56,358 bases of DNA from Spirochaetota bacterium (GTDB lineage: Bacteria > Spirochaetota > UBA4802 > UBA5368), in the NCBI GenBank assembly GCA_004297825.1, contig SCSX01000075.1:1-56358 (forward strand). The letters run 5' to 3'. How positions within the stretch are numbered: position 1 is the stretch's first letter; each line of letters starts with the position of its first letter. The translations under genes and the position numbers were made by a program. Below the pieces are notes generated by a model. That model was not told the DNA's origin and did not search any database. It worked only from the letters and a program-made list of their open reading frames with translations. This document shows positions 1 to 56,358 of this stretch, one piece after another.

Positions 1-1379
1 CCCTTTTCCCCGAGACCGGCCTGCCCAGTTACGACATACTCATCAAGAACATCGTGCTCGTTATGGCGGGATACGTGATCGCGACGCTGGAAACCATGCT
101 CGCGCGCGCCCTGGGACTTACGTCCATCAGTTACGGCGAGGTGCTCTTCATCGCCGGTGCGGTCTTTTCTTACGCCATGGCCTCCTACTGGCTCGTCTAC
201 CTGAACAGGAGGGTCACCCTCCTCATCGATTCGCTTGTCTATTATGGAAACCTTACGGTGTACCTCGCCATGTACGGTGTCTGGATCTACAAACTGGGCG
301 AAATCCGGACGTTGGGCCTGTTCAACGCGCTCATCGCCGTGACGATCGTCCTCACCTACACCCCCATGAGCAGGAGCCTCATGATGTCCCTGGGCACGGT
401 AGCCTGCCACCTGGTGGTGTCCCGCTTCGCCATCTACGACGCGGGACAGCCGGGGAGCTTCGCACGGGAGATATTCTACACGATCGCGTTCGTTCCCGCG
501 TTCCTGATCATCTCGTATTTCGCCGGCCGCCTCCAGCGCCAGAACGCCGCGCTCGGGGATACGAACCGGGAACTCGAGAAAGCCAATCTCGACCTCACAC
601 GCGCCAACGAGGAGCTCGAGGCGACGCGTCGCGTCACCGAAATCGAGATGGACCTCGCCGTCACCATCCAGTCCGCGATCTTCCCGGATGCGGCCCCCCA
701 GACCGACGAGTGGGACGTCGCCTTCTCCTTTAAACCGAGAAACGGCGTCTCCGGCGATTTCTACGATTTCTATTACGAGGGACCTGTCCTCCGGGGAATG
801 TCGCTCTTCGACGTATCGGGCCACGGCGTGTCGTCGGCGCTCATCACCATGTTCGCGAAACCCATCTTCTTCCGGCACTTCACCCGCATGTCCGGCGGGC
901 CGCTCCACCGCGTGATAGAGGCCGCGAACCTCCGCCTGATCGACGAGATGCGCAACATCCACGGGTTCATCACCGGGATAATGCTCAGGTTCGGCGGCGG
1001 CTCGGTGGAATACGTCAACGCCGGGCACCCCGATCTGCTCCATCGCCGCTCCGGGCGCGGGGTAAGGGTGATCGGGGCGGGACACGAGCTGATCAAGGGA
1101 CGGCCCCTCGGCATCGAGGGGCCCACGAGAACCTGTAAGACCGTGAAGTTCGGTGTCGCCCCCGGAGACGTGCTGGTGCTCTACACCGACTGCGTCACCG
1201 AATGCGTGGGGGCGGCAAACAACTCGTACGGGGTGGAGAGGCTTATCGCCTCGTTTGAACGCGCCCCCGGGGAGGACGCGGGGGCGATACTGGAATTCAT
1301 CGAACGGCAGTTTCACGACTTCCTCGGGGACCGGCGCGTCGAGGACGATTTTACGCTCATCGTCGCGCGCAAGCGTTAG
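1..1379 (+). CDS. Membrane-anchored PP2C/SpoIIE-family serine phosphatase (5'-truncated)
   Basis: The reading frame is open from the window edge (first full codon at base 3), so the gene starts upstream and the GTG at 54 is probably internal. The visible N-terminal third has about five hydrophobic segments. A short coiled coil (around residues 165-200 counted from 54) follows, then a SpoIIE/PP2C domain. Metal-binding signatures are visible: SGDFYDF, FDVSGHG, the YVNAGHPD strand and LYTDCVTE. Such RsbU-like phosphatases dephosphorylate anti-anti-sigma (STAS) proteins in partner-switching signalling, with the membrane part as sensor. No STAS protein or anti-sigma kinase lies nearby, so the partner is unknown. 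The gene ends convergently with the lipoprotein gene at 1423; no clear terminator hairpin is visible in the 43-base gap. The family call is firm; the signal sensed is not known. Confidence 0.9.
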   Translation, partial: LFPETGLPSYDILIKNIVLVMAGYVIATLETMLARALGLTSISYGEVLFIAGAVFSYAMASYWLVYLNRRVTLLIDSLVYYGNLTVYLAMYGVWIYKLGEIRTLGLFNALIAVTIVLTYTPMSRSLMMSLGTVACHLVVSRFAIYDAGQPGSFAREIFYTIAFVPAFLIISYFAGRLQRQNAALGDTNRELEKANLDLTRANEELEATRRVTEIEMDLAVTIQSAIFPDAAPQTDEWDVAFSFKPRNGVSGDFYDFYYEGPVLRGMSLFDVSGHGVSSALITMFAKPIFFRHFTRMSGGPLHRVIEAANLRLIDEMRNIHGFITGIMLRFGGGSVEYVNAGHPDLLHRRSGRGVRVIGAGHELIKGRPLGIEGPTRTCKTVKFGVAPGDVLVLYTDCVTECVGAANNSYGVERLIASFERAPGEDAGAILEFIERQFHDFLGDRRVEDDFTLIVARKR

Positions 1380-1422
1380 GCGCGATTATTGGCGCGGTCC
1401 CTGACGCCGGGAGGCACCGTTC

Positions 1423-2172
1423 CTACTTCTCCGGTTTCGCGCCGTCGCCGCGTATCGGCTCCATGTCCTTGAGCCGGCCCTTCATCTCCGCAACCAGCTT
1501 TTCGAGCCGCCCAACCGCGTCATTTCCCGATTCCAGGTCCTGCGTAAGTTTTTTTATTCTCGCGTCCTGTTCGGCACGCGCGGTCTTCCCGGCGGCGATC
1601 TCCTCGTCCTTTTGCGACGATTCCTTCCTGAGCGTGTCGATCTCCTTCGAGAATGCGAGCTCCTTGCGCGCCCCCTCGTTTTTCATGGATTCGCGCTCGC
1701 CGTTCCACGCCGCGCTGTTCTTCGCGATCTCCTCGTTCAGGCGCTTGAGCTCGGACTCGAGCGTCTTCTGTATTTCCCCGTTCAACCGGGTAAGCTCCTG
1801 AATCTTCCCCGAGCTTTCCTTCTTGAGCACCTCATTCTGCTGTTCGAGCGCTTTGGTGCGGGTCTCCCTGAGCTCGATGTCGCGCGCGAACTGTGTCTTG
1901 AGCGCCTGGATGTCGGCCTCGAGCCGCTCGATCCTTGACCTCTGTTCGCCCGCTTCCTTCCTGCGCACGGAGGTTTCATCTTTAAGGACGCTGTTCTCCC
2001 TCTGGAGCAGGGTTATCCTGCCCTTCATGAGCGCGTTCTCCGAGCGGAGTCCGTCGGTGAGCGCATCGCGGTCGGCGGTTCCCATGGTGGCGCACCCCGC
2101 GGCGAGCGCGGCAGCGCATACAGCGGCCAGGATCGTGCCGCAGGGAGCGCGGCGCTTAATTGAAGGCTTCAT
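1423..2172 (-). CDS. Coiled-coil lipoprotein, function unknown
   Basis: A 249-residue protein with a basic N-terminus, a hydrophobic stretch and a lipobox LAAGC with the lipidated Cys at residue 27. Almost everything after residue 35 is charged heptad-like sequence rich in Glu, Lys, Arg, Leu and Gln, so a long rod-like coiled coil is expected. It probably sits in the periplasm, anchored to the inner or outer membrane. No enzymatic motif is visible. It is transcribed divergently from the metallopeptidase-like lipoprotein at 2298. The start is the most upstream ATG that gives a complete signal peptide; no strong ribosome site precedes it. I do not recognise a named family beyond generic coiled-coil lipoproteins. 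Confidence 0.75.
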   Translation of the reverse strand: MKPSIKRRAPCGTILAAVCAAALAAGCATMGTADRDALTDGLRSENALMKGRITLLQRENSVLKDETSVRRKEAGEQRSRIERLEADIQALKTQFARDIELRETRTKALEQQNEVLKKESSGKIQELTRLNGEIQKTLESELKRLNEEIAKNSAAWNGERESMKNEGARKELAFSKEIDTLRKESSQKDEEIAAGKTARAEQDARIKKLTQDLESGNDAVGRLEKLVAEMKGRLKDMEPIRGDGAKPEK

Positions 2173-2297
2173 GCGATTCAGTGTACGCGGGATGGCGGCG
2201 CCTGTCCATTCAAAATACGGGCGGCCCCGGTGTTTTTTCGTTGCGCGCGCGGCGCCGTGGAGGGATACTTCACGTATCAGTTCAGGGGAGGTCCGAT

Positions 2298-3302
2298 ATG
2301 AAATTCCAGAAGCACGCGCTTTTCTTCCTGCTCCTCGCAGCCTCCTGCACGTCGGGACCGCAGGGGACCCCTGTATCGGTCATGCCCGATCTCCCGATCG
2401 AGAGGGAATACGTCCTGGCCGCGCGCCAGGTCGACGACACGCGCCTCCCCCGCCTCGCCGATGCGCAGTTCGCCCTCGTCCTGGACCGCATCGCCGCGCG
2501 CGTGAAGGAATATCTAGGATATCGCATAACGTTCACGATGAAACCCGCGCTCGACCTCCTCGCGTTCCGGAGCGAGATGGCCTATATCGAGGACCTTCCG
2601 GCGATGAAGGAGGTCCGGGGCTACCTGCTCGATCCCGAAAAAGCGGCGGACAGGGAGCGGCTCAGGTCCGATATCGCGAAGACGATCGGCGCCGCGCCCG
2701 ATAGGGTCCTTGCGATGCAGGTGAAGGACTTCGGGAAGTTCCCCGACCGCGCTTCATTGGCCGGGCACGTCTACCGCGGCTACGTCGACAACCTCCGGAA
2801 GATATATCAGATCCCCACCCATGACGTAACGCTCCTCGCGGACCCCGCGTACCTGGAAACGCTCACCTATCCCTTCTGGGACATGGCCGTGCGCGAGTAC
2901 GGGGGGGCGCAGTTCATCCTCTCCAACACCGTCATGGCCGACATGGAGACGGAGCTTCCCATCTACGTGATCCTGCGCGGGGGCGTGACCACCGGCCTCA
3001 CCGAGCGCAACGAAAAGAGCCATGTGGGCGGGGCGATCGTGCTCTTCACCCTCCCCTTCATCTCCGACGATAACTTTTTCACCGCGGCCCGCGAGGAGGC
3101 GATCCCCGCGCACGAGATGACCGACGTCATCGCGCTCTACGCGGTGCACGAGTTCGGCCACCTGCTCAACCACTACAAGGATTATTCGGACCACGAGAAC
3201 TGCATCATGGTGCCGGCGCACGGGCTCAATTATTATAAATGGTACCGTGAGAGGAAGGAGAAGAAGTGCGAACTGCCGCACGAGAAGCTGGCGGGGTTTT
3301 AG
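2298..3302 (+). CDS. Putative zinc metallopeptidase lipoprotein (HEFGH motif)
   Basis: A 334-residue secreted lipoprotein. The start at 2298 has a GGGGAGG ribosome site 6 bases upstream and gives a compact signal peptide with lipobox LAASC (Cys17); an in-frame ATG at 2160 would bury that signal. Near the C-terminus HEFGHLLNH is followed by a Cys-Ile-Met and, about 20 residues later, a further Cys. This layout loosely recalls metzincins and archaemetzincins (HExxH, a third ligand, then a Met-turn with Cys residues), but the spacing is not canonical. It is probably an envelope zinc peptidase; the substrate is unknown. A diverged copy of the last 20 codons lies at 5594-5655, so this 3' end took part in a local duplication. 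Confidence is good for a zinc-peptidase-like lipoprotein and low for the subfamily. Confidence 0.65.
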   Translation: MKFQKHALFFLLLAASCTSGPQGTPVSVMPDLPIEREYVLAARQVDDTRLPRLADAQFALVLDRIAARVKEYLGYRITFTMKPALDLLAFRSEMAYIEDLPAMKEVRGYLLDPEKAADRERLRSDIAKTIGAAPDRVLAMQVKDFGKFPDRASLAGHVYRGYVDNLRKIYQIPTHDVTLLADPAYLETLTYPFWDMAVREYGGAQFILSNTVMADMETELPIYVILRGGVTTGLTERNEKSHVGGAIVLFTLPFISDDNFFTAAREEAIPAHEMTDVIALYAVHEFGHLLNHYKDYSDHENCIMVPAHGLNYYKWYRERKEKKCELPHEKLAGF

Positions 3303-3462
3303 CGTTATTCAGGCAGAGGACTGCGATTTTTTTATGTCCAATTAAATTGGCATTTTGAAATCTCTTCAAATCCTATATTTTCATCAACTGTATCTATTCC
3401 TATGAGTGTAAAACTTTCAATACCTGCTGGTACCATTAGACATGGCGGAAGGGGACGTTGAA

Positions 3463-3753
3463 CTACTTGGGCCTTCTCTCCACCAGCTGGCCGGTGATAT
3501 ATTTATGGAGAACGCTTTTCACGAACGATTGATATTTCAAGCCCTCGACGGCGGCGCGTTTTTTTATTTCCTTTAATTCAGACGGTTCTATACGGATATT
3601 CATTTTCATTTCGTTTTTTACAAATTCCTTCGCCGCTTTTTTAAATACATCCTGGACTTTCCGGGAAGGTATTTTTATCTTCTTCGCGTCTACGCCTTTA
3701 TACGATTCGATCAAGTCCTTTTCTTCCTTGTTTAGATATTTAATTTTTTCCAT
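3463..3753 (-). CDS. CopG/BrnA-type ribbon-helix-helix antitoxin
   Basis: A 96-residue protein. The C-terminal half has the pattern MNIRIEPSELKEIKKRA...YQSFVKSVLHKYITG, typical of ribbon-helix-helix antitoxins of the CopG/BrnA type, which neutralise a partner toxin and repress their own promoter. The ATG at 3753 is preceded by GGGGAGG (3761-3767) at 7 bases; an ATG at 3771 in the same frame lies before that site and is less likely. The start overlaps the toxin stop by 14 bases, so translation is probably coupled. Gene order is toxin first, antitoxin second, as in brnTA operons. Base composition is lower in GC than the flanking genes, which fits acquisition. Confidence 0.8.
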   Translation of the reverse strand: MEKIKYLNKEEKDLIESYKGVDAKKIKIPSRKVQDVFKKAAKEFVKNEMKMNIRIEPSELKEIKKRAAVEGLKYQSFVKSVLHKYITGQLVERRPK

Positions 3754-4027
3754 TTTTGTTCCTCCCCTCAAGCAAGTATAAATATTCCCTGTTGGGAAAC
3801 AGCGTGATTAAACGCACCGTATCCCCGCTCCTTTCATACGGTACGCAATATGTATAGTTGTTATACTCAATTACCAGCATGAACTGGTCCGGATATTTCT
3901 CCCTGTTCGGGTGCTCAATATTCAACAGGATGCCTTTTTCCGCGATTGCCTCTATTACATCGTAAAACGAAACGCCCCTGTCTTTTCGCAGGATCTCGTT
4001 TTTGGATTTATCAAAAGCAAACTTCAT
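3740..4027 (-). CDS. BrnT-like toxin of a type II toxin-antitoxin pair
   Basis: A 95-residue protein starting MKFAFDKSKNEILRKDRGVSF and containing EHPNREKYPDQ and a late TLFPNREYL stretch. This matches the small BrnT-like toxin family (FDxxKNxxxxKxRGxxF, EHPNxEKYPxQ, a C-terminal xPSRxxxxx-like stretch), whose characterised members are ribonucleases of the RelE fold. It precedes and overlaps the antitoxin gene. Its promoter (4033-4061) sits so close that the transcript start should fall at or within the ATG, suggesting a leaderless message. The RNase activity is inferred from family resemblance. Together the pair is the clearest mobile-type cargo of the 3303-6323 insert. Confidence 0.75.
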   Translation of the reverse strand: MKFAFDKSKNEILRKDRGVSFYDVIEAIAEKGILLNIEHPNREKYPDQFMLVIEYNNYTYCVPYERSGDTVRLITLFPNREYLYLLEGRNKNGKN

Positions 4028-4032
4028 TGTTC

Positions 4033-4061
4033 AATATGCATCAATGTGCGCACTTTGTCAA
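4033..4061 (-). promoter_or_regulatory. Sigma-70 promoter of the toxin-antitoxin operon
   Basis: On the minus strand TTGACA (4061-4056) is separated by exactly 17 bases from CATATT (4038-4033). Only 5 bases lie between the -10 box and the toxin ATG (4027). The 8-base palindrome GTGCGCAC (4046-4053) lies between the two boxes and is a natural candidate for antitoxin autoregulation. Confidence 0.55.
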
Positions 4062-4070
4062 TACATTTTA

Positions 4071-4304
4071 CTCTCGATTGAAGATGACATACGCATGGCG
4101 ACGACAAGGATTTCAACGCAGCGGGCGCGGTTCCTTCCGACATAACACTTCTTCCCGGATGACACCGGGTTCATGATACGAAAGTACTTTCCCCCTTATG
4201 GATCACCCTATCTTCCGCAACTCTTCCAGCAGGGCCGGCCTGTTTTTATACAGCACCCCCAGCTCCGCAACCAACGAACAAGCCTCTCACGTACAAGCCA
4301 GCTC
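4071..4304. other. Intergenic stretch without an intact gene
   Basis: No complete gene is visible. On the minus strand 4286-4203 a 27-codon open stretch ending in TGA reads like the tail of a helical protein (ELGVLYKNRPALLEELRKIG), directly downstream of the repeat-protein gene. It may be the remnant of a lost gene or chance. No hairpin terminator is evident. Confidence 0.3.
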
Positions 4305-5465
4305 TTATTTACCGCCACCGGGTACCTTCTCATTCAGCTTGCCGCTCTCCTGAAACCGAACTCCACTGCCCGCCCTGAACCTAATCCCCTGGATTTCGGT
4401 ATCTGCCGCAAGGAACCCATCGCTCAATCTGCCGCTCTCGTAGAAATGAACTTCCGTACCCGCGGTAAATCTGATCCCTTGTATCTCCGTATCCGCTAAA
4501 AGTTTTACAAGGCACACCTTGCCGCTATCATAAAAATAGACTCTTGAACCCTCAACGAACGTGATCCCCTGTATCTTTGTATCGGCCAACAGTATCCCCT
4601 GGCTCAGGGTGCCGCTTTCGTTGAACATAACTCCAGTGCCTGCCTTGAGCTTGATCCCCCGTATCTCCGTATCGGCTGCCAGTATTCCTTGATCCAAATT
4701 GCCGTGCCGGAATTGAACTTCGGTACCCGCCTTGAATTTGATCCCCCGTATTTCGGTATCTTCTGAAAGATCTGCCCAATCCGGTTTATCTCCACTGAAC
4801 CGAACCCACGTTTTTGCTTTGAATTTGATCCCTTGTATCTCCATATCGGTTATTAGATGTACGAGTTCCAGCATGTCGCTACGATTAAAATCCACCACGG
4901 TGCCGGCGCTAAACTTCATCCCCTGTATCTCTGTGTCGGCTAACAGAGTCCCTCTGAGCAGTTTACCTTTTTTGAAAAAATGAACTATCGTATCAGCCCT
5001 TAAACTGAGCCCCTGTACCTTTGTGTTTTTCAGAAGGGTTCCCCAGGACAACGTGCCGTTCTCATAAAGCTGAATCTCAGTGCCTGCCTTGAGCCTGACC
5101 CCCTGTATCTCCGTATTTGATGAGAGCGTGCCATGCTCAGGCTTTCCATTAAAAAATTCAACGTCCGTGCCCGCCTTGAATCTGATTCCGCGAACTTTCG
5201 TATTGTCCGAGAGTCGGGCCATCCTCAGCATGCCGCTTTCAAAAAGCCAGACATTCGTACCCCCTTTAAAGGCGATCCCCTGTATCTCCGTATCCGCAGA
5301 AAGTCGTGCCTGTCTCAGCTTGCCGCTTTCATCGAACCAAACTTCTGTCCCCGCCTTGAATCTGTTCTCCTGTATCTCAGTATCAACTGAAAGCGTTGAC
5401 CCTGCAAATCCACGTATAGTAAGAAAGAAGATGGTCATTACACCGAGAACGATACGGAGTTTCAT
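4305..5465 (-). CDS. Exported protein of twelve ~30-residue tandem repeats
   Basis: A 386-residue protein: a signal peptide (residues 1-22, ending GFAG) followed by twelve consecutive 29-30-residue repeats that fill the rest. The consensus is L-x-A-D-T-E-I-Q-G-I-x-F-K-A-G-T-x-V-x-F-x-E-S-G-K-L-x-x-G-x. Each unit predicts short beta strands (TEIQGI, TxVxF, GKLxxG) separated by turns, as in a beta-solenoid or an open repeat sheet reminiscent of MORN-like proteins. No lipobox, catalytic motif or C-terminal anchor is seen, so it is predicted to be periplasmic or secreted. I do not recognise a named domain. It lies in the accessory insert beside the toxin-antitoxin pair and is lower in GC than the chromosome around it. 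Binding, adhesion or a structural role are possibilities only. Confidence 0.7.
   Translation of the reverse strand: MKLRIVLGVMTIFFLTIRGFAGSTLSVDTEIQENRFKAGTEVWFDESGKLRQARLSADTEIQGIAFKGGTNVWLFESGMLRMARLSDNTKVRGIRFKAGTDVEFFNGKPEHGTLSSNTEIQGVRLKAGTEIQLYENGTLSWGTLLKNTKVQGLSLRADTIVHFFKKGKLLRGTLLADTEIQGMKFSAGTVVDFNRSDMLELVHLITDMEIQGIKFKAKTWVRFSGDKPDWADLSEDTEIRGIKFKAGTEVQFRHGNLDQGILAADTEIRGIKLKAGTGVMFNESGTLSQGILLADTKIQGITFVEGSRVYFYDSGKVCLVKLLADTEIQGIRFTAGTEVHFYESGRLSDGFLAADTEIQGIRFRAGSGVRFQESGKLNEKVPGGGK
4320..5393 (-). repeat. Coding tandem repeat, 12 units of 87-90 bp
   Basis: The repeat protein gene consists of twelve units of 87 or 90 bases. Units are diverged at DNA level (the recurrent piece reads roughly CCCTGTATCTCCGTATC on the plus strand) yet keep the protein consensus, indicating old expansion under selection rather than recent slippage. 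Confidence 0.8.
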
Positions 5466-5514
5466 CGAAACATCCTCCCGTTTTTATCATCGAAGCGTCT
5501 CTTCCCGCGCCCTG

Positions 5515-5588
5515 CCCTTCTTCTTGAAATGCGCCTTCACCCCGGCAAGGAACGCCGCGCAGCGTGAAATCTCGGTGAACACGGGTAT
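5515..5588 (-). pseudogene. 3'-end fragment copied from the acyl-CoA synthetase gene
   Basis: These 74 bases match 6346-6419, near the 3' end of the ADP-forming acyl-CoA synthetase gene, at about 70 of 74 positions by eye and in the same orientation. The copy encodes the TEISRCAAFLAGVKAHF segment of that protein and nothing upstream of it. It is fused to a fragment of the metallopeptidase gene at 5594. Confidence 0.8.
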
Positions 5589-5593
5589 ATTAC

Positions 5594-5655
5594 GGTATCG
5601 GGAAAGGAAGGAGAATAAGTGCGACCCCTCGCACGAGAAGCTCAAGAGTTTTTAA
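5594..5655 (+). pseudogene. 3'-end fragment related to the metallopeptidase lipoprotein gene
   Basis: These 62 bases align with 3241-3302, the last 20 codons of the metallopeptidase-like lipoprotein gene, at roughly 48 of 62 positions. They still encode RERKENKCDPSHEKLKSF followed by a stop, against RERKEKKCELPHEKLAGF in the intact gene. The rest of the gene is absent. It abuts the acyl-CoA synthetase fragment. Confidence 0.7.
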
Positions 5656-5680
5656 GGGCTGGGGATTTAGCGCATACCCT

Positions 5681-6187
5681 TCATTTCCTTTCCTTAGGGC
5701 TGTCAAAGCCTATCTTTCGCTTTGGTTTTGCGTCGTCCGCGAGCAGCCGCTTAATCGCCTGGAACACGATCCGGAACTGCTCGTCGTATTTCTTCTCCAT
5801 GCTCTCTATCTTCCTGCGAAGATCATCATGAGAGGAAAGCATCGTACGCAACCGCGTAAAGGTGCGCATGATCTGGATATTCACCTGGACCGCACGATCG
5901 CTGGTAAGTACGCTGGACAGCATGGCAACGCCTTGTTCGGTAAAGGCGAAGGGCGGCTTTCTCGTACCACCCCAACTTGATGTCACAATCTGTGATCTCA
6001 ACTGGTCGAATTCATCCACGGTCAGCTGGAACATAAAATCTTCCGGGAAGCGTGACTGGTTCCGTTTCACCGCCTGGTTGAGCGCACGGGTTTCCACTTC
6101 ATACAATTCGGCAAGGTCTTTATCGAGCATGACCTTGTGACCCCGCAGCAGATATATTTTGTTCAGTATTCTTTCATCTGGAAGCAT
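5681..6187 (-). CDS. ORF6N domain-containing DNA-binding protein
   Basis: A 168-residue protein with an N-terminal ORF6N domain (residues about 8-90): [25 protein letters not shown], then [21 protein letters not shown] and [14 protein letters not shown]. This domain is common in phage-derived and chromosomal accessory proteins and is thought to bind DNA. The C-terminal third is a charged helix (residues 110-150). It stands alone on the minus strand in the accessory insert; no phage genes are beside it. The ribosome site (GGGAGA) is about 10 bases from the ATG. Target and role are unknown. Confidence 0.85.
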
Positions 6188-6323
6188 ATCTGTGGTCTCT
6201 CCCGTTCTATCTTTTTGCGGCCTGTTGAATAAATTCTGCTGTCATTTCATTTTTCGGTTCATTTGGGCGATGAGTTACGCCTTGAATTAGCCAGGATTCG
6301 CGGGGCTAGACCTGCCCGGAAAC

Positions 6324-7721
6324 CTATGTGGCAACGCCCGCCCTTCCCTTCTTCGAAAAATGCGCCTTCACCCCGGCAAGGAACGCCGCGCAGCGTGAAA
6401 TCTCCGTGAACACGGGTATGCCCTCCGCCTCGGCGGCCTCGCGAAACGAGTCCTGCGAGACGTTGATGCCGATCATCCAGAGCGCGACGGGTTTCCCGTA
6501 GCGGCGCTTCATGGCGGCGATCTTCGAGAGGTACGCCGTCGTCGTGAGGTCCCAGGCGATCGTCTCCACGATGAGCGAATCGACGCCCTCGTCCTTCATG
6601 AGCGCCTCGACCGCCCGGGTATATACGGGCTCCAATCCGTTCAGCTCGACCGCGGGCCAGAGGTCCACGGGATGACTCGGCCGCATCCATTCGGGAAACA
6701 CCGTCCCGATCTCCGCGATCGTCTCCGGCGAAAGTTCCGCAAGATCCAGTCCGTGATCGGCGAGCAGGTCGGCCGACACAATGCCCGCCCCCCCGGAAAA
6801 GGTCGCGATTGCCGTACCGCGCCGCGCCGTGAACGCGGTGGTTTTCGAAAACCCGCGGACAAAATCCATGAGCTCGTGCATGTCGTACACCGGCACCACG
6901 CCCGCCTGCCGGAACGCGCCCTCGTAGACCGCCTCCTCCCCGGAAAGGCTCGCCGTGTGGCTCATCGCGGCGCGCGCGCCCCCCGGGCTGCGCCCCGCCT
7001 TGAGTACCACGACGGGCTTCGCCGTCGCGCGCGCCAGGTCAAGAAATTTCCGCCCGTCCATGATGGATTCCAGGTAGCAGCCAATGACCTCCGTGTCCGG
7101 GTCGTTTACCAGGTACTCCAGCACGTCCGTCTCGTGCACGTCGCACTTGTTGCCAATGGAGCACACCTTCGCGATCCCCATGCCGCCGCGCTCGAGTATC
7201 GTCATGAGAAATCCCGCCGACAGCATGCCGCTCTGCACGATGAGCGACACGTTCCCCGGCTTCATGAGAACCTTCCACCTGTCCGAATACATGAAGGAGA
7301 AGACGTTGCGCGTGTGGCCGTCCAGGAGCCCCATGCAGTTGGGCCCCCACAGCCGGATGCCGCGGGCGCGCGCGCGCGCGACCATATCCTGTTGAAGCCT
7401 GTTCCCCGCCTCTCCCGTCTCGGAAAACCCCGCCGACTCGATGATGATCCCCTTAACCCCCCGGTCGGCGCAGTCGTCGATCGTTTCCAGTATGAACCGG
7501 GCGGGAATGAAATAGATCGCGAGCTCGAACGGCCGTGGAATCGATTTGATATCGGGGTAGCACGTGACGCCCAGGATTTCCTTCACCCGCGGGTTAACCG
7601 GGTACACGGGGCCCTTGTAGCCGGCGAGGACGTTTCGAACTATGTGGAACCCGCCCTTGACCTGGTTGTCCGACGCGCCAATAATCGCCACGCCCTCGGG
7701 ATGAAAAAAGTAATCAAGCAT
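6324..7721 (-). CDS. ADP-forming acyl-CoA synthetase, alpha-type CoA-binding protein
   Basis: A 465-residue protein starting MLDYFFHPEGVAIIGAS; the ATG at 7721 has GGAGGG 6 bases upstream. It has a CoA-binding Rossmann domain (residues 5-130; IIGASDNQVKGG, YPVNPR), then two succinyl-CoA-ligase-like flavodoxin domains with WGPNCMGL, VSLIVQSG and the phosphorylatable His in MSHTASLSG. The family converts acyl-CoA + ADP + Pi to acid + ATP + CoA, conserving energy in fermentation, and can work in reverse. The ATP-grasp beta domain present in full-length synthetases is missing here and is not in the neighbouring genes, so a partner encoded elsewhere is needed for classical activity. It follows the TPR gene by 22 bases. 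A copy of its 3' end lies at 5515-5588. Confidence 0.85.
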   Translation of the reverse strand: MLDYFFHPEGVAIIGASDNQVKGGFHIVRNVLAGYKGPVYPVNPRVKEILGVTCYPDIKSIPRPFELAIYFIPARFILETIDDCADRGVKGIIIESAGFSETGEAGNRLQQDMVARARARGIRLWGPNCMGLLDGHTRNVFSFMYSDRWKVLMKPGNVSLIVQSGMLSAGFLMTILERGGMGIAKVCSIGNKCDVHETDVLEYLVNDPDTEVIGCYLESIMDGRKFLDLARATAKPVVVLKAGRSPGGARAAMSHTASLSGEEAVYEGAFRQAGVVPVYDMHELMDFVRGFSKTTAFTARRGTAIATFSGGAGIVSADLLADHGLDLAELSPETIAEIGTVFPEWMRPSHPVDLWPAVELNGLEPVYTRAVEALMKDEGVDSLIVETIAWDLTTTAYLSKIAAMKRRYGKPVALWMIGINVSQDSFREAAEAEGIPVFTEISRCAAFLAGVKAHFSKKGRAGVAT

Positions 7722-7743
7722 GCATGTCCCTCCGCGTTGTCCC

Positions 7744-8454
7744 TCAGGGGGCGGTCCGTCCCAGTTTTTCCGCCTTGTCGTATTTTTTTGCCTTGCGATA
7801 CGCGCGCACGAGCGCCTGCCGCGCGTCTGCCCTGTGCGGCTCGAGCGCGAAGGCGGCCTCGAAGCTCGCGACGGCGTTCTCGATCTTACCGGCGTTCTCA
7901 TACGAGGTGCCCAGCGCGAAGTGCAGCTCGAAGCCGTCCTGCCCGGCATCCCGCGCCGCGACCAGGCGGGGGATCGCGTCCTCCCAGCGGTGAAGGTGAT
8001 AAAAGGACATTCCGTAAATGAACTTCGGGTAGCGCTCGCGGGGCTCGTGGCGCGAGAATACGTCTATGAGATCCGGGTATTCCTTTTCTTCGTACAGTAT
8101 TTCAAGCACGCTCTGCATCGTGGAGAGGTCCTCGTCCTCCTTCATGGATGACACGATCAGGCGTGCCCCCTCGATACGGTCCCCCAGTTCGATGCGCGTG
8201 AGCCCCAGCAGGCGCACGATCTCCCGGTTGCCCGGGTACAGCGTCATGAGGTCCGATAAATAGGGTTTCAGTTTCGCGTATTCATCCCTGGAATACATCG
8301 CCTTCGCTTTCTTCAGCGAATCCTCCAAGCCCTCCTTCTTCACCCTCTCGTAATACACGCGCAGCGAATACCGGTACACCTCCCGGTGATAGATCACCGA
8401 TCCGGCGATTCCGGTGAAGAAGGCGAGGAAAAACATGAATTTAATGAGCTTCAT
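7744..8454 (-). CDS. Membrane-anchored TPR protein
   Basis: A 236-residue protein with an uncleaved-looking N-terminal hydrophobic segment (residues 4-22) and at least three TPR-like helix pairs in the rest, clearest at the C-terminus (GTSYENAGKIENAVASFEAAFALEPHRADARQAL). TPR units mediate protein-protein contacts, so it is probably an envelope scaffold. It is the first gene of a two-gene minus-strand unit with the acyl-CoA synthetase. A bidirectional-looking hairpin at 8475-8510 separates it from the receiver gene upstream. No specific partner can be inferred. Confidence 0.75.
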   Translation of the reverse strand: MKLIKFMFFLAFFTGIAGSVIYHREVYRYSLRVYYERVKKEGLEDSLKKAKAMYSRDEYAKLKPYLSDLMTLYPGNREIVRLLGLTRIELGDRIEGARLIVSSMKEDEDLSTMQSVLEILYEEKEYPDLIDVFSRHEPRERYPKFIYGMSFYHLHRWEDAIPRLVAARDAGQDGFELHFALGTSYENAGKIENAVASFEAAFALEPHRADARQALVRAYRKAKKYDKAEKLGRTAP

Positions 8455-8474
8455 TTATTTATACCGCTAAAAAG

Positions 8475-8510
8475 AAAAAGGAAGAAATACGGGCGTATTC
8501 CTTCCTTTTT
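8475..8510 (-). terminator. Rho-independent terminator after the receiver gene
   Basis: A 17-bp stem with one mismatch: left arm 8475-8491, right arm 8494-8510. A run of T on the minus strand (TTTTTCTTTTT) follows the stem. It lies 56 bases after the stop of the response regulator at 8566 and would end that transcript before the TPR gene. Confidence 0.75.
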
Positions 8511-8565
8511 CACGACTCCGGGGTTTTGTCAAGATGATAAAAGATGTATCGCCCGGACTTAACGG

Positions 8566-8970
8566 TTACCCGATTACGTTCTTGATCTTGCCCAAAAGCT
8601 CGTCTATCTTCACCGGCTTGGTGAGAAAGTCGTTTATTTTGGGGAGAAAATTCGCGTCCTCGTTGAGCGAGAACCTGTTGTTGGTGACCTGGTTTATCGC
8701 CGTGATCATGATGATGGGTGTCGCCTTCACGTCCTTGTACTTCGAGGTGGGGCGGTCGCTCCTGATCTGGTAGCTTATCTCGAACCCGGCCGTGTCCGTC
8801 TCCATCATGACGTCCAGGAGCATGAGGTCCGGTTTCTCCGCCAGGAGTTTCTGAAGGCCCTCGGCGCCGCTGTACGCGGGAACCACCGTGTATCCGTTCA
8901 CGCTGAGCGCCTGTGCGAGCGTGCCGACCAGATCCTTGTCATCGTCAACCAGTAATATCTTTTTTGCCAT
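8566..8970 (-). CDS. Stand-alone response-regulator receiver protein
   Basis: A 134-residue CheY-type receiver starting MAKKILLVDDDK. The ATG at 8970 is preceded by GGAG at 8 bases; a longer reading of the frame runs into the repeat element at 9004. Key residues are present: the acidic cluster D9-D11, phospho-acceptor D53 in LMLLDVMM, a Thr/Ser-type switch in MITAIN and the conserved Lys in FLTKP. There is an extended loop between beta3 and beta4 (TDTAGFEISYQIRSDRPTSKYKD). No output domain exists, so it acts by protein contact. It lies just downstream of the hydrogenase operon but is separated from it by the palindromic element, so a functional link is uncertain. Confidence 0.88.
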   Translation of the reverse strand: MAKKILLVDDDKDLVGTLAQALSVNGYTVVPAYSGAEGLQKLLAEKPDLMLLDVMMETDTAGFEISYQIRSDRPTSKYKDVKATPIIMITAINQVTNNRFSLNEDANFLPKINDFLTKPVKIDELLGKIKNVIG

Positions 8971-9003
8971 TTGTTCACTCCATCCGGTGAATTGTTGCGC
9001 CAT

Positions 9004-9040
9004 CGTCGTAGAGACGTCCCGGCGGGACGTCTCTACGACG
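9004..9040. repeat. REP-like perfect inverted repeat
   Basis: A perfect 17-bp inverted repeat (9004-9020 and 9024-9040) around the 3-base centre GGC, containing the GACGTC sequence in both arms. It begins 4 bases after the stop of the last hydrogenase gene. It has no T-run, so it is more like a dispersed REP-type element or an mRNA 3'-end stabiliser than an intrinsic terminator. Confidence 0.7.
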
Positions 9041-9044
9041 ACGT

Positions 9045-9572
9045 CTACTTTACAAGCTCGTATATCACGTTCCGGTCTTCCCACGCCTTGTTCCGCTCGT
9101 ACGTGTCTATGGGGAACTCCATCTGCTTGAGCTCGACCGGCGCGGCCTTCTGGGGAACCAGGCCCAGGGCGAGCGCGACGCCGTAGATGATCGCCTCGGG
9201 CCTTGGGGGACAGCCCGGGATGAAGTAATTGACCGGCACGGCCTCGAGGGCGCCGCCGCATACGTTGTAGCTGTCGGCCCACATGTTGCCGCCGATCGCG
9301 CACGAGCCTATCCCGAACACGAGCTTGGGCGCCGGCATCGCGTCATAGGCGCGCTTCACGAGCGGCTGGGTGGGCCGCGTCACGGCACCGGAGATGAGCA
9401 TCACGTCCGCGTGACGCGGCGAGCCCACCACCTTGATGCCGAACCGCTCCACGTCATAGTACGGGGTCAGCACGTTCAATATCTCGATGTCGCAGCCGTT
9501 GCAGGCGCCGGAATTGCAGTGATACACCCACAGCGACCTCGGCAGAATTTTCTTTGCGAGATTTCTAAACAT
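9045..9572 (-). CDS. Group 4 [NiFe] hydrogenase small subunit (HycG/HyfI/NuoB-like)
   Basis: A 175-residue soluble subunit carrying the [4Fe-4S] cluster nearest the NiFe site. Cluster ligands are visible in CNSGACNGCDIE (Cys24 and Cys27), GSCAIGG and PGCPPRPE, the NuoB pattern. The protein passes electrons between the large subunit and the ferredoxin-like subunit. Its start at 9572 follows the stop of the ferredoxin-like gene by 2 bases. It is the last gene of the hydrogenase operon. Unlike periplasmic uptake hydrogenases it has no Tat signal and no extra cluster domain, as expected for a cytoplasm-facing group 4 enzyme. Confidence 0.92.
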   Translation of the reverse strand: MFRNLAKKILPRSLWVYHCNSGACNGCDIEILNVLTPYYDVERFGIKVVGSPRHADVMLISGAVTRPTQPLVKRAYDAMPAPKLVFGIGSCAIGGNMWADSYNVCGGALEAVPVNYFIPGCPPRPEAIIYGVALALGLVPQKAAPVELKQMEFPIDTYERNKAWEDRNVIYELVK

Positions 9573-9574
9573 GA

Positions 9575-10120
9575 TTATTCTCCTATCCGTTCGGGTCTCT
9601 TGAACCGGTCGCTCTTGGCCAGCTGCTCGGTGTCGAACTGTTCGGTGCATGCCGGCAGCACGGTGCGCATCTCGAGATTGTCGTACCGGTATCCCTTCAG
9701 GTTCATGCGGTCGATCCTGTTCGGGGTCTCCATTTCGTAGCAGCGTCCGCAGCGGTTGCAGGTCGCCATGAAAAGCTCCAGGCTCTGGCTCAGGTCGCTC
9801 CTGCTGGGACACGCAAGCTCGAACTCGCCCGTCATCGTGATCGCCTTTTCCGGGCACACGTCCGCGCAGCGCCCGCAGTAGGTGCAGCGCCCGCCGTCGT
9901 ATACCAGGACGCGCAGGTCCTGGCACAGGTCGCGTATCATGATCGTGCGGGCCGGGCAGTGCGCGTGGCAGCCGCCGCAGCCGATGCATTTATGATGGTC
10001 CCAGACCGGCTGCCCGCGGTACCCCTCCGGCGTAGGATGCGGCTGGAAGGGATAGGGAAGCGTAACGGTACCGGGTTTGATTACCAGTAATACCTGTTTT
10101 ATCTTGCTAGTTAACCACAC
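9575..10120 (-). CDS. Hydrogenase 4Fe-4S ferredoxin-like subunit (HycF/HyfH/NuoI-like)
   Basis: A 181-residue protein with two complete [4Fe-4S] motifs, CIGCGGCHAHCP and CTYCGRCADVCP, in the middle, homologous to NuoI. A further Cys pair (CNRCGRCYEM, near residue 125) in the C-terminal part also occurs in HycF/HyfH-type subunits. It should link the small subunit to the electron-input module, taking the place of the ferredoxin arm of complex I. It lies between the NuoH-like and NuoB-like genes, the standard order of Hyc/Hyf operons. Confidence 0.9.
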   Translation of the reverse strand: MWLTSKIKQVLLVIKPGTVTLPYPFQPHPTPEGYRGQPVWDHHKCIGCGGCHAHCPARTIMIRDLCQDLRVLVYDGGRCTYCGRCADVCPEKAITMTGEFELACPSRSDLSQSLELFMATCNRCGRCYEMETPNRIDRMNLKGYRYDNLEMRTVLPACTEQFDTEQLAKSDRFKRPERIGE

Positions 10121-10143
10121 GGTCGCACCTCGCTAGTAGTAGT

Positions 10144-11043
10144 TTATATTCCATACACGGTCAGCCCGACCGCCGTGAGTGAGAGCAGGATGAGCACGGC
10201 GTAGTACCTGACCGCCTGTTCGATACGAAGCCTCGGGTTCGTCGAACCGACCAGCGATATCAGCACCACCACCGCGAGAATGCCCGCGAGTTGGGTTCCG
10301 ATATTCGCCGCGTACGACCCGGTCTGCAGGAAGGGCATGAACACCGTCACGAACAGGAACGCATAGAACATCTGCTTGATCATCATGTAGTACTTGAAGA
10401 GCGCGAGATAGGGACCGGAATACTCGATGAACGGACCTTCGATGATTTCGATCTCGGCCTCCGCGATGTCGAACGGCTGGCGGCCTACGAACGCCTGGAG
10501 CGCCATGAGGAAGACCACGAGCATGAGCACTACGCCCCACCCGTAGCCGGTCATCGCGACGCTGAAGAAGCTGGCGCCCACGGACATTCCCTTCACCTTG
10601 AGCGCGCCCATGATGAGCGTCATCGCGAGCACGGGCTCCACCATGATCATCGTGATCATTTCGCGGCTTGCGCCCACCATCGCATACGTGTTGCGGCTCG
10701 AGAGCGCCCCCAGGAGGACCGATACGCCGCCCAGGGTAAGCACATAGATTATCGTGATTATGTCGGCGTACTGGGTAAGGAAGTTCGCCTTGAATCCCAG
10801 CGGCACGAACATGACGACCGTCACGATCGAAGCGAACGCCATCATGGGCGCGATCTTGAAGGCGACATTGCCGGGAACGAGCCGCTCCTTGCCCAGGAGC
10901 TTGATCAGGTCATAATAAGGCTGCACGATGGGCGGCCCCTGGCGGGACTGGACCTTTGCGTAGAGCTTCCTAATCACGCCCTCGAACAGCGGCGCGAGTC
11001 CCAGAAACACGACCACGTTTACGATTATTGCCAGTATGTCCAT
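10144..11043 (-). CDS. Hydrogenase membrane subunit (HycD/HyfC/NuoH-like)
   Basis: A 299-residue, very hydrophobic protein with about eight membrane helices. Conserved NuoH-family features include SRQGPPIVQPYYDLIKLLGKE near residue 33-53, SREMITMI near residue 125 and the acidic stretch FDIAEAEIEIIEGPFIEYSG around residues 192-211. In complex I this subunit forms the quinone cavity and connects redox chemistry to ion translocation; in group 4 hydrogenases it anchors the soluble arm. It lies between the large-subunit gene (11055) and the ferredoxin-like gene. Confidence 0.92.
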   Translation of the reverse strand: MDILAIIVNVVVFLGLAPLFEGVIRKLYAKVQSRQGPPIVQPYYDLIKLLGKERLVPGNVAFKIAPMMAFASIVTVVMFVPLGFKANFLTQYADIITIIYVLTLGGVSVLLGALSSRNTYAMVGASREMITMIMVEPVLAMTLIMGALKVKGMSVGASFFSVAMTGYGWGVVLMLVVFLMALQAFVGRQPFDIAEAEIEIIEGPFIEYSGPYLALFKYYMMIKQMFYAFLFVTVFMPFLQTGSYAANIGTQLAGILAVVVLISLVGSTNPRLRIEQAVRYYAVLILLSLTAVGLTVYGI

Positions 11044-11054
11044 AGCTTACCTGC

Positions 11055-12725
11055 CTACCCCTTATTTCTCGAGAGCGCTTCCAGCTCGCTCTGCGACATG
11101 ACCTTCATGCCGCCGTTCCTGAGGTCTACCACTTCCATGCGTTCCGTGCAGGAGAAACACGGGTCTATGCTGCCGATGATTATCGGCACGTCCGCCAGCT
11201 GGTTGTTCAGGAGCATCATGGGCACGCCCTGGAGGTTGGGGTACGTGGGGGCGCGCACCCTCCAGCGCTCCGGCCTGTTCTCCTCGCCGGTGATTACGTA
11301 ATGCGTGACCTCTCCGCGCGGCGCCTCGACCGCGGTGATGCCGTGCCTCCCGGCCGGAAGCGCGTCGTCGAAGGGCATGAGTATCGGCCCGTCGTTGGGC
11401 ATCTTGTCGAGTGCCTGGCGTATGATGCTGATCGCCTCGAAGGTCTCGAGCACGCGCACGAGCACGGTGCCCCACACGTCGCAGTTGTCGACCACGGGCA
11501 CGTCGAACTTCATTTCATCGTACGCGGCGTACGGCTGGTCCCTGCGCGCGTCGATATCGACCCCCCTGGCCCTGGCGACGGGTCCCACGAGGCTCCATTT
11601 GATGGTGTCCTCTTTCGTGATATAGCCGACGTCCTTGGTGCGGCGGTGTATCGCCGTGTCGCCGATGATCGCGTTCTTGATCGTGACCATCTCCTTCTCG
11701 ATCGTGCCGATCACGTTCAGGATGTCCTGTTTCAGTTCGGGGGTGATGTCGCGGCGTACGCCGCCGATAACGATCATCCCGTAGGTCTTGCGGCTCCCGG
11801 TGAGGCGCTCGCACAGCCACATGATGGGTTCGCGCACGCGCCACGCCTGCATGAACACGGTGTCGAATCCGATCAGGTGGCCCGCGACGCCCAGCCAGAG
11901 CAGGTGCGAGTGCACGCGCTCGATCTCGAGCATTATCGTGCGGATGTATTCGGCGCGGCGCGATATCTTGTGGCCGGCCGCGATCTCGACCGCCTGCGAA
12001 AAGGAGGCCGCGTGCACCGATCCGCAAATGCCGCAGATACGCTCGGCCAGGAACGGAATCTCGTTATACGAAATCTGGGTCTGTGCGAGCTTCTCGACGC
12101 CGCGGTGGATCATGAATCCCCGGTAGTCGCTTCCCTTGATCGTCTCTCCGTCCACGAACAGCGCGAAGTGCGCGGGCTCGTGCTGGGTGGGATGATAGGG
12201 ACCAAAAGGAACTATGGAGCATCCGTCCGGGCATTCATCAAGCTGGTAGGCCACGTTCTCGGCGGCCAACGGCTTGATGTTGAAGGGGACCTCCTTGCGG
12301 AGCGGGTAGATGTCCGCGGGCCAGTCGTCGGCGGTAACGAGTTTCTTGGGCTTCGGGTGGTTGGTGAACTTCATCCCGAGAAGGTCCATGTATTCACGCT
12401 CCGACCATCCCGCGTTGGGGATGTCCGGTGTGATGGATTCGATGGGCTCCATCTCCTTCGTCGCGGTGCGCAGGCTCGCGAAGTAATGCTCCTTGTCGAA
12501 GGCGAAGGTGTGGATGAGACCCAGCGTACCGTCCTTCGCAAGGTAATCGGTCCCTACGCTTACGAGGTAGCGTCCGCCCTGGGCGATGACCTCGTTGCAT
12601 ATCTCGCGGACCTTGTCCTTCTTGATGTCTATGAAGAGCTGGGTGGCCTCCGGGTTTTCCACGCCGGTGACCGCATTCGCGAATTTTTTCTTAAGCTGAT
12701 CCGTTAAGGCTTGAATCGTTGCCAT
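11055..12725 (-). CDS. Group 4 [NiFe] hydrogenase large subunit with NuoC domain (HycE/HyfG-like)
   Basis: A 556-residue fusion. Residues 1-150 are NuoC-like (GWSEREYMDLLG, WPADIYPLRKE) and the rest is NuoD/hydrogenase large subunit. All four NiFe ligands are present: RICGIC (Cys231, Cys234) and DPCFSC (Cys523, Cys526), so this is a hydrogenase and not a quinone oxidoreductase. A 27-residue tail after Arg529 matches the peptide that the HycI-type protease removes after nickel insertion, and a candidate protease is encoded at 14609. The enzyme evolves or consumes H2 at the cytoplasmic side. No hypABCDEF genes are in the window and must be elsewhere. Confidence 0.94.
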   Translation of the reverse strand: MATIQALTDQLKKKFANAVTGVENPEATQLFIDIKKDKVREICNEVIAQGGRYLVSVGTDYLAKDGTLGLIHTFAFDKEHYFASLRTATKEMEPIESITPDIPNAGWSEREYMDLLGMKFTNHPKPKKLVTADDWPADIYPLRKEVPFNIKPLAAENVAYQLDECPDGCSIVPFGPYHPTQHEPAHFALFVDGETIKGSDYRGFMIHRGVEKLAQTQISYNEIPFLAERICGICGSVHAASFSQAVEIAAGHKISRRAEYIRTIMLEIERVHSHLLWLGVAGHLIGFDTVFMQAWRVREPIMWLCERLTGSRKTYGMIVIGGVRRDITPELKQDILNVIGTIEKEMVTIKNAIIGDTAIHRRTKDVGYITKEDTIKWSLVGPVARARGVDIDARRDQPYAAYDEMKFDVPVVDNCDVWGTVLVRVLETFEAISIIRQALDKMPNDGPILMPFDDALPAGRHGITAVEAPRGEVTHYVITGEENRPERWRVRAPTYPNLQGVPMMLLNNQLADVPIIIGSIDPCFSCTERMEVVDLRNGGMKVMSQSELEALSRNKG

Positions 12726-12756
12726 GATGAACCCCTTGTGTGTGAATTATTGTTCC

Positions 12757-14619
12757 TTACTTCTTCACGTTGCCGCCCGTCCACCAGAACATCAGCTTGA
12801 GCGCCGAGAACATGCTTGAATCCATGTAGCGGTTGCGGTTGTTCAGGGTCTGGTATCCGCACAGCCAGGTGTCTACCTCGCGCGTGGTATTGCCGCCGGA
12901 CCTGGTCAGGAGCCACGCGACGCACCCCGCGATCGCGAATATCGCGAGCACCACGAGCGGAACCGCCATCGAGGCCGCCGATGTAAGGCCGGGCACCTCG
13001 AAGGTCACGCCCATCGCGGTGTTGAACACGTGTTTATCAAGGTCCATGTTCCTGAACGCGGCGGAGAGCATGGAGCCCCCGGAATTCTGGAACATGGTGA
13101 TGATGGTATTGAAGTAGAAGAACGGGATCACGCCCTGCAGGATGCACAGCGCACCCAGGATGACTTTCGGGAGTATCATGCCCGCCGGTACCTCTTTCAC
13201 CTCTTTTTCGATCGTCCACTCGGTCCCTGCCGAGGTGAAGGTCATGCCGAAGAATTTCACGTAGCAGGAAAGGGTGATCGCGCTCGTGAAGAGGGCGACG
13301 ATGCCGAAGAACACCAGGAAGAGCACCTCGTTGCCCGCGAGGAGCGAGGAGGAGATGAGCGTCCATTTGCTCGCGAAGCCGGAGAACGGCGGCACCCCCG
13401 AAATCGACAGGGAGGCGATGCCGGCGATTATCGCGGTCACGGGCATGAACTTGAGGAGGCCGCCCAGCTTGTTCAGGTCCTTGCTTCCGGTCGCGAAGAG
13501 CACGCTCCCGGAGGTGAGGAACAGCAGTCCCTTGAAGATCGCGTGATTGAGCACGTGGTAGACCGCGCCGATTATCGCGATGAGCGCCAGGAGCTTCAGG
13601 TATTCGCTTTCCGAGTTGAACATGAACACCGCGGCGCCTATCCCGAAGATGATGTAGCCGACCTGGCCAATCGAGGAATACGCGAGAAGCCGCTTGGACT
13701 GGCTCTGTTTCATCGACTGCACGGTCCCTATGAACAGGGTGACCACCCCGAAGGTCGCGATGATCGCGCCCCAGAGCGCGCCGTTGAAATGAAAGGTTTC
13801 GTTATGAGGGATCATCCAGAAGAAGGTGCGGATGATGCCGTACACGCCCGTCTTGATCATGACGCCGGAAAGGAGCGCGCTTATGGGAGACGGCGCTATG
13901 GAGTGCGCGTCGGGCAGCCACATCTGTCCAAAGGGGAAGATGGCCGCCTTGAATCCGAATCCCAGGAAGATGAGCGCGTATACTATGAAGGGAATCGCTC
14001 CCTGCGAGGCGCCCAGGCTCCGCGTCACCGCGTGCACCGAATCGCCCAGGCCGCTTCCGGCCACCAGCGCTCCGGCGACTATAAGCAGCCACGCGACTTC
14101 CATGAGGAGCAGGTACTTGTTCGACGACTTCACGTTCTCGGGTTTCTTGTATTCGAACTTGACCAGGAAGTAGCTCGCGACGGTCATCATCTGCCACGCG
14201 ATCGTGAATCCCACGGTCAGGTCGTCCACCGTCACGATGGCGGCCATCCCCGCGATGAAGATCGGGTAGTTGAGATAATAGCTTTTCAGGCTGTAGTCGT
14301 GGTAGTGTTCCATGTATTCGATGGAGTAAAACGCGCTCACGATCGACATGAGTGCGATGATCCCCAGGAAGAAGCCCGCAAAACTGTCGAGCAGGAGATA
14401 CACGGGCAGGGGTCCGATATACAAGAGCTCCGTGGTAAGGGACTTCTCGAAGATGACGCTGTAGCTTATATTCAATAAAACTACTCCCGCGATCGCCACG
14501 AAAGCAAAATTCAGCCAGCCGGCCAGCTTTCTCTTTTCCGAGAAAAACGGCACGATGACCGCGGAGAGCACGAGTATCCCCATGGATAAGAGCAGGCTGC
14601 CATACAGATTACTGTTCAT
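12757..14619 (-). CDS. Hydrogenase antiporter-like membrane subunit (HycC/HyfB/NuoL-like)
   Basis: About 620 residues with 14-16 predicted helices, homologous to the Mrp-antiporter-type subunits NuoL/M/N. Conserved residues include the Glu in FYSIEYMEHY and the Lys-containing helix IPFIVYALIFLGFGFKAAIFPF with WLPDAHS immediately after. It is the only antiporter-type subunit in the operon, as in E. coli Hyc (FHL-1) and unlike Hyf with three. It probably translocates H+ or Na+. The second ATG (14619) is preferred because AGGAG lies 7 bases before it; an ATG at 14625 is too close. The start overlaps the maturation protease gene. Confidence 0.9.
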   Translation of the reverse strand: MNSNLYGSLLLSMGILVLSAVIVPFFSEKRKLAGWLNFAFVAIAGVVLLNISYSVIFEKSLTTELLYIGPLPVYLLLDSFAGFFLGIIALMSIVSAFYSIEYMEHYHDYSLKSYYLNYPIFIAGMAAIVTVDDLTVGFTIAWQMMTVASYFLVKFEYKKPENVKSSNKYLLLMEVAWLLIVAGALVAGSGLGDSVHAVTRSLGASQGAIPFIVYALIFLGFGFKAAIFPFGQMWLPDAHSIAPSPISALLSGVMIKTGVYGIIRTFFWMIPHNETFHFNGALWGAIIATFGVVTLFIGTVQSMKQSQSKRLLAYSSIGQVGYIIFGIGAAVFMFNSESEYLKLLALIAIIGAVYHVLNHAIFKGLLFLTSGSVLFATGSKDLNKLGGLLKFMPVTAIIAGIASLSISGVPPFSGFASKWTLISSSLLAGNEVLFLVFFGIVALFTSAITLSCYVKFFGMTFTSAGTEWTIEKEVKEVPAGMILPKVILGALCILQGVIPFFYFNTIITMFQNSGGSMLSAAFRNMDLDKHVFNTAMGVTFEVPGLTSAASMAVPLVVLAIFAIAGCVAWLLTRSGGNTTREVDTWLCGYQTLNNRNRYMDSSMFSALKLMFWWTGGNVKK

Positions 14620-15109
14620 AGACATACTCCTTACGGGTACTGTGTAGTGTTTCGATAATGATATCCTTGATCGCGTCCGCGCTTTTTTTCACCGTCTGCG
14701 TGAGGCCCACGCCGAAATCCACGTCAGCCGCCTCGATTCCCAGCAAAAAAGCCTTTTTCCCCCGCTCGCGCCAGATCTTGCAGGCGAGCGTAAGGGACAA
14801 CTTGTGGGTGGAATAATTGTTCATGAGGCTTCCCATCTCGTCCATGCTTCCGAACACGAGCGAGCCGGGAAGGCTCGATGTCTGCACCGCGTCCAGGATG
14901 AGGACGTTTTCGCAGTCGCGGTCGGCGATCTCGAAGACGTAGCTTTCGATTATGTCTTCGGCGTGGACGATGTCCGCGCCGTGGACGCTTTTCTCGATCT
15001 CGTCGGCGAGGTAAAGGCCGACCCCGTCGTCGCGGCGTATGGAATTTCCCACCGCGACGATGCAGGTCTTCTCGCCCAGGAGCCTGGTTATTTCACCCGT
15101 GAAATCCAT
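14609..15109 (-). CDS. Hydrogenase maturation protease (HycI-like)
   Basis: A 166-residue protein of the HycI/HybD endopeptidase family, which cuts the C-terminal tail off the large subunit once nickel is in place. Visible motifs are VAVGNSIRRDDGVG (nickel-sensing acidic residue), LILDAVQ and STHKLSL with the conserved His. Its presence inside the operon matches the cleavable 27-residue tail on the large subunit at 11055. It overlaps the NuoL-like gene and lies 3 bases after the flavoprotein gene, so it is co-translated with the structural subunits. Confidence 0.88.
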   Translation of the reverse strand: MDFTGEITRLLGEKTCIVAVGNSIRRDDGVGLYLADEIEKSVHGADIVHAEDIIESYVFEIADRDCENVLILDAVQTSSLPGSLVFGSMDEMGSLMNNYSTHKLSLTLACKIWRERGKKAFLLGIEAADVDFGVGLTQTVKKSADAIKDIIIETLHSTRKEYVYEQ

Positions 15110-15112
15110 CGT

Positions 15113-15961
15113 TTAGATCTGCTCTCCAAGCGTCTTGATCTGCCGGAACGTGTACACGGGCCCGTCGGTACACACCAGGGTCCTTCCCACCATGCAGTGC
15201 TGGCACTTTCCGATGCCGCATTTCATGTGGCGCTCCAGCGTCGAATAAATGTTTTCGTCCGAGAGCCCGCGCTTCATGAGCTCGCCGATAACCGTGTTGA
15301 ACATGACGGGAGGCCCGCACACGAACGCGACGGTGTTCTCGATCGGAATGTTCGCCTTGTCCAGGAGCGTATGGACGAACCCGACCTCGCCCTTCCACCC
15401 GGGGGTCTCGACGTCGACCGACAGGAAGCACTTGAACCCGGGGACGCCGCCCTGCCACTCCTTCAGGTTTTCCTTGTACATATGGTCGTCGGGGGTGCGC
15501 GCCCCGAGGAGCACGTACACATCGCCGAAATCTTCCTTGTGCTGGAGCACGTGCATGATCGAGGAACGCAGCGGTATCAGCCCGATGCCCCCCGCGACGT
15601 ACACGATGTTCTTGCCCTTGAGCTCGGCGAAGGGGAACCCGTTGCCGAAGGGGCCGCGTATCCCCACCTTGTCGCCCGGCTTGAGCGCGTGCAGCGCCCT
15701 GGTCACCTTTCCCACCGAGCGGACGGTTATGTGGAACCGGTCGTTCTCGGGGGACGGGGGCAGTGAGACCGCGAACTCGCCCGCGCCGAAGATCGTGCAC
15801 ATGATGAACTGGCCGGACTTGATCTTGAGGTTGTCCTTAATTTCCTTCTTGTCGAAATTAAGGTAGAAGGTCTTCACCTCGCGAATCTCGTCCTTGATTT
15901 CCTCGATGGTCGCGACTTCCGGTATGGTTACAATCTTTCCGTTAATCATTCCTTCACTCAT
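15113..15961 (-). CDS. FAD/NAD(P)H-binding [2Fe-2S] subunit (sulfhydrogenase gamma / AsrB / PyrK type)
   Basis: A 282-residue flavoprotein. It has an N-terminal ferredoxin-reductase-like FAD domain (FHITVRSVGKVT, LKPGDKVGIRGPFGNGF) and a nucleotide-binding domain (VYVAGGIGLIPLRS, FVCGPPVMF). A C-terminal Cys cluster (CGIGKCQHC and a later Cys in TLVCTDG) should bind [2Fe-2S]. Relatives are the gamma subunit of archaeal sulfhydrogenase, AsrB and PyrK, which move electrons between NAD(P)H and iron-sulfur partners. Here it is the probable entry or exit point for NAD(P)H electrons. It lies between the AsrA-like gene (4 bases away) and the maturation protease. Cofactor preference cannot be read from the sequence. 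Confidence 0.85.
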   Translation of the reverse strand: MSEGMINGKIVTIPEVATIEEIKDEIREVKTFYLNFDKKEIKDNLKIKSGQFIMCTIFGAGEFAVSLPPSPENDRFHITVRSVGKVTRALHALKPGDKVGIRGPFGNGFPFAELKGKNIVYVAGGIGLIPLRSSIMHVLQHKEDFGDVYVLLGARTPDDHMYKENLKEWQGGVPGFKCFLSVDVETPGWKGEVGFVHTLLDKANIPIENTVAFVCGPPVMFNTVIGELMKRGLSDENIYSTLERHMKCGIGKCQHCMVGRTLVCTDGPVYTFRQIKTLGEQI

Positions 15962-15965
15962 GGCA

Positions 15966-17033
15966 TTATCCCTGCTTCGTAATTTCTCTTCTTACGTAGG
16001 TCACGACATTGGGAATCCCTATATCGCCGGGACATACCCACTGGCAGCGCCCGCAGCCCACGCAGCCCGGGCGGAGATATTTCTTCGACTGCGAATATGA
16101 AAGCTTGCAGAAGAACCTCTTGTTGCGCCGGTCTTCAACCGGTTTGCGCGGGTTATGGCCGCCGGCCATGCGCGCGTAGCCCTCGTACGCGCATGAATCC
16201 CAGGAGCGCAGCCTGTCGGTGCATCCGGCGCACGCCGTATCGTTGACGTCCACCACGTTGAAGCAGGAGCAGGACGGGCACACGAAGGTACAGGCGCCGC
16301 ATTCGAAGCACTGGTCGCCCACGTATTCCCAGACTTCCTCTTTCGCAAAGCCCGTGGTCACGCGGTTAATCACCCTCGAAATCCAGGCCTTGTTGTCGAC
16401 CGCCACCGGTTCGAAGAGCGTGATGGCCTTGTCGAGCTTTTCGCTTTTCTGTTTCATGTGCGCGTCGGCGGCAGCCTTAAGCCCCATCTTCTCGGCGAGC
16501 ATCTTGCCCTTATCGCTCCCGGCCTCGACCAGGTATTCGTCGCCCAGGTCGGTGAGGTTCAGGTCGTATCCCTCCTTCGCGAAGGGCCCGCTGTCCATGC
16601 AGACGCACAGGCACTGCTTGAAGGGGGTGGTGCATGAGTTCGTGACGATGAACATTCCCCTGCGGTGGTTGCGGTAAACCTCGTCCACGAATTCCTGTCC
16701 CAGAAAAAAACGGTCCAGGCAGAGCAGGCCGTTCAGGTCGCAGGAGCGCAGGCCGAAAAGGGCCTTGGGCGTCACCGTAAAATCCGGTTTCACCTCAACG
16801 GACTTCTTCGCGCTGTCGTACTTGTACGACAGGATTCGCTCCATCTGCGGGAACACCGACTGCTTGGGCGGGGCGGAAGGGATGGGCGCACCGAGGTTTA
16901 TCTCGGACGCGCTTCCCACCTTGTCAAAGAACGTCTGCCCCGATGTCTTTTCCACGAACGGACCGTACAACTGGTATTCTTTGCCGAGCTCCTCGGCGAT
17001 CTTGAGTACATCGCTTTTCTTGATCAGAAACAT
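15966..17033 (-). CDS. 4Fe-4S dicluster subunit (sulfhydrogenase beta / AsrA type)
   Basis: A 355-residue protein with an N-terminal AsrA-like region (ALFGLRSCDLNGLLCLDRFF, TPFKQCLCVCMDSGPF). Two cluster motifs lie in the last third, CFECGACTFVCP with a following CSCF and CAGC, and CVGCGRCQWVCP. The extra cysteines suggest more than two clusters. Sulfhydrogenase beta and AsrA proteins are electron conduits between a flavoprotein and a catalytic subunit. Here it would link the flavoprotein at 15113 to the formate-dehydrogenase-like subunit at 17037 and onward to the hydrogenase arm. It takes the place of the HycB-type ferredoxin of formate hydrogenlyase. Confidence 0.85.
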   Translation of the reverse strand: MFLIKKSDVLKIAEELGKEYQLYGPFVEKTSGQTFFDKVGSASEINLGAPIPSAPPKQSVFPQMERILSYKYDSAKKSVEVKPDFTVTPKALFGLRSCDLNGLLCLDRFFLGQEFVDEVYRNHRRGMFIVTNSCTTPFKQCLCVCMDSGPFAKEGYDLNLTDLGDEYLVEAGSDKGKMLAEKMGLKAAADAHMKQKSEKLDKAITLFEPVAVDNKAWISRVINRVTTGFAKEEVWEYVGDQCFECGACTFVCPSCSCFNVVDVNDTACAGCTDRLRSWDSCAYEGYARMAGGHNPRKPVEDRRNKRFFCKLSYSQSKKYLRPGCVGCGRCQWVCPGDIGIPNVVTYVRREITKQG

Positions 17034-17036
17034 GGC

Positions 17037-19043
17037 TCACACCTTCTCGATCCTTACTGGAATAGTTGCGTCTTCGCCCTGCTTGAGCACGTCCGCGTGG
17101 CCCAGCAAAAACTTGGATATCATGTCCTGCACGAAATAGGGGGCGTAGGCGGTTCCGGACTTGACGTCTCCCGTAACCCTGACCGTCACGCGCATTTCCC
17201 CGAACGGCGACGCCACCCGGACGGGCCAGCGGTCGCGTACCTGGATCGTCTTCGCGTCCTCGGCCGAAATCTCCACGTAGCCTTCCGGATAATCAAGGAG
17301 CAGCGCGTTGTATTCCCTCATGGGGATGTAGGTTTTCTTCATGAGATTGTTCTGGTGCCAGAAATGCTGAGCCTTCCCTACCATGAGGAGCACGGGGAAT
17401 TCGCTCTTAGCGGCGGGCATTTCCACGACCGCGTCCGCCTTGACGAAGCTGAGCTTTCTTCCCGCCTTTTCCAGCGCAAAGCGTTTTGTCCCCTCGGGGT
17501 TCTTGTCGTCGCAGGGCCACTGGAGCCCGAAACCGGAGGAGAGCTTCTTGTAGGACACGCCGGAATAGGAAGGCGTGACCTTCGCGATTTCGTCCATGAC
17601 ATCGGAGGGGCTTGCGTATTTCCACACCAGCCCGGCCTTTTCGGCGAGCTTGACGTAGAGCTTCCAGCCCGGAAGTATGTCACCCGTAGGCTCCAGCTTC
17701 TTCGCGGTATACTGGATGCGGCGCTCGGAATTCGTGAATGTCCCCTCGTCTTCCATGTAGGTGGTGATGGGCAGGACGACCGTCGCGAGTTCCGTGAAGG
17801 CGTTCTGGTAGGCGCCCACGTACGCGACGAAATCCAGCTTCTTGATGGCATCGGCGCTGCGGATGATGCCCTCGTCGTGATCGACGACCATGAGCGCCTT
17901 GAGCTTCGACGCGGGATCGGCAAGCATTCCGTACACCGGCGCCCCCGCGGCGGAGGGAATATCGGACCCCCAGACCGAAGAAAATCTCTTGGTTACCGCG
18001 CCGTCCGCCGGGGACTGGAACCCGGTGAGGAGGTCGTGCGCGACGCCCATGTCGTAGCCGCCCTGAAGGTTATTGAGTCCCGCGATCGGGTTTACACCGC
18101 AGGCTTCTTTCCCGACCTTCCCGGCCATGAGGTACAGGTTGAATATGTAGCCGATGGTGGCCTCGTCGAGCCCGGAAATTCCGGAGGCGAAAAAGACCAT
18201 CGCCGATTTCGCCTTCGCGAGCGCGCGGGCCAGTTCCTTCAGGATATCGTAGGCGATGCCGGTCCTTTCGGCGATCTCGTTCTCGGGCAGCGTCTCGAAC
18301 GCCTTCTTGAAATCCTCGAAGCCCTGGGTATGGGCGCCCACGAAGTCCTTGTCGTAGATCCCCTCATCGTACATGGCCTTCGCCATGGCGAGAATCGCCG
18401 TCTTCTTGGAGCCGGGCTTTATCTGGAGGAAATCCTTCGACAGCTTCGCGATCTGGGAGCGGCGGCTGTCCATGGTCACCAGCCGGGAGCCCGCGCGGGC
18501 CGCCATATGCAACTCGCTTCCTATAATCGGATTCTGCTTGGTGATGTCGATGCCCACAACCAGGAGGAATTCGCTTTTACGAATTTCCTCAACGGAGCCG
18601 AGCATTCCCGCCATTCCCGTCCCCGCGTTCATCACGTTCAGGCTGTTGCGGTGCCCGGACTCGGAATCGAGGCTTATGTTGTTGGACTTGAACGCGGCGC
18701 GGGCTATTTTCTGGAAGAGGTAGCTTTCCTCGTTGGACGAGCGCGGGGAACCCAGGAACCCGATCGAGTCCGCGCCGTGCTTCTTGAGCTTTTCCACCAC
18801 GAGCGCGATCGCCTCATCGTAGGAGGCCGGGACGAGCTTCCCGTCTTTTCGTATGAGCGGTGTGGTGATTCTTTCGGGGGTGTTAATGAGTTCGTGTATG
18901 TTCCATCCCCGAACACAGAGTCGGCCTTTACTTATGGGATGGTTTTGTGAGGGAAATACCTTGAGGACTTTGTTGTCTTGGACGTCTATGAAGTGACCGC
19001 AGCCGGTCCCGCAAAATGTACAAACGCCAGGTTTCTGACTCAT
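17037..19043 (-). CDS. Formate-dehydrogenase-like molybdopterin protein lacking the catalytic Cys/Sec and Arg
   Basis: A 668-residue member of the DMSO-reductase/FdhF family. The N-terminal [4Fe-4S] ligands are intact (Cys8, Cys11, Cys15, Cys43), and the molybdopterin-binding fold and C-terminal cap domain are present. Aligned by eye with E. coli FdhF, the metal-ligand Sec140 corresponds to Gly130 (SESGHRNS), His141 is kept as His131, and the substrate-binding Arg333 corresponds to Ala321 (GVNPIAGLNN). No in-frame TGA that could be Sec occurs. Formate oxidation by the known mechanism is therefore unlikely; a NuoG-like structural and electron-relay role or a different substrate is more plausible. 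It is the first gene of the operon. Serines at 127 and 129 are alternative metal ligands to consider. Confidence 0.85.
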   Translation of the reverse strand: MSQKPGVCTFCGTGCGHFIDVQDNKVLKVFPSQNHPISKGRLCVRGWNIHELINTPERITTPLIRKDGKLVPASYDEAIALVVEKLKKHGADSIGFLGSPRSSNEESYLFQKIARAAFKSNNISLDSESGHRNSLNVMNAGTGMAGMLGSVEEIRKSEFLLVVGIDITKQNPIIGSELHMAARAGSRLVTMDSRRSQIAKLSKDFLQIKPGSKKTAILAMAKAMYDEGIYDKDFVGAHTQGFEDFKKAFETLPENEIAERTGIAYDILKELARALAKAKSAMVFFASGISGLDEATIGYIFNLYLMAGKVGKEACGVNPIAGLNNLQGGYDMGVAHDLLTGFQSPADGAVTKRFSSVWGSDIPSAAGAPVYGMLADPASKLKALMVVDHDEGIIRSADAIKKLDFVAYVGAYQNAFTELATVVLPITTYMEDEGTFTNSERRIQYTAKKLEPTGDILPGWKLYVKLAEKAGLVWKYASPSDVMDEIAKVTPSYSGVSYKKLSSGFGLQWPCDDKNPEGTKRFALEKAGRKLSFVKADAVVEMPAAKSEFPVLLMVGKAQHFWHQNNLMKKTYIPMREYNALLLDYPEGYVEISAEDAKTIQVRDRWPVRVASPFGEMRVTVRVTGDVKSGTAYAPYFVQDMISKFLLGHADVLKQGEDATIPVRIEKV

Positions 19044-19212
19044 ACAGTAACTCCGCGCACATTATTTCCCCAGTCAAAAAGGCATATCACCGCCATCAGA
19101 GTCACGACCTTCTATCACATCGCCATGGACTCTGCCGACGGCTATACGCTTTTCAACAAGATCCAGCAGAGCAGAGTCAATGACTGTCGTTACCTGGCGG
19201 CCTTGTGATAGC

Positions 19213-19242
19213 ACTATAGCCTGAGTGTTAATCCGGAACCAA
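19213..19242 (-). promoter_or_regulatory. Possible sigma-70 promoter of the hydrogenase operon
   Basis: On the minus strand TTGGTT (19242-19237), an 18-base spacer and TATAGT (19218-19213). The start would fall near 19206, giving a leader of about 160 bases before the first ATG at 19043. The -35 box is weak. Confidence 0.35.
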
Positions 19243-19265
19243 GCCTAACTTGTGCAATTCAACCG

Positions 19266-19282
19266 TCAATAATATTTATTGA
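19266..19282. promoter_or_regulatory. AT-rich dyad, possible operator
   Basis: TCAATAATATTTATTGA is a perfect 7-bp inverted repeat around TAT. It lies about 25 bases upstream of the proposed -35 box of the hydrogenase operon, a usual place for an activator. It is not an FNR consensus (half-sites are in the opposite order). Confidence 0.35.
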
Positions 19283-19402
19283 TACGATTGAAAAAATTAT
19301 TCTTTGGACGGAAATCGGGGCATTAATTTTTACATAGTGGCGGCTTCGATGACAAAAATTCGCTTCGTGGCAGGCAGATTTTACTTATTATCTGTTTCCA
19401 GT

Positions 19403-19900
19403 TTATTGATACATTGATTTCAGCGCGGATTTTACCAGGTACAGGGCGTTATGAATGTAGCTCACCCCGCCGATAAAGCGCTCCTTGATCATCCCTATGG
19501 GAAGGGCGTCGATATCGCCCTGCATGAGACCGAGCGATTCCTCCATCACGGTCACCAGGCGCTCCGCTTCCTTCATGCCGGCTTCGCGGACGATGGTCTC
19601 GATTGTCGCCCGGATGAGGCTTATGGAACCGATCATGTCCCTGACCGCACAGCAGAACCGCGGGCCCGCCGATACTGCCAGCTTTTCGATAACGCAGAGC
19701 CGCACCAGCTTGTAGCCGAGCGTCACGTCGGTACAGCTCCTGTTGGAGAAACAGTCGGGATAGCGCTCGAAATAGGCCTCCCCTATCCCGATCATGTCCT
19801 CGGCGGAAAAGGGGAACTCGCCCCCGAGCGCGATGACGCGCTCCCTGAACCGGTCGAAATCCTGGTGCTCCCTGAACAGTCGTGCGATAGGCGTATCCAT
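19403..19900 (-). CDS. Hypothetical helical protein
   Basis: A 165-residue soluble protein, predicted almost entirely helical, without signal peptide or membrane segments. It has several cysteines (a Cys around residue 56, one near 69 and a Cys-Cys pair in RFCCAVRDMI), but their spacing fits no known cluster or zinc motif. Stretches such as EAERLVTVMEESLGLMQGDI look like long amphipathic helices. It is the only gene between the hydrogenase operon's control region and the lolA-like gene, and its start (ATG 19900) has no strong ribosome site. I do not recognise a family and infer no function. Confidence 0.55.
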   Translation of the reverse strand: MDTPIARLFREHQDFDRFRERVIALGGEFPFSAEDMIGIGEAYFERYPDCFSNRSCTDVTLGYKLVRLCVIEKLAVSAGPRFCCAVRDMIGSISLIRATIETIVREAGMKEAERLVTVMEESLGLMQGDIDALPIGMIKERFIGGVSYIHNALYLVKSALKSMYQ

Positions 19901-20023
19901 GGTCCTGTGGGGCCGCCCGGGGCGGAAAATTGTAATTGATAAAATGCGCCTCCGCTACTGTAATAGCCTCCTCGCGGATATTGCAATCATTATCCCGCCG
20001 GGAATGAAATTTAGAAATTTAAT

Positions 20024-20052
20024 TTCACTTTTACACGGGCAAATCGTATACT
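20024..20052 (+). promoter_or_regulatory. Sigma-70 promoter of the lolA-like gene
   Basis: TTCACT (20024-20029), a 17-base spacer and TATACT (20047-20052). The transcript would start near 20059, leaving a short leader with a GAGGG ribosome site before the ATG at 20071. Confidence 0.5.
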
Positions 20053-20070
20053 ATTCAGAAAGAGGGATCA

Positions 20071-20682
20071 ATGAAGACTTTTCTCAAGGCGGTGGTTCTG
20101 ATACTATGCCTCTTCGTGTTCACCGAGGGCTACTCGCTCAACGGGGACGAGGCGCTCAGGAAGTTCCAGGACCGGATGTACGGCGTCGGCACCATGAGCG
20201 GGCAGATATCGTGGGTATATACTTCGGGGACAATGTATTCCGGAAGCTTTAAGTACATGGCGCCGGGACGCATCTACGTAAAGTTCACTACCCCCACGGG
20301 AAGGGTGCTCGTCACCAACGGCAAAAAACTCTGGGTATACGACTCCCAGAGCAACATCTGCGGGGTGCAGGACCTTGGCAGGGGAGGTTCGGGCGGCATC
20401 GCATCGCTCGTACAGGGTTATCTTCCCCTCCTGAGCGCACAGGGCTCCGGCGGCTACACGATCAAGCTCAAGAGCAACGAGCGCCAGTACAACGAGATCA
20501 CGCTGGTGCTGGACGGTAATTTCATGATGAAAAAAGCGGTGATGCAGAGCCGGGGCGGCGGTGAGGGCCTGTCGATCACCCTCTCGAACGTGCGCACCGG
20601 GGAGGGCATGACCGCGGGCACGTTCGACTTTAACGTGCCGTCGAACGCCCAGCTCGTGAAAAATCCGCTGGACGTGAAATAG
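20071..20682 (+). CDS. lolA: Outer-membrane lipoprotein carrier protein (LolA-like)
   Basis: A 203-residue protein with a signal peptide (residues 1-21) and the LolA fold signature: FKYMAPGRIYVKFTTPTGRVLVTNGKKLWVYD split into the PGR strand and the NGKxLWVYD strand near residues 62-92, then a C-terminal FDFNVPSNAQLV strand. LolA ferries lipoproteins through the periplasm from LolCDE to the outer membrane. Many lipoproteins in this window (1423, 2298, 51870) would be clients. It is followed after 3 bases by an outer-membrane beta-barrel gene, which fits an envelope operon. The sequence is a divergent LolA; the conserved Arg that latches the lid in E. coli cannot be placed with certainty. Confidence 0.8.
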   Translation: MKTFLKAVVLILCLFVFTEGYSLNGDEALRKFQDRMYGVGTMSGQISWVYTSGTMYSGSFKYMAPGRIYVKFTTPTGRVLVTNGKKLWVYDSQSNICGVQDLGRGGSGGIASLVQGYLPLLSAQGSGGYTIKLKSNERQYNEITLVLDGNFMMKKAVMQSRGGGEGLSITLSNVRTGEGMTAGTFDFNVPSNAQLVKNPLDVK

Positions 20683-20685
20683 ACG

Positions 20686-21318
20686 ATGAACCGGGAGAAA
20701 TTATCCGGCGGCGCACGGAAGGGGCGGACAGCCATTATCATTCCCTTCGTATGTGCCCTCGTGCTGCTCGTTCCCCGGATATCCTTCGCCGCGCAGGAGA
20801 AGGCGGAAGAAGAGCTCTTTTTCACGTACGTGGGCCCCGTCCTGGAAGCCGGTCTGGCCTCGGTCAGTTACGATAAGTGGAACCACACGAATGCCGTACT
20901 GGATTCCCGGACCGCGGCGGGCCCGTACTTCTCGGGCGGGGTGCAGCTGGATATTTTCGTGCACGATTTCGTCGGCGAGTTCGCGCTCCAGGTGCGCGAC
21001 TCAATGTTCGACAAGGCCGAGGTCGCCGCAATTTACGTGAGAACCGCCGCATTCGGTAAATACCTTTATGCTTTTAATGAAAGCTTTTTCGCGACGGGGG
21101 GATTCGGGATCTTAATGGATACCGGACCCGCGAGCAAAACCTACGACGGAGGCGGCGGAATCGCAGCGGCGATCGGGGCGGGCTATTCGTTCGCGCGGGA
21201 CTGGCGCATCATGTTCGACATCACCGCCAACTTCGGCCGCTACGGGATCGGCGAAGAAGCGAAGACCACGGCCTACGGCGTAAAGCTCGCCGTCATGTAC
21301 AAGATTGGACGACTTTAG
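20686..21318 (+). CDS. Outer-membrane beta-barrel protein
   Basis: A 210-residue protein with a long positively charged signal peptide (cleavage likely after SFA, near residue 35). Alternating hydrophobic/polar strands follow, rich in Tyr, Gly and Phe (TYVGPVLEAGLASVSYDKW, PYFSGGVQLDIFVHDF, AAIGAGYSFARDWRIMFDITANFG). An 8-stranded OmpA/OmpW-type barrel is likely. It has no plug or peptidoglycan-binding domain. It lies in the lolA-comEC transcription unit and its end overlaps the start of the ComEC gene by 14 bases. Substrate or function is unknown. Confidence 0.7.
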   Translation: MNREKLSGGARKGRTAIIIPFVCALVLLVPRISFAAQEKAEEELFFTYVGPVLEAGLASVSYDKWNHTNAVLDSRTAAGPYFSGGVQLDIFVHDFVGEFALQVRDSMFDKAEVAAIYVRTAAFGKYLYAFNESFFATGGFGILMDTGPASKTYDGGGGIAAAIGAGYSFARDWRIMFDITANFGRYGIGEEAKTTAYGVKLAVMYKIGRL

Positions 21319-23398
21319 GCGCATCGGCCGCGCCGCCCTCGTACCCTCCCTCATAGTTCTTCTCTTTCTCGCGGCCTCAACATTGATCGGTTTCGGAATA
21401 ACGCTCGGACGGACCGGGGAAGTCGTCTGCGGCCTCGTCATGATGCTTTCCGCGTGCGCGCTCACACCCGCGGTGCTGCGCAATTCACTGCCGGCTGAAC
21501 CGGATTCCGGCGCCGGGCCGCCGCTCGTCCGCCGTCACGCAAAAACCCTGGGCCTTGCGGGATTCTCGCTCGCGGGCGCCCTTGCAGCGCTGTACTTTTT
21601 CGCGCCCGGCCTGCGCTTCGCCGATAATTTCCCGTTTGAGCACGGACGCCTTCTCGTCGAATCGGTCGACCGCGGCAGGCACGCGCTGAAAGCGATGGTG
21701 CGATTCGAAACCCCCGGCGACGATGCACGGGGACGCGCGCTGGCCGTCTTCGCCCCGGGGACGGAGCTCAGGGAGGGCGACGTGATCGAGGTGCGCGCCC
21801 CCTTCCGGAAGATTACCTGCGGGCAGATTGCTGATTCGTCGTATCACCGCTCCCTGGCGCGCGCGGGAATCCGTTTCCTTGCCAGCCCCGGGGCGGGCGA
21901 GTACTCGATCCTGGAGGCGGCCCCCGCGGGATTTCACGAGCGGCTCCGGATCCGGATAGACGGCGCCCTCCGGAAGCTCTTCGGGCAGCGGCACGCGGCG
22001 CTGCTTTCGGCCTTCTATTTCGGCGACGACAGCGACATCGATACGCGCACCATGAGCGACTTCAAGCGCGCGGGGATCCTGCACCTGATAGCCGCAAGCG
22101 GGTTCAATATCGGTCTTGTCGCGATGCTCCCGTTCTTCCTGCTCACCCTCGTGCGCGTCCCGCGGCGGGTCATTATCTGCGCCACACTTTTAACGCTTTC
22201 CTTCTATATGTTTCTCACCGACATGCCCGTGTCCCTCGTGCGCGCGTTCATCATGTTCTCGGTGTACGCCGTTCAGCGCGCGTTTTTCCTGGAACGCAAT
22301 CTCTTCAACACCCTCTGGATCTCCGCCGTACTCATACTCGGTTTCCGGCCGCACGAGCTCTATTCCCCCTCGTTCCAGATGAGCTTCGGCGCGACGCTGG
22401 GCATTATCGGCGCGCAGCGCCTGTACGCCGCCTCGATGCCGCGCGTGCACGCCTATTTCAGGGAATCCGCGGCCCTCTCGCTTGCCGCGCAGGCGCCGGT
22501 GTTCCCCATCGTGCTCGCCCACATGGGTGAGGTGGGCCTTGCGGGGGTCCTCACCAATATCGTCGCGATCCCCCTGACCGTGGCCGCCACCGCCCTGTCC
22601 CTGGCCGCCGCCGCGGTCTCGTTCGCGTCCCTTCACGCGGCGCGCGCCCTCGCGTGGGCGGTGGGACTCCTGTTCGACCTGAACGACCTGTTCGTACGGT
22701 GTATCGCTTCGCTCGGCCTGCATTACACTGCGGATGCGCCCTCGCCCCTGCTGCTCATCCCCTTCATCCTGTTCCTCGCGCCGGTGTATGCCCCCGCGCG
22801 GCTGCGTGCCGCCTCGTGGGCGGGCGTTCCCGCGGCCTTCATGATCGCTGCGTTCATGCTCGCACCGGGGCCCGCCGCGCGGCCCGAAATTTACACAACC
22901 GGGAGGGACGCGGTGCTGGTCAGCTCCCGGGGCGGCGGTGCGCTCGTCTATGGGGCGATCGAGCGCATTGAGGATGCGCGCGCGATCGAGGCGCGGCTGC
23001 GGGAGCTCGGGACCCAGAGGCTCACGCTCTGCGTTCCCGGGGACGGGCGGCGGTCGCTCGCCTGCGCGGAATACCTGGGGAGACGTTTTGCCCTGGATGA
23101 GTGCGTGCTCGATGAACGGATCGCCCTGGGGGCGGGCCTCCGGCGCTTCACCGCGTTGTTGGAGCGGGAGGGGGTGAGGCTTCGCCTGGAGCGGCTGGAT
23201 ATCCCGGAACCGCGCGCCCCCGGTTCGTGGGAGCTCATCGCCGCGCGTTATGCCCCGAAGAGCCGGACACTGGATCCCGCGCGCGTTCTCGGGAGACTGC
23301 TGGGTTTCGAGCCTCCCGGGGGCGGGGATGGGCGCCTCGCCGAGGCGCGGATACTCGACCTGAGCGCGCTCGCCAAAATCTATGTTGACAAGGAATGA
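21305..23398 (+). CDS. comEC: ComEC/Rec2-family DNA-uptake channel with degenerate C-terminal domain
   Basis: A 697-residue inner-membrane protein starting at TTG 21305. Residues about 90-190 form the periplasmic OB-fold region. Residues 215-490 form the ComEC channel domain with the diagnostic FKRAGILHLIAASGFNIGL stretch and about ten helices. ComEC carries single-stranded DNA into the cytoplasm during transformation. The usual C-terminal metallo-beta-lactamase-like domain should contain DVGQGD and HxHxDH motifs. Here the last 200 residues have none of them, though DAVLVSSRGGGALVYG sits where the first strand would be. The start overlaps the upstream gene by 14 bases. It may be a nuclease-less transporter or a decaying gene; the frame is fully intact. 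Confidence 0.85.
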   Translation: MDDFRRIGRAALVPSLIVLLFLAASTLIGFGITLGRTGEVVCGLVMMLSACALTPAVLRNSLPAEPDSGAGPPLVRRHAKTLGLAGFSLAGALAALYFFAPGLRFADNFPFEHGRLLVESVDRGRHALKAMVRFETPGDDARGRALAVFAPGTELREGDVIEVRAPFRKITCGQIADSSYHRSLARAGIRFLASPGAGEYSILEAAPAGFHERLRIRIDGALRKLFGQRHAALLSAFYFGDDSDIDTRTMSDFKRAGILHLIAASGFNIGLVAMLPFFLLTLVRVPRRVIICATLLTLSFYMFLTDMPVSLVRAFIMFSVYAVQRAFFLERNLFNTLWISAVLILGFRPHELYSPSFQMSFGATLGIIGAQRLYAASMPRVHAYFRESAALSLAAQAPVFPIVLAHMGEVGLAGVLTNIVAIPLTVAATALSLAAAAVSFASLHAARALAWAVGLLFDLNDLFVRCIASLGLHYTADAPSPLLLIPFILFLAPVYAPARLRAASWAGVPAAFMIAAFMLAPGPAARPEIYTTGRDAVLVSSRGGGALVYGAIERIEDARAIEARLRELGTQRLTLCVPGDGRRSLACAEYLGRRFALDECVLDERIALGAGLRRFTALLEREGVRLRLERLDIPEPRAPGSWELIAARYAPKSRTLDPARVLGRLLGFEPPGGGDGRLAEARILDLSALAKIYVDKE

Positions 23399-23401
23399 AA
23401 T

Positions 23402-24952
23402 TTGTCATTTACTGTGCGGGAACAGAACAGGCGAAAACCGGAGCATGGGCGGGATATGGCGGCAGATAACGGCGTACCACGGCAGCGCACCTCGGACATA
23501 ACCTCAAAGATTTTCAACGGGGAGCCTTACGCCCTCACCTTCCCCTATTTCTCGGAGGACGTGAGCCGATTCATCAATGCCCTGTTCGCAAAATTACTGA
23601 GCCGCGCGGACCGGATATTCCTTCTCGACATGATCATCACCATCACCCGCGAGATCTTCGTAAACGCGGTGAAGGCGAACGCGAAACGGGTTTTTTTCCT
23701 GCGCAATAACATCGATATAAACGACCCTGATGAATACTCGCGGGGGGTCGCCCAGTTCAAGAAGGCCGTGGTGGGGCAGTTCGAATCGATTGCCGCCGAC
23801 CTCGAGAAAAGCGATTACCGCGTGACCCTGGAGATCGAAAAGCGCGACGGGGTCCTGGCGATGAAGGTCATAAACAACGCGCCCATCCACCCGGTGGAGC
23901 TCAGCCGCATCCAGATGCGCCAGGACAAGGCGAAGGAATTCGAGGACTTCACCGACGCCTTCGACGAAATATATGACGACACCGAGGGCGCCGGACTGGG
24001 CATCGTCCTGGTAGTGCTGCTTCTCAGGAATTCGGGCGTGGGGACGGATAATTACGCGATCACCACCGACGGGAAGACCACGACCACCGTGCTGAATATT
24101 CCGAGCACCCTGAGACCCGAGGAGGTCACCTCGGACATCAAGAAGCGCCTGCTCGCGCAGGTCCAGGGAATACCCACCTTCCCGGAGCATATTTTCCAGC
24201 TTCAGCAGCTTTGCGCGGACCCGGAATCCACCATCCAGGTGATTTCGGACAAGATCATGGGCGACCCGGCCCTGGCGACCGATGTCCTTAAGCTTTCGAA
24301 TTCCGCCGGATTCGTCCCGGCCAAGAGGATCGAGACCATTTCCGAAGCGGTGATGACGATAGGGCTCAAGAACCTGAACGCGGTCCTCGTAGCGACCGGC
24401 GCGCGGCGCATCATGGACAAGCGCTTCCAGAAATTCGAGCAGATATGGAACCATTGCAACCTGGTGGCCTTTTACGCGCGGCGCATCGCGATGAAATTCA
24501 AGCTGAGCAAGGTGGTGGAAAACGCCTACCTGGCGGGACTCCTCCACGACCTGGGAAAAATCGTCATGCTCTCCACCGACCTGAACCTCACGAACTCGAT
24601 CGCCGATATCGTGCAGAACAGGAAGATACGCACCTCGACGGTAATCGAGGAGATTTCCGTAGGCATCAGCCACGCCCAGATCGGGGCGCTCATCGCCGAG
24701 AAATGGGGCTTCCCGGCCTACCTCATCGAGGCGATCCGGCACCATCACACGCCGCTCGCTGCAAGCCAGCCCCACGCCGAGCTCGTGGGCGTGGTATATC
24801 TCGCCAACCTGATCGCGGGAATCGAGTCGCGCAAGTACCAGTTCTCCTACGTGGACGAGGAAATCCTTGAGCGCTACAACCTGATCGATAGCGCCGATTT
24901 CACTGCCCTCCATGAGGAGCTCAAGGCGCTTCTCAAACAGCAGAGCCTCTAG
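23402..24952 (+). CDS. GHKL ATPase-HDOD signalling fusion protein
   Basis: A protein of up to 516 residues. Residues about 75-230 resemble a histidine-kinase-type ATPase: an N-box-like EIFVNAVKANAKR and a G-box-like DDTEGAGLGIVLVVLLLRNSG, without a dimerisation His box. Residues 250-460 form an HDOD domain (SDKIMGDPALATDVLKLSNSA, and LLHDLGKIV with a retained HD pair). HDOD proteins act in signalling, motility and chemotaxis; the enzymatic state of this one is unknown. The TTG at 23402 has AAGGA 7 bases upstream, but ATG 23456 is an alternative. It starts 3 bases after comEC and is followed by the DUF115 motility-type gene. Confidence 0.8.
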   Translation: MSFTVREQNRRKPEHGRDMAADNGVPRQRTSDITSKIFNGEPYALTFPYFSEDVSRFINALFAKLLSRADRIFLLDMIITITREIFVNAVKANAKRVFFLRNNIDINDPDEYSRGVAQFKKAVVGQFESIAADLEKSDYRVTLEIEKRDGVLAMKVINNAPIHPVELSRIQMRQDKAKEFEDFTDAFDEIYDDTEGAGLGIVLVVLLLRNSGVGTDNYAITTDGKTTTTVLNIPSTLRPEEVTSDIKKRLLAQVQGIPTFPEHIFQLQQLCADPESTIQVISDKIMGDPALATDVLKLSNSAGFVPAKRIETISEAVMTIGLKNLNAVLVATGARRIMDKRFQKFEQIWNHCNLVAFYARRIAMKFKLSKVVENAYLAGLLHDLGKIVMLSTDLNLTNSIADIVQNRKIRTSTVIEEISVGISHAQIGALIAEKWGFPAYLIEAIRHHHTPLAASQPHAELVGVVYLANLIAGIESRKYQFSYVDEEILERYNLIDSADFTALHEELKALLKQQSL

Positions 24953-24960
24953 CCGACCCG

Positions 24961-26667
24961 ATGTCACCGGCCGACTATTTTCTCTCCGACACCCCAAGCG
25001 GCTGGAAGACAATTACCCGGCGGAACGGGCGCGAGGTGCGCCTGCATTCTTCCTACGATCCCATGATCGAGGCGGAGCGCGCGGTCTCGTCCTTCGACAA
25101 GAAGCGGGCCACGATACTCCTGGTGAGCGGGGCCGGGCTCGGCTATCACGTCAGGCTCCTGGCGCAGAAATACCCCGGCTGCCGGATCATCGTGATCGAG
25201 GAATCCCCCGAAGTCATACGGCTCGCGAGAACGCATTACCCGGAAAATTTCGAGGACGTCCTTGTCGCCTGCTCGATACAGGAGGTGCCCGCGGCGCTTG
25301 AATCCCTGGAGATGGGCTCGTTCAGGGGATTCGCGTTCTTCACGCATCGTCCCTCCTATAGTCTCGCGCCCGCGTTTTATGACGCGATGATCAGGGACAT
25401 CACCCGCTTCCTCTCCTCGAAATTGAGCGACCTTCTTACACGCTTCGAGTTCGAGGAGCGATGGGTCGAGAACATCCTCAGCAACCTGCACCGGGTATTC
25501 ACCGCGCCCACCGTGCAGGGACTGTTCGGGAGGTTCCGGGGGTGCCCGGGGATTATCGTGTCGGCCGGGCCCTCGCTCAGGAAAAACGCGTCCCTGCTCG
25601 AAGGAATGAAGGACAGGGCCCTGGTGGTCGCGGTCGACACCGCCCTTAAAGTCCTCCTCCGCCGCGGCGTCACACCGCACATGGTGATCACCCTGGACGC
25701 GCAGAAGCACTCGCTCCGCCATTTCCTGGGTTCCATGAATTCCGGCGCGGCCCTGGTCGCCGACCTGGTGAGCTTTCCCCGCATCGCCGACCTTTACCCG
25801 GGGCGCGTATTCGTGAGCACCACCGCCAAGTACTTCAGCGGGCCCTCGGGAGAAACCTGCCGCGAACCCACCCCCATGATGGACTGGATCGAGCGCTACA
25901 TCGAGCCCGTGGGCGACATCCAGTCGGGGGGATCGGTGGCGACCAGCGCGTTCGACCTGCTGTTGAACCTGGGATGCAGCCCCATAATCCTCGTGGGCCA
26001 GGATCTCGCCTACACCGGAAGGGAGATCCACGCGAGCGGTACCTATCACAACGACGGCTGGCTCCCGCGAACCTCCCGGTTCCAAAACCTGGACTCTATC
26101 AACCAGGGCGTGGTGCGGAAGCGCAGGATCAAGCGCGTGGAGGCGTACGGCGGAAACGGCACGGTGATCGCCGATTATGTTTTCGACCTGTATCGGGGCT
26201 GGTTCGAGGACTCGGCGCTCAAGGTCAATTTCCCGGTCATCAACGCGACCGAGGGGGGGGCGCGCATCCGCAACACGCGGGAACAGGACCTGCGAAGCCT
26301 GGCGGAATCGATGAAGCCCCTGTATCCGGCGCCCGGGGATATCCTTCGCGCCCCTGTCCCGACGGGGTCCCGCACCAGGGAGCGGATAGTATCGGCCCTG
26401 GACGAGGCGATCGGGCGCGTAAAGGAGACCGCCGCTCAGGCGTCCGGCCCGGAGGGCAGCGAAGGGGCGATAGCGCTTGTCGAGGACGATTTTATCAGAC
26501 CCCTCTATAATCCGTTCCTGCGCAAAACGCACGCCTATCTCGCGCGGCATCCCGACATGGACCCCGCAAAGGCGGCCGCCATGCTGAGCGCAGATATCGC
26601 CCAGGCCTCCCGCAGGCTCGCCGTGATGCTGGAGCGATGCCGGGCGCGGCTGGCCGAATTATCGTGA
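24961..26667 (+). CDS. DUF115 / motility-associated (MAF-type) protein
   Basis: A 568-residue cytoplasmic protein with the 6-hydroxymethylpterin pyrophosphokinase-like DUF115 domain in the middle (GIIVSAGPSLRKN, VVAVDTALKVLLRRGVTPH, TLDAQ, PIILVGQDLAYTG). It has an N-terminal nucleotide-binding-like region (VSGAGLGYHVRLLAQKYPG) and a helical C-terminus. Such proteins are called motility accessory factors and in other bacteria are linked to glycosylation of flagellin with nonulosonic acids. The family is common in spirochaetes. It lies 8 bases after the HDOD gene and upstream of an LPP20/FlgP-like gene, supporting a motility context. No sugar biosynthesis genes are in the window. Confidence 0.8.
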   Translation: MSPADYFLSDTPSGWKTITRRNGREVRLHSSYDPMIEAERAVSSFDKKRATILLVSGAGLGYHVRLLAQKYPGCRIIVIEESPEVIRLARTHYPENFEDVLVACSIQEVPAALESLEMGSFRGFAFFTHRPSYSLAPAFYDAMIRDITRFLSSKLSDLLTRFEFEERWVENILSNLHRVFTAPTVQGLFGRFRGCPGIIVSAGPSLRKNASLLEGMKDRALVVAVDTALKVLLRRGVTPHMVITLDAQKHSLRHFLGSMNSGAALVADLVSFPRIADLYPGRVFVSTTAKYFSGPSGETCREPTPMMDWIERYIEPVGDIQSGGSVATSAFDLLLNLGCSPIILVGQDLAYTGREIHASGTYHNDGWLPRTSRFQNLDSINQGVVRKRRIKRVEAYGGNGTVIADYVFDLYRGWFEDSALKVNFPVINATEGGARIRNTREQDLRSLAESMKPLYPAPGDILRAPVPTGSRTRERIVSALDEAIGRVKETAAQASGPEGSEGAIALVEDDFIRPLYNPFLRKTHAYLARHPDMDPAKAAAMLSADIAQASRRLAVMLERCRARLAELS

Positions 26668-26723
26668 AAGAAGACCGGATTTCTTCCGATAATAAAACCG
26701 GCCGACACGCGGCCCACAAACCC

Positions 26724-27587
26724 ATGACCATGAAACGCACCCTGACAGCGATCATCTCCGCCCTGGTTTTACATACGCAGGGGGCGTCGGCCGCCGATTA
26801 CACGACCGCGTACCGCGACTGCGTTATCAACTGGACCCGTGGAACGATCGTCTCCTCCGCGCTCGCCTCGGTCGAGACCGACGGCAGGGGCCAGCCGGTG
26901 GACGCGAACGACGGGAGCCCGCTCTCCCTGAACCGCGCCCGGTCCGATTCCGCGGGGCGTGCCCGCGGGGCGTGCGTGGAAAACGTCATGGCCGCGATTC
27001 GGACCATCCGGATAGATCCCCGCACGCTCATGAAGGACCTCATCGCCTCGGACGACGCTACGCAGGCCAGGCTGTCCGAGATGCTCGCGTCAGGTGCGAA
27101 ATTCCGGACATTCCCGCGCGCCCACGACGGAACGGTGTGCGAGCTGAATCTCCGCGTGGGAGACGTGGCGGCCGCCCTGCCCTACCCGTTTCCCCAGGCG
27201 GACTTCCCGGTTATCGACGACACCCCCCTGAAGAGCGATTACACCGGCCTGATCATCGATTGCCGGGGAACGGGCATGGAGCCCATGATTTTTCCGTCCG
27301 TCCTGAACGACGAGGGCGTCGAGATATACGGGCGCGAGTTCGTGGACAGCGCGGTCGCGACAAAATATGGCCTTGCTTCCTATTGCACGACCGAGGACGA
27401 GGCCAGGGCCATGAAGCGGGCCGGGTCCCGTCCGCTCTTCACGATTGCGCTGAAAACGGTGCGCGGCTGCCCGGTCATTTCCAACAGGGACGCGCGAAGG
27501 ATCCTGGGGAGCACCGCGACCAGAAATAATTTGAAAAAATGCAGGCTGATCATTATATTGGACACGCACCAGGCGGCGGCACGATGA
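26724..27587 (+). CDS. Secreted LPP20/FlgP-like protein
   Basis: About 287 residues from ATG 26724, which gives a clean signal peptide (MTMKRTLTAIISALVLHTQG, cleaved after SAA). The C-terminal part has the pattern YTGLIIDCRGTGMEPMIFP, then NDEGVEIYG and ISNRDARRIL. This resembles LPP20/FlgP-like proteins, some of which build basal discs around the flagellar motor. There is no lipobox, unlike most family members. Several cysteines suggest disulfides. Upstream in-frame starts (GTG 26664, ATG 26637) lack the signal at the N-terminus. Its stop codon overlaps the next ATG (ATGA at 27584). The LPP20 call rests on pattern memory and is moderate. Confidence 0.6.
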   Translation: MTMKRTLTAIISALVLHTQGASAADYTTAYRDCVINWTRGTIVSSALASVETDGRGQPVDANDGSPLSLNRARSDSAGRARGACVENVMAAIRTIRIDPRTLMKDLIASDDATQARLSEMLASGAKFRTFPRAHDGTVCELNLRVGDVAAALPYPFPQADFPVIDDTPLKSDYTGLIIDCRGTGMEPMIFPSVLNDEGVEIYGREFVDSAVATKYGLASYCTTEDEARAMKRAGSRPLFTIALKTVRGCPVISNRDARRILGSTATRNNLKKCRLIIILDTHQAAAR

Positions 27588-28375
27588 ATCCAGTCACTAA
27601 ATTACTTTCGGGCGTATTCGGACCCATAGAGCGGCTTGTCGCGAACATGGACCGCAGAACGGCGGACATGATCAAGCAGGCATTCTACATGCTGACCGTG
27701 GCGCTCATGATAGGCGGGATCATCGTGGGCTACTTCCTGGGAAAGGACGCGGCGAAGCGTCCCGGAAAACCCCTGGCGGAACACACCGACGACGTGTTCA
27801 GGCTCGACGTGCTGCAGGAGCGCGACGAGGGCACGTACGAGGGCATGCTGGAGGGAAGCAAGATCAAGGAGCTGAAGCTCCCGAAAACCCGCAAAAAGGA
27901 ATTCAGGTACGATAACGTCCTGGACCCTGAGGCGGACAGCGTGCTCGCCGAGTCAAAGTTTTCCGAGAGAAAAATCTCGCGCCGGCCGTCCATCGATTCG
28001 CGCGACAGGCTCTCCGAGATCGACCGCACCGATGACCGGGGCGCCGAGCCCGCGGTTAAAAACCTGAAGTCGCGAAAAATGCCCGCGGCGGCCGCCGATA
28101 AGCTGGACATAATCCGGCAGAAGGAGCGCGGCATGATGGGCGGTGAGGACGACCTGGAAAGCGAAGCCCCGAGACGCCCTAAAGCCCGCGCGGCCGAGGG
28201 GGGCAGGGATATCCGCGACCTCGATTCCGATGAAGAGCCCGCGGTGCGCAAGACGCCTTCCCGGTCCGACGAGGTGGCGCCCCTGCGCGGTAAGGATGAA
28301 AAGGGTAAACGCATAATCCGCCAGCCGGGCACGATGAAGCCTATCGACAAGAGCGGCGAGGCGGTGGAGAAATGA
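27584..28375 (+). CDS. Single-pass membrane protein with long charged tail
   Basis: A 263-residue protein. Residues 1-28 are amphipathic, residues 29-48 form one membrane helix (AFYMLTVALMIGGIIVGYFLG), and the remaining 210 residues are highly charged and low in complexity, probably disordered. No domain is recognised. ATGA overlaps at both ends (27584-27587 with the LPP20-like gene, 28372-28375 with the TPR gene) show that three genes are translated as a coupled unit, so their products are likely made in fixed ratio and may form a complex. The tail side cannot be assigned firmly; the Lys at the helix end suggests periplasm or cytoplasm equally. Confidence 0.65.
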   Translation: MNPVTKLLSGVFGPIERLVANMDRRTADMIKQAFYMLTVALMIGGIIVGYFLGKDAAKRPGKPLAEHTDDVFRLDVLQERDEGTYEGMLEGSKIKELKLPKTRKKEFRYDNVLDPEADSVLAESKFSERKISRRPSIDSRDRLSEIDRTDDRGAEPAVKNLKSRKMPAAAADKLDIIRQKERGMMGGEDDLESEAPRRPKARAAEGGRDIRDLDSDEEPAVRKTPSRSDEVAPLRGKDEKGKRIIRQPGTMKPIDKSGEAVEK

Positions 28376-29298
28376 CGAGGACCCTCGTTCTGTTTCTTGC
28401 GATAACCATCGCCGTTGTGCCTGGATACGCGAAAACCCAGGACCGTCCCGAGGCGATCGTGAAAAGCATTCTCGATGGAAGCATCGAGGAGAGCGCCCCG
28501 CCGACCGAGCAGAAGAAGACGGTAAAGCCCGCGGCGAAGGCCGACGCGAAGCCGGAGGTGAAAGCGGGCGCGAAACAACCCGCCGTGGACGCAGCGCAGT
28601 CCAGGCCGGCCAGGGCTAAAAAAGAAAAATCCGAGGACAAGCTCCAGCCGCTTCCCCCCGACGAGGTTTTGCTTCGTACGGGCATCCAGCTCTATACCTC
28701 CGGCCTGTACGATGCCGCGCTCGTGAAATTCCGGGAGATCAAGGCCAAGTATCCCGAGAGCCAGTTCACCGACAAGGCGAGTATGTGGATCGGGCGCATT
28801 CACCTGAATGCAGGCAAGCTCGATGAGGCGATAAAGGAGTTCGGCACGGTCCCGGAGGACCGGGGCGAATACCCGGCGTCATTATATTTCATAGGGGACA
28901 CCAGCTACAGGAAGGGAAGCACGCCCGCGGCCATAGAACACCTGGTGAAGCTGTCGGCGCAATTCCCCGAACACGAGCTCGCCGACGACGCGTACCTGCT
29001 CCTGGGCACGATATACCTGAACGAGGGCAAGGGCGGGCAGGCGCTGGAATCCGCAACGAAGATCGCGAAGTACTATTCGAAGAGGGAGACTATCGACGAC
29101 GCCTATTTCCTTATGGGACAGGTGTTCGAGAAGGACCCGGGGCTCAGGGACCTCGAAAGCGCGCGCAGGATATACCAGATTTTTCTCAAGAAGGCCCGCG
29201 AAGACAAGGAGCCCAATTTCCAGAATTCACCGCTGCTCATGCGCGTTGAAAAGGACCTGCGCGCGATCGAATCCACCTATTTCAAAATGGAAAACTGA
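28372..29298 (+). CDS. Periplasmic TPR protein
   Basis: A 308-residue protein with a signal peptide (residues 1-20, ending GYA). An Ala/Lys/Pro-rich linker of about 75 residues follows, then four to five TPR-like helix pairs (LYTSGLYDAALVKFREIKAKYPES, MWIGRIHLNAGKLDEAIKEF, YLLLGTIYLNEGKGGQAL). The layout resembles BamD/CpoB-type proteins and also the TPR proteins that form the spirochaete flagellar collar. It is the last gene of the ATGA-coupled trio and ends 7 bases from the convergent cheX stop. No lipobox. A motility-apparatus scaffold is a hypothesis from context only. Confidence 0.7.
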   Translation: MTRTLVLFLAITIAVVPGYAKTQDRPEAIVKSILDGSIEESAPPTEQKKTVKPAAKADAKPEVKAGAKQPAVDAAQSRPARAKKEKSEDKLQPLPPDEVLLRTGIQLYTSGLYDAALVKFREIKAKYPESQFTDKASMWIGRIHLNAGKLDEAIKEFGTVPEDRGEYPASLYFIGDTSYRKGSTPAAIEHLVKLSAQFPEHELADDAYLLLGTIYLNEGKGGQALESATKIAKYYSKRETIDDAYFLMGQVFEKDPGLRDLESARRIYQIFLKKAREDKEPNFQNSPLLMRVEKDLRAIESTYFKMEN

Positions 29299-29305
29299 AA
29301 TCCCC

Positions 29306-29770
29306 CTACTTGAGCGCCACGTTCATCTCGAGCTGCCCAAACGGGCTGTAGAGCGTTATAGCGAGCGTGGTCTGCTTGATATGGGTGATCGTGAAATTCT
29401 TGCCGTCGATCACGGTGGGCGTCGTCATCTCGATACGCTTTCCCGTCTCCGCGAACAGGTTCATCGCGTTGCCCGTGATCATGTTCGCGAGCTCGCCGAT
29501 GATGTCCTTGTACTCGTTCTGAATTTGCGGCTCCGTGAGTCCGGGGGCGAGGGTGTTTGCGATCTTGTGAACCATGGGATAGTTCATGCTGTAGACGACT
29601 TCGCCGCTGATCGACCCGGTGATCCCGATGAGTATCGCGACTTCGTGCGAGGGAGAGGGCGTCTCCTTGATGGCAAGCTTCCCCCGCTTGAGGTCCACTC
29701 CCACCACCGACTTGAAGACGACTCCCGCGGCCTCGAGAAATGGATTGACGTATTCAGCGTTGATGTTCAT
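29306..29770 (-). CDS. cheX: Chemotaxis phosphatase CheX
   Basis: A 154-residue single-domain protein of the CheC/CheX/FliY family. The catalytic helix reads DIIGELANMITGNA with Glu93 and Asn96, the two residues that activate water to dephosphorylate CheY-P. There is only one such helix, as in CheX, and no N-terminal FliN part. It resets the chemotaxis signal in the cytoplasm. CheX is the usual CheY-P phosphatase of spirochaetes. A GGAGAGGGAG ribosome site precedes the ATG at 29770. It lies 17 bases downstream of a PpiD-like gene, an unusual partner, and converges on the motility-type cluster. Confidence 0.88.
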   Translation of the reverse strand: MNINAEYVNPFLEAAGVVFKSVVGVDLKRGKLAIKETPSPSHEVAILIGITGSISGEVVYSMNYPMVHKIANTLAPGLTEPQIQNEYKDIIGELANMITGNAMNLFAETGKRIEMTTPTVIDGKNFTITHIKQTTLAITLYSPFGQLEMNVALK

Positions 29771-29787
29771 GGCTCCCTCTCCGGATA

Positions 29788-30936
29788 TTATTTATCGTCC
29801 ATTTTCAGGTATTTCTGGATCTTCGAGTTTTCTCGGAACGCCATCATGCTTGCCGACATGAGGGCATTGCCCTTCTCGTTCATTATGCGGCTCTCGACGG
29901 CCTCCGCTTCCTTGCCGGTTACCGCCTTGAGCGCGACGTCCCGCTGGAGGGGCGTAAAGATGTAAACCCCTTCCACGGAATTGACGGCCCGTGAGGTCTT
30001 TCCCACTCCCATCGCAAGCATGTCGTCGAGGAACACGGCCGAATCGTTGAGCGCGTACAGCGGCGTCCCCTTCCCGGCCTCTTCCTTCACAGGCTCGCCT
30101 ATTTTAAACACCGCGGAGTTCATCGTCCTGCCCCCGAGGAGCGCGGCTGCCGTCTCGAAACTCTTACCCGCGACCGCAAGCTTTTCGATCTCGTCGATGA
30201 TCGTTTTTTTCTCGGTTTCGAACTTCCGATCTTCGAGAGAGGCGCGAATGCGCTCCCGGTCGGTCTTGGGGTCCTTGACCTCGGTGCGGTTTTTCTTGAG
30301 CTCCGCGTCCACCTCGTCCTCGGTCACTGCGATCCTGTCCTTGAAGCGGGCCTTAAGCTCATTATTGGCGGCGTAGCAGTATCGGACCTGTATCTTTGAC
30401 GAGTCGACAGCCGCCTGCGCGCGCACCTCGTCGGGGGTGGCGCCCGCGCCGAAGCGCAGCATCTGCCCGAAATCCTGGTTCATGATATCCATCTTGATCG
30501 TCTTGTAGAATTCCGGCAGGCTCTGGTGCGACCTGTCGAGATAGCCCTTCAGGTACTGGCCGTTGAACGAGCCCGACTGGTCCTGGAACCCGGGGATCTC
30601 CCGTATGAACTTCTTCACGCGCTCCTCGGAAACCATGATGCCGGATTTCTCGGCGAGCTGGGCGGCCATGTGGTACTGCACGAAGTTTTCAAGTATGATA
30701 TACTGGTATTCTTTTTTGTCGGCATCCTTGAGCCTGTTGCCGTAGCGCATGTCCCGGAAACGGACAAAGTCCATGACATGGAGCCTCTCTCCGTTCACCA
30801 CCGCCGCCGTCGACTTGTCGCCCCCGAGGCGCGACATGAAATCGGGCATGCCGAACGAGATGATGATGATGAGCACGAAAAAACCGATGATCGCGTAACC
30901 CGCGAATTTCACTACCGGGGAATTTCTGTCGAACAT
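29788..30936 (-). CDS. PpiD/SurA_N-like membrane-anchored chaperone without PPIase domain
   Basis: A 382-residue protein with one N-terminal membrane helix (residues 10-30, preceded by MFDRNSPVVKF as in PpiD). A SurA_N-type helical chaperone domain follows (VVNGERLHVMDFVRFRD ... YIILENFVQYHMAAQLAEKSGIMVSEERV). The parvulin domain expected in PpiD is not recognisable: its conserved His and GGxLG motifs are missing. It probably helps fold outer-membrane proteins on the periplasmic side. An AAGGA ribosome site lies upstream of the ATG at 30936. It is co-transcribed with cheX. Confidence 0.7.
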   Translation of the reverse strand: MFDRNSPVVKFAGYAIIGFFVLIIIISFGMPDFMSRLGGDKSTAAVVNGERLHVMDFVRFRDMRYGNRLKDADKKEYQYIILENFVQYHMAAQLAEKSGIMVSEERVKKFIREIPGFQDQSGSFNGQYLKGYLDRSHQSLPEFYKTIKMDIMNQDFGQMLRFGAGATPDEVRAQAAVDSSKIQVRYCYAANNELKARFKDRIAVTEDEVDAELKKNRTEVKDPKTDRERIRASLEDRKFETEKKTIIDEIEKLAVAGKSFETAAALLGGRTMNSAVFKIGEPVKEEAGKGTPLYALNDSAVFLDDMLAMGVGKTSRAVNSVEGVYIFTPLQRDVALKAVTGKEAEAVESRIMNEKGNALMSASMMAFRENSKIQKYLKMDDK

Positions 30937-31076
30937 AGCTGGTCCTTACACATACATTGCTGAAAATGGCGAATCTGATCCAAAATATAGCCCGAAAAGA
31001 TTAGCCCGTTTTCGCGATTTTGTCAATGAGATTTAACCGGGAACTTCAAAAAACGCATGTTGCATGCGACTCGCGG

Positions 31077-31101
31077 GCCCGCAAAAAGCACTCTTGCGGG
31101 C
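31077..31101 (-). terminator. Hairpin at the 3' end of the Trm112-like gene
   Basis: A perfect 8-bp stem (31077-31084 with 31094-31101) and 9-base loop lying on and just after the stop codon of the gene at 31101. On the minus strand the T-run is in the loop and not after the stem, so intrinsic termination is doubtful; it may only protect the mRNA end. Confidence 0.3.
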
Positions 31102-31265
31102 TATCCCTGCTCGGCTTCGTCTACGAGCATGACGGGGATCCCGTCCCTGACGGGGTACTTGCGCTTGCACTCGGTGCAGATGATCTTCTCGTTCTTCGCG
31201 TCGTATTCGACGTCGCCCTTACAGGCGGGGCAGGCGAGAATGTCAAGAAGCTTCGTATCGATCAT
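31101..31265 (-). CDS. Trm112-family zinc-ribbon protein (54 residues)
   Basis: A 54-residue protein starting MIDTKLLDILACPACKGD with a second Cys pair IICTECKRKYP and ending GIPVMLVDEAEQG. This is the full length and pattern of bacterial Trm112/YcaR-type proteins (CPxCKG, CxxCxxxYPVxDGIPVML). The four cysteines (12, 15, 30, 33) should bind zinc. Eukaryotic and archaeal Trm112 activates methyltransferases; bacterial members are poorly understood. A GGAG ribosome site lies about 10 bases upstream, and a good promoter is present at 31298-31325. It stands alone between the LOR/SDH-like gene and the PpiD-like gene. Confidence 0.88.
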   Translation of the reverse strand: MIDTKLLDILACPACKGDVEYDAKNEKIICTECKRKYPVRDGIPVMLVDEAEQG

Positions 31266-31297
31266 GAAAAGCTACTCCTGTGGAAATATGTGCGGTG

Positions 31298-31325
31298 AGT
31301 ATAGAAGCACTGCTAAAAAGGTCAA
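31298..31325 (-). promoter_or_regulatory. Sigma-70 promoter of the Trm112-like gene
   Basis: On the minus strand TTGACC (31325-31320), a 16-base spacer and a perfect-looking TATACT (31303-31298). The start would be near 31291, about 26 bases before the ATG at 31265. Confidence 0.55.
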
Positions 31326-31363
31326 TTACAATTATCGCGCGATTGACGGTATGTGCGTTGGTC

Positions 31364-32449
31364 TCACACCAGGGCGCGCCGGCAGTTCACAATAAAATCC
31401 TGCACATTGGTCGAGATACCCGCCGCCTGGAAGCTTCCCCGGTTCGCGAGCTTGTCCACAGCGAATTCCGATATATCGACGATATAAAAATACACGGGCC
31501 GAACCACGCTGTTCACAACCATATAGGAGGGAAGCATGTTCCCGAATGCGATCGCGTGAAGCTGGGTCGCGAGCGCGATCACCGTTGTGGACCGCCGTGC
31601 GAACACGCGCATGCCGTCCTGGCTCCGGCCGGTATCGGTAATGACCTCCGGGAGCGGACCGTCGTCGCGAATGGATCCCGCGAGCACGAAGGGAATGTTT
31701 TTTTCCATGCACGCGGCGAGAATGCCGCCGGAAAGTCCCATTTCACGGACCGCGCGTTCGATGGATCCGGATAACCGCACGCGGTTGAGGAGGTCCAGGT
31801 GATGGTAATGCCCCAGCGGACGATTCTTCTTGGTGTAAATGTCCTGCCCGAGCGCCGTCCCGAACATGGAGGATTCGAGGTCGTGCGTTCCCAGGGCGTT
31901 ACCGGCCATGACCGCATGGCAATAGCCGTTACGGATGAGGGACGCCATCGCTTCGCGCGAATCGCGGTCGAACGTGACCGCCGGCCCCAGCACCCAGGTG
32001 ACGAATCCGTGCTCCCGCTCGTAGCGCAGGAGTTCGTAGAGAAAATCATAATCGCGGCTGAACGGGGTTTCGCGCGTGGCGCGGGTGCGAAACTGGAACT
32101 TGTCGGTTTCGCCATTTTCCTCGGCGAAACCCGAGGGGTGAACATAGATGCCGTCTTCCCCGTTTTCACCGCGTCCGGCGAGCACCTCCTCATTTTTGCG
32201 AAGGGTGCGGAACTCGCGAACGTGCAACCGACTGCCGTCCCGCACGACCACGCAATCCATGCGGCTTTCATCGAGGAGCGTCCATTCCCCGCGGGCACGC
32301 TGGATATATTCCGGGAAATTGCTCGTCGCATGGAAATTCTCCGGGGCCACGCCGTCGGCGGGCGCGGGGAGGAAGACGGCGACGGGACGGTCCTTGAAAC
32401 GCGAATTCGAAAAATCGGGCCCGTCGTAGACGGGAAGCGTAAAAGGCAT
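31364..32449 (-). CDS. LOR/SDH-type (TIGR00300-like) oxidoreductase or ornithine cyclodeaminase-related protein
   Basis: A 361-residue cytoplasmic protein. Motifs such as GYCHAVMAGNALGTHDLESS, GQDIYTKKN, GHYHHLDLLNRVR and SIRDDGPLPEV match my memory of the TIGR00300/LOR-SDH conserved family. Archaeal members of that family include an unusual NAD-dependent ornithine cyclodeaminase, and the same domain forms the C-terminal half of the cyanobacterial arginine-ornithine enzyme AgrE/ArgZ. Amino acid catabolism is thus a possible role. There is no arginine or proline gene nearby to support it. The N-terminal 100 residues look like the small LOR subdomain. Confidence 0.5.
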   Translation of the reverse strand: MPFTLPVYDGPDFSNSRFKDRPVAVFLPAPADGVAPENFHATSNFPEYIQRARGEWTLLDESRMDCVVVRDGSRLHVREFRTLRKNEEVLAGRGENGEDGIYVHPSGFAEENGETDKFQFRTRATRETPFSRDYDFLYELLRYEREHGFVTWVLGPAVTFDRDSREAMASLIRNGYCHAVMAGNALGTHDLESSMFGTALGQDIYTKKNRPLGHYHHLDLLNRVRLSGSIERAVREMGLSGGILAACMEKNIPFVLAGSIRDDGPLPEVITDTGRSQDGMRVFARRSTTVIALATQLHAIAFGNMLPSYMVVNSVVRPVYFYIVDISEFAVDKLANRGSFQAAGISTNVQDFIVNCRRALV

Positions 32450-32495
32450 GGCGAAAACCTCCAGGGGGCTGCGCGACGGCGCTCACTGAAAAACG

Positions 32496-32522
32496 ACGCG
32501 CCCCGATTTTACCAGGGCGCGT
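32496..32522 (-). terminator. Rho-independent terminator after the acyl-CoA synthetase gene
   Basis: A perfect 8-bp GC-rich stem (32496-32503 with 32515-32522). On the minus strand it is followed by CGTTTTT. It lies about 100 bases past the stop of the synthetase gene (32620) and just upstream of the LOR/SDH-like gene, so that gene is probably transcribed separately. Confidence 0.65.
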
Positions 32523-32619
32523 GTGCTTTAGTCAATATGTTTCCATTTCCGGAATGCTGTTTTAAGGCAGTGCATTACGGAAAAGGGGATGAGGAGATAA
32601 CCCCCATTCTAAAACGTCT

Positions 32620-34524
32620 TTATCCTTTCTTCGTTCCATATCCAATGGTCTTGAGCCCTTCCGCGATCTCGCCCAGCACTGCCGGATCGTCGATCGTCGA
32701 GGGCGCCGTGTACGACTCGCCGTCCGCGATCTTGCGCATGGTGGCGCGCAGTATCTTGCCGGAGCGCGTCTTCGGGAGGCGCTTCACGACGATGGACTCC
32801 TTGAAGCAGGCGACCGCGCCGATCTGGTCGCGCACCATCTTGACGAGCTCGACCTGGATCGCCTTCTCCTCGCGGTCGACCCCCGCCTTGAGCACCACGA
32901 AACCGACAGGGAGCTGCCCCTTGAAGGAATCCGCGGCGCCCACCACGGCGCATTCGGCGACGTCGGGGTGCGTGGCGATGATCTCCTCCATGGCGCCGGT
33001 CGAGAGCCGGTGACCCGCGACGTTGATCACGTCGTCGACGCGTCCCATGATGTAGATGTATCCGTCCTTGTCGTAGTAACCGCCGTCCCCGGTAAAATAG
33101 TAGCCGGGGAACATTTCCAGGTACGATTCGCGGTACTTGTCGTCATTCTTCCAGAGGGTGGGAAGCGTCCCCGGAGGCAGCGGCAGCTTGATCGCGACCA
33201 CGCCCTCGGTTCCGCGCGGGAGGGACTTTCCCTCTCCGTCCAGGATTTCCACCTGGTAGCCGGGCGCGGGTTTGGTGGGCGAGCCCGCCTTCACCGGGAA
33301 GGCCTCGAGTCCCATGCAGTTCGCGGCGATCGCCCAGCCGGTTTCGGTCTGCCACCAGTGGTCGATTACGGGACGCTGCAGCTTTTCGCTCGCCCAGAAA
33401 TAGGTATCGGGATCCAGGCGTTCGCCGGCCAAGAAGAGGTATCGGAAATTCGAGAGGTCGTATTTTTTAATGAGCTCCCCGTTGGGATCTTCCTTCTTGA
33501 TCGCGCGAAACGCCGTAGGCGCGGTGAAGAGCACCTTGACGCCGTGCTCCGATATTACACGCCAGAAGGCGCCGGGGTCCGGCGTGCCCACGGGCTTGCC
33601 CTCGTACATGATCGTGGTGCAGCCGTACAGGAGCGGTGCGTAGACGATGTAGGAATGTCCCACGACCCAGCCCACGTCCGATGCCGCCCAGAATACCTCT
33701 CCCGGTTCGACGCCGTAGATGTTCTTCATGCTCCAGGTGAGCGCGACCGCGTGCCCGCCGTTATCGCGCACCACACCCTTGGGGATACCCGTGGTACCGG
33801 ACGTGTAAAGGATATAGAGCGGGTCCGTCGCCTTCACGGGAACGCAGTCCGCGGGGGAGGCGCTTTTCACCGCCTCGCTCCAGTCGCGATCGCGGGGGCC
33901 GATAAGCGGGGCCGTGCACTGCGGGCGCTGGTAAATGATACAATGCTTCGGCTTGTGCGAGGCGAGCTCGATCGCCCTGTCCAGGAGCGGCTTGTACTCG
34001 ATCGTCTTCTTTCCCTCTATCCCGCACGATGCCGTGACCATGACCACCGGCTTCGCGTCGTCGATGCGGATCGCGAGCTCGTTGGGCGCAAACCCCCCGA
34101 ACACCACCGAGTGCACCGCGCCAATGCGCGCGCAGGCCAGCATCGCGACCGCCGCCTCGGGGATCATGGGCATGTAGACGATGACGGTGTCCCCCTTCTT
34201 CACGCCCAGGGAGACGAGCGCCCCCGCGAAGCCCGACACCTGGTCCAGGAGCTCCCGGTAGGAAATTTTTTTCACGGTTCCCGTCACCGGGCTGTCGTAG
34301 ATGATCGCGGCCTGGTCGGCGCGCCCGCCCTGGACATGCCGGTCCACGGCGTTGAAGCAGGTGTTGAGCTCGCCGCCTGCAAACCAGCGATAGAATGGGG
34401 TATGGGAGGAATCGAGCACCGTGTCGTGCGGTTTCGTCCACGTGACGGCCTTCGCCGCCTCTCCCCAGAATTTTTCGGGGTTGGAAATTGATTCGTTGTA
34501 CGCCTGTTGATAGCCTGCCGTCAT
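32620..34524 (-). CDS. Propionyl-CoA/acetyl-CoA synthetase (PrpE/ACSS3-like)
   Basis: A 634-residue AMP-forming acyl-CoA synthetase. Core motifs are YTSGTTGIPKGV (ATP/AMP loop), WWQTETGW, YFTGDGGYYDKDGYIYIMGR and the C-terminal PKTRSGKILR, whose Lys is the catalytic and acetylation site. The N-terminal LDSSHTPFYRWFAGGELNTC and SGTVxKxSYxEL-like regions favour the PrpE/ACSS3 branch over classical Acs. It makes acyl-CoA from ATP, a short acid and CoA in the cytoplasm. It has its own promoter (34733-34761), a dyad at the start site and a leader of about 200 bases. The substrate preference (propionate against acetate) is inferred. Confidence 0.88.
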   Translation of the reverse strand: MTAGYQQAYNESISNPEKFWGEAAKAVTWTKPHDTVLDSSHTPFYRWFAGGELNTCFNAVDRHVQGGRADQAAIIYDSPVTGTVKKISYRELLDQVSGFAGALVSLGVKKGDTVIVYMPMIPEAAVAMLACARIGAVHSVVFGGFAPNELAIRIDDAKPVVMVTASCGIEGKKTIEYKPLLDRAIELASHKPKHCIIYQRPQCTAPLIGPRDRDWSEAVKSASPADCVPVKATDPLYILYTSGTTGIPKGVVRDNGGHAVALTWSMKNIYGVEPGEVFWAASDVGWVVGHSYIVYAPLLYGCTTIMYEGKPVGTPDPGAFWRVISEHGVKVLFTAPTAFRAIKKEDPNGELIKKYDLSNFRYLFLAGERLDPDTYFWASEKLQRPVIDHWWQTETGWAIAANCMGLEAFPVKAGSPTKPAPGYQVEILDGEGKSLPRGTEGVVAIKLPLPPGTLPTLWKNDDKYRESYLEMFPGYYFTGDGGYYDKDGYIYIMGRVDDVINVAGHRLSTGAMEEIIATHPDVAECAVVGAADSFKGQLPVGFVVLKAGVDREEKAIQVELVKMVRDQIGAVACFKESIVVKRLPKTRSGKILRATMRKIADGESYTAPSTIDDPAVLGEIAEGLKTIGYGTKKG

Positions 34525-34706
34525 GAAGCCCTCCCGATGATATCAAGTTTCCGGTCGTACCGGGCGCGCCGGAATAACGGCGCGCAAATAGGTAACTACA
34601 ATGTGCACGGCGATGGTCCTTTCCCGGAAGGGAAAAGTATGACGGGCCGGGCCCACTACCGGGCCGCCCTGGCCGGATGACCTCCGAGTGTGCACGGCCG
34701 TCAAGA

Positions 34707-34725
34707 TTGTAATGATGTATTACAA
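34707..34725. promoter_or_regulatory. Dyad operator at the acyl-CoA synthetase start site
   Basis: TTGTAATGATGTATTACAA: a perfect 7-bp inverted repeat around 5 bases, immediately downstream of the predicted transcription start on the minus strand. The position suits a repressor. The regulator is not identifiable in the window. Confidence 0.5.
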
Positions 34726-34732
34726 CTGAGTC

Positions 34733-34761
34733 CAGATAAAATGACGAACCCGTTTTGTCAA
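34733..34761 (-). promoter_or_regulatory. Sigma-70 promoter of the acyl-CoA synthetase gene
   Basis: On the minus strand a consensus TTGACA (34761-34756), a 17-base spacer and TATCTG (34738-34733). The start would be near 34726. The leader to the ATG (34524) is about 200 bases and contains two copies of TGTGCACGGC (around 34602 and 34690) and a TTTCCC/GGGAAA hairpin near 34620-34636. Confidence 0.5.
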
Positions 34762-34889
34762 TAAAAAACTGGCTGTCGTCCAAAGTCCGTGCGCACCCTT
34801 CCCTATTATTGGTTTGACAGCGCGTGTGCGAATCGGCCATGCTATGTGAAAAGAACTATCCATTCACAGTCACCATACGGGGAATTGCC

Positions 34890-36629
34890 ATGAAGCGTGT
34901 ATGCCTGATGCTGCTGGTATCGCTCGCCGCCACGGGCGCGTACGCGATCAAGGTGGACGTCGAGGAGCTCAAGTCCGGGAAGAAGATCGATTTCCAGAAC
35001 TACGTGCCGCCTGCGGTGAGACCTGACAGCTTCATGGAGATCAAGGCCATAGGCTACGGCCTTGCCGCCGGAGCGGCGCGCTACGGCGCAAACGTGCAGG
35101 TCCCCTACTACCTGAAGTATTCCATCATCCGCGCCGTCTCGGCGGATGAGCCCGAGAAACTCGCCGCGGATATCTTTTCGGTGGACCCCGATGCGAGGGT
35201 CACGCATATCGACAACCTGAGGCTCATCATCGCCGCATACCTGGAAGGCATGTACGCCTATTCCGCGAAGGACGCGTGGACGCTCGCGGTCTTCTCGACC
35301 TACTACAATGCCGTGTACCGCGGCAAGCTCGATTATTTCGGCGGGAAATACAAGGCCGTGGTCACCAAACGCCTCACGGCGGCGAATGCCGGTCTTTCCA
35401 CGAAATATTACGAGTGGCCGGGGCAGACCATGCTCCTCATCCCGCTCACCGAGAACGCCGCGCGCGGCAATATAGGCACCATAGATGCCGATGTAATATC
35501 CGATGAAAAAGTGAAGGAGCTCGTCCGCAAGGATGACAAAAACATCGACGAGCGAAAAGACCTGGTCGACATCAAGAAAAAGGTCATAGAGGACGAAAAG
35601 GAAAAGCTTAAGGAAGAGAAGAAAAAACAGGACGAATCCGAAAAGAAGCTGAAGGAGGAGCGCGACCGTCTCGAGAAGGAGAAGAAGGCGGAGGAAACTG
35701 AGCGCAAAAAGATCGAGGAGGAGAAGAAAAAGATTCCCGCGATTAAAGACGAGCAGGAGCGCGAGAAGAAGAAAAAGGAAGTTGAAGAAAAGGAAAAAGA
35801 GCTAAAGAAGGAGACGGAGGAGACCAAAAAGGAAGAAAAAACCCTCAAAGACAAGGAAGACAAGACAAAGAAAGAGGATGAGCGCATAGCCGAGAAAGAA
35901 AAAAAGATCGCCGAAAAGGAAAAGAAGCTCGAGGAAGAAAAGAAGGAGATCACCGAGGACGAAAAGAAAAAAGAGCCGGAAAAAAAGACCGACACGACCG
36001 TAAAAAAGACCGGGGAAAAGGATAAAGAGAAGGAGCTCGCAAAAAAGGAAAAGGACCTGGACAAGCGTGAGGACAGCCTCCGCGACAAGGAAACCGACAA
36101 GAGCATCTACGCGCTCAAGCTCTATTATCTGAAAATTAAGGAATACCTTGAAGAGGGCCATTACAACAACGAGATGATCATGATCAACGCCTCGACGCGG
36201 AAGGTGGAGTTCACGTCGCCCGTCAAGAATATCTGCGGCAGCCGCTACGACATCTTCTCCGAGGGGATCGCCGTGATCGCCCATGCGGGCAGCCACAAGG
36301 GGGAGCACCGCCTGGTGCTACTCGACCGCGAAACGCTCGCCGCGAAATCGACCGGCACCGACGACGTGTTCTGGAGAAGCTTCGTCGAGGTCCGCGAGGG
36401 CAGCGTCTACGTGGTCATGATCGACAAGGGCGAGTACTACCTGGGAAGGTACGACGGCGCGCTTAAGCGTGTCGCGAGATCGACGGAGCGGGTGAGCAAA
36501 GAAACCTTTATCAGCTTTTTCCAGGACTACATCTACATAAACCGTCACGACAAGAAGATTCTCGTGCTCGACAAGAATGATTTAAAAACAGTGGATACGA
36601 TCGACCCGGCGGTGCTGCCGGTGAAGTGA
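34890..36629 (+). CDS. P83/100-family spirochaetal protein
   Basis: A 579-residue protein with a signal peptide (residues 1-19, ending AYA). An N-terminal helical domain (to about residue 200) follows, then a Lys/Glu-rich coiled coil of about 190 residues (225-415) and a C-terminal globular region with YALKLYYLKIKEYLEEGHYNN and beta-propeller-like strands. This layout is that of the P83/100 antigen family known from Borrelia and Treponema. The function is unknown; it is periplasmic or envelope-associated. ATG 34890 is chosen because it starts the signal peptide and has GGGGA upstream. A TTGACA at 34814-34819 may be part of its promoter, but the -10 box is weak. It converges on the homocysteine methyltransferase gene. 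Confidence 0.82.
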   Translation: MKRVCLMLLVSLAATGAYAIKVDVEELKSGKKIDFQNYVPPAVRPDSFMEIKAIGYGLAAGAARYGANVQVPYYLKYSIIRAVSADEPEKLAADIFSVDPDARVTHIDNLRLIIAAYLEGMYAYSAKDAWTLAVFSTYYNAVYRGKLDYFGGKYKAVVTKRLTAANAGLSTKYYEWPGQTMLLIPLTENAARGNIGTIDADVISDEKVKELVRKDDKNIDERKDLVDIKKKVIEDEKEKLKEEKKKQDESEKKLKEERDRLEKEKKAEETERKKIEEEKKKIPAIKDEQEREKKKKEVEEKEKELKKETEETKKEEKTLKDKEDKTKKEDERIAEKEKKIAEKEKKLEEEKKEITEDEKKKEPEKKTDTTVKKTGEKDKEKELAKKEKDLDKREDSLRDKETDKSIYALKLYYLKIKEYLEEGHYNNEMIMINASTRKVEFTSPVKNICGSRYDIFSEGIAVIAHAGSHKGEHRLVLLDRETLAAKSTGTDDVFWRSFVEVREGSVYVVMIDKGEYYLGRYDGALKRVARSTERVSKETFISFFQDYIYINRHDKKILVLDKNDLKTVDTIDPAVLPVK

Positions 36630-36638
36630 GTTTCCGCT

Positions 36639-37511
36639 TCACACGCTCACCGTCCTCCTGATCGCCTCCACGAACTCCCTGCTGGTCCCGCAGCATCCGC
36701 CCAGAAAACCCGCGCCCGCCCGAATAAGCTCCGGAACGAATTTTGCGAATTCAGAAGGGGTGGTCCGATACACGACCTGGCCGTCCACGAGCTCGGGGAG
36801 CCCGGCGTTGGGCTTCATCCAGAGCGGTACGCCCGTGGCCGCGCGCATGCGCGTGCAGATGGGAATGAAGCCCTCGATCCCCTGCCCGCAGTTCGCGCCG
36901 ATCACGTCGGCGCCGGCGGCGGTGAGCGCGGTCACGGCCTGCTCGGGGGTGTTGCCCATCATGGTGCGGTCCTTCTGTTTGCCGGAATCGAACACCATGC
37001 TCGCAACGACCGGGAGCCCGGTCGCCTTCGCGGCCTCCACCGCGATGCGCGCCTCTTCCACATCCATCATGGTCTCGACCACGATGCCGTCGGCGCCCGC
37101 GGCGGCGAGCGCGCGGGACTGGTCGGTGAAGACTTCACGCAGCGCGTCCGGGGTGATGTCGCCGCTCACGAGCATCTTGCCGCAGGGGCCCATCGACGCG
37201 AAGACGTACGCCCGGTCCCCCGCCGCGTGTTTCGAAATTTCCACCCCCGCGCGGTTGATCGCGGCGGCCTTATCGGCGATTCCGAACTTTCCGAGCACCA
37301 CGGCGTTCGCGCCGAAGGTGTTGGTGAGGATGACGCGGCTTCCCGCCTCGACGTAGAGGCGCGCGACCTCGCCCACCTTTTCCGGGTTCGACAGGTTCCA
37401 CGAGTCCGGGCACTCGCCGCGCGCAAGACCCCGCTGTTGAAGCTGCGTGCCCCACGAGCCGTCGGTGACGACTATCCCTTCCGCGACAAGTTTCTGGATG
37501 AGCGTGTTCAT
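36639..37511 (-). CDS. Homocysteine S-methyltransferase (MetH N-terminal/BHMT family)
   Basis: A 290-residue (beta/alpha)8 protein beginning MNTLIQKLVAEGIVVTDGSWG, with GAGGGAC upstream of the ATG at 37511. Zinc ligands are Cys in IGANCGQG and the Cys pair in GGCCGT; other family marks are DGxxGTxLQ, ILTNTFGAN and MGPCG. It moves a methyl group onto homocysteine to give methionine. It has only the homocysteine domain, no folate or cobalamin domain, so the methyl donor must be another protein or molecule. It is the last gene of the unit with the MttB-type methyltransferase and corrinoid protein, so the methylated corrinoid protein at 38946 is the likely donor. Confidence 0.87.
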   Translation of the reverse strand: MNTLIQKLVAEGIVVTDGSWGTQLQQRGLARGECPDSWNLSNPEKVGEVARLYVEAGSRVILTNTFGANAVVLGKFGIADKAAAINRAGVEISKHAAGDRAYVFASMGPCGKMLVSGDITPDALREVFTDQSRALAAAGADGIVVETMMDVEEARIAVEAAKATGLPVVASMVFDSGKQKDRTMMGNTPEQAVTALTAAGADVIGANCGQGIEGFIPICTRMRAATGVPLWMKPNAGLPELVDGQVVYRTTPSEFAKFVPELIRAGAGFLGGCCGTSREFVEAIRRTVSV

Positions 37512-37577
37512 GGTCCCTCCCGTGTATCGGCCCCCCGCGCCCTGCGCGTTATGCGCCATGCGATCGGGGTTCCGCGA

Positions 37578-38927
37578 TTACAGATTCATTATTTTCCTCG
37601 TCTCTTCTTTGCTGTCACCCAGCCTGTAGGGAATGAACGCAACCAGCCCCACCAGGCACGAGAGCGCGCACACGAGCCAGATGACGCGCACGCCCTCCGG
37701 GTTCTCGGCGCTGTAACCGAACGCGCCGAAGACCCCCGCGAGAATGAGCGCGCACAGCGCCCAGCCGGTCTTGCGCACGATGCCGTAAATCCCGTAGTGC
37801 ACCGCTTCGCGCCGCTTTCCGTGCTTCAGCTCGTCGTAGTCCGAGAGGTCCGCGATCACGCCCAGCGAGGCGGTGAACATTCCCCCGATGGGGATCGCGG
37901 CGATCGGGAATACGATCATCGCCTCCACGAGCGGCGGCAGAATATCGGTCACGCCGATGAAGTAGCTCAGCGTGAATCCCGCGATCATCGTAAGAATGAT
38001 GAAGCGGAAGACGCGCTTCTTTGAGTAGCGCTTGAGCAACCAGTACCATACCGGCGCCGACACGGCCATCAGGATGATGACCTCGGCCATAATGATCGAG
38101 GCGTCGGCCTTGGGCCGTTTTAAAATGAGCGTCGTGAAATAGGGTACGTTCATGAGCATGAGCTGGTAGGTAAGCTGCACGAACATGATCATCGCCGCGA
38201 AGGAAAGAAACTGCCTGTCGGCGAACACCTGCCTGCACACGTTGAAGAAGCCCGGCCATTCGTCCTCATGCGGCGCGGCATGGCGCTCGTGTATGCCCAG
38301 GAGCGTCAGTTCGCCCGCGATGAACGCGGGGACCGCGAGGATGAGGCCCATCATGAAAGGGCCCACGGAGGAAAAGAGGGGGCCCGATAGTCCACCGCCG
38401 ATGAGCGCGCCGAGCACCCCGATCGCAACGCCTATCGAGGCGATCTTCACACGTTCGTCGTTCTTGTCGCTCATCTCGGGCAGAACGGCGAACCAGGGTA
38501 TGAGCACGCCCGTGTACGCCCAGTAATACACAAAGAGCGCCGCGCCGAGAACCCAGACGTTCACCATGCTTTCCCCCTGCACGGGCGGGAGCCACAGGAA
38601 GATGAACGAGAGGAACAGGAAGGGGGTCGAAATGAAGATGTAGGGCTTGCGCCTGCCCCAGCGCGATTTCGTGTTGTCGCTCCAGTAGCCGATAAGCGGA
38701 TCGTTGATCGCGTCCAGGAGCCTCCCGCCCGCGAGCAATATCCCGAGCCACGCGAGCGGGATGTAGCGCGTCAGGCCGCTTTCGTCCGGCGGGGTGTAGA
38801 AAAAGGGTATCCAGGCGTACAGCACCGTATCGTAGATATTGAATGCGAATCCCGCCATATTGTAGAGGATGATTTCCCCCAGGGTAAGCGGCTTCGCCGA
38901 ACCGGCCGCCACTGAGATTCCCTTCAT
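37578..38927 (-). CDS. GPH-family (MelB-like) MFS cation symporter
   Basis: A 449-residue protein with 12 predicted membrane helices. The glycoside-pentoside-hexuronide family signature is visible: DAINDPLIGYWSDNTKSRWGRRKPYI after helix 2, with Asp residues that in MelB bind Na+, and LSDYDELKHGKRREAVHYG in the second half. Such carriers import sugars with H+ or Na+. Its place between the corrinoid protein (19 bases) and the homocysteine methyltransferase suggests it imports the methylated substrate of this operon, which would be an unusual cargo for the family. A GGAGG ribosome site precedes ATG 38927. Confidence 0.82.
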   Translation of the reverse strand: MKGISVAAGSAKPLTLGEIILYNMAGFAFNIYDTVLYAWIPFFYTPPDESGLTRYIPLAWLGILLAGGRLLDAINDPLIGYWSDNTKSRWGRRKPYIFISTPFLFLSFIFLWLPPVQGESMVNVWVLGAALFVYYWAYTGVLIPWFAVLPEMSDKNDERVKIASIGVAIGVLGALIGGGLSGPLFSSVGPFMMGLILAVPAFIAGELTLLGIHERHAAPHEDEWPGFFNVCRQVFADRQFLSFAAMIMFVQLTYQLMLMNVPYFTTLILKRPKADASIIMAEVIILMAVSAPVWYWLLKRYSKKRVFRFIILTMIAGFTLSYFIGVTDILPPLVEAMIVFPIAAIPIGGMFTASLGVIADLSDYDELKHGKRREAVHYGIYGIVRKTGWALCALILAGVFGAFGYSAENPEGVRVIWLVCALSCLVGLVAFIPYRLGDSKEETRKIMNL

Positions 38928-38945
38928 GTGCGTCCTCCCGTAGTT

Positions 38946-39587
38946 TTATCCCGCAAGCAGCTTCCCGACAAGTTCCACACCGGACTGTGCGTCCTCCCCG
39001 TACCCGTCGGCGCCGATCTCCTCGGCAAACTTCTTGCTCACGGGGGCGCCTCCCACGATGATCTTGTACTTTCCGCGCGAGCCGTCCTTCACGAAGAGGT
39101 CGACCACTTCTTTCATGGCCGGCATGCTCGTGGTCAACAGTGCCGACATGCCGATGATGTCGGGCTTCACCTCCTTCGCCTTTTCGAGGAATACCTCGGA
39201 CTTGATGTCCACGCCTATGTCCACCACGGTATACCCGTTGCCCTGCAGGAGGGCAAGCAGAATGTTCTTCCCAATTTCGTGAATGTCGCCGTGAACCGTA
39301 CCGAGCATCACCGTTCCCCGCGACTTGTACGCGCCCTTCTTGAGCTCGGCGTCCAGGAGCGCGTAGGCGTTGTTGTACGCCTTCACACACATGAGCACGT
39401 CGGGAAGGAAGTAGTCACCGTCGCGGAAGAGCACGCCCACCCGTTCGAGCGCAGAGAGGAGCCCCTTGTTCAGTATGTCGAGCGCGGTAACACCCGCCTG
39501 CATCGCCTCACGCGTGAGGGCCTGGGTCTCGTCCGCCTTCATCTCGACGATCGCGTCTTCCAGTTTTGCCAGTATTTCATTTGCCAT
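38946..39587 (-). CDS. Corrinoid methyl-carrier protein (MtbC/MttC-like)
   Basis: A 213-residue protein with an N-terminal helical cap domain (residues 1-85) and a C-terminal cobalamin-binding domain. The lower-ligand motif is GDIHEIGKN (DxHxxG), followed by MSALLTTSM and IIVGGAPV. These proteins carry the methyl group on cobalt between two methyltransferases. The partner that methylates it is the MttB-family protein at 39837 and the acceptor enzyme is probably the homocysteine methyltransferase at 36639. A perfect AGGAGG lies before ATG 39587. No reductive-activation protein (RamA type) is encoded in the window. Confidence 0.9.
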   Translation of the reverse strand: MANEILAKLEDAIVEMKADETQALTREAMQAGVTALDILNKGLLSALERVGVLFRDGDYFLPDVLMCVKAYNNAYALLDAELKKGAYKSRGTVMLGTVHGDIHEIGKNILLALLQGNGYTVVDIGVDIKSEVFLEKAKEVKPDIIGMSALLTTSMPAMKEVVDLFVKDGSRGKYKIIVGGAPVSKKFAEEIGADGYGEDAQSGVELVGKLLAG

Positions 39588-39608
39588 GTCGTTCCTCCTG
39601 AGCTGATG

Positions 39609-39707
39609 CCCCTCCCTCGATGGGAGGGGATAGGGGAGGGTGAAAAGTGATCATAAGCCGATGAGCGCTTTCCACCCCCACCCGGCCTCCCCCATCGAGG
39701 GGGAGGA
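39609..39707. repeat. MITE-like imperfect hairpin element
   Basis: Two arms (about 39609-39642 and 39671-39707) are inverted imperfect copies. Each arm also folds alone into a perfect 8-bp hairpin (39609-39616/39622-39629 and 39686-39693/39699-39706) with TCGA in the loop. It lies between the mttB-type and corrinoid protein genes and encodes nothing. G/C-rich elements like this are often dispersed in environmental genomes. Confidence 0.6.
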
Positions 39708-39712
39708 GAAAG

Positions 39713-39752
39713 GCCGTGGGAGGCGCGGATTCGAATCCGCGCCTCCCACGGC
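39713..39752. repeat. Perfect 40-bp palindrome
   Basis: Both 20-base halves (39713-39732 and 39733-39752) are exact inverted copies with no spacer, centred on TTCGAA. It adjoins the MITE-like element. The centre resembles a tRNA T-arm, but no other tRNA part is present. As RNA it would form a very stable hairpin between two cistrons of the methyltransferase operon. Confidence 0.8.
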
Positions 39753-39836
39753 AACCCTTTCCTCCATCTCTTCCATCGCCGTTAATCTTTTATCTCCTCA
39801 TCTCCCTTTCCGTAAAGCGTTTGTCCGCACCGGCAC

Positions 39837-41300
39837 TCATGATTCCCACTCGGCATTGTAGAAGTCGTCCAGGGAGCGCGCGGCGACCGACTTCACGAAG
39901 TCGTCCAGCTCCTTCGCGAGCTTTGTATCGATGTCTTTCAGCTTGTGTTTCGCGAGGATCTTTTTCGCTTCGTCGCGCGCGCGCACGAGCATGTCCTTTT
40001 TCCCGCCCTTTTCCCAGATGTCGCGTTTGTCCCTGTCCGCGAGCTTCGGGATGAAATGTTCGGAGCGGAAATTCTTCTGCGTGTGCTCCTGCATCAGGTA
40101 GTTCCCGTCGGGGCCCACGGCCTGGATCACGTCCAGGGCCATCGAGTTTTCGTTCACCTCGATCCCGCGCAGGGCCCGCTCCGTCATGCCGATGATCTCG
40201 TTGTCGATCACGGTAAGCTCGTGCGCCGCCGCGGTGGAGGACTCAAACGTGCCCACGCAGGTGATATAATTCGCCCCGCCCATCGCCGCGAGCATGATCG
40301 ACTGCGAGCGCTCGATGCCGCACTGGACGTCCATGGTCTTCGACTCCGTGCACCCGGCGACCGCCCGGCAGGGGATGCCGTAGTGGTTGGCCAATTGCGC
40401 GCTCGCCGCGCTTATCATGCCGGTTTCTATAGCGCCTAACGCGACCGTCCCGCGACGCATTTCGGCGATCGTTGAGACCGTACCGTAGAAGACGGGCGTC
40501 CCGGCGTTCACCGCCTGCGCCATGATGATGTGTGCGAGAATCTCGGCGTTGTGCTGGACCAGGAGCCCCGCGAGCGTCACCGGCGCGGTGGTCCCGGCCA
40601 TGGCCTCCGGCGCCATGATGCAGGGCTGGCCGTTCTGGGCCATGATCATAAGCCCCTCGATCTGGAGATGGGCCGTCGAGAGCGGGCTCTGCACGCTGAC
40701 GATGTTGTTGAAGGGGTGCTTCGTTTTAATCTTGTCCATCCCGCCCATGATGAGCGAGAGGATGTGCAGCATGTCGGTGGTGGCCAATACGCCGTAGGAT
40801 CCCAGCGTGTAGGGCTTTTTACAGTTGAGCGCCCACTGGCGCATCGTCTCCACGTGGATGGTCTGCATGGGGATGTCGTTGGGCCAAATGTCCATCTGGT
40901 TGGTGTGGATGTGGTCCATGTAATCGATGAGCACGATGTGGTCGACGACGTCTTTAAGGGTCGTGGGCCTGTATTCGCCCGTCTCCAGGTCGTACATATT
41001 GATCGCGGTGGACAGCCCCGAGAAGACGCGCGTGTCCGGGCTTATCAGGCGCTCGTAGGAGGGATCGCAGCCGCACATGACGAACTCGCGCGGCGCCTTC
41101 TTCCGGTATTCCTCGACGATGTGCGGCGGAAACCTCACGATCTTCGTTTCGTCGTCGACCGCGCAGCCTATGTCGCGCAGTATCCCGCGCATCTTCTTCA
41201 CGACGACCCGTATCCCCGTCTCGGAAAGCACCCTGACGGAATGCTCATGGATGGTGCGAATCTCGCCCTCACTCAACACCTGGTACTTGCTGCTTTTCAT
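39837..41300 (-). CDS. MttB-superfamily (non-pyrrolysine) corrinoid-dependent methyltransferase
   Basis: A 487-residue TIM-barrel protein from ATG 41300 (GGGAG upstream); residues such as MYDLETGEYRPTTLKD, VSVQSPLST, MAPEAMAGTTAPVTLAG and ESSTAAAHELTVIDNE match the trimethylamine methyltransferase family. The gene has no in-frame TAG, so it is not a pyrrolysine MttB but belongs with MtgB, MtpB and MtcB. Those relatives demethylate glycine betaine, proline betaine or carnitine. The substrate of this one cannot be read. It should methylate the corrinoid protein at 38946. It is the first gene of the operon, and a dyad at 41375 lies at its start site. Confidence 0.87.
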   Translation of the reverse strand: MKSSKYQVLSEGEIRTIHEHSVRVLSETGIRVVVKKMRGILRDIGCAVDDETKIVRFPPHIVEEYRKKAPREFVMCGCDPSYERLISPDTRVFSGLSTAINMYDLETGEYRPTTLKDVVDHIVLIDYMDHIHTNQMDIWPNDIPMQTIHVETMRQWALNCKKPYTLGSYGVLATTDMLHILSLIMGGMDKIKTKHPFNNIVSVQSPLSTAHLQIEGLMIMAQNGQPCIMAPEAMAGTTAPVTLAGLLVQHNAEILAHIIMAQAVNAGTPVFYGTVSTIAEMRRGTVALGAIETGMISAASAQLANHYGIPCRAVAGCTESKTMDVQCGIERSQSIMLAAMGGANYITCVGTFESSTAAAHELTVIDNEIIGMTERALRGIEVNENSMALDVIQAVGPDGNYLMQEHTQKNFRSEHFIPKLADRDKRDIWEKGGKKDMLVRARDEAKKILAKHKLKDIDTKLAKELDDFVKSVAARSLDDFYNAEWES

Positions 41301-41374
41301 ACGCGCTCCCGGGATACAAGAATACTCGCGCACGGGGATCCGCGCCCGTTCCTCCGGCGGCCCGCCGCTGCATA

Positions 41375-41390
41375 ATGAACCTGTGTTCAT
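41375..41390. promoter_or_regulatory. Dyad operator between the methyltransferase operon and the PLP-lyase gene
   Basis: ATGAACCTGTGTTCAT: a perfect 6-bp inverted repeat around CTGT. It abuts the -10 box of the minus-strand promoter and covers its start site, a repressor position. It resembles TetR- and LexA-type operators, but no cognate regulator gene is adjacent. Confidence 0.5.
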
Positions 41391-41418
41391 TTATTTTCTG
41401 GTTGCGTTAATAAGTCAA
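41390..41418 (-). promoter_or_regulatory. Possible promoter of the methyltransferase operon
   Basis: On the minus strand TTGACT (41418-41413), a 17-base spacer and AATAAA (41395-41390). The region 41391-41440 is sharply AT-rich, as expected for a divergent control region; the promoter for the plus-strand lyase gene is probably also here but its boxes are unclear. Confidence 0.4.
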
Positions 41419-41456
41419 ATAATAAATATTTATACGCATCAAAACCAGGAGGCCCC

Positions 41457-42677
41457 ATGAGCACGAACTTCAACCCCGAATGGAAACTGGGCACGCGCTG
41501 CGTACACGCGGGCGAGGGGGTCGATACCGACACGAAGGCGATTCGGCGCCCCATCCACATGGCCAACAGCTACGCCCTGCCGCACGACCTTGGAGAGCTC
41601 ATCAAGTCCCTCTCTATAGAAGATACCGATCATTTCACCTATACGCGCGAGCTCTCCCCCACCCCGCGCTACCTGGAGGAGCGGCTTGCGCTCCTTGAGG
41701 GCGGCGAGGACTGCGTCGTGACCGCGAGCGGCATGGGGGCGATAGGCGCCTTCCTTTTCACGGTGCTGGGCGCCGGGGACCGCCTGGTCGCGAGCGAGAT
41801 CTGCTACACGGGGACGCAAAAGCTCGCCGGCTTCCACCTTCCGCGCTTTGGCGTCAAGACGACACAGGTCGACACGAGCGACCTCGATGCCGTGCGCGCG
41901 GCCGTCACCCCCGGCACGAAGCTCGTCTTCGTCGAGACCCCCGGCAACCCCATCGTCCAGGTCGCCGATATCGCCGCGATCGCGAAGATCGCCCATGACG
42001 CGGGGGCCATGCTCGCCGTCGACAGCACCTGGTCGGGCTTGGTCACCCAGAAGCCCCTTGATCTTGGCGCCGACGTCGTCATCCACAGCGCGACCAAGTT
42101 CATCAACGGGCACGGCGACGCGCTCGGGGGCGCGATTATCGGCCCCCGGAAGCTCATGACCGAGGTGCGCGAGTACGGGATCGTGCACATGGGCGCGTGC
42201 GCGAGCCCCTTCAACGCGTGGCTCATCATGCGCGGCTCGGTAACCCTGCCCATGCGCATGGAGCGTCACTGCGAAAACGGGCAGCGGGTCGCGGAATTCC
42301 TCGCCTCCCACCCGAAGGTGTTATCGGTCCGCTACCCCGGCCTTGAAAGCCACCCCGGCCACGAGGTCGCGAAGAGGCAGATGAAGGGCTACAGCGGGAT
42401 GCTCAACTTTAACTTGAAGGCGGACATGAACGCGCACTTCGAATTCCTGAAAAACCTGCGGCTCATAACGTACGCCGTGTCGTTGGGGCACGACCAGAGC
42501 CTCATCTACTACATGCCCACGGATTTCTTCTTCGCGGACTGGGGCGTGATGAACGACGCGCAGAAGGCGAAGTACCGCGCGATCATGGGGGACGGCGTAT
42601 TCCGCCTGTCGGTCGGGATCGAGGACGCGGAGGACATCATCGCGGACCTCTCCGGCGCGCTCGATGCCGTGCCTTGA
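41457..42677 (+). CDS. PLP-dependent cystathionine/methionine gamma-lyase family enzyme
   Basis: A 406-residue Cys/Met-metabolism PLP enzyme. The cofactor Lys is Lys214 in HSATKFINGHGDALGG. Other marks are YTRELSPTPRYLEERLALLEGG, VTASGMGAI, FVETPGNP and AVDSTW. Members cleave cystathionine or methionine, or make cystathionine; the active-site Cys of methionine gamma-lyase cannot be placed with certainty (ICYTGT is near the right place). A clear AGGAGG precedes ATG 41457. It diverges from the corrinoid/homocysteine methyltransferase operon across a shared control region, which suggests a role in the fate of homocysteine or methionine. Confidence 0.82.
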   Translation: MSTNFNPEWKLGTRCVHAGEGVDTDTKAIRRPIHMANSYALPHDLGELIKSLSIEDTDHFTYTRELSPTPRYLEERLALLEGGEDCVVTASGMGAIGAFLFTVLGAGDRLVASEICYTGTQKLAGFHLPRFGVKTTQVDTSDLDAVRAAVTPGTKLVFVETPGNPIVQVADIAAIAKIAHDAGAMLAVDSTWSGLVTQKPLDLGADVVIHSATKFINGHGDALGGAIIGPRKLMTEVREYGIVHMGACASPFNAWLIMRGSVTLPMRMERHCENGQRVAEFLASHPKVLSVRYPGLESHPGHEVAKRQMKGYSGMLNFNLKADMNAHFEFLKNLRLITYAVSLGHDQSLIYYMPTDFFFADWGVMNDAQKAKYRAIMGDGVFRLSVGIEDAEDIIADLSGALDAVP

Positions 42678-42759
42678 GGAAGCTTCAAAGAAAGGGAGAG
42701 TCATCTCCCATTCCGTAAAGTTTCCACGAGTGAATTTTTTCCACACAGCTAAAAAAAGC

Positions 42760-42792
42760 TTGAATAATTTACATCCTTGGCTATATTGCCAA
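42760..42792 (+). promoter_or_regulatory. arsR promoter with overlapping operator-like dyad
   Basis: TTGAAT (42760-42765), a 16-base spacer and TATATT (42782-42787). The dyad TTGGCTATATTGCCAA (42777-42792) lies directly over the -10 box, the standard place for ArsR autorepression. A second site of nearly the same sequence is at 43176. Confidence 0.65.
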
Positions 42793-42818
42793 ATAAGAAA
42801 CATTGACCGGAGACAATA

Positions 42819-43154
42819 GTGGACACGAAAAAATGGGCGTCACTCGAGGCCCGCGCGCGTATAATCAAGGCCGTGGCGCACCCCGCACGCCTGTTCATCG
42901 TGGAGGAGCTCAAGAGGGGAGAGCGCTGCGTCTGCGAGCTCACCGACATGCTCGGGTTCGACACCTCGACGGTCTCCAAGCACCTTTCCGTGCTAGATAA
43001 CGCGGGCATCGTGGAGCACCGGAAATCGGGGACAAACTGCTATTATTCGCTCCGGGTCCCCTGCATCCTCGAGTTCCTGGGCTGCGTCGAGGAAGTGATG
43101 GAATCCAACCTGAAGGGCCAGAGGGAACTGGTTATGACGTGCAGGAAGCGGTGA
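42819..43154 (+). CDS. arsR: ArsR-family arsenite-responsive repressor
   Basis: A 111-residue winged-helix protein. The recognition region is TSTVSKHLSVLDNAGIVEHR, and the metal site CVCEL (in GERCVCELTDML) is the CVC motif that binds As(III)/Sb(III) in ArsR. It starts at GTG 42819 with CGGAG upstream. When arsenite binds, the protein should leave the operators at 42777-42792 and 43176-43191 and allow expression of the downstream thioredoxin, ccdA-like and acr3 genes. Confidence 0.92.
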   Translation: MDTKKWASLEARARIIKAVAHPARLFIVEELKRGERCVCELTDMLGFDTSTVSKHLSVLDNAGIVEHRKSGTNCYYSLRVPCILEFLGCVEEVMESNLKGQRELVMTCRKR

Positions 43155-43175
43155 GAATACCCGCGCGGCATGACC

Positions 43176-43191
43176 TTGGCTGATTTGTCAA
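43176..43191 (+). promoter_or_regulatory. Second ArsR-type operator, upstream of the thioredoxin gene
   Basis: TTGGCTGATTTGTCAA matches the dyad at 42777-42792 at 12 of 16 bases, and with its flanks (CCTTGGCT...CAAA) at 17 of 22. It lies in the 69-base gap between arsR and the first thioredoxin gene, which suggests a second arsenite-controlled promoter or internal control point. Confidence 0.55.
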
Positions 43192-43223
43192 ACAACCATA
43201 GTTAGGAATTACGGAGACGGTTC

Positions 43224-43505
43224 ATGAAACTTGAAATACTCGGAAGCGGCTGCGCAAAGTGCAAAAAACTCGAGGAGATGACGAGGGACGCGGTCCGCGA
43301 GATGGGCGTGCAGGCGGAGGTCGCCAAGGTGCAGGACATCAAGGCCATCATGGCCTACGGTGTGATGGTCACCCCCGCGCTCGTCGTCGACGGCGAGGTG
43401 AAGCTTGCCGGGAGGCTCCCCTCCCCGGAGGAATTGAAGAAGCTGATCGGTGCGCGGACGCGAACACGGGCGCCTGAGGCGCCGCCATTAAGGACGCAAT
43501 CATGA
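43224..43505 (+). CDS. Small thioredoxin-like protein (redox-active disulfide protein 2 type)
   Basis: A 93-residue cytoplasmic protein starting MKLEILGSGCAKCKKLEE, with the CAKC active site at residues 10-13 and the cis-proline loop MVTPALVVDGE. Such mini-thioredoxins occur in ars operons of anaerobes and are thought to supply reducing power. Its last 4 bases overlap the next start (ATGA, 43502-43505). The last 20 residues are Arg/Pro-rich and look disordered. It follows the second ArsR-type operator, so it should be induced by arsenite. Confidence 0.85.
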   Translation: MKLEILGSGCAKCKKLEEMTRDAVREMGVQAEVAKVQDIKAIMAYGVMVTPALVVDGEVKLAGRLPSPEELKKLIGARTRTRAPEAPPLRTQS

Positions 43506-44005
43506 AAAAGCCATTGAAGATAATTTTGCCCGTCGTGGCGGCAATCGCGATCGCGATCGCCGTCCCCCGCGTGGAGCACGAATGCGGGACATCATGCGGC
43601 GCGCCCCTTTTCGTGGGCGCGGGCATCCTGGGGTGCAGCGACGCGCGCCCGTCCGACGGCGCGGAGACGAGATCGGGGGAAGACGCATCCCGTACCGCGG
43701 AGAACGTCGCCGCGAAAACCGCGGCCAGGGTAACCTTCGTGGAGATCGGCTCGATCGACTGCATCCCCTGCAGGATGATGCAGCCGGTCATCCGCGGGAT
43801 AGAAAGGGATTACGCCGACCAGGTGAAAATAGTGTTTCACGACGTGTGGACGCCTGGGGGCAAGGCCGACGCGCAGGGGTACGGGATACGCGTCATTCCC
43901 ACCCAGGTATTCCTGGACGGCGAGGGAAAGGAGTACTTCCGTCACGAGGGATTCTTCCCGCGGGAGGAGATCATGAAAGTGCTCGCCATGAAGGGCGTCC
44001 GCTAG
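43502..44005 (+). CDS. Membrane-anchored thioredoxin-fold protein
   Basis: A 167-residue protein with an N-terminal membrane helix or signal (residues 5-22) and a thioredoxin domain from about residue 78. The active site is CIPC (in IDCIPCRMMQPV) and the cis-Pro loop is RVIPTQVFLDGEG. A Cys pair (ECGTSC) and one more Cys lie in the linker. It should act on the periplasmic face, receiving electrons from the CcdA-like protein encoded next. It overlaps the upstream gene by ATGA and the downstream start by one base (TAGTG). Confidence 0.85.
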   Translation: MKKPLKIILPVVAAIAIAIAVPRVEHECGTSCGAPLFVGAGILGCSDARPSDGAETRSGEDASRTAENVAAKTAARVTFVEIGSIDCIPCRMMQPVIRGIERDYADQVKIVFHDVWTPGGKADAQGYGIRVIPTQVFLDGEGKEYFRHEGFFPREEIMKVLAMKGVR

Positions 44006-44706
44006 TGCTCGTCGAATTGTTTACCCTGCTTTCCGGGACCCTGGGCGGTTCGGCGGGGATAGCGCTTGCGGGCGCGTTCGCCTGGGGCGTGCTCTCCGTC
44101 GTGCTCTCGCCCTGCCACCTCGCCGGGATTCCGCTCATCGTGGGATTTATCGGCGGGCAGGGAGCGATGGGTACGCGCAGGGCCTTCGCGCATGCACTGC
44201 TCTTCGCGGCCGGGGTCCTTGTGACAATCAGCGTCATCGGCCTCGCGACGGGACTCATGGGCCGTTTGATGGGCGATATCGGTTCCTGGGGGAACTACCT
44301 GGTCGCGGTGATCTTCTGCGTCATGGGACTTCATCTGCTGGGTATCATCCCCCTCACCTTCCTGGAAACGGGAGCCAGTCCCGCGTTCCGGAAAAAGGGA
44401 CTGGTTGCGGCACTCATCCTGGGGCTCCTCTTCGGCACGGCCCTGGGCCCCTGCACCTTTGCCTTCATGGCGCCTATGCTGGGAATCGTATTCAGCACGG
44501 CATCGACGCACCTGGTGTTCGCCGTCTCCCTGATCATCGCCTACGCGGCGGGCCACTGCTCCGTCATCGTGTGCGCGGGAACCTTCACCGGGGCGGTGCA
44601 GAGATATTTAAACTGGAATGAATCGACCCACGGCGCACTTGTCCTGAGAAAGGCCTGCGGCGTGCTGGTGATTATGGGCGGCATATATCTGGCGGTTACA
44701 ATTTAA
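44005..44706 (+). CDS. CcdA/DsbD-type transmembrane electron transporter
   Basis: A 233-residue protein with six to seven membrane helices, starting at GTG 44005, which overlaps the previous stop. The two conserved Cys-Pro-type helices are [16 protein letters not shown] and [15 protein letters not shown], the cysteine pair that moves electrons across the membrane. A further Cys lies in [12 protein letters not shown]. It should carry reducing power from cytoplasmic thioredoxin to the membrane-anchored thioredoxin at 43502. Similar genes are found in ars clusters of anaerobic bacteria. Confidence 0.85.
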
Positions 44707-44728
44707 TGACACTATAAAGGGGGCTGGC

Positions 44729-45784
44729 ATGTCCGAACGCGCGGCGAAAAGGTTATCATTCCTCGACAGGTATCTCACCCTGTGGATATTCCTCGCGATG
44801 TTCGCGGGGGTGCTCTGGGGATACCTTTCAACGGGCATCGTAGACTTCTGGAACAGCTTCCAGTCGGGAACCACCAACGTCCCCATCGCGATCGGGCTCA
44901 TCCTCATGATGTACCCGCCGCTGGCGAAGGTGAAATACGAGGAGCTGGGCGACGTGTTCAAGAACTGGCGGGTGCTGGGGCTCTCGCTCGTGCAGAACTG
45001 GCTTATCGGTCCCGCGCTCATGTTCGTCCTCGCGGTTTTGTTTCTCTCCGGGTACCCGGAATACATGACGGGCCTCATCCTCATAGGCCTCGCGCGCTGT
45101 ATCGCCATGGTCATCGTGTGGAACGACCTCGCCGACGGCGACACGGAATACGCGGCGGGACTCGTCGCGTTCAACAGCATCTTCCAGGTGCTCTTCTTCA
45201 GCGTGTACGCGTGGTTCTTCATCACCGTGCTCCCTCCCCTGGTGGGGCTCAAGGGGAGCATCGTGGACATCACTATAGGCCAGATAGCCTGGAGCGTCTT
45301 CATCTACCTGGGCATCCCCTTCATCGCGGGTGTTGTCACCCGGTTTGCGCTTATCAACATAAAAAACAAGGAATGGTACCAGGAAAAGTTCATCCCGAAG
45401 ATAAGCCCGCTCACGCTCGTCGCGCTGCTCTTTACAATCATCGTCATGTTCAGCCTCAAGGGCGAATATATCGTGAAGATTCCCATGGACGTCGTGCGCA
45501 TCGCGATTCCGCTCTTGGTCTACTTCGTGGTCATGTTCCTGGTGAGTTTCTTCATGAGCAGACGGGTGGGCGCGGGCTATCCGGTCGCGGCGACGCTCTC
45601 GTTCACTGCGGCGAGCAACAACTTCGAGCTTGCGATCGCCGTCGCGGTCGCGGTGTTCGGAATAGGCTCAGGCGTCGCCTTCGCCGCAGTCATAGGCCCG
45701 CTCATCGAGGTGCCGGTCATGATCGCGCTGGTGAATGTCGCGCTCTTTTTCCGGAAAAGATACTTCGCCGGCGGTACCGGGTGA
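44729..45784 (+). CDS. acr3: Arsenite efflux permease Acr3
   Basis: A 351-residue protein with ten predicted helices. Acr3 signatures are present: [18 protein letters not shown] with the essential Cys in helix 4, [17 protein letters not shown], and [19 protein letters not shown] with the conserved Glu. It exports arsenite driven by the proton gradient. An AAGGGGG ribosome site precedes ATG 44729. In the same frame, directly after the TGA stop, lies a 42-codon piece of arsC, so arsenate reduction must rely on another gene or the cell meets arsenite directly. Confidence 0.93.
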
Positions 45785-45913
45785 CGCCCCCGGATCGAAC
45801 TGGGAGAGCTAAACCCGTACGTCGTCGAGGCGATGAAGGAGTCGGGATCCGATATTTCCGGCAGCCGTAATAGAAGCGCCGTTGACCTCTATCCCGGGAT
45901 TATGCTCTTTTAA
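45785..45913 (+). pseudogene. Decayed arsC (low-molecular-weight phosphatase-type arsenate reductase) fragment
   Basis: Immediately after the acr3 stop and in the same frame, 42 codons read IELGELNPYVVEAMKESG, then SDISGSRNRSAVDLYPGIMLF and a stop. This is the middle of thioredoxin-coupled ArsC (LNPxxxEVMKExGIDIS...KSVFDLY). The N-terminal CX5R phosphate loop and the C-terminal catalytic Asp and Cys segments are missing. No start codon or ribosome site fits. The surrounding bases to 45965 hold nothing else. Confidence 0.7.
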
Positions 45914-45965
45914 TGCATGATCGCGGTCTGCACCACGCGCAACCAATCATGGAGGCCCTGTTGAA

Positions 45966-47321
45966 ATGAAAAACCTGGTGATTATCGGCGGGAGCGACGC
46001 GGGGATCAGCGCGGCGTTGCGTGCGCGGGAGATCGATCCGCGCGTGCAGCCCGTCATGATCGTGGCGGACGCGTTTCCCAATTTCAGCATCTGCGGGCTG
46101 CCGTATTTTATCGGGGGGGACGTGACCGACTGGCGCACGCTCGCGCATCGGACCGCCGGGGAGATCGAGGCCGCGGGGATACGGCTTCTCACGGAGCATA
46201 CGGCGCGCTCAATCGATACCGGATCGAGGCGCGTGACGGTCGACGCGCCCGGCGGGAAAAAAATTTCCCTGGACTACGACGCGCTCGTAATCGCGACCGG
46301 GGCTGTATCGGTCCGCCCGCCCCTGCCGGGACTCGACAGCCCGGGCGTATTCTTCCTGCGCTGGATGCGCGATTCGTTCGCCATCAACGACTACATACGG
46401 GACGCGCGCCCGACGGCGGCGGTAATTATCGGCGCGGGCTACATAGGCATGGAGATGTCCGAATCACTCGCCCGGCGCGGCATGAAGGTCACCATCGTGG
46501 AGGCCGCGCCCTCCGTGATGCCGTCCATGGAGCCGGCACTGGGCGCGAAGATCGCGGACGCGCTTGCGTCCAACGGCATTTCCGTGCATACCGGGACGGG
46601 CGTGGAATCCATAACGCGCGACGGCGGCGGGCTCGTGGTACACGGAACCGCGGGCTTCCGGGCCGCGGCGGGCCTGGTGCTCGTGTCCGTCGGGGGCGCA
46701 CCCAATACGGAGCTCGGCAGATCCATAGGAATGGAGACGGGGGTGCGGGGTGCGCTCAGGGTCACGCGGAAAATGGAGAGCGGCATCCCCGGCGTTTACG
46801 CGGCGGGCGACTGCGTGGAAACCCGGCACCGCATGCTCCGGGACCCGTTCTACCTGCCCCTGGGAACCGTCGCCCACAAGCAGGGCCGCGTGGCCGGCGA
46901 AAACGCCGCGGGCGGGGACGCCGAGTTCGCGGGCTCGCTGGGAACGCAGTCGGTGAAAATTTTCGATACGGTCGCCGCGCGGACGGGACTGAACGAGAGG
47001 GAAGCGCGGGGAGCAGGCCTTGACCCCGTGAGCGCCGACTTCGAGGGATGGGACCACAAGGCCTATTACCCCGGCGCGAAAAAAATATTCATCCGCGTCA
47101 CCGCCGATACGCTCTCCGGAAAAATTCTCGGGGCCCAGATGCTGGGCGCTTACGGGACGGAGGTATCGAAACGCATCGATATTTTCGCCGCGGCCCTGTA
47201 CCATGAAATGACCGTGCGCGAATTCAGCAATTACGACCTGAGTTACACGCCCCCGCTCTCCAGCCCCTGGGACCCGGTGCAGACGGCGGTGCAGCACCTG
47301 GAAAGGACCATGAAGAAGTAG
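45966..47321 (+). CDS. CoA-disulfide reductase/NADH oxidase-type flavoprotein
   Basis: A 451-residue FAD- and NAD(P)H-dependent enzyme. FAD motif LVIIGGSDAGISAALRA at the start, the redox Cys43 in NFSICGLPYF at exactly the position of CoA-disulfide reductase, NAD motif AVIIGAGYIGMEMSESL near residue 155, and GVYAAGDC for FAD. The C-terminal dimerisation domain is present. Members reduce CoA disulfide, polysulfide or O2. The enzyme occurs in many ars clusters, where its role is not settled. It follows the arsC remnant by 52 bases. Confidence 0.85.
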   Translation: MKNLVIIGGSDAGISAALRAREIDPRVQPVMIVADAFPNFSICGLPYFIGGDVTDWRTLAHRTAGEIEAAGIRLLTEHTARSIDTGSRRVTVDAPGGKKISLDYDALVIATGAVSVRPPLPGLDSPGVFFLRWMRDSFAINDYIRDARPTAAVIIGAGYIGMEMSESLARRGMKVTIVEAAPSVMPSMEPALGAKIADALASNGISVHTGTGVESITRDGGGLVVHGTAGFRAAAGLVLVSVGGAPNTELGRSIGMETGVRGALRVTRKMESGIPGVYAAGDCVETRHRMLRDPFYLPLGTVAHKQGRVAGENAAGGDAEFAGSLGTQSVKIFDTVAARTGLNEREARGAGLDPVSADFEGWDHKAYYPGAKKIFIRVTADTLSGKILGAQMLGAYGTEVSKRIDIFAAALYHEMTVREFSNYDLSYTPPLSSPWDPVQTAVQHLERTMKK

Positions 47322-47514
47322 CGCGGAAAGTATTTTACGTTGTCCCTTTATACAGGCCTTTCCGTTTCATTAAATTCTCCTGACGTCCTTCTTAACGGCA
47401 TGCACCCGGATGCTCTTTACGGACACCAGCGCTCCTCATGAAAAAATTGTAACCCCGACACTGCCGGATGCGTCTATAAGCCGATTTCAAAGAAACCACA
47501 CCAGGGAGATACTC

Positions 47515-47778
47515 ATGGAAAATTTAAACGAACGCGAATTGGCACTGGTGGCACTGGGCGCTTCTATCGGCTCCAACTGCATACCCTGCACGGCCTACCA
47601 CCTGAAGCAGTGTAAAAAAAACGGACTTACCGACGGGCAGATCCGCGCAGCGGTATCCATGGCCGTGAAGGTTAAGAGCGTCCCGGCACAGAATGTCCTC
47701 TCCACGGCCGAACGCATGCTCGATTCACGTGAAGGCTCTAATGAATGCGCGGCGGATCAGCCGTGCTCCTGCAGTTGA
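47515..47778 (+). CDS. AhpD-like carboxymuconolactone decarboxylase-family protein
   Basis: An 87-residue protein with the CxxC active site in GSNCIPCTAYHLKQC and a following helix with DGQIRAAVSMAVKVK, the pattern of AhpD-type hydroperoxide-detoxifying disulfide reductases. The start at 47515 has GGGAG 6 bases upstream; the frame is open further up without a ribosome site. A Cys-rich tail (ECAADQPCSCS) may bind metal or arsenite. Small AhpD-like proteins commonly accompany ars genes, consistent with thiol redox stress under arsenic. Confidence 0.8.
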   Translation: MENLNERELALVALGASIGSNCIPCTAYHLKQCKKNGLTDGQIRAAVSMAVKVKSVPAQNVLSTAERMLDSREGSNECAADQPCSCS

Positions 47779-47829
47779 TGCCGACGCGTTCAAATCGATC
47801 CCGTCGGTGAATATGCAATTTTCTTGATG

Positions 47830-47858
47830 TTGATTCAAATTTAATTTACAATTATACA
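47830..47858 (+). promoter_or_regulatory. Sigma-70 promoter of the ECF sigma factor gene
   Basis: TTGATT (47830-47835), a 17-base spacer and TATACA (47853-47858). It sets the start codon: an ATG at 47860 would lie within the promoter, so ATG 47878, with AAGGA 7 bases upstream, is the likely start. Confidence 0.6.
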
Positions 47859-47877
47859 TATGGCCAAGGAATCGATC

Positions 47878-48453
47878 ATGACTACCGGGCAGGATGACGC
47901 GAACAGCTTCGAATACTTTTACCGGGAGCACGGAGAAGCGCTCTATAATTACCTGCGCAAGCTCACCGGGCAGGAGGAGGATGCGGAGGACCTTCTTCAA
48001 GAGACCCTGGTCAAGATCGCCGCGCACCTTTCCGACCTGGAGGACTCGTCCAGGACAAGGTCCTGGGCCTTCAGCATCGCGACCAACACCGCCGTCGATT
48101 TCTTCAGAAGACGCGGCGGTAAGGACATCGTGCTTTTCGACGAGCGCATCCATGGCGGGGGCGCCGCATCGGGCGACATCGAGGACCGGGTCATCGTGGA
48201 CGAAATGAACGAATGCATCCGCGGGGAGATGGGCCGCATCGCCCCGCATTACCACATCGTCCTGGTACTGCATTATTTCGAGCATATGTCCGTTGAGGAG
48301 ATCGCGGGCGTATGCGGCATTTCAATTTCCGCGGTCAAGGTGCGGCTCCACCGGGGCAGATTGCTGTTGAACAGCATATTGACCAGGGGATGCAATTTCT
48401 ACTACGACAGGGACAGCAATATCAGGTGCACCAGAAAACCCGGCAGCCGATAA
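47878..48453 (+). CDS. ECF-type RNA polymerase sigma factor
   Basis: A 191-residue sigma-70 family protein with only regions 2 and 4. Region 2: AEDLLQETLVKIAAHL and RSWAFSIATNTAVDFFRRR. Region 4: YFEHMSVEEIAGVCGISISAVKVRLHRGR, the -35-binding helix-turn-helix. A short C-terminal tail with two cysteines (RGCNFYYDRDSNIRCTRKP) also occurs in some ECF groups and may sense redox or metals. No anti-sigma factor gene is adjacent. It has its own promoter, so it need not be part of the arsenic operon just upstream, although the position suggests a link to the AhpD-like gene. Confidence 0.87.
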   Translation: MTTGQDDANSFEYFYREHGEALYNYLRKLTGQEEDAEDLLQETLVKIAAHLSDLEDSSRTRSWAFSIATNTAVDFFRRRGGKDIVLFDERIHGGGAASGDIEDRVIVDEMNECIRGEMGRIAPHYHIVLVLHYFEHMSVEEIAGVCGISISAVKVRLHRGRLLLNSILTRGCNFYYDRDSNIRCTRKPGSR

Positions 48454-48472
48454 CAGGGGCGGGGGAACCGGT

Positions 48473-49594
48473 TTAAAAATCGAGCGATTGGAGCAGGTCG
48501 AGAGCGCGCCTGATTTCAATTCCGTTCTCGACCCGCTCGCGCTTCAGCTCCATGACCGCCTGGATCGCCGGTATCCCGTAGCGCTCATGGAATTTCCGCA
48601 GACTCTTCGCGATCTCCGGGTCGGAGCGCTTCACCTCGATAAGACGCCGCGGGACGTCCTCTTCCGCGATGCAGAAATCGATTTCTTCACCGTCCTTCGT
48701 CCTTAGGTAATGCAGGGCGGTGTGCGCCCCCCGGTAATCGTACATGCCGTAGACGTTCTTGAGCAGGCACAGTGCTACGGTATTTTCCAGGCGTGCGCCC
48801 TCGTCTCCCTTCACCAGACCGGAATCGTACAGGTACAGCTTGGGCTCCTTTTTGAGCGCACGGGCGATGTCGCGCGACAGGGGGGGGACCCTGAATACGA
48901 TATAGAGCGCCTCGAAAATCTGGATGTATTTTTTGACCGTGTTGGGGGCGATCCCCACGTCTCCCGCGATGGAAGAATAGGAGACCGGGGAACCCACCCT
49001 GGCGCGCACCAGATCGAAGACGAGATGAATCGCCCTGAAGTCATGTACATTCTCGAAATCGAGGATATCCGTGCGGATCAGTCCGTCGATATACTGGTTC
49101 CGCCACCGCGCGGCATCCTCGTCGCTTTCCGCAAGGAATGGCTCGGGGAACCCCCCGCGCGTCATGAAGCGCTCCAGCGGCTCCGCCGACCCGGCCCGGC
49201 GGGTTTCAGAGGGGCTGAACGGCAGCAGCCTGTGGAGCAAAAAACGGCCCGCCAGCGAATCCCCACCCTGCCTGAACGTTTCCAGGCGCGCGCTCCCGGT
49301 AACAAGAATTTTGAGATGCGCCGGCCTGGTGTCGAACACTCCTTTCAGGTAATTCTTCCACCCGGGCATCTTGTGAAGCTCGTCGAGTACGAGAAGCTCC
49401 GTCGCCTCGAGCCATGCCTCTTTCCTGATTATTTCCCTGTCCTCGCGACGGTCGTAATTCAGGTAAACGCTCTTTTCAAAAGATCGGGCGATCTCCTTCG
49501 CTAGCCAGGTTTTCCCCACCTGCCGCGGGCCGGTGAGAAAAACCATCTTCTTAGAGAGGTCTTTCTCGATCAGCGATTTCTGGAACCTGTTCAT
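48473..49594 (-). CDS. AAA ATPase with C-terminal DUF4143 domain
   Basis: A 373-residue protein starting MNRFQKSLIEKDLSKKMVF. Walker A is GPRQVGKTW and Walker B LLVLDELHKMP, with an arginine-sensor-like GSARL. DUF4143 fills the C-terminal half (GLVKGDEGARLENTVALCLL, EIDFCI, IEVKRSD), including a restriction-endonuclease-like ExK core. Such proteins are widespread, often in multiple copies, and of unknown function. Start 49594 is preferred because a perfect dyad (49597-49626) lies just upstream; ATG 49621 would place it inside the gene. It converges with the sigma factor gene. Confidence 0.82.
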   Translation of the reverse strand: MNRFQKSLIEKDLSKKMVFLTGPRQVGKTWLAKEIARSFEKSVYLNYDRREDREIIRKEAWLEATELLVLDELHKMPGWKNYLKGVFDTRPAHLKILVTGSARLETFRQGGDSLAGRFLLHRLLPFSPSETRRAGSAEPLERFMTRGGFPEPFLAESDEDAARWRNQYIDGLIRTDILDFENVHDFRAIHLVFDLVRARVGSPVSYSSIAGDVGIAPNTVKKYIQIFEALYIVFRVPPLSRDIARALKKEPKLYLYDSGLVKGDEGARLENTVALCLLKNVYGMYDYRGAHTALHYLRTKDGEEIDFCIAEEDVPRRLIEVKRSDPEIAKSLRKFHERYGIPAIQAVMELKRERVENGIEIRRALDLLQSLDF

Positions 49595-49596
49595 CC

Positions 49597-49626
49597 GACT
49601 ATTGTGCACTATATTGCACAATAGTC
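49597..49626. promoter_or_regulatory. Dyad operator upstream of the DUF4143 ATPase gene
   Basis: A perfect 12-bp inverted repeat (49597-49608 and 49615-49626) around CTATAT. A third half-site, TGCAAAATAGTC at 49647-49658, matches the right arm TGCACAATAGTC at 11 of 12 positions in the same orientation. This looks like cooperative autoregulation. Confidence 0.6.
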
Positions 49627-49753
49627 AAGTCTTTCCAGCAAAGCGCTGCAAAATAGTCGGAATATTAGCACCTGTGGTTGTCCAGGCAGGCGAGGTCCAT
49701 GGTCCCCTCCGGATGGATTCTTCTATATAAGTCCCTGCCGGCCGGTCGGCGCT

Positions 49754-51514
49754 TCACCCGCCCGCCCGCGTGCTCTGTCCGCTGTAGACCAGGCCCTTCT
49801 CCCCGTCCACGCGTACAGCGATGCCGCTCGTGAGAATGTCCGTCGCGCGCCCTGCGTTCACGATCACCGGAATATCGAGCGCCTTCGCGACGATCGCGGC
49901 CGGGGAGTCGGCGGCGTCCTCCTCGGTGATCACGGCGGTCGCGTTCCGGATGAGATGGAGCACGGCGTCGCTCGAGCGCCGGATGACCAGGATGTCCCCG
50001 CCCCTGAAATCCCCGGGGGTCGATTTCCCCTCGGCGACAACGCAGAGTATCCCCGTCGCCGAAAGCCCATTGAGGCTCTTCCCCTCGACCAGCACGTCCC
50101 CCACCACGTGGATCTTGATCATGTTCGTGGTGCCGCTCACCCCCACCGGCATACCGCCCGTGATGATCACAAGGTCCCCGTTCTTTATCAGGCCCGCGGC
50201 ATGGGCCCGGTCGGCCGCGTTCTGGAAGATCTCGTCCGTGGTGGCCGCCTCCACGGCCATCATGGGGATTACCCCCCACGAGAGGGCGAGCTGCCGGTAC
50301 ACCTTGACCAGCGGCGTGGAGGCGAGTATGGGGCAGATAGGCCGGTAGCGCGACACCATGCGCGACGTATGACCGGACTTCGTAATCGTGATGATCGCCG
50401 CGGCCCCCAGCGAGTGCGCCGCCGAGCAGGTCGAGTAGCTTACGGCGTCGGTCACGTTTTTTGAAATGCGGATATGCGTGTTTTCAAGGAGGGCCCGGTA
50501 ATCGATCTCGGTCTCGGTCTTCTCGGCGATCTTTGCCATGGTGGCCACGGTGAGCTCCGGGTACTTTCCCACCGAGGTCTCGCCCGAGAGCATGAGGGCG
50601 CTCGTCCCGTCATAGATCGCGTTCGCGACATCGGTGATCTCGGCGCGGGTGGGCCGTGGGTTGCGGATCATCGAATCCAGCATCTGCGTCGCGGTGATCA
50701 CGGGCTTTCCCGCGGAAAGCGTCTTCTTTATGATCATCTTCTGTAAATGCGGGATATCCTCGAAGGCGATCTCCACCCCCATGTCGCCGCGCGCGACCAT
50801 GATCCCGTCGCTCGCGCGGATGACCTCGTCGATGTTCGCCACGCCGTCGCGGTTCTCGATCTTCGAGATGACCTTGATTGCGCCGCCGCCGTGCTCCTCG
50901 AGGAATCCCTTGATCTGCCTGACGTCGTCCGCGTTGCGCACGAAGGACGCGGCAACGAAATCGAAATCGTGCTCGATGCCGAAACGCAGGTCGGCGCGGT
51001 CGCCGTCGCTCATGAAGGGAAGCCGGGCGGTCACCCCCTGGAGGTTCACGCCTTTTTTATCCGAAAGCTCGCCCCCGTTCACCACCTCGGTCACCACGTC
51101 CGCGCCGGAGGCGCTCACGACCCTGAGCTCGATAAGCCCGTCGTCGATAAGTATCCTGTTGCCCTTGACGACGTCATCCGGGAGACCCCGGTAGGTGACC
51201 GATACGCGTTCCGCATCACCCTCGACCTCATCGGTGGTGAGCGTGAATCGCGCCCCCTTTTCGATGCGCGCCTTCCCCCCCCGGAACTTTTTCAGCCGTA
51301 TCTCGGGACCCTTGGTGTCGAGCAGGAGCGCCGCGGGTTTCTCGAGCTCGTCGCGCACCTTTTTGAAGAGGGTGACCCTCGCGAGATGCTCCTCGTGGGT
51401 GCCGTGCGAAAAGTTCGCCCTCCCTACGTCCATGCCCGTGAGGAAAATGCCCCTGAGCACCTCCGGGCTGTCGGTTGCCGGCCCCAGGGTGCAGATAATT
51501 TTCGTCTTTCTCAT
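49754..51514 (-). CDS. pyk: Pyruvate kinase with C-terminal PEP-utiliser-type domain
   Basis: A 586-residue enzyme. The start MRKTKIICTLGPATDSPE is typical; the catalytic barrel has KISKIENRDG-type VISKIENRDGVANIDE, MVARGDMGVEI and ITATQMLDSM. Residues about 470-586 form an extra domain with SLNGLSATGILCVV, GDILVIRRSS and the AVITEEDAADSPAAIVAKALDIPVIVN strand, which resembles the phosphohistidine domain of PEP synthase and PPDK. Its active-site Thr-His motif (TxGGxxSHA) reads EEDAADSPA here, so the His is missing, as in Bacillus-type pyruvate kinases. It makes pyruvate and ATP. A GGAGG site precedes ATG 51514. It appears to be a single-gene unit. Confidence 0.93.
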   Translation of the reverse strand: MRKTKIICTLGPATDSPEVLRGIFLTGMDVGRANFSHGTHEEHLARVTLFKKVRDELEKPAALLLDTKGPEIRLKKFRGGKARIEKGARFTLTTDEVEGDAERVSVTYRGLPDDVVKGNRILIDDGLIELRVVSASGADVVTEVVNGGELSDKKGVNLQGVTARLPFMSDGDRADLRFGIEHDFDFVAASFVRNADDVRQIKGFLEEHGGGAIKVISKIENRDGVANIDEVIRASDGIMVARGDMGVEIAFEDIPHLQKMIIKKTLSAGKPVITATQMLDSMIRNPRPTRAEITDVANAIYDGTSALMLSGETSVGKYPELTVATMAKIAEKTETEIDYRALLENTHIRISKNVTDAVSYSTCSAAHSLGAAAIITITKSGHTSRMVSRYRPICPILASTPLVKVYRQLALSWGVIPMMAVEAATTDEIFQNAADRAHAAGLIKNGDLVIITGGMPVGVSGTTNMIKIHVVGDVLVEGKSLNGLSATGILCVVAEGKSTPGDFRGGDILVIRRSSDAVLHLIRNATAVITEEDAADSPAAIVAKALDIPVIVNAGRATDILTSGIAVRVDGEKGLVYSGQSTRAGG

Positions 51515-51800
51515 TGCGCCTCCAGAATATCGCGCCCGTTGTCGCGGAGGGTCGGCGGTTCGGTACCGCGACCCATGCCCCTGACGACCGTATGCGAATC
51601 GGCCCCCCTGCCGCGGCCTTTCCTTGGAAGAAACCGCGACATGAATTCCGCGCTATTAACTGCCACCGCCTCCACAATGTCAAATTATCTTTCAAATGAA
51701 CCAGTCCTGTCGAAACGAAAGGTCCCCGGGAGACCGGCAAAGATTCGAATTTAGCGGTGTTAATCCCACTATTCAAAAAAAGCCCATGTAGGTTTTTTTA

Positions 51801-51829
51801 TTGACCGATAATGATATGCTTGCTATTTT
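51801..51829 (+). promoter_or_regulatory. Sigma-70 promoter of the DUF5018/LamG lipoprotein gene
   Basis: TTGACC (51801-51806), a 17-base spacer and TATTTT (51824-51829) inside an AT-rich stretch of about 100 bases. The start would be near 51836, upstream of GGAAGGA and the ATG at 51870. Confidence 0.55.
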
Positions 51830-51869
51830 ATTTAATGGACGCCTTTTTAGTATAAATGGAAGGAAATAT

Positions 51870-53870
51870 ATGAAAAAATTAATACTTACAGCAATTGCGC
51901 TTTGTATCCCTTTACTGATAATCAGTTGCAGCGAGACCCCCTCCGGGAAGGAATACCCCCGCTTCGACGCGGGAGATACCGACCTCCTGGACTTCCGGTT
52001 CGCCGCGAAAAACAATTCCGTCCTTCCGGCCGACGCGATCGGCACCCTTGACGGCGACACGATCTCGATCACCGTGCCCCATGACGCGTCGCTGGACGGG
52101 CTGGTCGCGGAATACGTCACGAACAGCCCGGTCGTCCAGGTAAACGGGATCACGCAGGCGAGCGGCAAATCGGCCAACGACTTCGATTCCCCCGTGGTGT
52201 ACCACGTTTCGGCGAAAAACCTCGCGGCGCGGGAGTACACCGTCACGGTGACGAAAGCCCCGAGCACCGAAAAGAAAATCACTACCTTCGCCCTCCTGGG
52301 CACGGATGCGATCATCGACGAGACCGGCGCGGACATACGCGTGTCGCTTCCCCCGAAAACCTCGCTCAAGAAGCTCCCCGCGTCGTTTTCCGCGGCGTGC
52401 AGCCAGGTGACCGTGGACGGCGTCGTACAGGCGAGCGGCGTCACCCTGAACGATTTCAGCGTCCCGGTCGTCTACACGGCCGTTGCCGAAAACGGTTCCC
52501 GAAAGGATTATACGGTCACCGCCACGGTGATCCCCGCGCCCTGGAAGGAGATCACCTCCTTCGTATTCAGGAGCTCGGACAACCCGGCGCTCGGGAGCGA
52601 CGTGCCCGGAACGATCGCGGACGATATTATCAGCGTGGTCCTTCCCTTCAAGAGCAAAGCGAACGACCTGGCCGCATGGTTCGTGACCACCGGCGAGAAG
52701 GTGAGCCTTGACGGCGTCGCGCAGTCCGCGGGCTCGACCCGCAACGATTTCTCGTCCGTGCGCGACTTCGTCGTCACCGCCGAGGACGGCGGGCAGCGCA
52801 CCTATACGGTGGACGTGACCGTGGCGAAGAGCGACGCGAAGGCGATCACGCGCTTCGTGCTCGACGGCGAGGAGTGCGCGATTGACGAGGACGCGCGCGC
52901 CATACGCGTCGCCTTCCCGGCGTCCAGGCCGCTCGGAGCCCTCAAGGCCTTCTTCGTCACGACAGGCGTGCTCGTTTCGGTGGGCGGCGCGGAGCAGGAA
53001 AGCGGCCGGACCGAAAACAATTTTACCAACCCGGTCGCCTATATCGTCAAGGCGGACAACGGGAGCACGCGCACCTACACGGTGATCGTGACCCCGACCG
53101 CCGAGCTTGCGGGATTGTGGAACTTCGAGTACACGGACGCGGCCGGCTACACCCTTTTCGGGGCCACGCAGACGCCGGGCGTGCAGGGCAACTCACTCCG
53201 GTTCGACGGCTATGACGATTATGTGTTGGTGCCCGACAGCGCCGATCTTACGCTTCCCCAGGCGGGGAGCGTCGAGACCCTGGTGAAAATAATCACGCAC
53301 AAGCCGTATGCGGGTATCGTCCACAAGGGCGTGCGGCCCGATTTCAGCGACGAGACCTATAGCCTCCAGTTCTGGGGCACGGACGGAACCGTGCGCTTCC
53401 TGGTGACCGGCGCGTCGGGGCGCTATTCGTACGTGGACAGCTCCACAAAGCTCTCGACCGACGTCTGGTACCATATAGTCGCCACCTGGAACGCCTCCGA
53501 GGTGCGGCTCTACATCAACGGAAAGCTCGAGTCCTGGACGCCCAATACCGTGGGCGAGGTGCGCGACAGCGCCGGAGGGCTCGTTATCGGGGCCCAGCTC
53601 GCGGACACGCTGTACAACTCGAGCTGGAGAAACCTCGGGATGAACGGGATCGTGGACCGTGTCGAACTCTTCGGACGCGCCCTGCCCGACACCGAGGTCG
53701 CGGCGCGTTACGAGACGATCAAGACGGCCGGGGGAGAGGCACTCGCCGCGTATTTAATGCACGTGGCATCGCGCCACAGCGGGCTCATGATCGCGCTCCT
53801 GGGAGGAATAGCCTTCATACTCGCGGGATTGTTCGTATTCAACAGGAGACGGATGCGCGCCGGGGGTTAA
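51870..53870 (+). CDS. Surface lipoprotein with four DUF5018-type repeats and a LamG domain
   Basis: A 666-residue protein. Signal peptide with lipobox IISC (Cys20). Four repeats of about 90 residues follow, each with ITxFxF at the start, SVxGxxQxSGxTxNDFSxPVxYxVxAxDG in the middle and TYTVxVT at the end (DUF5018-like, beta-sandwich). Residues about 435-610 form a LamG/concanavalin-type lectin domain (LRFDGYDDYVLVPDSADL, VWYHIVATWNASEVRLYINGK). A C-terminal membrane helix ends in NRRRMRAGG. Such proteins bind glycans at the cell surface. Double anchoring by lipid and a C-terminal helix is unusual. It has its own promoter and terminator. Confidence 0.8.
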   Translation: MKKLILTAIALCIPLLIISCSETPSGKEYPRFDAGDTDLLDFRFAAKNNSVLPADAIGTLDGDTISITVPHDASLDGLVAEYVTNSPVVQVNGITQASGKSANDFDSPVVYHVSAKNLAAREYTVTVTKAPSTEKKITTFALLGTDAIIDETGADIRVSLPPKTSLKKLPASFSAACSQVTVDGVVQASGVTLNDFSVPVVYTAVAENGSRKDYTVTATVIPAPWKEITSFVFRSSDNPALGSDVPGTIADDIISVVLPFKSKANDLAAWFVTTGEKVSLDGVAQSAGSTRNDFSSVRDFVVTAEDGGQRTYTVDVTVAKSDAKAITRFVLDGEECAIDEDARAIRVAFPASRPLGALKAFFVTTGVLVSVGGAEQESGRTENNFTNPVAYIVKADNGSTRTYTVIVTPTAELAGLWNFEYTDAAGYTLFGATQTPGVQGNSLRFDGYDDYVLVPDSADLTLPQAGSVETLVKIITHKPYAGIVHKGVRPDFSDETYSLQFWGTDGTVRFLVTGASGRYSYVDSSTKLSTDVWYHIVATWNASEVRLYINGKLESWTPNTVGEVRDSAGGLVIGAQLADTLYNSSWRNLGMNGIVDRVELFGRALPDTEVAARYETIKTAGGEALAAYLMHVASRHSGLMIALLGGIAFILAGLFVFNRRRMRAGG

Positions 53871-53897
53871 GCTTCTTCTCTATTGCGAACGCACATG

Positions 53898-53930
53898 CCC
53901 CCCATTCCGCAGGGATGGGGGGTTTTATTT
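53898..53930 (+). terminator. Rho-independent terminator of the LamG lipoprotein gene
   Basis: Stem CCCCCCAT (53898-53905) and ATGGGGGG (53915-53922), then TTTTATTT (53923-53930). It is 27 bases past the stop codon. Its T-run overlaps the stop codon of the convergent gene at 53925. Confidence 0.85.
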
Positions 53931-55967
53931 TCGGACGAGTTTGAGCCCGGTCCCGGACAACCGCTTCTCGATTGACGCGACGAGACGGGGATCGGCGGGC
54001 GTTCCCAATCCTTCGTGATCGTGGGGCGCTTCGAAAAGCGAACCCGCGATATAGCGGAGGAGTTCGTCGGGGGTTACGTCCAGCGCCGCGGCGGGCGTAT
54101 CGGCGTCCACGGCGAGGCTGCCGCTTCCCCGCGGATCGTGCCCCATGGCCCACGCGAGAAGCACCGCGGCGTTCCTCGAATGAGCGGACCGCATGTCCGC
54201 GAGCTTCTGGATGTACTCGATCGTCTGGGTGAGCGATTCCTGTGTCCGGTCCACGCGCCCGGCGAGCTTGCGTACCAGGGCGAACGCGAAATCCGGATTA
54301 TATTTTATCAGCGCCTCGAGATTATCCGCGTGGGCGCGCGCGAGAATGGTGTTCACGGGACATTCGGCGGTTACCCCCCTGCGGGTCTCCCCCAGGAGCG
54401 CCATTTCGTTGAATATCTGCCCCGCCTCCATCGACTCGAGCAGTATGCGCTTTCCTGAATCGAGCTCCTTGTATATGTTCACCTGTCCTTTTTTAATGAA
54501 ATAGAAGGAATTCGCATCCTCTCCCTGGCGAAACACCATCGATCCCGCGCGCAAGACGAGTTCGCTCTGCATGACCGTCTGGGGCAGCATGAAAAGCCTG
54601 CGCACCCCCTCGAAACCGGGCAGTTTCAGGTTATAAATGATTCCCTTGCGCAGGCGGTAGTAGTAATACCCCATCGCGAAGCGGAAAAAAGACAGGGGGG
54701 GGCCGATAAACTTGACGATCGTTCCCGTGGGCTCGTCTCCCATGTGCGCGCCGTGATTGTTCCACACCGCGCGCGCCTTCACCGCGGGGGAGTGAAAGCC
54801 TTTCCTTTCAAACACGATCTCCGCCTCGCCCGCGGGATCCAGCGGCTCGAAGGTGCGGAGAAAACAATTGACGGGGGTGATGTCGAAGCTCACGAGGCTG
54901 TCCTCTCCCCCCGGGCTCTTCAAAACGGCGTCGAATATCACCGGGATGCGGACCATGCTCAGCCTGAAGAAATCCGGGTTCACCGCGCCCGCCATCGCCA
55001 GGCTTATCCCGATCGACGCGGGAAACACGGTCACCACGAGTATCTGCTCCGCCGGCCTGAGCGCGATTCCCAGCAGGGTCACCGTTTCCGCCCTGAAGGG
55101 AAGGAGCGCGAGCCCGCCCGCCACGAGCGCCGCCGAGGCCGCCCAGAGCGCGGGATTCATGAGAGGTCTGAAAAACGGAACGCGCACGGCGCGCGGCGTC
55201 CCCATGGAATTGAGGATCCAGCGCTCGAAGCGCGGCTGTCGATACTTGAGCAGCCAGTCCTCGAAGCGCAGATTTTCCGCCGCCAGACCCTGGACGGGCG
55301 GGACAAGCTTCGCCCAGGCGATGAAAAGCTCGAGCATGCCCGTGATAATGATCGCGAGGGGCCCCACCAGGTAGGTAAAACCCCCTCCTTGCATGATAAA
55401 GAGGTCGAACACGCCGTGCAGGGCGACGGGTACGGTTATCGCCCGCGCATAGTGGAGCGTGCGATAGGGTGCCGTGGCGCATAATTTCGCCGCACCCGCG
55501 AAATAACCGGTAAGCGCACACGTGCTGAGGTGCAGGGGCACCGAAAAAAGGGCGCGCACGAGGACGACAGGGGTACCGTAGTTGAGCGCGTAGAATACGT
55601 TTTCCACGAGCGAGAACCCGGCGCCCACGATCAGGCCCGAGCTCACGCCCTCGAGGAGGCTGAACCGCGGGTAATAGCGCTGGAGCAGCAAAATGGCGGC
55701 GAGCGCTCCCATTTTTTCGACCAGCGCAGCCTTCACGAAGGAATCTACGGCAATCGATCCCCCCTTGAAAAGTTCATCGAGTGCTGGAGAGAGTAGAATC
55801 AGGATTATTGCGACGGCGACACCGTAGAGAAGGCCCTCGACATGCTTGATGAAGACGGGTTTTATTCCCTTCATCCGGTAGTAGGTGAAGAAATGCCTGA
55901 AATATATCAGGTAAAACAGCGGCATCGGCAAAATTGAGATGACGATAGAGGCAATCATTAGCCGCAT
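53925..55967 (-). CDS. PrsW-like membrane protease domain fused to PilZ-like and cyclic-nucleotide-binding domains
   Basis: About 680 residues from ATG 55967 (56036 and 55958 are alternatives; 55958 has AGGGA at 9 bases). Residues 1-220 are PrsW-like with about eight helices and the family's Glu and His motifs: ALVEKMG (Glu84), FSLVENVFYALNYG (Glu122), PLHLS (His146) and ALHGVFD (His184). Two more helices follow to residue 330. Residues 338-424 look like PilZ (RIPVIFDAVLK, SFDITPVNCFL, ARAVWNNHGAHMG), and 463-567 form a cNMP-binding beta barrel (FRQGEDANSFYFIKKGQVNIY, EMALLGETRR). The tail is helical. This suggests intramembrane proteolysis controlled by c-di-GMP and cAMP/cGMP. Its substrate is unknown. 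Confidence 0.72.
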   Translation of the reverse strand: MRLMIASIVISILPMPLFYLIYFRHFFTYYRMKGIKPVFIKHVEGLLYGVAVAIILILLSPALDELFKGGSIAVDSFVKAALVEKMGALAAILLLQRYYPRFSLLEGVSSGLIVGAGFSLVENVFYALNYGTPVVLVRALFSVPLHLSTCALTGYFAGAAKLCATAPYRTLHYARAITVPVALHGVFDLFIMQGGGFTYLVGPLAIIITGMLELFIAWAKLVPPVQGLAAENLRFEDWLLKYRQPRFERWILNSMGTPRAVRVPFFRPLMNPALWAASAALVAGGLALLPFRAETVTLLGIALRPAEQILVVTVFPASIGISLAMAGAVNPDFFRLSMVRIPVIFDAVLKSPGGEDSLVSFDITPVNCFLRTFEPLDPAGEAEIVFERKGFHSPAVKARAVWNNHGAHMGDEPTGTIVKFIGPPLSFFRFAMGYYYYRLRKGIIYNLKLPGFEGVRRLFMLPQTVMQSELVLRAGSMVFRQGEDANSFYFIKKGQVNIYKELDSGKRILLESMEAGQIFNEMALLGETRRGVTAECPVNTILARAHADNLEALIKYNPDFAFALVRKLAGRVDRTQESLTQTIEYIQKLADMRSAHSRNAAVLLAWAMGHDPRGSGSLAVDADTPAAALDVTPDELLRYIAGSLFEAPHDHEGLGTPADPRLVASIEKRLSGTGLKLVRK

Positions 55968-56358
55968 TCCCTGGTGGAGAGCGCTTTTTCCCGCCGTGTC
56001 ATGTGTTTTCAGCCGCGCGCATGGATGTACTCGCATTAATCATCGAACGTGCGGGCTCGCAACATTAGCAATAAGCGGGTCCCCGGCGCGCCGGAATTCC
56101 GATTGAAAGAGCGCGACGGCGAAAATTCCCTTTCCCCCGTCATTTCTAGCGCCGCGATCACGCGATTTTGAATCCGCTGAGAAATTTTTCGCGCATCATC
56201 CGGGGAATTTCGCCCGTTTCGCGCGCGCGCGAAATATTTCTCCTTTTCCCGCGCCGATTTTTCCACGGGTGCGCAGGTTTTTCCATTTTCACTTCATGTT
56301 TTCATCGCGTGCGCGCGCGCTTTCTCCCCCGATTTTTCGTCACGATGCGGCGAAAGCG
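55968..56358. other. Terminal stretch without a recognisable gene
   Basis: GC-rich at first, then 56210-56340 has runs of CGCGCG alternating with T-rich pieces. A minus-strand frame (56266-56036) is open but has no family resemblance, no ribosome site and a biased composition. No promoter or hairpin is convincing; the next gene lies beyond the window. Confidence 0.5.

Follow-up and report, generated by a model that had tools for sequence, protein, structure and literature searches.

Does a subunit with the fold of a formate dehydrogenase (FDH) still oxidize formate when its gene heads a hydrogenase operon, and if not, what is it kept for? The question is raised by the FdhF-like gene in a 56,358-nucleotide stretch of Spirochaetota DNA (contig SCSX01000075.1, hereafter the window). 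The gene is the first of nine, in the order FdhF-like, HydB, HydG, HycI, HyfB, HyfG, HyfC, HyfH and HyfI. The operon is laid out as follows:

17037–19043, minus strand: FdhF-like subunit, 668 aa; whole FDH fold, formate-dehydrogenase active site lost
15966–17033, minus strand: HydB, sulfhydrogenase-beta/AsrA-like Fe-S subunit, 355 aa
15113–15961, minus strand: HydG, FAD/NAD(P)-binding subunit with [2Fe-2S], sulfhydrogenase-gamma/AsrB-like, 282 aa
14609–15109, minus strand: HycI-type hydrogenase maturation protease
12757–14625, minus strand: HyfB, NuoL/Mrp-like ion-translocating antiporter subunit
11055–12725, minus strand: HyfG, fused NuoC/NuoD-type [NiFe]-hydrogenase large subunit
10144–11043, minus strand: HyfC, NuoH-like membrane subunit
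9575–10120, minus strand: HyfH, NuoI-like ferredoxin subunit with two 4Fe-4S motifs
9740–9760, minus strand: C121-x2-C124-x2-C127 of HyfH, where the first CxxC of the E. coli HycF metal site (facing FdhF) stands
9045–9572, minus strand: HyfI, NuoB-like small subunit with a proximal [4Fe-4S] motif

Fold and catalytic positions of the FdhF-like protein

The frame of the FdhF-like gene runs from 19043 to 17037 on the minus strand and starts with ATG. A plus-strand frame across the same positions was rejected as only the antisense of this gene. Upstream of the operon lies a 165-aa open frame (19403–19900, minus strand) with no Pfam or NCBIfam match. The FdhF-like protein contains the Pfam domains Molybdop_Fe4S4, Molybdopterin and Molydop_binding, and its top NCBIfam model is Fdh-alpha (TIGR01591), with a score of 457 bits that is below the curated cut-off of 666 bits. 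The closest solved FDH is 9t1s_L (364 bits, pairwise alignment). The AlphaFold2 model, built on 44 orthologs, has a mean pLDDT of 90.8 and superposes 649 residues on FdhF of the E. coli formate hydrogenlyase (FHL) complex (7z0t_A) with an rmsd of 2.5 Å. It matches ForCE1 (8rqz_C) with Z 44.3 and follows active FDHs along their whole length, whereas NuoG-type chains of complex I cover only about 450 of its residues. The FDH fold and the N-terminal [4Fe-4S] motif are both present; the Sec/Cys metal ligand (position 140) and the substrate Arg (position 333) of FDHs are both absent. In FDHs, the Cys ligand, His and Arg are assigned the roles described for RcFDH (PMC7171172). Residue counts refer to 44 representative orthologs from Spirochaetota, Aminicenantota/Acidobacteriota, Pseudomonadota and Planctomycetota, and the positions concerned are:

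18915–19022, minus strand: [4Fe-4S] motif C8-x2-C11-x3-C15-x27-C43; cysteines invariant (44/44)
18654–18656, minus strand: codon 130, GGG (Gly), at the Sec/Cys140 metal-ligand position; Gly in 41, Trp in 2, Tyr in 1
18081–18083, minus strand: codon 321, GCG (Ala), at the Arg333 position; Thr in 21, Ala in 20, Pro in 2, Val in 1, never Arg
17307–17360, minus strand: family-specific segment WHQNN...REYN, residues 562–579, at the FDH loop bearing R581/H585

By eye, a sequence-only reading had aligned Gly130 with Sec/Cys140 and Ala321 with Arg333. Alignment with 9t1s_L confirms this placement, with Gly130 facing the Sec and Ala321 the catalytic Arg of V-N-P-L-R-G, and E. coli FdhF together with 21 Spirochaete FDHs gives the same correspondence (U140 to G130, H141 to H131 and R333 to A321). 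The register is further supported by the superposition of the whole fold on FdhF. In the same alignments C8/C11/C15/C42 of FdhF match C8/C11/C15/C43, so the four cluster cysteines are retained as had been claimed; His131, said to be kept along with them, is in fact retained in 29 orthologs, the others having Gln (8), Leu (4), Tyr (2) or Ser (1). R45, which directly follows the cluster motif and occupies the position of FdhF K44, is invariant (44/44). Ser127 and Ser129 had been put forward as alternative Mo/W ligands, a proposal that we reject because neither position is conserved among the 44 orthologs (S/A and A/S/P/Q/T, respectively). Judged by its residues, the FdhF-like protein is excluded from formate oxidation on current understanding.

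The hydrogenase operon and the proposed path of electrons

The closest match of HyfG is HycE of E. coli FHL (395 bits). HyfG has a C-terminal extension beyond CTER and carries both nickel CxxC motifs, C231/C234 being present in 58/58 and C523/C526 in 57/58 sequences. With HyfB, HyfC, HyfH and HyfI also present, the hydrogenase belongs to group 4 (FHL-like). The closest matches of HydB and HydG are the beta and gamma subunits of Pyrococcus furiosus sulfhydrogenase I (9nez_B, E 7e-36, and 9nez_C, E 4e-53); between them they carry FAD/NAD(P) and Fe-S motifs with conserved cysteines, although their scores are below the NCBIfam equivalog cut-offs. The operon is therefore predicted, from its gene content, to encode an NAD(P)H-linked group-4 energy-converting [NiFe]-hydrogenase. 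It resembles E. coli FHL (FdhF-HycB-HycCDEFG) in HyfG, in the whole FdhF fold and in HyfB/C/H/I, which correspond to HycC/D/F/G. However, a formate hydrogenlyase has an active FdhF and a HycB-type four-cluster subunit, and the operon contains neither. The FdhF active site is lost, HydB and HydG have been added, and the only match to HycB within the operon is a weak one to HyfH. The HyfH metal site has also been rebuilt, with C66/C121/C124/C127 (invariant in 57/57 family members) in place of the CxxC-x34-CPxC of HycF. Two further cysteines, C145 (64/64; 16599–16601) and C309 (63/64; 16107–16109), are found only in hydrogenase-linked HydB and are absent from 10 other HydB proteins.

We infer that the complex would catalyse NAD(P)H + H+ <-> NAD(P)+ + H2 and couple this reaction to the movement of ions via HyfB/HyfC. 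With less certainty, the input half would run from the FAD and [2Fe-2S] of HydG through the HydB clusters to the FdhF-like [4Fe-4S], and the output half, again less certain, from that cluster through those of HyfH to HyfI and the NiFe site of HyfG. The four extra HyfH cysteines perhaps hold a third centre that replaces the missing HycB. The FdhF-like protein would then be a cofactor-free relay and adaptor. We consider it slightly more probable than its opposite that an NAD(P)-linked FDH module was captured by a group-4 FHL-like energy-converting [NiFe]-hydrogenase and lost its formate chemistry.

Whether the FdhF-like cluster itself relays electrons is evenly balanced. One locus is differently built: at 6500–12957 of L182 (G048:C1:637000-656000; Spirochaetota), HydB-HydG precede a gene for a 185-aa CxxC-rich ferredoxin and those of a group-4 hydrogenase (HyfC, HyfI, a split large subunit, HyfH and HycI), and both an FdhF-like gene and a large antiporter subunit are missing. 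The FdhF-like protein is therefore not the sole way to join HydBG to a hydrogenase. It is possible, though rather unlikely, that the subunit is a structural scaffold only, which assembles HydBG on the hydrogenase while electrons pass from HydB to HyfH directly and its cluster is a relic. Besides L182, precedents of two kinds point in this direction. StnC has an inactive FdhF domain whose clusters C1/C2 lie outside the electron path yet are required for assembly, specifically for tetramer formation (PMC10482914), and N7, the NuoG cluster that matches the FdhF-like one, has been described as too remote for carrying electrons (PMC9474812). By analogy with these two proteins, the relay may be wrong. 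WHQNN...REYN and other stretches away from the cluster are also conserved as strongly as the cluster domain. However, the Fe-S domain, including R45 next to the cluster, itself ranks with the best-conserved regions of the protein. Moreover, the ferredoxin that L182 has between HydG and HyfC is missing in the nine-gene operon, so something may need to bridge HydB and HyfH there. These two observations, the absence of HycB and the extra HyfH and HydB cysteines are the points in favour of the relay. The sequence-only reading had called the protein a NuoG-like electron conduit. As in NuoG, a subunit of FDH type has indeed been inactivated in a complex I-like machine; however, the protein lacks the N-terminal ferredoxin-like N1b/N4/N5 domain and scores only 142 bits against the 470-bit cut-off of the NuoG model, and a conduit is not implied by the likeness because N7 is described as too remote and the StnC clusters are off path.

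The remodelled cofactor cleft

Of 140 columns conserved among 22 active FDHs, 47 are kept, 47 lost and 46 partly kept in the FdhF-like family. The lost columns include U140, R138, R333, Q335, N176, H181, D429, T579 and R631; N176 is replaced by D in 44/44 and H181 by N in 43/44 orthologs. The G-E-N of the GENP loop is lost together with a deletion, and Q301, N223 and D478 are likewise replaced. Several such loops bind pterin guanine dinucleotides in the DMSO reductase family. As many of these cofactor-loop signatures are gone, binding of bis-MGD by the FdhF-like protein appears unlikely.

At the positions of the FDH cofactor loops the family has conserved altered segments of its own (DITKQNPIIGSE, VDHDEGI and WHQNN). 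WHQNN...REYN is among the most conserved stretches of the protein and falls in the region where the pLDDT of the model is lowest. The strong conservation of the changed loops suggests that the cleft region is under a new constraint and is perhaps an interface. It is improbable, in our estimate, that the cleft still binds a ligand (an altered pterin or some other molecule) and that the protein has a new substrate and works as an enzyme or sensor. The conservation of the cofactor-loop segments in changed form, where an empty relic might have drifted, could be taken in this sense, as could the retention of the full-length fold, unlike NuoG. However, the family has lost the Mo ligand, Arg333, Gln335, Gln301, the GENP loop, Asp478 and Arg631, the metal position offers no conserved alternative Cys, Sec, Ser or Asp, and a new subunit interface would equally yield loops that are changed but conserved.

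Distribution, origin and comparison with known systems

A scan of named genomes gave 69 loci from Spirochaetota, Aminicenantes/Saccharicenans, Chitinibacteraceae, Rhodocyclaceae, Chromatiaceae, one Phycisphaeraceae MAG and three Desulfobulbaceae, the last three of which proved to be active FDHs. Cultured hosts of the operon include Chitinibacter tainanensis, Rhodocyclus purpureus and Lamprocystis purpurea. Wherever a locus is long enough to show them, the gene set and order are nearly always identical, and two proteobacterial MAGs have a HyfC-like gene ahead of the operon (L041 and L042). Orthologs from genomes of the same taxonomic order are 51–87% identical to the FdhF-like protein, with Gly130 invariant. 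Among 393 sampled Spirochaetota genomes, 31 have a clear member; 36 matches were listed, of which the five weakest are Sec-type (in-frame TGA) or active FDHs. No plasmid-borne member was seen among the best plasmid matches, which are ordinary FDHs of about 32% identity.

The dN/dS of the FdhF-like gene against its nearest relatives is about 0.11–0.16. The gene, present in at least four phyla, is by these comparisons repurposed and not decaying, as the sequence-only reading had argued, because the gene is intact and under strong selection, sits in a conserved hydrogenase operon and has both losses fixed across phyla. The source is a draft assembly of 96 contigs, but the notion that a sequencing error removed the Sec/Cys codon, or that an ordinary FHL formate dehydrogenase gene is decaying here into a pseudogene, is refuted almost beyond doubt by the comparative data, in which independent genomes of these phyla have the same positions changed, intact frames, dN/dS values of about 0.11 and many coordinated changes elsewhere in the protein. 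The further claim of two independent losses is not supported, as both changes co-occur in every member and the family forms one side of one branch.

That branch (100/100) splits the degenerate family, including L097 of the Phycisphaeraceae MAG, from all active FDHs in the FdhF tree. FDH-HydB-HydG triads whose FDH has active-site signatures, and which have no adjoining hydrogenase, occur at L137 (Spirochaetota, Cys; 4462–8440) and at L098–L100 (Desulfobulbaceae, Sec); they are predicted to be NAD(P)-linked formate dehydrogenases. They share the gene order and HydBG clade of the operon, but their FDH retains Cys/Sec, Arg333 and the GENP loop. In the HydB+HydG tree the active triads join the hydrogenase-linked set (96/90), apart from HdrA-linked and other HydBG, and are the nearest relatives found for it. 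L097 scores 561 bits with Fdh-alpha, compared with 293–457 for the family and 908–1096 for active FDHs; its GENP loop is partly kept and both catalytic residues are already gone. Judged by this score and loop, L097 is an intermediate form. The simplest history would be that an FHL-like hydrogenase captured an FDH-HydB-HydG triad as its input module and that formate chemistry was lost afterwards. The trees are unrooted or midpoint-rooted with several long branches, and because they lack a firm root, the direction of change rests on the improbability of regaining a Sec/Cys-Arg site. HydB-HydG pairs also occur at L175–L177 behind proteins of 650–660 aa that begin M-R/S-R-x-G-V-F-x-C-H-C-G; these are HdrA-like by eye and represent another context of the HydBG NAD(P)H module.

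Like NuoG/NDUFS1, the FdhF-like protein is an FDH-derived subunit without a Mo site, in a complex I-superfamily enzyme and near an NAD(P)H-oxidising module. However, it begins directly at the MopB Fe4S4 domain (residue 4) and keeps the full-length FDH fold, HydBG takes the place of NuoEF as NAD(P)H module, and the terminal acceptor is protons at the NiFe site. A closer kinship with NuoG, based on the shared K44R, N176D and R333A, was considered and rejected, as its NuoG-model score is no higher than those of active FDHs (146–184 bits). The branch of E. coli NuoG is too long to be placed in the tree, and the parallel with complex I looks independent. StnC of the Stn transhydrogenase (PMC10482914) likewise has a catalytically inactive FdhF-like domain with retained clusters, but as part of a fused NADPH-binding subunit in a bifurcating enzyme, whereas the FdhF-like protein is a separate subunit of a membrane hydrogenase. 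Mbh-Bfu of Dehalococcoides (PMC9304861) is also a nine-gene operon that combines an energy-converting NiFe hydrogenase with a nucleotide-oxidising module; that module is BfuABC (HydABC/NuoEFG-like), which has been proposed to bifurcate, in contrast to HydBG with the FdhF-like protein here, and the NuoF-like FMN subunit BfuB is absent from the nine genes. Group 3b sulfhydrogenases share homologs of HydB and HydG, but the catalytic subunit here is of group-4 type.

The closest description in the literature is that of an 'enigmatic' group 4 NiFe hydrogenase region in Saganbacteria RX5A (Matheus Carnevali et al. 2019, PMC6349859). According to the available portions of that article, group-4 hydrogenase genes adjoin there a molybdopterin oxidoreductase gene and asrA- and asrB-like genes (HydB/HydG family), and the oxidoreductase is an FDH by HMMs but was not placed by phylogeny. 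The likeness to the nine-gene operon is one of description, and the RX5A region differs in also having cooF. Those portions make no mention of catalytic-residue loss or of active FDH-HydBG relatives for RX5A, and no other account of such an operon was found in the literature searched.

Inactivated FDH subunits are already known from complex I-superfamily enzymes, and the FdhF-like family adds to them. An FHL-type complex has been proposed as the ancestor of complex I (PMC9474812), and the present family bears on how an FDH-type subunit entered it, with living cases of the steps in active FDH-HydBG triads, the partly eroded L097 and the fully repurposed form in cultured bacteria. Tentatively, and at somewhat below an even chance, the operon may represent a second, independent complex I story, in which a group-4 hydrogenase captured a whole NAD(P)-linked FDH-HydB-HydG module, formate oxidation was switched off, the FDH became the relay of an NAD(P)H arm, and new cysteine centres in HyfH and HydB replaced HycB. 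The nine-gene operon points to a predicted class of ion-translocating hydrogenases linked to NAD(P)H, and genomes that carry it should not be credited with formate hydrogenlyase on its account. Elsewhere in the genome that contains the window there are a complex I-type cluster, which encodes a NuoG-like protein of its own, Sec-type FDH-family genes and, at L180 (G000:C68:112000-124000), a second group-4-like large subunit with 49% identity to HyfG, beside three antiporter-like subunits.
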